From a virus, in IMG/VR virus record IMGVR_UViG_3300001683_000139, positions 1-22,327 of that record: a stretch of 22,327 bases of DNA. One strand, given 5' to 3'. Each line of letters starts with the position of its first letter. The stretch's first letter is position 1. Shown one piece after another: positions 1 to 22,327 of this stretch. Position numbers and translations under genes: made by a program. Under the pieces are notes generated by a model that was given only the letters and a program-made list of their open reading frames with translations, did no database searches and was not told the DNA's origin.

Positions 1-2
1 AA

Positions 3-158
3 GTATCTACAAGATATGAAATGCCAGATGGTTCTAAGGTGTTTGGTAAAGCAATTTTAAGTGACCCTGAAAAGTATTTTACACCAGAAATTCTTGATAA
101 GTTAAATGATCATGCTAAGACGGTGTTTTTATATGGTGGATTTGATGAGCAAAAATGA
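3..158 (+). CDS. C-terminal end of an unidentified protein (5' partial)
   Basis: An open frame enters from the left edge and ends at TGA 156-158, giving 51 residues. The fragment starts VSTRYEMPDGSKVFGKAI and ends with FLYGGFDEQK. The stop overlaps the ATG of the next gene (ATGA at 155-158), the normal junction type of this genome, so the frame is almost certainly real. I do not recognise the family. Its position two small genes upstream of the gp41 helicase suggests a replication or recombination-region gene, but that is only context. Confidence 0.7.
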   Translation, partial: VSTRYEMPDGSKVFGKAILSDPEKYFTPEILDKLNDHAKTVFLYGGFDEQK

Positions 159-367
159 AAGAAATAGCTGGCAACAGACTAGTATGGAGACACATACAGA
201 GAGAGAACCAGAAGATGATTCTCGATCCATTAGGTTATGATGCCATAAAAGATATAGATGAAATGCACAATAGGAATCGGCGTAGTACGGATGATCCCTA
301 TCTTAAAGCCACTAGTGATAAAATTTCTCACCGTTTTCCAAAAATTGATGATGCAGAAAGAAGATAA
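155..367 (+). CDS. Small hypothetical protein, 70 aa
   Basis: A 70-residue charged protein (MKEIAGNRLVWRHIQREN at the start) with no signal peptide or membrane segment. Its ATG overlaps the stop of the preceding gene by four bases, consistent with translational coupling, and the next gene begins one base after its stop. I see no motif that identifies a function. The tight packing is the main support for it being a real gene. Confidence 0.6.
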   Translation: MKEIAGNRLVWRHIQRENQKMILDPLGYDAIKDIDEMHNRNRRSTDDPYLKATSDKISHRFPKIDDAERR

Positions 368-368
368 T

Positions 369-524
369 ATGACAGAAGAAGAGAAGAATAAATTTTTAAT
401 GCACCCCAAAAGGTTTGAAGCTTTAGAAAAAAGGGTAGAAACCTTAGAAAAAAAACATCAAGACCTAATTGATAATTTACGAATTTTCATGGTAAACGAT
501 GAGAAAGAACAAAATAATGAATAA
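369..524 (+). CDS. Small coiled-coil-like protein, 51 aa
   Basis: The frame is open further upstream to an ATG at 258, but that stretch is out of frame with, and buried in, the preceding gene. The ATG at 369, one base after the preceding stop, gives MTEEEKNKFLMHPKRFEALE. The middle has a heptad-like pattern (FEALEKRVETLEKKHQDLID), so a short coiled coil is likely. The function is unknown. The 3' end overlaps the next gene by 8 bases. Confidence 0.6.
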   Translation: MTEEEKNKFLMHPKRFEALEKRVETLEKKHQDLIDNLRIFMVNDEKEQNNE

Positions 525-852
525 ATCATATAAAGAATGTTCTAATCCAAATGATCCAGAAGATAAATCTTTGTGTATAATAGTACAGGATGATTCACCA
601 TTTGATGGGGCGGTAATTAGATATACAACATTTAAATTAGTAGAACAGGAATTGACGGGAGATGATATAGCTTGTCAATATGAATATGAAATTGAAGTGC
701 CACCACATGATATAGGAATGGAAATTTCTGAAGAAGACGGAAAAGCATTTGAGCAACGATTAGGCGAATGGGTAATAGAAATTATACAATCACAAATGGA
801 TAAACATGCAGCAGCGGATAGAGACAATAATACTAAGAAATCTACTACATAA
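517..852 (+). CDS. Hypothetical acidic protein upstream of gp41, 111 aa
   Basis: The start at 517 (MNKSYKECSNPNDPEDKS) is preferred over the in-frame ATG at 499 because GAGAAAG lies at a usable distance upstream of it. The protein is acidic and soluble, with an alternating beta-like middle (ACQYEYEIEVPPHDIGMEIS) and a helical end (FEQRLGEWVIEIIQ). Its last 47 bases overlap the helicase gene in another frame, so the two are probably translationally coupled. No family is recognised. The long overlap with a confident gene makes the exact C-terminus worth checking. Confidence 0.65.
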   Translation: MNKSYKECSNPNDPEDKSLCIIVQDDSPFDGAVIRYTTFKLVEQELTGDDIACQYEYEIEVPPHDIGMEISEEDGKAFEQRLGEWVIEIIQSQMDKHAAADRDNNTKKSTT

Positions 853-2212
853 TGAAGAATATACGAGAAAGGTTTTACCATTTCTCGATAAAGAATATTT
901 TGTAGAACATGCAGATAAATTGTTGTATGGACAAATAGATACTTTTGTTAATAAGTACAATAATTTACCTACTAAAGAGGCATTAGTTATTGAATTAGAT
1001 AGTACATCATTAAGAAATGAAGAATTTGATGAGGTAACGGATTTATTAACTTATGTAGAGGAGCAGGACAATGAACAACCGGATATTCAATGGTTATTGG
1101 AAACAACAGAAAAATTCTGTCAAGACAAGGCAATATACAATGCCGTTGTTAAGTCAATTAAAATATTGGATGAGCCCGAAAAATCTGAGTCTGGCAAAGG
1201 TGCTATTCCTGAGTTGCTTACCGATGCTCTTTCTGTTAATTTTGATCCTCATGTCGGCCATGATTACCTTTTGGATTCTGATGATCGTTATGCATTCTAT
1301 CATAGAGTGGAAAAGAAAATCCCCTTTGATCTTGACTTCTTCAATAAAATAACACAAGGCGGCCTATCTTCTAAAACTTTAAACATTGCTCTTGCGGGAA
1401 CAGGTGTCGGTAAATCTCTGTTTATGTGTCATGTTAGTTCTAGTGCTTTATCACAGGGAAATAATGTTTTGTACATTACATTAGAAATGTCAGAAGAACG
1501 AATCGCAGAAAGAATAGATGCAAATTTGTTGAATATTCGATTAGATGATTTGGTAAGTTTACCTAAACAGATGTATGAAAAGAAAATGGAAGACCTTAAG
1601 AGTACGGTTAAAGGTAGATTAATTATTAAGGAATATCCTACAGCTGCAGCAAGTACAAATCATTTTAGAGCATTATTGAATGAACTAAATCTCAAGAGAA
1701 ATTTTAAACCAGATATCATTTTTGTTGATTATATTAATATATGTTCTTCTTCAAGAATTAGACCAGGACAATATGTAAATTCTTACAGTTATATTAAATC
1801 AATAGCAGAAGAACTTAGAGGATTGGCAGTAGAATTTGATGTTCCTATTATGTCTGCTACTCAAACGAATAGGGCAGGGTTTCAAAATACAGATGTTGGT
1901 CTTGAAGATACTAGTGAAAGTTTTGGACTTCCAGCAACTGCAGATTTTATGTTTGCTCTTATTACTAACGAAAACTTAGAAGCAGCAGGACAAATGTTAA
2001 TCAAACAATTAAAAAATCGGTATAGTGATATTACCTCAAATAAGAAATTTTTAGTTGGAGTTGATAGAGCAAAAATGAGACTCATTGACTTAGGAGATGC
2101 TTCACAGTCAGATTTAGTTGATACTGGTAAAGAAGAAATAGAAAATGTGCCAGTATTTGATACACCTTCAAAGAAAACGAAAAAGGATTTCGGGGAGTTT
2201 AAGTTTGAATAA
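806..2212 (+). CDS. 41: Replicative DNA helicase, T4 gp41-like (DnaB/RecA-fold)
   Basis: This is the hexameric 5'-3' helicase that unwinds DNA at the phage fork and works with the primase. It is 468 aa; T4 gp41 is about 475. Visible motifs: Walker A AGTGVGKS (residues 197-204), the LYITLEMSEE segment with the catalytic glutamate near 227, Walker B DIIFVDY (303-309), the SATQTNR sensor region (350-355), and KNRY (403-406) with the likely arginine finger. From memory, T4 gp41 aligns along the whole length: KVLPFLDKEYF against KVWPYMDSEYF, GLPATADFM against the same string, and the N-terminus supports the start at 806. The C-terminal KDFGEFKFE recalls the ELKF end of T4 gp41. That coding end also carries the ribosome-binding site of the next gene and is duplicated downstream. 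Confidence 0.95.
   Translation: MQQRIETIILRNLLHNEEYTRKVLPFLDKEYFVEHADKLLYGQIDTFVNKYNNLPTKEALVIELDSTSLRNEEFDEVTDLLTYVEEQDNEQPDIQWLLETTEKFCQDKAIYNAVVKSIKILDEPEKSESGKGAIPELLTDALSVNFDPHVGHDYLLDSDDRYAFYHRVEKKIPFDLDFFNKITQGGLSSKTLNIALAGTGVGKSLFMCHVSSSALSQGNNVLYITLEMSEERIAERIDANLLNIRLDDLVSLPKQMYEKKMEDLKSTVKGRLIIKEYPTAAASTNHFRALLNELNLKRNFKPDIIFVDYINICSSSRIRPGQYVNSYSYIKSIAEELRGLAVEFDVPIMSATQTNRAGFQNTDVGLEDTSESFGLPATADFMFALITNENLEAAGQMLIKQLKNRYSDITSNKKFLVGVDRAKMRLIDLGDASQSDLVDTGKEEIENVPVFDTPSKKTKKDFGEFKFE
2182..2210 (+). repeat. Junction repeat, copy 1 (end of gp41)
   Basis: A 29-nt segment encodes the KDFGEFKFE tail of gp41 and contains a GGGGAG ribosome-binding site and the TTG start (2205) of the following gene. 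It matches 2879-2907 at 27 of 29 positions, with the TTG at the same offset in both copies. Confidence 0.85.
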
Positions 2213-2909
2213 AAAAGTTTTAATTATTTCTCATATTTCAGGTACTGGTGGTAATTTTTTAGATTATTTTTTAATGAATCATAAGGAGGTTTTTTATAAA
2301 GGATATCTTACTGTAGATCGTAATAATGAATATTGGGGTATTCTTGCTAATGATGAAAGTAACTATCGAAATCGATGGGAACTGTGTACAACCAAATCAC
2401 AAACAGATTTTATTAATACGTTAGCCACTACAACTGAAGATACTATACACGGAGAAAGAACATACAAAACGGGCCGTTGCAAATATATAACTACGACTAT
2501 ACATTTAACAGAAAATAGATGTATATACAATGATGCTGTACTTCTTGGAATATACATTGATGATGATGTGATACCTTATATTAAATCATTACTTGAGTTA
2601 AAATTTACTGGTAGAAAACATAGAGAAGATATTAAGCAGGAACCTCCAACAGCCAGTAAGTGGATAGAAGATATTCTAAGAGATGGATTTAATGAGTACT
2701 ATCTCAAATGCATTGATTCAGAAATTGCACCAACTCATCTTATTAACTATAAGTCATTTTTTATTGATCAAGAAGAAGCTGAATATATTAAGTTATGTAA
2801 TTTTTTAAGTATAGTTCCTGATATTGAAATGTATATGAAGGCAATTGATTATTATATGTATATGAATAATAAACTATTAAAGGATTTCGAGGAGTTTAAA
2901 TTTGAATGA
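2205..2909 (+). CDS. Sulfotransferase-like protein (tentative), 234 aa
   Basis: The open frame reaches back to 2145 inside gp41, but a TTG at 2205 sits about 7 nt after GGGGAG and gives MNKKVLIISHISGTGGNFLD; this start is preferred. The N-terminal strand followed by HISGTGGNF (residues 10-18) resembles the 5' phosphosulfate-binding loop of PAPS-dependent sulfotransferases. Near the C-terminus, THLINYKSFFID then YIKLCNFLSI resembles the conserved 'INYEDLF...KICDFLGI' region of that superfamily. No full family match is claimed. The last residues, KDFEEFKFE, nearly repeat the gp41 tail, and the repeat carries the ribosome-binding site of the next gene. The gene therefore looks like a unit inserted between gp41 and the 2902 gene. 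Confidence 0.5.
   Translation: MNKKVLIISHISGTGGNFLDYFLMNHKEVFYKGYLTVDRNNEYWGILANDESNYRNRWELCTTKSQTDFINTLATTTEDTIHGERTYKTGRCKYITTTIHLTENRCIYNDAVLLGIYIDDDVIPYIKSLLELKFTGRKHREDIKQEPPTASKWIEDILRDGFNEYYLKCIDSEIAPTHLINYKSFFIDQEEAEYIKLCNFLSIVPDIEMYMKAIDYYMYMNNKLLKDFEEFKFE
2879..2907 (+). repeat. Junction repeat, copy 2
   Basis: The second copy of the 29-nt junction differs from copy 1 at two positions (CGAGGAG for CGGGGAG, TAAA for TAAG). It encodes KDFEEFKFE and holds the ribosome-binding site and TTG start (2902) of the downstream gene. Confidence 0.85.
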
Positions 2910-3246
2910 TAGCGATAACGTAATAAACCTGACAGAATATAAAGCAGAAAGAATAAAAAAAAGAGAAGAAGAAGAACAGAGTCGATCTGTTCCTACCCTC
3001 ATGGCGTTCTTGCCAAATGAGTATTACATTTTCCCTGAAATGGGGTTAATGATCCATGTCCTATTTCTTACGGACAAAAGCATACATTATGACAATCAAG
3101 CAGTTTATGTGATGGAAGACCAGTATGGCAATATATTTGCTGATGTGGTTGAAGAAGAAACTTGCGATGGATGGCACGAACTTCACAAAGATGTATTTAT
3201 GGAAGCCGTAGGAAAAGTTGTACCAACTGATCCTGATGCATCTTAA
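2902..3246 (+). CDS. Hypothetical protein, 114 aa, TTG start
   Basis: The TTG at 2902 follows CGAGGAG by about 7 nt and gives MNDSDNVINLTEYKAERIKK, then a strongly charged helix (KREEEEQ) and a compact domain with FLPNEYYIFPEMGLMIHVLF and YVMEDQYGNIFADVVEEETC. There is no membrane segment and no family I recognise. It shares its start architecture (embedded ribosome-binding site, TTG-AAT) with the sulfotransferase-like gene. This suggests it originally followed gp41 directly. It is the last gene before the first late promoter. Confidence 0.7.
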   Translation: MNDSDNVINLTEYKAERIKKREEEEQSRSVPTLMAFLPNEYYIFPEMGLMIHVLFLTDKSIHYDNQAVYVMEDQYGNIFADVVEEETCDGWHELHKDVFMEAVGKVVPTDPDAS

Positions 3247-3259
3247 AGGTGTGTGGTAT

Positions 3260-3267
3260 TATAAATA
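3260..3267 (+). promoter_or_regulatory. T4-type late promoter (TATAAATA)
   Basis: The octamer TATAAATA matches the T4 late promoter -10 element exactly. It lies in one of the few true intergenic gaps (3247-3302), about 36 nt upstream of the ATG at 3303, with CTAAGGGA as ribosome-binding site. In T4 such promoters need gp55, gp33 and the gp45 clamp; whether this phage encodes them cannot be seen here. Confidence 0.75.
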
Positions 3268-3302
3268 TATCAGTAAATTCTATTTTAAACCTAAGGGAAT
3301 AA

Positions 3303-5126
3303 ATGAAAACATTTATCAATTTTTCTGAAACTGAATCCTTTTTAGATGATTTGCTAGAATATAGCATACATGAACCAAAATATGGTGCAGGTGAACAGGT
3401 AGTTGTTAAAACAAAAAAAATTGATACTGTAGCTGAACTTTTAGGCGTTAAAATAGATGGATCAACCATTTTAACAAAAGCAAAACCAACTTCTACTGCA
3501 ATAGAAGTAAAGGTAGGGGGTGGAGGAGATCAAGAAGTATATTTAGAAGTTGGTGGTAAAACATTTGTTCTGAGAGGAGCCGCTGCTACAATCAAAAACT
3601 ATTTTAATGGTTACAAAGACGGTACGGGAATAACATGGAAAGCAGATTCAATAGAAACTGCTCAATGTTTGGGACTTTATTATGATGCAGATGCCGCATT
3701 AGCAAAAATAGGTAAAGCAGGTGGTACACCATCTAGTAGTGTTACATCTTCAATTAAGTCGGAAATAAAGTCAGCTTTCGGAGGTAGTCAAGATTGGGAT
3801 AGTGGTGGAGTAGCAAAAATTACATCCAAACTTGATGATATTAGTTTAGGTGATATGAATTTACTTTTGGGTTTAGCTGCAGGAATGCAACTATTCTGGA
3901 AATCAGTAGGAAAACCAGCACTTGGAACGGCTTATATAACTCATGGTGCAATTAAAAGTTATTATTCCGCAGAAGAAAATAATCCGACTATTGAAGTTAG
4001 AGGATCAAAGGCTAATGCGGCAGATGTTATTATATCTAATGTGTCTTCTGATAAACTACTTTTAGCAATGAAAAAGGGAAAAGTTGAATATGATAACAAA
4101 TCAACTTGTTCTATAGTAGATTCAGACATTAAGTTTCTCCAAGTTTCACTAAAGAAGGCAAAAGGTGCAGCACAACTTGGTAAGATTACTGCAATGTTAC
4201 AGTCAAAGTACAAATTACCCAAATATGAAGTAATGTTAAAAACCTTATTAGATGAAGGATATTTAGATGAGGGATTTAAAGATTTTTTTTCTGGTGTTTG
4301 GAAAAAAATAAAAGGGTTTGTGGGTAAACTTAAAGGTTGGGTAAAGGGACTAACTAAAAAGTTTTCAAAGACATTTGATAAAAAAGTTAAAGGTGATTTA
4401 AATGATCTTCAAAGACAATTTGATAGAATGCCAGGACCGAAGGTTAATCTAAAGGAAGCCTTTAAATTTGATGAACAAGGATTTATTTGTGAAGGATTAA
4501 ATTCAGAATTGGCAAAATTAGATGTTGCAAAATTAAATATAATCAGAAAAGGAATCGAAAAACGGTTAAGTAATTTTGCAAAAGATGCTAGTTCACCAGT
4601 ATTTTCTTACAAAAAAACAGGTAGTTTAAATAGCGGTGTTATGAAGGATGTAGGAGATATATTTAAACTGTTTTCAAATTATACAGGTGTTTATGTTTTC
4701 AATGAGGTTATTTCTGCTAATTTAGGAGATATGAACAAATTAAAAAAAGAAATGATTGCAATGCAAAAAGAGATGTTATTTGGTAAGACCACACTTCCAG
4801 TATGGAAAGTATATGGAATTGGTGGAGGGGGTAATCCTTGGGAAAATTTACAAGGAGCAAAAGAATTTGAAGAAGGGAAAGAATCGTCTTTTGCGGGTTT
4901 AGTTGGTGCTGTGTGTGGATTCCATGCCAATAGTACTGATGGAGGAAATTATTATGCACTTGAAAGTTCTTTTTTGTATAGTGTAGATCCCGAAGGAATA
5001 CCAACATATACTTTAAATCGTATGGGAACTAATCAAGGAGGTTCAAATTTTTCTTTTGTTTTTGAGGGAGCAACTACTATTGATTCTAAAAGGTTTATAT
5101 CCAAATATGGAAAGGCAAGTAAATAG
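3303..5126 (+). CDS. Large late protein with amphipathic basic segment, 607 aa (putative virion protein)
   Basis: The gene sits directly behind a late promoter, so a virion role is likely. The N-terminus MKTFINFSETES is a weak match to the capsid-targeting-like motif of the following genes. The first half is Gly/Ser/Lys-rich and beta-like. Around residues 314-324 there are two LDE|G strings (E318|G319 and E323|G324) that fit the T4 gp21 protease consensus. They are followed at once by a Trp/Phe/Lys-rich amphipathic stretch (FFSGVWKKIKGFVGKLKGWV, then continuing basic to about residue 365). The C-terminal half looks globular. No enzyme motif is seen. Function unknown; a membrane- or DNA-contacting internal protein is one possibility. 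Confidence 0.75.
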   Translation: MKTFINFSETESFLDDLLEYSIHEPKYGAGEQVVVKTKKIDTVAELLGVKIDGSTILTKAKPTSTAIEVKVGGGGDQEVYLEVGGKTFVLRGAAATIKNYFNGYKDGTGITWKADSIETAQCLGLYYDADAALAKIGKAGGTPSSSVTSSIKSEIKSAFGGSQDWDSGGVAKITSKLDDISLGDMNLLLGLAAGMQLFWKSVGKPALGTAYITHGAIKSYYSAEENNPTIEVRGSKANAADVIISNVSSDKLLLAMKKGKVEYDNKSTCSIVDSDIKFLQVSLKKAKGAAQLGKITAMLQSKYKLPKYEVMLKTLLDEGYLDEGFKDFFSGVWKKIKGFVGKLKGWVKGLTKKFSKTFDKKVKGDLNDLQRQFDRMPGPKVNLKEAFKFDEQGFICEGLNSELAKLDVAKLNIIRKGIEKRLSNFAKDASSPVFSYKKTGSLNSGVMKDVGDIFKLFSNYTGVYVFNEVISANLGDMNKLKKEMIAMQKEMLFGKTTLPVWKVYGIGGGGNPWENLQGAKEFEEGKESSFAGLVGAVCGFHANSTDGGNYYALESSFLYSVDPEGIPTYTLNRMGTNQGGSNFSFVFEGATTIDSKRFISKYGKASK

Positions 5127-6343
5127 TGTTTGCATTTAATTCTTTCCTAACTGAACAGAAGAACCTTCACATGGAACACCTTGAAGATGAGGTGTTGAAT
5201 CATGGAGTAGAAGGAACAAGAGGAGCAATAAACTTCCTTCAAGGTTTACGTGATATGTTGGCCGGAAATTCTTCATCCTCTGTGGATGTTACAGTAAAGT
5301 GGGATGGTGCCCCCGCAATATTTGCGGGTACTAATCCAGAAAATGATCAATTTTTCGTAGGTACTAAAGGAATATTTGCCAAAAATGCGAAGATAAACTA
5401 TACTGAAAAAGATATAAATTCAAATCATTCTGGAGGATTAGCATCAAAACTTAAAGTTGCTCTCAATGAATTACCCAAGGCAAATATAAAAGGTGTTTTA
5501 CAGGGTGATATGATGTACACGGATGATGATTTAAAAACTGAAACTATTGATGGTGAATCTTATATAACTTTTCAACCAAATACAATTGTTTATGCTATAC
5601 CTAAAAAATCTAAATTGGCAGCCAAAATAAAGTCCTCTACAATGGGAGTCGTATGGCACACTACTTATAGTGGCGATACGATGGAGGACATGGCCGCCTC
5701 TTTTGGTGTAAGTTCAGGAGCATTCAGAGAAACTAGTTCAATATGGCAAGCAGATGCTAAATTTCAAGATACATCTGGAAGTGCTACAATGACAAAGAAA
5801 GAAACGGCAGATGTTACTAAAATATTAAGTGATGCTGGAAGGTTATTTAAAACAATAAATTCTAATATTTTAGGAATGATTGCAGATGACTCTCAAATAG
5901 GTGAATTAGTAAAGGTATATACTAATAAGATGGTACGACAAGGACAAAAAATAACAAATGTAAGAAAACACACCGCAGGATTGATAGCATTTGTATATGA
6001 CAAGTTGAAATCGGAGATTGATAAAGTAAAAAGAGAAGAAACAAAGAAAAACAAAAAAGAGGTGATGGATAAATATGTAGGATTCCTTAGGAAAAATTCA
6101 AGTGAAATTGTTAAAATATTTGAGATGCAAAATTTACTCATTGACGCAAAATTAATAATTATTCGTAAATTAGAGAAAGTAAAATCTATAAAAACATTGA
6201 TGAAAACATCTACAGGATTTAGAGTAACTGCTCCAGAAGGATTTGTTGCTATAGATACTCTCAAGGGTGGAGCCGTCAAATTAGTCGACCGAATGGAATT
6301 TTCAATGCAAAACTTTAATGCAGCAAAAAATTGGGATAAGTAA
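5126..6343 (+). CDS. Ligase-like nucleotidyltransferase (KWDG motif), 405 aa
   Basis: A GTG start at 5126 overlaps the preceding TAG by one base and gives MFAFNSFLTEQKN, a capsid-targeting-like N-terminus ending LTE. The sequence DVTVKWDGAPAIFAG (residues 54-68) contains KxDG (58-61), the motif I of the covalent nucleotidyltransferase superfamily (DNA/RNA ligases, capping enzymes), where the lysine takes AMP or GMP. GVLQGDMMY (about 123-131) and ITFQPNTIVYAIP could be motifs III and IV, and GVVWHTTY part of a later motif. Similar proteins occur in T4-like cyanophages, as a domain of unknown function as far as I recall. The C-terminal third is helical and lysine-rich. The substrate is unknown; the motif I assignment is good, and a ligase activity is inference. 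Confidence 0.75.
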   Translation: MFAFNSFLTEQKNLHMEHLEDEVLNHGVEGTRGAINFLQGLRDMLAGNSSSSVDVTVKWDGAPAIFAGTNPENDQFFVGTKGIFAKNAKINYTEKDINSNHSGGLASKLKVALNELPKANIKGVLQGDMMYTDDDLKTETIDGESYITFQPNTIVYAIPKKSKLAAKIKSSTMGVVWHTTYSGDTMEDMAASFGVSSGAFRETSSIWQADAKFQDTSGSATMTKKETADVTKILSDAGRLFKTINSNILGMIADDSQIGELVKVYTNKMVRQGQKITNVRKHTAGLIAFVYDKLKSEIDKVKREETKKNKKEVMDKYVGFLRKNSSEIVKIFEMQNLLIDAKLIIIRKLEKVKSIKTLMKTSTGFRVTAPEGFVAIDTLKGGAVKLVDRMEFSMQNFNAAKNWDK

Positions 6344-6505
6344 ATGAAAAAATTTAAAGAATATACTAGTATAGATGAAGGGTCAGATGATAATTTGGTT
6401 GAATTAATACGAGATATTACTTCTAAAATGATTGGTGCTATTAAAAAGAATGATCAAAGAAAGTTATTAGGTCTCTATAAAAATTTGGGAAAGATTATCA
6501 AATGA
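6344..6505 (+). CDS. Small protein with capsid-targeting-like N-terminus, 53 aa
   Basis: This short frame fills the gap between two confident genes. It starts with the ATG directly after the preceding TAA (6341-6343) and ends at TGA 6503-6505, overlapping the next ATG. The sequence begins MKKFKEYTSIDEGSDDN: the MKxFKxY opening matches the neighbours and IDE|G is a T4 gp21-type cleavage string. The remainder is a charged helix ending NLGKIIK. No enzymatic motif; possibly a small internal head peptide. Confidence 0.7.
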   Translation: MKKFKEYTSIDEGSDDNLVELIRDITSKMIGAIKKNDQRKLLGLYKNLGKIIK

Positions 6506-7344
6506 AACCATTTCGTTTATATTTAACTGAACTAGCATGGCAACAAAGTACATCCAAAATGGTATTTGGTTGGAATAGTTTTGATTATGTAATGTTACCA
6601 TTATCTCCTAGCATACTTGGTAGAATAATGGAACAGACCAGAGACACTTGTTTTCATGTAATGGGGTACAGAGACATTGGAAATTTAAAATCAATTCAAG
6701 GAAAGAAAAAATCAATTTCTGCATTTTTTAGAATGGAAGCAGACGCAATAGAAGATGGAGTACAATCAGGTGGTGCTATTGTCGCTGAACTGGAAGCAAA
6801 TGTTCTCTTTTCTGGAGAAGAAGATATAATGAGTAAACCCGATAAAACTGGTAGGAGATGGATTGATTTTGCTATTGCTACAGGAGAGAATAAAGGAACA
6901 CAACCAATACATACTCAAATAAAAAAAGATTTTGGAAAGATGTTGTCAGCCCTTTTGAAAAAAGAAAAAGTTAAACATGCCTCATCGATAGAAAGAATAA
7001 TTCAAGCTTGGTATGATTATGGAAATAAAGCAGATGGAAAAACAAAAGCAAGATTAATTGCGGGATATTTTGATGGATTAGAAGGAATAATGAAAAATAA
7101 AAAATATCATGCTGCAATAGCAAAGAATTTTTATGGGTACATACAAGATAAAGGTGGTTGGGCTGGAACTTGGGATGAACAAATAGTTAATAATATTTCA
7201 ATTAAAAAATTACATTTCTTAGAAGAAGCGTTAGAATGGGAAATTCCTGAAGAGCCAAAAAAACTTTCAGGAAGTATACCTTTTAAAATTTGGTCTTCTG
7301 CGGAAGACTTAGAATCTTACATTACAAAAAAGGCGGGAAAATGA
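6502..7344 (+). CDS. Tandem paralogue 1, ADP-ribosyltransferase-like (tentative), 280 aa
   Basis: First of three adjacent homologues (with 7628 and 8458). After MKPFRLYLTEL, the shared core is: LPLSPSILGR, then R47-x4-H52 in RDTCFHVMG, QGKKKSISAF (66-75), GGAIVAELEANVL (90-102), and DKTGRRW (114-120). Near the C-terminus come a DGLEGIMK helix and WDEQIVNN (224-231). The ordered R/H at the start of a strand, a Ser-containing strand, and a late WDE(Q/I)(V/I)VNN strand with Glu226 are reminiscent of the H/R-S-E layout of ADP-ribosyltransferases. No database match was possible. T4 Alt, an injected head protein, is an ADP-ribosyltransferase, so the fit with the N-terminal motif is suggestive only. 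Confidence 0.6.
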   Translation: MKPFRLYLTELAWQQSTSKMVFGWNSFDYVMLPLSPSILGRIMEQTRDTCFHVMGYRDIGNLKSIQGKKKSISAFFRMEADAIEDGVQSGGAIVAELEANVLFSGEEDIMSKPDKTGRRWIDFAIATGENKGTQPIHTQIKKDFGKMLSALLKKEKVKHASSIERIIQAWYDYGNKADGKTKARLIAGYFDGLEGIMKNKKYHAAIAKNFYGYIQDKGGWAGTWDEQIVNNISIKKLHFLEEALEWEIPEEPKKLSGSIPFKIWSSAEDLESYITKKAGK

Positions 7345-7631
7345 AATCATTTAGAGGCTTTCATGAAGGGTGGTTTTCTAAAAAAGAACCAGAAGATGAA
7401 GAAGAACAAGAATTACAAGACCTTGGTATGAAATCGTCCGGTAGAGGAAGTTGGTCTAAAAGAGATCAAGAGCGATATAATGATCTCTGGATGAAGATGC
7501 ACAAAAAAGGAAAAACACCAACAATGACACCACCTACTGTACATGGTGATGATTCTTGGGCGACTAAAACAACTAAGTTACATAAAAAACTTAGGTTAAC
7601 TAGAAAAGATCATCCAAGTGTTCTTTCATGA
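7341..7631 (+). CDS. Small acidic/basic protein with MKSF N-terminus, 96 aa
   Basis: The in-frame ATG at 7290 lies inside the preceding gene. The ATG at 7341 overlaps that gene's stop (ATGA) and gives MKSFRGFHEGWFSKKEPEDE, in line with the neighbours, so it is preferred. An acidic stretch (EPEDEEEQELQDLG) is followed by a basic half (KMHKKGKTPTMTPP, TKLHKKLRLTRKDHP). The conserved-looking GRGSWSKRDQERYNDLW segment suggests a small folded or DNA-contacting unit. The N-terminal motif is only a partial match (FHEGW). Function unknown. Confidence 0.65.
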   Translation: MKSFRGFHEGWFSKKEPEDEEEQELQDLGMKSSGRGSWSKRDQERYNDLWMKMHKKGKTPTMTPPTVHGDDSWATKTTKLHKKLRLTRKDHPSVLS

Positions 7632-7657
7632 AATCTTTTAAAGGATATTTAAAAGAA
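7628..7657 (+). repeat. Repeat of the MKSFKGYL coding start, copy 1
   Basis: The first 30 nt of the gene match 8458-8487 at 29 of 30 positions, far more than the rest of the two paralogues. This suggests recent duplication or gene conversion of the N-terminal tag. Confidence 0.8.
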
Positions 7658-8458
7658 GCACCGGCGTGGACAGAGAGTTTATCTACCATGTTGTTTGATT
7701 TACCAAGAGCAGGTTTGATAGATGTGATGATTCCATTATCTCCGTCTATATTCAAGAGAGTGTGGCCAGAACCGGTTCGTTCAACAGTATTTCATTTAAC
7801 TGATATGGATGGTGTTGGAAAATTGAAAAAAATGCAAGGAAAGAAAAGATCAATCTCTGCTTTTTATAATATAAAAGATTTTATACTTCAAGGTGGAATT
7901 AAAACAGATGGTGGTTATGTTGTAGAGTTAGAAGGTGATGTTCTTGTTGCTGCACCAGATGATGTATCAAGTCAACCAGATAAGTCCGGTAGACGGTGGT
8001 TAGTTTTTGGTACGATTATCAGAGAGATGGGTGGTGGAAGTAAGATCAAGAAAATGGAAAAAGACATAGAGAGTTTATTAGTAGATATTCTTGTTAAAAA
8101 CGATATGGGTCCATACAAGAAAAAACTGAGCCAACATGAACTTAACAAAGCATGGTCTTATCTTGGTAAATCTACTGGTGGGAAAGAAAAATCAATAATT
8201 ATCAAAGATTACATTAATGGTATGGAAAAGATCATGAAGAAATATTCCAAACAATTACATTCTATATTTACGGATTATGTTGATAAAAGAGAACTCATAC
8301 CAGATCCAGATAGTGGTGATACTGCGTTGTGGGATGAAATAGTAGTTAATAATTTTAAGGTTAAGAAAGTTCATGTGACTGAAGAGTATGGAGAAGGTTA
8401 TCAAGATGATGATGATATAGAAGGATTTCCATTTGAACTTTATCCAGATAAGAATTAA
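7628..8458 (+). CDS. Tandem paralogue 2, ADP-ribosyltransferase-like (tentative), 276 aa
   Basis: Second member of the three-gene family. MKSFKGYLKEAPAW opens with a capsid-targeting-like motif followed by LKE|A, which fits the T4 gp21 cleavage consensus exactly. The core then follows paralogue 1: MIPLSPSIFKR, R51 and H56 in RSTVFHLTD, QGKKRSISAF (70-79), GGYVVELEGDVL (95-106), DKSGRRW (118-124), INGMEKIMKK, and WDEIVVNNFKVKKVHV with Glu237. The C-terminal tail is acidic (YQDDDDIEGF) and differs from the other two. The first 30 nt are nearly identical to those of paralogue 3. ATGA overlap upstream, TAATG junction downstream. Confidence 0.6.
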   Translation: MKSFKGYLKEAPAWTESLSTMLFDLPRAGLIDVMIPLSPSIFKRVWPEPVRSTVFHLTDMDGVGKLKKMQGKKRSISAFYNIKDFILQGGIKTDGGYVVELEGDVLVAAPDDVSSQPDKSGRRWLVFGTIIREMGGGSKIKKMEKDIESLLVDILVKNDMGPYKKKLSQHELNKAWSYLGKSTGGKEKSIIIKDYINGMEKIMKKYSKQLHSIFTDYVDKRELIPDPDSGDTALWDEIVVNNFKVKKVHVTEEYGEGYQDDDDIEGFPFELYPDKN

Positions 8459-8487
8459 TGAAATCTTTTAAAGGATATTTAATAGAA
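8458..8487 (+). repeat. Repeat of the MKSFKGYL coding start, copy 2
   Basis: Second copy of the 30-nt tag-coding repeat; the single difference (A to T) changes LKE to LIE. Confidence 0.8.
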
Positions 8488-9333
8488 AGAGGAACTAGTT
8501 TATCAGATTTGATATTCCTTCCAAGAATATCGGAGTATAACCAATTGATGATTCCTATATCCTCATCTATGTATAAAAGAATTTGGCCTGACACACTCAG
8601 AGCAACAGTATTTCATACAACGGATGAAAAAGGTGTTAAGAAGATAGCAAAACTTCAAGGAAAGAAAAGTCAAATATCTGCATTTTTTGAAATGCAATCT
8701 AGATATATGGAAATTGGTGTTGCAACTCAAGGTGGTGTTCATTCAGTATTAGAGATGGACGCAGATGTTCTCCTATCAGCTAAAGGTGATGTGATGAGTC
8801 ATTTAGACAAGAGTGGTAGAAGGTGGACATCTATAAGGGATCTTGAAGAAACTTCTAGATTCGTAAATTTTAGTAAAGTACTGGTAGACCTTGAAAAAAT
8901 GTTTGCACCTTTAGTTGCGAAATACCTTGCAAGAGGTGAGTTTCAAGATTATGCAACAGTATTTCAACTTTGGGCAATGGCAAAGAGAAAAGTTGACAGT
9001 AAGACTATGAGTCTGATAATAAAAGATTACATGGATGGAATGGAAAAGGTTATCAAGAAAAACATCAAAACATTTAGTGATGTCATGTTGGGCTATGCAA
9101 AGAAAAGGTCAACCGATTATTCGTGGGATGAGCAAGTGGTCAATAACATTAAAGTTAAGACAGCTCATTTTTTTAAATTAAAACTACTAAGAGGCGAGAA
9201 TTCTTTGTCATTAGAACAACAAGAATTGATAGAGTTTGCTGAGTCTAAGGGATGGAAAACAAAAATGTGGGATGCACCTATAGAGTTAGAAGCATACACA
9301 CGGAAAGTTGCTAAAAAGGAATTAGGAAAATGA
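8458..9333 (+). CDS. Tandem paralogue 3, ADP-ribosyltransferase-like (tentative), 291 aa
   Basis: Third member of the family. It begins MKSFKGYLIERGTS, with the same tag as paralogue 2 but LIE|R, a poorer cleavage match. Core: MIPISSSMYKR, R48 and H53 in RATVFHTTD, LQGKKSQISAFF (about 66-77), a GGVHSVLEMDADVLL strand region, DKSGRRW, YMDGMEKVIKK, and WDEQVVNNIKVKTAHFF. The spacing matches the other two. The C-terminal extension is longer and charged. The persistence of H, the (S/I)SAF strand, GRRW and WDE in three diverged copies implies that these are the functional residues. Activity is not proven. Confidence 0.6.
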   Translation: MKSFKGYLIERGTSLSDLIFLPRISEYNQLMIPISSSMYKRIWPDTLRATVFHTTDEKGVKKIAKLQGKKSQISAFFEMQSRYMEIGVATQGGVHSVLEMDADVLLSAKGDVMSHLDKSGRRWTSIRDLEETSRFVNFSKVLVDLEKMFAPLVAKYLARGEFQDYATVFQLWAMAKRKVDSKTMSLIIKDYMDGMEKVIKKNIKTFSDVMLGYAKKRSTDYSWDEQVVNNIKVKTAHFFKLKLLRGENSLSLEQQELIEFAESKGWKTKMWDAPIELEAYTRKVAKKELGK

Positions 9334-9566
9334 AAACATTTAAAGAACATTTAACCGAGGGTATGCCGAAAGGTGCTGTAGCAGGATTTGATGGTCCCGA
9401 TGGAGAAATCGTAATTTATAAAAAAGGATCTGGATTTTATGGAGATACTGGTGATTTTGATTTTTCAGCTAAAAATGTGAAAGAACTTAAAAAAATATTA
9501 AAGGATATAGGGGCTAATCCAAATAAACCATCCTTTGGTTGGCTGCCGAAGTCAAGGAGATACTAA
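9330..9566 (+). CDS. Small protein with strong capsid-targeting-like N-terminus, 78 aa
   Basis: MKTFKEHLTEGMPKG is the clearest match in the window to the T4 internal-protein targeting sequence, with LTE|G as an ideal gp21-type cleavage string. The mature part would be about 68 residues, Gly/Asp-rich and beta-like (EIVIYKKGSGFYGDTGDFDF), followed by a helix (NVKELKKILKDIG) and a basic end (LPKSRRY). ATGA and TAATG overlaps link it to both neighbours. No enzyme motif; a small internal head protein is the simplest reading. Confidence 0.7.
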   Translation: MKTFKEHLTEGMPKGAVAGFDGPDGEIVIYKKGSGFYGDTGDFDFSAKNVKELKKILKDIGANPNKPSFGWLPKSRRY

Positions 9567-9877
9567 TGAAAACATTTAAAACGCATATTGATGAATTATA
9601 CAAAGATTATCCAGGCAAGGGGTGGGTATTAGGTACTAAAGATGAACCAAAAAAACTTAAAGATAAAGATATTATATGGAGATCCAAAGTTCATCATTAT
9701 GATGATACTGTAAGAAGTGATAACACAAGATTTATAATAGTAAAAAATAAAGGAAAATTTAGTATGTATGCAAAGAGTGACAAAAGTGGTAAAATAGTTT
9801 TTCATTTCGGTGATAAACCTACACTCGATGACGCAAAAGAATTCGCATCAATCAGAAAATGGCAAGAGAAAAAATGA
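9566..9877 (+). CDS. Small lysine-rich protein with capsid-targeting-like N-terminus, 103 aa
   Basis: The frame is open from 9539, but the ATG at 9566 overlaps the preceding stop (TAATG) and gives MKTFKTHIDELYKDYPG, matching the local N-terminal pattern; it is preferred. IDE|L partly fits the gp21 consensus. The rest is basic, with several short beta strands (TRFIIVKNKGKFSMYAK, KIVFHFGDKPTLDDAKEFA) that look like one small folded domain with a terminal helix. The function is unknown. Confidence 0.7.
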   Translation: MKTFKTHIDELYKDYPGKGWVLGTKDEPKKLKDKDIIWRSKVHHYDDTVRSDNTRFIIVKNKGKFSMYAKSDKSGKIVFHFGDKPTLDDAKEFASIRKWQEKK

Positions 9878-10905
9878 AAACAGCAGTATTTGCATTTGGA
9901 AGATTCAATCCTCCTACAATCGGACACGAAAAATTGATAGATGCAGTAATTGCAGTTAATCAACGTGAGGGTGGAACCGCCTTTATTTATGGTAGTCATA
10001 CACAGGATCCAAGAAAGAATCCTCTTACTCATAAACAAAAGTTTAAGTATTTGAAAGAGATGTTTTCAAGTAAAAAGAAGATTTTTCAAAGTAGATCAAA
10101 AACAAAGAACCCACTTGAGGTGGCATCTGAATTAAGTGGAAAATACAATAAATTGATAATGATAGCGGGTAGTGATAGAGTTTCAGAGTTTAAATCTTTA
10201 CTAAATACTTACAATGGGAAAACAGGTGGACACGGATCATATGAATTTGAAGAAATAGAAGTAAAAAGTGCAGGAGAACGTGATCCAGACGCAGATGGAG
10301 CATCTGGAATGTCAGCATCTAAGATGAGAAAAGCAGCAGTTAAAGGAGATTTTGATGCATTTCAAAAGGGTGTATCAAATGAATTAAATGAGAAAGATAA
10401 AAGAAAAATGATGAATGTAGTTAGAAAAGGATTAAAATTAGATGCAATCCTTGAAGGAATGAAGAGTCGAAGGGGTACACAAGAACCAGTTGAAGTCGAA
10501 AATATCGACCTTAAGTCTGCGAAAGAGTTATCATGGCAGGGTTATGATACTGTAAGTCTATCTACATGTGATGAAGCATTTGATTTATTTGATGAAATTG
10601 TCAATAGTGTTGGTGAGGCTTCTTTCACTAAACCTGAATTAGCATATCTTAAAGAATCATTAATTTTAGTTGATAACTGTCTTACTATTACACAAATACC
10701 AGAAGAAATATTAGAAGATGGAGATGTACAAAATTATATTCAATATTCCGGTAAAGCAATAAAATTATTGGAGCATGTTGGAAAAAAAGTAGGTATACCA
10801 TTTAACTATTCATTTTTAAACGTACTTCAAGTTAGTATGGCCAATGAAACCATACCTAAAAAATCATTTACAAAATTTTCAGGAGAAATGTATGGCGTCC
10901 GATAG
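9874..10905 (+). CDS. NMNAT-like nucleotidyltransferase with extra C-terminal domain, 343 aa
   Basis: The N-terminal 170 or so residues are a HIGH-superfamily adenylyl/cytidylyltransferase: AVFAFGRFNPPTIGH (4-18, with T-I-G-H as the nucleotide-binding motif), a LIMIAGSDRVSEF strand (94-106), and GMSASKMRKAAVKGD (145-159), equivalent to the ISSTxxR motif. NMN adenylyltransferase (NAD synthesis or salvage) is the nearest guess; the substrate is not fixed by these motifs. The start at 9874 uses the usual ATGA overlap; an ATG at 9859 would add only five residues. Residues about 195-343 are a separate helical domain I do not recognise, joined by AILE|GMKSRR, which happens to fit the head-protease consensus. 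Confidence 0.8.
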   Translation: MKTAVFAFGRFNPPTIGHEKLIDAVIAVNQREGGTAFIYGSHTQDPRKNPLTHKQKFKYLKEMFSSKKKIFQSRSKTKNPLEVASELSGKYNKLIMIAGSDRVSEFKSLLNTYNGKTGGHGSYEFEEIEVKSAGERDPDADGASGMSASKMRKAAVKGDFDAFQKGVSNELNEKDKRKMMNVVRKGLKLDAILEGMKSRRGTQEPVEVENIDLKSAKELSWQGYDTVSLSTCDEAFDLFDEIVNSVGEASFTKPELAYLKESLILVDNCLTITQIPEEILEDGDVQNYIQYSGKAIKLLEHVGKKVGIPFNYSFLNVLQVSMANETIPKKSFTKFSGEMYGVR

Positions 10906-13366
10906 CCTATTAAATGTAATCAATGGCCTTGTTAAGCGAGAGGATCGGATTGCAAAAAAAGAAGATAAAAAAATTAAAGAAAAATTAAAAAAACAAAAGC
11001 TTGAACAAGAGCCTGAGGATGATGAAGATGAAGATGAAGCTCCTGTAGGTGATCAAGATGCACCAGAAACAGAAGTTGAACCTGAAGCAGAACCTGAAGC
11101 TGAGCCAGAAGTAGAACCTGAAGCTGAGCCAGAAGCAGAACCTGAAGCAGAACCTGAAGCTGAGCCAGATGATGGTGCCGGTGATACTAAAGCAAGTGGT
11201 CCCGATCCTGTTTTAGTTCAACAAGTAACTAATGCTGTTATGGGTCAAATTATGCAAATGATGAAAGATGCAGAAGCAGAACATAAAGAGGCAAATAAAA
11301 AAGAAATTAAACTTTCTGGTAAAAAAGAAAAAGTTGATACTAAACCAAAAATGGAATCTAAAAAAGAGAGAAAATCTTTTAGAGAAGCAATCCGTCTTTC
11401 TGTTACTAATGGTACACCATTATCTGAAGACTATGAAGAGGACGTTCTGAACATACTTGAAAATGAGGGTATAGATGGTCCTTTAGGATATGAACCATTC
11501 TTTGAAAAAGGAAAATTGTTTGTAGAAAAGGGATCAGAAAAGTCTGCCGCAAAGGTACTTAAAAAATCTAGAGATATTCGAAAAGTTCCTAAAATTGTTG
11601 GAGAGTCATTAGAAGAAGAGGATAAGAAAGAGAAATATCAAGCATTCGTTTCTGTTATGTTAAAGAAATTTGGAGTAGAAAGTCCTGCTGAATTAGAAGG
11701 TGATAAGAAAAAAGCATATTTTGATGCACTAGATAAAGGTTGGGATGCCGAAGGCGAAGAGCCAGAACCAGGAGATAAAAAAAAAAATGAAAATATCGAG
11801 CTCGAAAAGCAAGTAACGAAAAATGTTTTAAAAGAGGCAAGTGCGGATGATTGGATAACAGGATTAGCAATAGGTGGTGGATTATGGGCAATGAAAAAAG
11901 CTTGGGATAAATGGGGAAAAACATCTACATTAGCAAAACTTATCAATAAAAAAAAGTACGCCGCTGATGTAATTGCAAAAGATAAAGAAGATGAGATTGA
12001 TAAAGATAACCAAGATACAGTAGATAAGCGAGACGCCGAAAAAAAGGCCGGGAAAACGGCTGATGACGCACAAGCTGATTATGATCAAGATATAAAGGAC
12101 GTTGGCCCAAAAAAAGCGAAGAGTATGATAGCCAAGGGATATTCTTTAGATCCTGAAGATGATACAAAGGTTATGCCAAGTAAAGAGGCTTCGGCTAAAG
12201 CTAAATCCGTGAAGTCGAAGAAATCGGCAACGGCAAAAAGACAAGGAACAGCTAAAAAAAGTTCAGCAACAACAGGAAAAACTGATGCACCAAGAAAATC
12301 ACTAAATCCAGATGATAATAAGAAAAAAGAAGGAGTAGAAATGACAGAACCAAGTATTGAAGAAGCATATTTCAAAGTTGATATTGCTGGTATGCCTAGT
12401 ATTTACATTGAGGGCGGTGGAGAAGGAACTGTTAAAAAATCTCTAAGAGGCATAGTAAAAAATGATGCAATTAAGAATATGAAAGTTGTAAAAGTTAAAA
12501 AAAGCGAAATGTTAAAAACATTTAAAGCTGATATGAAAGAAGAGTCAGAGGATCTGAATGAAAAGGGTACAGCATATCCAGCGACAATAGACACTTTGAA
12601 AATGATAGTGAAAGATAAACAAAATCAAGTGGTTATGTTCAAATCGGGATCGGCTAGAGTTGATAGTTTTACTGCATCCGCAATGGTTCAAGTATATGAT
12701 GCTTTAAAACCAAAATCTAAAAAGACATTTGAAAAAATGATAAAAGATAAAGCAGGATTTCTCAAATCTCAAGCATTTGCAATGAAAATGACAGAAGAAA
12801 CGTTATATGTAGAAAACGTAGATGTTGAGTTTGTTAAAATGGAAGAAAGTAATGAATTACAAGCAATTATGGCCTTAGATGATGCCGGTATAAAAGCTGA
12901 AATCAATCGAAAAGGTGAAGTATCTGTTAAGAAAAAGGATTTAAAGAAAGCAGTAAAAGCATTAAGTAAATCTTTCAAAAGAGGTAAAGAACCTAAAGTT
13001 GTAACAGAACAACGAAGTGCTTATGATGTAGTTTCTAAGGCACGGGCTAAACTCACAGAGGCGTATGATACTCATGCGGCAAATGATTTAAGAATTTATA
13101 TAGATAATGATCGGCAATTATACAGACAACAAACTACTTCCATTATTAAGAATGTTCAACGGAAATTGAAGTCTGGTAAGTATGATCATACTAAAGCACC
13201 AAAACTATGGTCATATTTGGTAGATAATGGAGTTAAAAAATATATTAAAGAATTTGGCGGAAATGCAAAGGATCTGTTTCCAAAAGATGTTAGACAATCA
13301 GTAGCTATAGAATTAGCAAATTATTATAAAGCAGAAATTGAAGCTCAAGGTGGAGAAATGATGTAA
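10892..13366 (+). CDS. Large acidic/lysine-rich virion or scaffold-like protein, 824 aa
   Basis: The ATG at 10892 has AGGAGA five bases upstream and gives MASDSLLNVINGLVKREDR; an ATG at 10844 in the same frame lacks that site and would overlap the previous gene deeply. Order: a basic coiled-coil-like start, an (EPEA)n acidic tract (residues 63-92), a Lys-rich helical stretch, YQAFVSVMLKKFGVESPAEL (a small conserved-looking unit), a hydrophobic WITGLAIGGGLWAMKKAWDK segment, long charged helices, then YPATIDTLKMIVKDKQNQVV and a final domain. gp21-type strings occur at LKE315|A316 and LTE723|A724. The composition resembles phage core/scaffold polyproteins, but no known scaffold family is established. 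Confidence 0.75.
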   Translation: MASDSLLNVINGLVKREDRIAKKEDKKIKEKLKKQKLEQEPEDDEDEDEAPVGDQDAPETEVEPEAEPEAEPEVEPEAEPEAEPEAEPEAEPDDGAGDTKASGPDPVLVQQVTNAVMGQIMQMMKDAEAEHKEANKKEIKLSGKKEKVDTKPKMESKKERKSFREAIRLSVTNGTPLSEDYEEDVLNILENEGIDGPLGYEPFFEKGKLFVEKGSEKSAAKVLKKSRDIRKVPKIVGESLEEEDKKEKYQAFVSVMLKKFGVESPAELEGDKKKAYFDALDKGWDAEGEEPEPGDKKKNENIELEKQVTKNVLKEASADDWITGLAIGGGLWAMKKAWDKWGKTSTLAKLINKKKYAADVIAKDKEDEIDKDNQDTVDKRDAEKKAGKTADDAQADYDQDIKDVGPKKAKSMIAKGYSLDPEDDTKVMPSKEASAKAKSVKSKKSATAKRQGTAKKSSATTGKTDAPRKSLNPDDNKKKEGVEMTEPSIEEAYFKVDIAGMPSIYIEGGGEGTVKKSLRGIVKNDAIKNMKVVKVKKSEMLKTFKADMKEESEDLNEKGTAYPATIDTLKMIVKDKQNQVVMFKSGSARVDSFTASAMVQVYDALKPKSKKTFEKMIKDKAGFLKSQAFAMKMTEETLYVENVDVEFVKMEESNELQAIMALDDAGIKAEINRKGEVSVKKKDLKKAVKALSKSFKRGKEPKVVTEQRSAYDVVSKARAKLTEAYDTHAANDLRIYIDNDRQLYRQQTTSIIKNVQRKLKSGKYDHTKAPKLWSYLVDNGVKKYIKEFGGNAKDLFPKDVRQSVAIELANYYKAEIEAQGGEMM
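11078..11167 (+). repeat. (EPEA)n coding repeat
   Basis: Ninety nucleotides encode 30 residues of Glu-Pro-Glu-Ala/Val repeats (seven full units plus EP). The DNA shows a 12-nt unit and partly a 24-nt higher-order unit with synonymous alternation (gaa cct / gag cca), suggesting expansion by slippage or unequal recombination. Confidence 0.9.
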
Positions 13367-13608
13367 TGGAAGATCAACAAGATATTTTCGGAACTAAATC
13401 CGATCAAGAAATATTAAGAAATGTTGCAAGTAGTGTTAATGATGTTGTAAATCCAGTTGTAGAAGCTACAGCTGATGAAACTTCTGAAGAAGAAGAAGAA
13501 AAGATTAACCCTGTCGTTGATGTAGTATCACAAGCAATAAAACATTTTAAACCAAAAGGATTATTTATGCAAGGGGTATCTGATAAAGAGACACCTAAAA
13601 AATCATAA
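13366..13608 (+). CDS. Small acidic protein, 80 aa
   Basis: The ATG overlaps the preceding TAA (TAATG). The protein starts MEDQQDIFGTKSDQEI and has a central acidic run (ETSEEEEEKINP) between two NPVV(E/D) motifs. The C-terminus is basic (HFKPKGLFMQGVSDKETPKK). It is probably soluble. It closes the transcription unit before the second late promoter-like box. Function unknown; a small partner of the 824-aa protein is possible from position alone. Confidence 0.65.
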   Translation: MEDQQDIFGTKSDQEILRNVASSVNDVVNPVVEATADETSEEEEEKINPVVDVVSQAIKHFKPKGLFMQGVSDKETPKKS

Positions 13609-13611
13609 ATA
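13604..13611 (+). promoter_or_regulatory. Probable T4-type late promoter (CATAAATA)
   Basis: CATAAATA differs from the T4 late -10 consensus only in the first base. It lies 33 nt before the ATG at 13644 of a structural gene, at nearly the same spacing as the perfect box at 3260, with the strong ribosome-binding site TAGGAGA in between. Confidence 0.55.
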
Positions 13612-13643
13612 TAATATAAACAACAATTTAATAGGAGAAAAAC

Positions 13644-14261
13644 ATGCCTTTATGGGGAACAACTCACGATTCGGCAGCCAACAAACCCAAGTGGGCACCG
13701 ATTGATGAGGATTCAGATAATAGACGAGGTGATATCTATGCAACAAACGCCGGATGGGTACAACAAGCAGGAACGGCTGCCTCGGGAAGTGATAACACAG
13801 ATGGAGATCCAGAAGTTTTAGTTGCAATCGGTATGCTTGCTGGTATTTCTGCAGCTACTGGTCTTAAAACAGCAACCGTAACAGCAATGAGATTTATTGT
13901 TGGAACAACTGCTGCTACTGACTTTACTGCTGGAACTACATCACAAACTCTTACATGTCAAGTTACTTGGGATGAGGAGTTAACTGTTACAGGAAGTCCA
14001 ACTGTTGTTATTGCTAATGGTAACCAATCTACCGATGGTAATGGTAATTATACATTAGTATATACTGCAACGGGTTCAACTGCGAACAGAAAGCGGTTTA
14101 CATTAGCAAGTCAAACTTTGTCTGCAGTTGATGTTCTGACATTGGGTGGTGCGAATGTTGTACTTGCCGGTGGAACACTTAAAGATCAAGGTGCAACGCC
14201 TGCTGATGCAGATTTAGTACTTTCAGGTTTGACTGCGGTGACACATACTGTTGCAGCGTAA
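13644..14261 (+). CDS. Beta-rich structural protein with Ig-like domain, 205 aa
   Basis: MPLWGTTHDSAANKPKW, followed by DIYATNAGWVQ, is an N-terminal pattern I associate with virion proteins of marine T4-like phages. Residues about 75-190 look like a bacterial Ig-like sandwich of the SwmB type: QVTWDEELTVTGSPTVVI, YTLVYTATGS, RFTLASQTLSAVDVLTLGG, LAGGTLKDQG. The composition is Thr/Ala/Gly-rich with few lysines, unlike its neighbours, as expected for an exposed virion protein. A good ribosome-binding site (TAGGAGA) and the upstream late box suggest high expression. A capsid decoration or fibre-associated protein is likely; which one is not determined. Confidence 0.75.
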   Translation: MPLWGTTHDSAANKPKWAPIDEDSDNRRGDIYATNAGWVQQAGTAASGSDNTDGDPEVLVAIGMLAGISAATGLKTATVTAMRFIVGTTAATDFTAGTTSQTLTCQVTWDEELTVTGSPTVVIANGNQSTDGNGNYTLVYTATGSTANRKRFTLASQTLSAVDVLTLGGANVVLAGGTLKDQGATPADADLVLSGLTAVTHTVAA

Positions 14262-14286
14262 ACAATTAATAATTTGAGGTTTTAAT

Positions 14287-14565
14287 ATGGCAAAGAGTAT
14301 TAAGAAGTCGATTAGTAAAGCTACTAAGTCGGCAAAGAAAACTGCGAAATCTGCAGTTAAAGAAGTGAAAACAGAAGTGTCAAAAGTGACTGATACTGGC
14401 ACTTCTACAATAAGAGCAACCATCGAAAAACTTTCTAAAGAAAGAAATCTTCAGGCTGCTCATATTTGGAAACAAATTAAAGATAATAAAAGTTTGAGTG
14501 AGGGTCAAATTAAGGCGATTATTAACTCAAGAAACTTTTTTGCATTATTGGGCAAATTAGCTTAA
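14287..14565 (+). CDS. Histone H1-like lysine-rich protein, 92 aa
   Basis: The first 30 residues contain ten lysines spaced by Ala and Ser (MAKSIKKSISKATKSAKKTA and onward), resembling the tails of histone H1-like bacterial proteins. The second half is a probable helical domain (TIRATIEKLSKERNLQAAHI, then KSLSEGQIKAIINSRNFFAL). No signal peptide or membrane segment. TTGAGG upstream of the ATG is the likely ribosome-binding site. DNA binding or packaging is plausible from composition, but the placement among structural genes leaves other roles open. Confidence 0.7.
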   Translation: MAKSIKKSISKATKSAKKTAKSAVKEVKTEVSKVTDTGTSTIRATIEKLSKERNLQAAHIWKQIKDNKSLSEGQIKAIINSRNFFALLGKLA

Positions 14566-14574
14566 TAATATTTA

Positions 14575-14678
14575 ACAGGATATGTCTAGAGTAATCCCTT
14601 TCGTTAGAATACGGAACCCTAGCATAGTGTCCTTAACGGTGTCGAGTCCCGACACATAGCCGAAGGAGATAAAATCAA
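14575..14678 (+). other. GC-rich structured leader upstream of the 14679 gene
   Basis: This 113-nt gap is one of the longest in the window. About 80 nt (14581-14660) have roughly 46% G+C by hand count, well above neighbouring genes. It contains a perfect 6-bp stem (14639-14644 with 14650-14655, loop AGTCC) and a possible UUUCG/CGGAA stem (14600-14604 with 14612-14616). A second GTGTC (14627-14631) could compete for the same GACAC strand. GGATATGT (14578-14585) could close against ACATAGCC (14654-14661) with one mismatch. The Shine-Dalgarno AAGGAGA follows directly. It does not fit a tRNA and I do not recognise a riboswitch class. Confidence 0.45.
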
Positions 14679-15122
14679 ATGGCTGATAAGAAAATTACCG
14701 CATTAAATGCGTCTGTAGGATTAACTGGTGATGACCTTTTTCATGTTGTAGATGACCCAAGTGGTAGTCCTACCAACAAAAAAATCACATCAACTAATGT
14801 TTTCAACAAGATTCCAACATGGTTGGGTCTTGCTCAAACAGCTGAGGTAGTAACAACACCTGGAGCAATTGATGTAACTTCCGCAATTACTAATCTGATA
14901 ACTGATGGCACGGATGCTGTTACTCTCGCCGATGGCGCGATGGGTCAGATAAAAATTGTCGCAATGGTTACAGGAACAAATACTCCTGTTGCTGTAATTA
15001 CACCTAATAATTTAGATGGTGGATCCAACATTTCATTGAATGCTGTTGGTGATACTGCAATGTTACTATGGAATGATGGTGCATGGCAAGTTATTGGTGG
15101 TAATGGAGCAGTTGTTGCTTAA
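14679..15122 (+). CDS. Structural protein, 147 aa (fibre/decoration type)
   Basis: MADKKITALNASVGLTGDDL followed by FHVVDDPSGSPTNKKIT is the kind of N-terminus common in marine phage fibre or decoration proteins. The rest is beta-rich with Thr/Ala/Gly and few charges (TPVAVITPNNLDGGSNISLN, WNDGAWQVIGGNGAVV), ending in a strand. There is no membrane segment. The strong AAGGAGA ribosome-binding site, the preceding GC-rich leader and the hairpin right after the gene mark it as a separately controlled, probably abundant late protein. The exact virion location is unknown. Confidence 0.7.
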   Translation: MADKKITALNASVGLTGDDLFHVVDDPSGSPTNKKITSTNVFNKIPTWLGLAQTAEVVTTPGAIDVTSAITNLITDGTDAVTLADGAMGQIKIVAMVTGTNTPVAVITPNNLDGGSNISLNAVGDTAMLLWNDGAWQVIGGNGAVVA

Positions 15123-15143
15123 TCATTAACCTTATATTATATC

Positions 15144-15163
15144 GGGGGAAATTTATTTCCCCC
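15144..15163 (+). terminator. Strong hairpin, possible terminator or mRNA-stabilising stem
   Basis: GGGGGAAA (15144-15151) and TTTCCCCC (15156-15163) form a perfect 8-bp stem with a TTTA loop, 22 nt after a structural gene's stop. A proper U-tract is missing downstream (ACACCTTTAAAA), so it may slow decay or terminate weakly. Confidence 0.6.
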
Positions 15164-15185
15164 ACACCTTTAAAATGGAAATATT

Positions 15186-15422
15186 ATGGCAAAAAATACA
15201 GATACAGTTACGGCGAATGAATTTCGTGATGAAAAAACAAAACTTGAGAATGATCGTGCATCTTTAAATGAGAAATTACAGGCTATTAATACTGAAAGAG
15301 AACGATGCATACAACAATTAACAATGATAGCAGGAGCATTACAAACTGTTAATCATTTTATAGCTAGAGTGGACCCGGAAATTAGTTTAGATGAAGAAAT
15401 TGATATACCGGAAGCGAAATGA
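15186..15422 (+). CDS. Small coiled-coil protein, 78 aa
   Basis: MAKNTDTVTANEFRDEKTKL leads into a long amphipathic helix (RASLNEKLQAINTERERCIQ, then QLTMIAGALQTVNHFI) and an acidic end (PEISLDEEIDIPEAK). It is likely an oligomerising coiled coil without an enzymatic domain. It is the first gene after the hairpin, and its end overlaps the next gene by ATGA. Function unknown; such proteins are common among small virion or chaperone-type phage genes. Confidence 0.7.
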   Translation: MAKNTDTVTANEFRDEKTKLENDRASLNEKLQAINTERERCIQQLTMIAGALQTVNHFIARVDPEISLDEEIDIPEAK

Positions 15423-15817
15423 AATTTAATGATTTAAATGATGATAATTTCTTAATGTTTGTCATGAAGGAATATAATAATGTGCATTGTTTGGATACAG
15501 AAGAATTTTATGATGATTTAAAAAAAATTAAGTATATTAAAAGACTTTTTAATATTTACAAGAATACGGGTCAATTAAAGGAAAGACTTTTACTTAATCA
15601 TTTTATAATATTTTTTAATGTATTCCCTGTAGAAGCAGGTACACGTATTTTATTTTATAAAATAGAACAACATTTTTGGCCGATGTTGAAAACTTTTTTA
15701 ATTTATTTGGATCGAATGCCAGATAAAATAGAATCAATTAGAAATCAAGTTATACTTTCTTCCGATATAGATTTGGATGATGGTATAGTTAAAAGATTAA
15801 GAGCAATAAAGGTTTGA
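15419..15817 (+). CDS. Conserved marine-phage hypothetical protein, 132 aa
   Basis: The sequence pattern MKFNDLNDDNFLMFVMKEY, then DDLKKIKYIKRLFNIYK, LLLNHFIIFFNVFPVEAGTR and a WPMLKTFLIYLDRMP segment is one I recall as recurrent in large marine phages. No function is assigned as far as I know. It is mostly helical with a hydrophobic centre that looks like a protein core rather than a membrane span. The N-terminus MKFN is not of the capsid-targeting type. It is followed without a gap by the 665-aa gene. Confidence 0.75.
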   Translation: MKFNDLNDDNFLMFVMKEYNNVHCLDTEEFYDDLKKIKYIKRLFNIYKNTGQLKERLLLNHFIIFFNVFPVEAGTRILFYKIEQHFWPMLKTFLIYLDRMPDKIESIRNQVILSSDIDLDDGIVKRLRAIKV

Positions 15818-17815
15818 ATGGGAGTATTAACGGGCGCAGCAAATTTATTTTTTATCTATAGATTTCTGCGAATACTCACAACAGCGTGGGAAGACAGCGA
15901 TGCTTTCAAATTGGGAATTATAGATGAAAATGGTAAAATTCTCAAAAAGAAAAATAAATTAAAGGGCAAAGAAGAAAAAGAAGCCTATACCATGATGCAT
16001 CGATTCGTATGGAAAATGAAGCGATTAATGGAAAAAATACCATTCGGGAAATCTCGTCTTGCTTCTTATGCTGCAGCTCTTTGGTTAATTAAAGAAGAAA
16101 AAGATTTTCATGGTACTGATAACGAATTACAAGAATCATTTTTGTCTTTCTTAGAAACTGACTGGAAAAATGAAGCACTTATTCTCAAAGAAAATTACGA
16201 GGGAGATATGGATAAAAAAACATATAGTAGCCTAAAAGCGGGTATTGATATTGAGAAATCTAATATGAAAGATGTCATTAAAGATTTCCAATCATCCGAT
16301 GCTCCACAGTTTAAAGGTAAGACAGACAAGAAAAAGAAAGAGATGGCAATTGCCGCTAAACTTTCCAAAGAAGGAGTTGAACTTGATGAAATTGCACCTT
16401 GGAAAAAGGGTAAGTATAAAGTTACAGATGGAAAAACTGGTAAAGTACTTGGTACGTTCAGCTCTGGTCAAAAAGCTCAAAAATATGTGGATAAGATTTG
16501 GGATAAAGGAGATTATGATTCCCTTACTGTGGAACTGGGTGAAAAGATTGTATATACCCGAGCAGATATGGAAGAAGCTGTTCTTGTAAATAGAGATTAC
16601 AAGTATGATGGAAAAGTAATAAAAATCTCTAAAAAGAATTTTAAGAAAGTCTCTAAAGATTACAAGAACTCTACTAAGGGTAAAGAAACGATGATAACCT
16701 ATGATAGCAAGTGGGGAACAGTTTCAGTACCAGTTGAATTTACTGAAGGAGTTGTGATTGAGTCTACCAAAGAATATGCAAAATCTCTTGAAAAGATTGC
16801 AAACGACAAGAAGATGTCCATGATTTCTAAATCAGAAAAACGAACTTTACTCAAGATTGCGGATATGCTCGCTAAAGAGAAAAAAGAAGAAGTTGAACCT
16901 ATATTAAAAAAATATGATCCTAATTCTCCATCTCCAGAAGGAACAGTATGTCCAAAATGTGACGGTGAGGGATGTGATCATTGCGATGGTAATGGATATC
17001 ATACAGAAGCGAAAAGAAACTTTAAACGGATGGTTTCAAAAGAAGAAGTTGAATGGTCAGTACCGACATTTAGTAAATTTATAACAGAAGGTCGTCCTGC
17101 GGGAAAGATTCGTGATGATGAAAATACTACGACAAATAAAGAACGACAGAGGCTTGTAGCTTCTCAAGAAAAAAATTACACCTTAAAAGATATCGAAAGT
17201 ATAGCACGAAAACATAAAGTTCGGTTAAATCCGGTAGAACCTCCAATGAAATTTGGTCAGGAATGGACAATAATAACTGATAGAGGTATTAAACTTATTT
17301 ACGATAAAAAGGGAAATGATACTTACGTTACAGGATGGAGAATAGATAAAAAGAAATTACGACAATATAAAGATAAGTATGAAAATGAAGAGACACGGAT
17401 ACAAGACATACAGCAAGATAGCAGGGGCCGATTGAGTTTACGTGGATTTGAATCGGCGTTTGAAGTAATTGGTGAACAATTGACAGAAGAAGGCGAAGGA
17501 GGAATTCCTGCAAATGCTACAGGTACTGCAGTAGTAGGAACAGGTGATGATCCTACAGTCTGGAAAAAGAAAAAAAGAAAGAACGCAAAAGTAGAAACAG
17601 AAGAATTTGGCGGCAAAAAAGTATTTGTTGTTTCCCCAAAAAAATATTGGGATTCCCGAATGGGTAAATCTAGATATAATCGATATGAAAAATATGTTGG
17701 AAATGATAAATTAGGAGAAGCAATTAGACAATATGGAAAAGAAAATCCTAAATCTCCTATTATATTAAAAAATTCTGATACTGGGGCAATGCTATATCTT
17801 AAATATGGCAAATAA
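15818..17815 (+). CDS. Multi-module phage protein with DnaJ-type zinc motif, 665 aa
   Basis: It starts right after the preceding TGA. Module 1 (1-130): MGVLTGAANLFFIYRFLRIL, HRFVWKMKRL and SRLASYAAALWLIKE, a region conserved in marine T4-like phages as I recall. Module 2 (about 185-310): charged, with GKYKVTDGKTGKVLGTFSSG, a small substrate-like beta unit. Module 3: CPKCDGEGCDHCDGNG with C378, C381, C386 and C389, a DnaJ-like zinc centre of one unit. Module 4: PTFSKFITE424|GRPAGKI, which looks like an internal copy of the capsid-targeting tag and cleavage site. Module 5 (about 590-665): VFVVSPKKYWDSRMGKSRYN to the end. LTE|E and HTE|A occur as well. Probably a processed virion polyprotein; function unknown. 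Confidence 0.75.
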   Translation: MGVLTGAANLFFIYRFLRILTTAWEDSDAFKLGIIDENGKILKKKNKLKGKEEKEAYTMMHRFVWKMKRLMEKIPFGKSRLASYAAALWLIKEEKDFHGTDNELQESFLSFLETDWKNEALILKENYEGDMDKKTYSSLKAGIDIEKSNMKDVIKDFQSSDAPQFKGKTDKKKKEMAIAAKLSKEGVELDEIAPWKKGKYKVTDGKTGKVLGTFSSGQKAQKYVDKIWDKGDYDSLTVELGEKIVYTRADMEEAVLVNRDYKYDGKVIKISKKNFKKVSKDYKNSTKGKETMITYDSKWGTVSVPVEFTEGVVIESTKEYAKSLEKIANDKKMSMISKSEKRTLLKIADMLAKEKKEEVEPILKKYDPNSPSPEGTVCPKCDGEGCDHCDGNGYHTEAKRNFKRMVSKEEVEWSVPTFSKFITEGRPAGKIRDDENTTTNKERQRLVASQEKNYTLKDIESIARKHKVRLNPVEPPMKFGQEWTIITDRGIKLIYDKKGNDTYVTGWRIDKKKLRQYKDKYENEETRIQDIQQDSRGRLSLRGFESAFEVIGEQLTEEGEGGIPANATGTAVVGTGDDPTVWKKKKRKNAKVETEEFGGKKVFVVSPKKYWDSRMGKSRYNRYEKYVGNDKLGEAIRQYGKENPKSPIILKNSDTGAMLYLKYGK

Positions 17816-17822
17816 CAACAAC

Positions 17823-17830
17823 TATAAATT
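17823..17830 (+). promoter_or_regulatory. Weak late promoter-like box (TATAAATT)
   Basis: TATAAATT differs from the late consensus in the last base and lies in the 23-nt gap between two genes. It ends only 8 nt before the ATG at 17839, so a transcript from it would be nearly leaderless; a chance match is quite possible. Confidence 0.25.
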
Positions 17831-17838
17831 GGAATACG

Positions 17839-18231
17839 ATGCCGGAAGATGATCAGCTTCAATCTGTGAAACTCGAAGTCGGTCTGTTAAAAAATGAGGT
17901 CGAAACAAGAGGGAAGCAAATTGAAACTCTTCTCTCTAAACTTGATCTCACCACAGACAAACTCTCACAGCTCACAGTACAAATAATAAAGTTGAATACT
18001 CGACAAGAGGATTATCTTAGGCACACGACTAGTACTAGTGCTGAATTTAAAATTCTACATACTAGAATTGGTGATCTTTATGATAAACAATTGATAATGC
18101 AAAAGGAAATAGAGGAACGTATAGATCGTTTAGATCAATATAAATCTAAATTAATGGGCATGATTATTGTTGTCGGCGGTTTTGTCGGCGCATTAGTTGC
18201 GGCCACAACGGGTATATTTTTAAAGGACTAA
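17839..18231 (+). CDS. Coiled-coil protein with C-terminal membrane segment (holin-like candidate), 130 aa
   Basis: Residues 5-55 and 70-104 are heptad-rich (VKLEVGLLKNEVETRGKQIE and onward). Residues 106-127 (MGMIIVVGGFVGALVAATTG) form one clear transmembrane helix, ended by FLKD. This soluble coiled coil plus single C-terminal span resembles XhlA-type or small holin-like proteins of phages and prophages. No endolysin or spanin gene is adjacent, so a lysis role is only inferred. Alternatives are a membrane-anchored superinfection or host-takeover protein. Confidence 0.65.
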   Translation: MPEDDQLQSVKLEVGLLKNEVETRGKQIETLLSKLDLTTDKLSQLTVQIIKLNTRQEDYLRHTTSTSAEFKILHTRIGDLYDKQLIMQKEIEERIDRLDQYKSKLMGMIIVVGGFVGALVAATTGIFLKD

Positions 18232-18232
18232 T

Positions 18233-18496
18233 ATGAAAACTTTTAAAGAATTAATAGGTGAATTTGGAGAAGCTCTTAAAAAAACAATAGTATATAGAGC
18301 TGGTAAAAAGAAAATTATTAGAAAAAGTAGCAAAGACGGATACAAAAACGTGGGCGGAAAAGAAGTAAAAATGAAAGCCGATGAAAAACGTGCACGTGCA
18401 AAAGCCATGAAAAAGGTTGCTAAGAAAATGGGAGGAAAAAGAGCAAAAATGGCGAAAAAACGAGCAAGAACAATGAGGAAACGCGGAGATAGATAG
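18233..18496 (+). CDS. Protamine-like basic protein with capsid-targeting-like N-terminus, 87 aa
   Basis: MKTFKELIGEFGEALKK starts with the local tag; IGE|F partly fits the gp21 consensus. The remainder is extremely basic: 34 of 87 residues are Lys or Arg, especially from residue 52 onward (KRARAKAMKKVAKKMGGKRA and further). This is what one expects of a DNA-condensing protein packed with the genome. T4 internal proteins are likewise basic and tagged. There is no membrane segment. It lies one base after the holin-like gene and shares its stop with the next start (TAGTG). The assignment as internal head protein is inference. Confidence 0.7.
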   Translation: MKTFKELIGEFGEALKKTIVYRAGKKKIIRKSSKDGYKNVGGKEVKMKADEKRARAKAMKKVAKKMGGKRAKMAKKRARTMRKRGDR

Positions 18497-18750
18497 TGAA
18501 ACCATTCGGAACATACCTCAAAGAAACACGTTTAGATGATAAACTTGATAAGCTGGTTAGTAAGGAAATTAAAAAACGTAAACTTGCAAAATTTCCAGTT
18601 AATGCTACTGATGATATTAAAATGAGGAGGGGTAAACCAGCATTCAAATTTCCTTCACCAAATAGTGATATGATGATTCATGTTTTCCTTAGACCAATGA
18701 AAGGGGAAAAAGGAATGATGGCATTTAATTATCAGTTAGAGGATAAATGA
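18496..18750 (+). CDS. Small protein with MKPFGTYLKE N-terminus, 84 aa
   Basis: A GTG start shares one base with the preceding TAG (TAGTG). MKPFGTYLKETRLDDKLDKL carries the local tag; LKE|T is close to the gp21 consensus. A basic helix (VSKEIKKRKLAKFP) is followed by a small beta-like part (KPAFKFPSPNSDMMIHVFLR, MMAFNYQLEDK). No family recognised. The end overlaps the next gene (ATGA). Confidence 0.65.
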   Translation: MKPFGTYLKETRLDDKLDKLVSKEIKKRKLAKFPVNATDDIKMRRGKPAFKFPSPNSDMMIHVFLRPMKGEKGMMAFNYQLEDK

Positions 18751-19496
18751 TAACATTTAAGCAATATGAAGATGTAGTAAAAAGAATTGCTAAAAAATTA
18801 AATACATCAAAAGATGTAGCATTAGCCGCACTTGCAAAAGCACAACAAAAAGGGATCAATCCTTTGAAGTGGCAAAAATATATGACAATGTTGAAAACAT
18901 TTGCACAGGTTGTTGCAGAATATGATCCTGTCGATGAACGGGTAATGACCTCAAAGCAAAAAGTAACTCAAATGCGACATTATTGGGATGATCTTGATCG
19001 TGGAGCATCTGATGAACGAAAAAAGAAAAGTTTAGAAATTAGGTTTAAGATTAAAAATATTACCCTTGACAAAAGAGGTAACATTATATCATTCGATGAA
19101 GATAGAGATTACAAAGATGAGTATAAAAAGTTCCAATCATCAAAAAAGAGTATAAAATATAGAGCCGAGTTGAATAAGTATAATAGAGATAAAGGTACAT
19201 ACGGAAACGGTGACAAGAAAGATGCATCCCATAAAGGACGTAAAATAGTAGGAATGGAAGACCAAAGTATTAATAGAGGTAGAGCAGAAAAAAGTAGATT
19301 AGTTGGGTCAAAAAGAGCAAAATCTGAAGAAATTAAGGTTCCAATAGAGGTTGGAGATGTAGTAAAAGGTGGAAAATTTAAAAATAAGAAAATTACTGTA
19401 AAGAAAATAGGAAAAAACGAAAAAGGTGATATTACTATTAATGATAGACCACTAATGAAATATAGAATAATACCACAAGAGGAAAATTATGGATAA
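18747..19496 (+). CDS. Basic phage protein with degenerate HNH-like motif and C-terminal beta domain, 249 aa
   Basis: The opening MITFKQYEDVVKRIAKKLN is a loose version of the local tag. The middle (residues 137-190) has YRAELNKYNRDKGTYGNGDK, KDASHKG and INRGRAEKSR. This set is widespread in large marine phages, and its D-x-S-H...N-R-G-R layout resembles a reduced HNH nuclease or a related structural fold. Residues 199-241 (IEVGDVVKGGKFKNKKITVK, then INDRPLMKYRI) form a small beta unit that I also recall in other phage virion proteins. A two-module virion protein or a nuclease are both open; the catalytic set is not convincing. Confidence 0.6.
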   Translation: MITFKQYEDVVKRIAKKLNTSKDVALAALAKAQQKGINPLKWQKYMTMLKTFAQVVAEYDPVDERVMTSKQKVTQMRHYWDDLDRGASDERKKKSLEIRFKIKNITLDKRGNIISFDEDRDYKDEYKKFQSSKKSIKYRAELNKYNRDKGTYGNGDKKDASHKGRKIVGMEDQSINRGRAEKSRLVGSKRAKSEEIKVPIEVGDVVKGGKFKNKKITVKKIGKNEKGDITINDRPLMKYRIIPQEENYG

Positions 19497-19638
19497 AGCT
19501 ATAGTAACATACATCGCAGTACTCAAAGCTGAGATACAACACTTGAAATCAAAACTTGAACCTCATGATACAGGTCATATACATACTACTATTTCTACTT
19601 TAACTCATCGCGTTAGAGAATTAGAAAGTAAGAATTAG
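19489..19638 (+). CDS. Small conserved phage protein (DTGHIHTTI motif), 49 aa
   Basis: The ATG at 19489 follows AAGAGGAAAA and overlaps the previous gene by 8 nt. The 49 residues start MDKAIVTYIAVLKAEIQHLK and continue with EPHDTGHIHTTISTLTHRVR. The HDTGHIHTTI string is a motif I remember from small proteins of other marine T4-like phages. It is probably two helices around a His-containing turn; the His-x-His pattern could bind metal. Function unknown. Confidence 0.65.
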   Translation: MDKAIVTYIAVLKAEIQHLKSKLEPHDTGHIHTTISTLTHRVRELESKN

Positions 19639-19784
19639 TGGCGACAAGATCAGTATATAAAATCATTCGGAGGTGGAAGCCGAAAAATCAGAAAAGAACC
19701 TCTATAGGTAAATCTAGAAATACGAAACCAACAAATAAACATAAAATAAAGTGTTGGAAAAAATACAGAGGACAAGGTAAGTGA
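19638..19784 (+). CDS. Small highly basic phage protein, 48 aa
   Basis: A GTG start at 19638 shares one base with the preceding TAG and the stop overlaps the next GTG. The sequence MATRSVYKIIRRWKPKNQKR is followed by TSIGKSRNTKPTNKHKIKCW and KKYRGQGK. The TSIGxSxNTxPxNKHK...KKYRGQG pattern is one I recall in marine phages, supporting this as a real gene despite its length. It is probably nucleic-acid-binding by charge; function unknown. Confidence 0.65.
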   Translation: MATRSVYKIIRRWKPKNQKRTSIGKSRNTKPTNKHKIKCWKKYRGQGK

Positions 19785-20143
19785 TTAGTTTAACAGAAAT
19801 CGCAGCAAAAAACTTCAAGAGAATTCGTGAGGATGAAGAACTGTCTGAAGATGTTCCATTGAGAATATCTGTCAAGGGTGGTGGATGTGCTGGTTATGAG
19901 TATAGTTTAACATTCGGAGAACCAGCAAAGAAAGATTTAATGTTTGAGTCAAAAGGTCTACCTATAGTGATAGACCGCAAGAGTCATATAGTAGTGGATG
20001 GGCTAGAGATAGATTGGTCACAAGACTTATCTGCACCTGGCCCACGTTTTGAAAATCCTAGAGCGGCCTCAACGTGTGGTTGTTCTACTAGTTTTTCAAT
20101 CAAACCTCCTGATGAGGTTGATAAACCCGTGTGGATGAAATAA
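19781..20143 (+). CDS. A-type Fe-S cluster carrier (IscA/ErpA/HesB-like), 120 aa
   Basis: A GTG start overlaps the preceding TGA (GTGA). The family signature is complete: GGGCAGYEY with Cys36, and STCGCSTSF with Cys99 and Cys101, preceded by VDGLEIDWSQDL. These three cysteines bind the cluster or iron in IscA, SufA and ErpA, which pass Fe-S clusters to target proteins. Length is normal for the family. It directly precedes the IscU gene without a gap, so the two form a small Fe-S assembly operon. Which A-type member it is cannot be told from motifs. HesB/IscA genes have been reported in marine phages and viromes. Confidence 0.9.
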   Translation: MISLTEIAAKNFKRIREDEELSEDVPLRISVKGGGCAGYEYSLTFGEPAKKDLMFESKGLPIVIDRKSHIVVDGLEIDWSQDLSAPGPRFENPRAASTCGCSTSFSIKPPDEVDKPVWMK

Positions 20144-20530
20144 ATGGCATATAGTGAAAAAGTATTGGAACATTATGAAAAACCGAGAAATGTTGGTAGT
20201 TTGGATAGTGGGAGTAATAGGGTCGGTACTGGTCTTGTGGGTGCTCCAGAGTGTGGGGATGTTATGAAACTCCAAATAGAGGTAGATGAAAATGAAAAAA
20301 TTGTCGATGCTAAATTTAAAACTTTTGGTTGTGGATCTGCAATTGCGTCTTCTAGTTTGGCAACTGAATGGGTTAAGGATAAATCTATTGATGAGGCAAT
20401 GTCTATTCAAAATACAGTCATCGTGGAAGAACTTTCTCTTCCCCCTGTCAAAATTCATTGTTCAGTACTTGCAGAGGATGCAATCAAAGCGGCAATAAAA
20501 GATTACAGAGCAAAAAATGAAAAACTTTAA
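20144..20530 (+). CDS. iscU: Fe-S cluster scaffold protein IscU
   Basis: IscU is the scaffold on which clusters are built with the cysteine desulfurase IscS and released by HscA/HscB. All key residues are present in 128 aa: Cys37 and Asp39 (PECGD), Cys63 (FGCGS), Cys106 (KIHCS) and the HscA-binding LPPVK (99-103). The N-terminal YSEKVLEHYEKPRNVGSLD is typical. Because both the scaffold residues and the chaperone motif are kept, it should be able to plug into a host ISC system. The gene is about 38% G+C by hand count, against about 29% in the first 240 nt of the line-aligned sequence after it. This hints at a host origin. No IscS, HscA or ferredoxin gene is in the window. Confidence 0.95.
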   Translation: MAYSEKVLEHYEKPRNVGSLDSGSNRVGTGLVGAPECGDVMKLQIEVDENEKIVDAKFKTFGCGSAIASSSLATEWVKDKSIDEAMSIQNTVIVEELSLPPVKIHCSVLAEDAIKAAIKDYRAKNEKL

Positions 20531-21164
20531 AGATTTTATTAAAAACAAATTAAATGAATCTATAGATATAGAGACCAAAAATAGAACAAAGTTTTTAGTA
20601 CAATCTGTTTATACACATTATGCCGACCATTATAGTAAAAATCAACCAGAAGTTGTTGGGTGGATGGATGGTAGTGAAAATGCTCTTATACGTAATACAA
20701 AATTATATGAAGCAGGAATCGAAAATAAAGATTCAGTTTTAGATGTCGGATGTGGAGTTGCACATTTTTATTATTTTCTAGAAAATCAAGGATGGACGGG
20801 AGAATATCTCGGAATAGATCCAAATGAAAAAGCTATTAAATTAATTGAAGATAAAATTCCTTCTTTTTGTGGTACTATAGATGATATAGTTGGACATTCT
20901 TACGATTGGGTTTTAGCATCTGGCGTTTTCAATTTAGGGCTGAAAGAACAGCATACTAAATGGACTATCAAAAATATGATAAAAGTTGCAAAAAAAGGAG
21001 TTATATTTAATATGTTAGCTGCTCCATATGAAGATGATAATTATGTATCATATGTTCCTGAAGAAATAAAGAAATGGTTGGAGAAATTTGATCATAGAAA
21101 AATAAATATTATGGAAAATTATATGGATAATGATGCAGAATTTACAGTATATTTTTACATATAG
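20517..21164 (+). CDS. SAM-dependent methyltransferase with capsid-targeting-like N-terminus, 215 aa
   Basis: Class I Rossmann methyltransferase: motif I VLDVGCGVAHFYYFL (74-88), the acidic residue after strand 2 in YLGIDPNEKAI (Asp101), and YDWVLASGVFNLG as the motif IV region. The target (small molecule, protein or nucleic acid) is not evident; no DPPY-type motif of DNA adenine methylases is seen. The N-terminus MKNFKDFIKNKLNESIDI resembles the local tag, and LNE|S fits the gp21 consensus, so it might travel in the head. The start overlaps iscU by 14 nt. Confidence 0.75.
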   Translation: MKNFKDFIKNKLNESIDIETKNRTKFLVQSVYTHYADHYSKNQPEVVGWMDGSENALIRNTKLYEAGIENKDSVLDVGCGVAHFYYFLENQGWTGEYLGIDPNEKAIKLIEDKIPSFCGTIDDIVGHSYDWVLASGVFNLGLKEQHTKWTIKNMIKVAKKGVIFNMLAAPYEDDNYVSYVPEEIKKWLEKFDHRKINIMENYMDNDAEFTVYFYI

Positions 21165-21170
21165 GAATAA

Positions 21171-21686
21171 ATGGACAAAAAATTTATACATTATTTAGCA
21201 GAATTTGACACACCTCAAATTTATTGCGACATGGATGGAGTGTTAGCAGATTTTGATAAAGCAATAAAAGATCAAATTGGGGGAAAATTCAACGATGAAC
21301 GTTGGTATGAATTACCAGATGATTTTTTTCTAAATATAGAACCAATGCCAGATGCTAAAAAATTATGGGGATTCATTGGAAAATATAATCCATATATTTT
21401 AACAGCAATTCCTAGATCATCAAGAGGACCGATTTCAAAACGTGCCACTAAAGATAAAACTCGATTTATGAAACGGTGGTTTGGAGTTGGTGTAGATAGA
21501 ATGTATCCTGTCATGAGAGCAGATAAAATGAGATTTGCGAAAGATGGTAGAGATGGGAGACCAAATTTATTGATTGATGATCATATTAAGAATATTCAAC
21601 AGTTTAAATCTGCCGGAGGAATAGGAGTACATCATAAAAGCGCATCAAAAACAATATCTGAATTAAAAGATATTGGTTATAAATGA
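21171..21686 (+). CDS. HAD-family 5'(3')-nucleotidase-like phosphatase, 171 aa
   Basis: IYCDMDGVLADFDKAI (17-32) gives the DxDGV nucleophile motif (Asp20, Asp22). LTAIPR (77-82) is motif II, a lysine near 119-124 is the likely motif III, and LLIDDHIKNI (133-142) is motif IV with Asp136 and Asp137. The layout resembles the short 5'(3')-deoxyribonucleotidase group, so dephosphorylating nucleotides during host DNA recycling is a reasonable role; the substrate is not proven. TAGGAATA precedes the ATG. The N-terminal MDKKFIHYLAEFDTP has a loose tag-like pattern (FxxYLAE). Confidence 0.8.
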   Translation: MDKKFIHYLAEFDTPQIYCDMDGVLADFDKAIKDQIGGKFNDERWYELPDDFFLNIEPMPDAKKLWGFIGKYNPYILTAIPRSSRGPISKRATKDKTRFMKRWFGVGVDRMYPVMRADKMRFAKDGRDGRPNLLIDDHIKNIQQFKSAGGIGVHHKSASKTISELKDIGYK

Positions 21687-21698
21687 TAGGGAGAGCTA

Positions 21699-22327
21699 AT
21701 GGCGACAGCTGGAAAAACTGTTGGATTTAAGGATAAAGATTATGTAGATAATGAGTTTATTGATATTCTTTCCGCTCCCAGAGATTGTTGGTGTTGGACT
21801 GCTTCTTGATACCTTGGGTGATGTTACTCTTACTAGCCCTGCAGATGATGATTTTCTTATCTACGATACAGCCACTTCCCTGTGGAAAAATAAAGCCTCT
21901 TCCACTATACCCGCCTCTATAGGACTAGGTTCATCGGATTCTGTTGATTTTGATAATTTAACTTTAACAGGAAATTTAGTTGTAGGTGGAACTCGGACAA
22001 TCATAAATACCGAAGTCTTGGGTGTAGTAGATCCAATTATAACTCTACAAACAGCCGCTGATGGTGGTCCCCTAACCGTTGATTCAAATAAAGATGTTGG
22101 ATTGGGACTGCAATATTTTGATGGTTCTGCGAAAACAGCCTTTATTGGTTTTGATGATTCCGAATTAAAACTTACCTTTGTTCCTGATGCTACAATAACT
22201 AATGAAGTTGTTACTGGAGCAAAAGGGACTATTGTAGCAGACCTTGAAGGAACAATTACTGCTCAAGGTGATACTGAATTATATGCTTTATCACAGGTAA
22301 CATCCGCAGCTAATAAAGGAATTCAAT
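21699..22327 (+). pseudogene. Fibre/structural protein gene with a +1 frame break, 3' partial
   Basis: The ATG at 21699 with an AGGGAGAG ribosome-binding site gives MATAGKTVGFKDKDYVDNEF, but this frame stops at TGA 21807-21809. The next frame is open from 21748 to the window end (stop TAG 21745-21747). From about 21778 it reads like a marine phage fibre protein: PEIVGVGLLLDTLGDVTLTS, DDFLIYDTATSLWKN, VDFDNLTLTGNLVVGGT. The natural join is at GCTCCCAGAG (21774-21783): dropping one C, or a +1 slip at CCC-AGA, fuses SAP to EIVGVG. A one-base sequencing or assembly insertion, a real broken gene, or programmed +1 frameshifting would all explain it. Typed as pseudogene only because the frame is interrupted. 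Confidence 0.6.

Follow-up and report, generated by a model that had tools for sequence, protein, structure and literature searches.

Tagged gene block and three paralogues

The window analysed here, the whole 22,327-nucleotide stretch of IMG/VR virus record IMGVR_UViG_3300001683_000139, is a fragment from a marine T4-like virus and contains a block of tagged or tag-like genes spanning 3303 to 9877 (Table 1). The block is headed by a T4-type late promoter motif, TATAAATA, which is found at the same place in the related loci L025, L051 and L055 and in a syntenic 134-kb contig. A late motif precedes the 607-residue gene in all four testable loci and in the 134-kb contig, a sample of five loci of which one is nearly identical to the window. 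The window holds a single exact match to TATAAATA against 3.65 expected by chance, fewer than expected, and matches with one mismatch are not enriched, so that the evidence for this motif is confined to its conserved place.

Table 1. Features of the tagged block, in window coordinates
Feature	Position	Strand	Details
TATAAATA, T4-type late promoter motif	3260..3267	+	heads tagged block
First gene of tagged block	3303..5126	+	607 aa; MKTFINFSE, tag-like N-terminus
DUF6267 protein	5126..6343	+	GTG start; MFAFNSFLTE, tag-like; Pfam E 1.7e-112
Small ORF, tag-like	6344..6505	+	53 aa; MKKFKEYTSIDE
ART-like paralogue 1	6502..7344	+	280 aa; tag MKPFRLYLTE; H52, S73, E226
Predicted capsid-targeting sequence, paralogue 1	6502..6531	+	first 10 codons
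Small ORF between paralogues 1 and 2	7341..7631	+	MKSFRGFHE, tag-like
ART-like paralogue 2	7628..8458	+	276 aa; tag MKSFKGYLKE; H56, S77, E237
Predicted capsid-targeting sequence, paralogue 2	7628..7657	+	first 10 codons
ART-like paralogue 3	8458..9333	+	291 aa; tag MKSFKGYLIE; H53, S74, E225; modelled, pLDDT 85.7
Predicted capsid-targeting sequence, paralogue 3	8458..8487	+	first 10 codons
Tagged small protein	9330..9566	+	78 aa; MKTFKEHLTE
Tagged small protein	9566..9877	+	103 aa; MKTFKTHIDE
Cytidylyltransferase-like protein	9859..10905	+	homologue T4-GC190 tagged, in S-SM1 virion

The initial annotation had described three open reading frames of 280, 276 and 291 aa as a tandem family sharing a series of motifs in the same order, and all three are present where it had placed them. 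They do not follow one another directly throughout, as a small tag-like ORF sits between the first and second. Aligned end to end, the three proteins share 35–38% identity, with nearly all of the named motifs in order; the exception is paralogue 1, where RxTxFHxTD reads RDTCFHVMG and the final Thr and Asp are not kept, but the His, Ser and Glu are. Copy-versus-copy E-values of 2e-46 and 2e-43, together with the retention of key residues in 121 distinct relatives, place this likeness beyond chance. Paralogue 2 is 11 aa shorter in the window than the 287-aa version in the otherwise near-identical copy of L001/L002, probably through an indel close to the 3′ end. The three gene copies are old: they represent ancient subfamilies that have been maintained side by side, which fits separate roles.

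Family spread and conservation

The family comprises 121 distinct proteins, nearly all on marine virus contigs, and IMG/VR contigs hold at least 150 related stretches. Matches in genome contigs are to short contigs in bins of several phyla, most likely viral contigs co-binned with metagenome-assembled genomes. At the sensitivities used, no member was found in Pfam, PHROGs or NCBIfam, nor, with E-values of up to 1 allowed, in 50,697 phage records; a search of the Melnitz and HTVC008M genomes was likewise empty. This ART-like (ADP-ribosyltransferase-like) family was thus probably undescribed until now.

All 121 proteins keep the same eight residues (R, H, E, D, R, Y, Y and E), among them an Arg five residues ahead of the conserved His. 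In the numbering of paralogue 3, the His at the NAD-binding position (H53) and the late Glu (E225) are each found in 121/121, the Thr two residues after the His (T55) in 98%, and the Ser at the middle position in 119/121 (98%); the Glu motif reads WDE in 118/121. All three putative active-site positions fall among the 18 of 276 columns with at least 98% conservation (P about 2e-4 if columns were drawn at random, a value that is not fully independent, as the positions came from the conserved motifs of the initial annotation).

Predicted fold and active-site register

The ordered His, Ser and Glu had been proposed to reflect kinship with ADP-ribosyltransferases, a claim that structure prediction and fold search were able to support. 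The AlphaFold2 model of paralogue 3 (pLDDT 85.7, pTM 0.83) was compared by VIA-align with 1000 chains, and only four reach Z ≥5, each of them an ART: DarT1 8baq (Z 6.3, rmsd 4.9, 148 aligned), DarT2 7omx (Z 6.1, rmsd 3.9, 129 aligned), DarT2 7omy (Z 5.9, rmsd 3.9, 128 aligned) and CteC 8ux2 (Z 5.7, rmsd 5.5, 170 aligned), the last compared through its fold-search row alone. The best of these scores lies below Z 8, the tool's own safe level; the top non-ART chain scores 4.5, and further ART families recur lower in the list. With the weaker and shallower model of paralogue 2, DarT is listed at 4.1, alongside many PARP, Tpt1 and TreTu chains. Fold comparison thus argues, with moderate confidence, for the split six-stranded sheet of the ART fold.

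Sequence methods give a different picture. Pfam and PDB sequence searches with the paralogues found no ART match and none to the DarT family PF14487, and the profile search by which ART kinship was to be checked proved negative: hhalign gave no link to locally built DarT, Tpt1, PARP and PolyVal profiles (probability 0.1% for DarT), a weak negative, as these profiles hold 2–14 sequences. The top-scoring hhalign alignments were instead with DUF6267, a methyltransferase-like protein and other families that these viruses encode and that are unrelated to the paralogues, because the common N-terminal tag anchors the alignment. Foldseek found no match at E ≤0.001 in the PDB or among viral models with either the paralogue 2 or the paralogue 3 model. 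The unlinked profiles, the non-significant Foldseek result and Z scores below 8 would all be expected if these were internal head proteins of another enzymatic or structural role, with Z scores that arise from a split-sheet arrangement that is common. We nevertheless regard this as unlikely, given that the four top chains are all ARTs with further ART families lower down, that the His superposes on the NAD-binding His of two separate ART families, and that the three active-site positions coincide with the most conserved columns.

The His register was read from the first aligned residues and assumes a gap-free strand. On this basis the superposition with DarT2 7omx, which starts at 47↔7, places H53 on H13 of YHITH, and that with KptA 9ld4, starting at 46↔91, places it on H98 of LYHGT, which supports the invariant His as the probable counterpart of the NAD-binding His of both enzymes. 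E225 is the first residue of strand 225–239 in the model and lies 51 residues ahead of the last aligned residue, compared with 49 for E160 of DarT2; this C-terminal distance indirectly supports its assignment as the predicted catalytic Glu with which the fifth strand opens. The conserved Ser suits the middle position, giving H-S-E as in DarT1, where NAD+ is contacted via H17 and T19 and a Ser occupies the Tyr position. A helical insert of ~100 residues with invariant Tyr residues separates the Glu strand from the fourth strand; it appears to occupy the site of the ART target-binding loop and may hint at a macromolecular partner. The features of the R-S-E clade are not seen, as WDE stands instead of ExE and the first-strand position is a His, not a catalytic Arg. 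The proposed ART likeness therefore holds for the fold and for the His and Glu register, but the nearest relatives are DarT1 and DarT2, of the PARP-like H-[Y/S]-E type, and not Alt or ModA of the R-S-E type.

KptA/Tpt1 chains also appear, at Z 3.2–3.6 and with the His aligned, which raises an RNA 2′-phosphotransferase with a role in RNA repair. This we judge highly improbable: KptA belongs to the H-H-h clade, which is without the catalytic Glu that is invariant here, the HVH motif of Tpt1 is missing, and the match is confined to the central core.

Proposed head packaging and function

In T4, residues 4 and 7 of the capsid-targeting sequence govern targeting, and residues 8 and 10 govern processing (PMC9026906). 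Judged from sequence, the family tag agrees with these determinants: F4 in 115/121 members, Y/F/H at position 7, L/I8 in 114/121 and E10 in 113/121, with imperfect tags in some members, such as MLTLKEYAVY in the 134-kb contig. That contig also encodes homologues of gp21 (E 1e-25), gp22, gp23 and gp24. T4-GC190, a tagged cyanophage protein of the homologous block, was detected in purified S-SM1 virions; no virion proteome was found for viruses carrying the ART-like family. The suggestion that the paralogues bear a head tag has thus fared well, with the T4 determinants kept, gp21 in the syntenic contig, the tag common to unrelated proteins and a tagged virion protein in S-SM1. As the match extends over ten residues only, the paralogues might instead be active ARTs that stay in the cytoplasm as ordinary late proteins, the N-terminal motif having another purpose. 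This seems very unlikely, as the motif is common to unrelated proteins of the same viruses, agrees with the T4 determinants and is borne by the cyanophage virion protein of the same block.

We consider it probable that the paralogues are late-made H-S-E ARTs of DarT/PARP-like fold that are packaged in the head, injected and ADP-ribosylate host macromolecules. They would be made late from the block headed by the late promoter motif, and their first ten residues, serving as a T4-type capsid-targeting sequence, would bring them into the prohead core, where a gp21-type protease would cleave after (L/I)-x-E. The processed proteins would leave the head together with the DNA and modify host macromolecules early in infection, by ADP-ribosylation using host NAD+. 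Because each copy is ancient and has been conserved in its own right, the three probably differ in targets or specificities.

Neither the fold nor the H-S-E pattern separates a transferase from an NADase, and packaging, together with action against NAD-based immunity, has often been predicted for phage proteins of the NAD+–ADPr network (PMC9503650). Packaged and injected ART-fold enzymes could therefore act on NAD+ or NAD-derived signals, as NADases or in counter-defence, in place of macromolecules. We find this unlikely, since the helical insert with its invariant Tyr residues at the target-binding-loop site may point to a macromolecular partner, and a difference in targets more readily accounts for the presence of several ancient paralogues in one virus. 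A narrower and doubtful form of the macromolecular reading is that each virus injects between two and four DarT-like enzymes whose ADP-ribosylation targets are host nucleic acids, be they DNA, mRNA or tRNA; if true, the fold of an anti-phage toxin would have become a phage weapon, each ancient copy serving a different base or RNA.

Packaged phage ARTs are known, with T4 Alt as the prototype, and a 2022 survey predicts many more (PMC9503650). The family described here escaped the sequence methods applied and is not seen in the reference phage genomes used, yet at least 150 stretches in IMG/VR contigs are related to it. If confirmed, the assignment would add a second delivery-ready ART lineage to T4-like phages, with a fold near that of the anti-phage DarT toxins, and would offer a direct test for why several ancient copies persist. 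The tag rule itself provides a way of cataloguing, by sequence alone, which proteins uncultured marine T4-like viruses inject.

Comparison with known systems

T4-GC190 and DUF6267 lie in the same genomic block after the helicase as the paralogues, but are unrelated families, widespread in cyanophages, where the ART family was not found. The tag of T4 IPII and IPIII, MKTYQEFIAE, agrees with the family tag at positions 4, 7, 8 and 10, although the internal proteins are small and basic and no ART has been described among them. KptA/Tpt1 and PARP14 share the ART core with the His in register, as weak matches; KptA is without the Glu and PARPs have Tyr at the middle position, whereas the paralogues have Glu and Ser.

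T4 Alt resembles the paralogues in the delivery route proposed for them, through the head, gp21 cleavage and injection, and an old partial duplication of alt is noted in the T4 record. It differs in belonging to the R-S-E clade and in its N-terminus, MELITELFDE, and no Alt homologue was found in the 134-kb contig. Arg-specific ARTs have ExE where the paralogues have WDE.

By the predicted fold, DarT and not T4 Alt is the closest known ART. The paralogues differ from DarT1 and DarT2 in having WDE, not QxE, in being without the long NAD-binding loop, in carrying the extra ~100-residue helical insert and the N-terminal head tag, and in showing no similarity at the sequence level. They share with them H-x-T in the first strand, the Glu with which the fifth strand begins and, with DarT1, the Ser at the middle position. 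The two DarT enzymes also give the best structural superpositions, which cover most of the domain and take in the helix and strand that follow the Glu strand.

The three paralogues and their family

The window is a 22.3 kb fragment of a T4-like marine virus: both the DnaB-type helicase and the DUF6267 protein that it encodes have their nearest relatives in cyanophages, HTVC008M, Melnitz phages and virus records from marine single cells. The three ORFs singled out in the initial annotation are real and paralogous, aligning end to end with 35-38% identity. The motifs attributed to them recur in all three, except that the first copy has FHVMG for FHxTD, and the copies do lie in the same stretch, although a small ORF interrupts the tandem run between the first and the second. 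Compared with an almost identical copy in contigs L001 and L002, the middle paralogue lacks 11 aa, consistent with an indel or an assembly error near its 3' end.

Coordinates of features in the window and in related contigs
Feature	Position	Strand	Product	Remarks
Tagged block	3303-9877			Genes in succession sharing one N-terminal tag or closely similar versions of it; a single late promoter motif precedes the run
Paralogue 1	6502-7344	+	280 aa	
Small ORF	7341-7631			
Paralogue 2	7628-8458	+	276 aa	
Paralogue 3	8458-9333	+	291 aa	
Basic protein	18233-18496		87 aa	Tagged; net charge +26; resembles T4 basic internal head proteins
Fe-S genes	19781-20530			A-type Fe-S carrier (TIGR00049, E 3e-27) adjoining IscU (TIGR01999, E 4e-64, above cut-off)
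Methyltransferase-like	20517-21164			DVGCG motif; tag or tag-like N-terminus, also in homologues
Homologue of the preceding	L033:7457-8095			Tagged
Split relative	L021:1135-2054			Two ORFs; suggests a frameshift or decayed copy

Scans of IMG/VR returned 21 relatives of paralogue 2 and, with a profile, at least 150 related stretches; 121 distinct near-full-length proteins gathered from the matches form the family set. Numbered as in paralogue 2, R51, H56, G90, E100, D112, G121, R123, I192, Y195, Y217 and E237 occur without exception in the 121 proteins, and S77 is kept in 119. No relative was found among 50,697 phage records, and no match in Pfam, PHROGs, NCBIfam or PDB. At least two copies passing the length filter occur in 40 contigs and at least three in 9, while the short contig L030 holds four in tandem. 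Copies from one contig mostly split among distinct, well-supported clades that recur in further contigs, which argues that the duplications are old and have been retained. Two sites are recurrent, one adjoining the DUF6267 and cytidylyltransferase genes and the other beside iscU; a separate 134-kb contig syntenic with the window also has iscU, close to a family copy. Relatives also occur in four contigs (L090-L093) assigned to MAGs of Saprospiraceae, Flavobacteriales, Chloroflexi and Pacearchaeota; these are most likely phage contigs put in the wrong bins.

Predicted fold and active site

Structure prediction and fold search support the proposed ADP-ribosyltransferase (ART) likeness. Models were obtained for paralogue 2 (26 sequences, pLDDT 80.6) and paralogue 3 (89 sequences, pLDDT 85.7, pTM 0.83), and Foldseek alone gave no significant match to either. 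When VIA-align re-scored the 1000 best Foldseek chains, only four reached a Z of at least 5 against the paralogue 3 model, all of them ARTs: DarT1 (8baq, Z 6.3), DarT2 (7omx, Z 6.1; 7omy, Z 5.9) and CteC (8ux2, Z 5.7). A helical-insert match (Z 4.5) fell below these four, and Tpt1/KptA and PARP14 stood lower down at Z ~3. The paralogue 2 model pointed in the same direction more weakly, with one non-ART helical match equally high. A Z of ~6 is not by itself proof of an ART fold; confidence in the modelled fold is greater because the top of the list is a single superfamily and the residues concur.

The 7omx match begins with model residue 47 on chain residue 7. In the sequence common to 7omv and 7omx, YH occupies index 13-14 and the Glu160Ala site index 161; subtracting one from the index therefore gives the entry numbering, and H53 of paralogue 3 falls on H13 of DarT2; the KptA match (9ld4) begins with 46 on 91, placing H53 on H98 of LYHGT. 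Both registers assume an ungapped first strand. E225 opens strand 225-239 and stands 51 residues short of the match end, compared with 49 for E160 of DarT2, and the helix and strand that follow the Glu strand are common to both. In DarT1, H17 and T19 bind NAD+ and a dispensable Ser replaces the Tyr of the H-Y-E motif, giving a solved precedent for the H-S-E pattern of the family, in which H-x-T, S and E are each 98-100% conserved. Taken as a prediction, the fold is supported by this analysis. A helical insert of ~100 residues with invariant Tyr residues is likely to be the target-recognition part, since it occupies the place of the target-binding loop of DarT and PARP.

Predicted capsid-targeting tag and proposed role

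In the ten-residue capsid-targeting sequence of T4, residues 4 and 7 serve targeting and residues 8 and 10 processing (PMC9026906); T4 IPII and IPIII begin MKTYQEFIAE. Across the 121 proteins, position 4 is F in 115, position 7 is Y, F or H, position 8 is L or I in 114 and position 10 is E in 113. A strict form of the pattern matches seven window ORFs, all on the coding strand, and none in the reversed sequence; the motif also occurs on unrelated proteins, as would be expected of a sorting signal. The tag is supported here. The late promoter motif TATAAATA lies ~40 bases upstream of the gene that begins the tagged block in 4/4 loci where this region is visible, one of them almost identical to the window, and at a similar distance upstream of the same gene in the 134-kb contig, which also encodes homologues of gp21, gp22, gp23 and gp24. 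The block is likely a cassette of head-packaged proteins. Purified virions of cyanophage S-SM1 were found to contain T4-GC190, the cytidylyltransferase of the homologous block (PMC3037559); the N-terminus of this protein is MKKFSAFLNE. On the best reading, the ART-like proteins would be made late and packaged in the head, cut by the prohead protease and ejected with the DNA, whereupon they may use host NAD+ to modify host molecules.

Comparison with known systems

Arginine-specific R-S-E enzymes have ExE. The present family has WDE instead, with His as the first-strand residue, and the likeness to T4 Alt, invoked in the initial annotation, does not extend to ART class. In one survey T4 Alt and the Mod proteins belong to R-S-E and PARP-like viral families to H-Y-[EDQ] (PMC9503650), and the latter group fits better. 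The proteins fall outside the DarT family itself: neither its profile nor its QxE was matched. Given the DarT-like predicted fold, nucleic acid is among the candidate targets; CteC, a protein modifier, scores nearly as high as DarT, so the fold does not discriminate between nucleic acid and protein. Packaged ARTs are already a recognised theme. Within the scope of the libraries searched, the new elements are the family itself with its predicted H-S-E, DarT-like fold, the pairing of that fold with a targeting sequence of T4 type, and the long-standing occurrence of the family in several copies in marine viruses.
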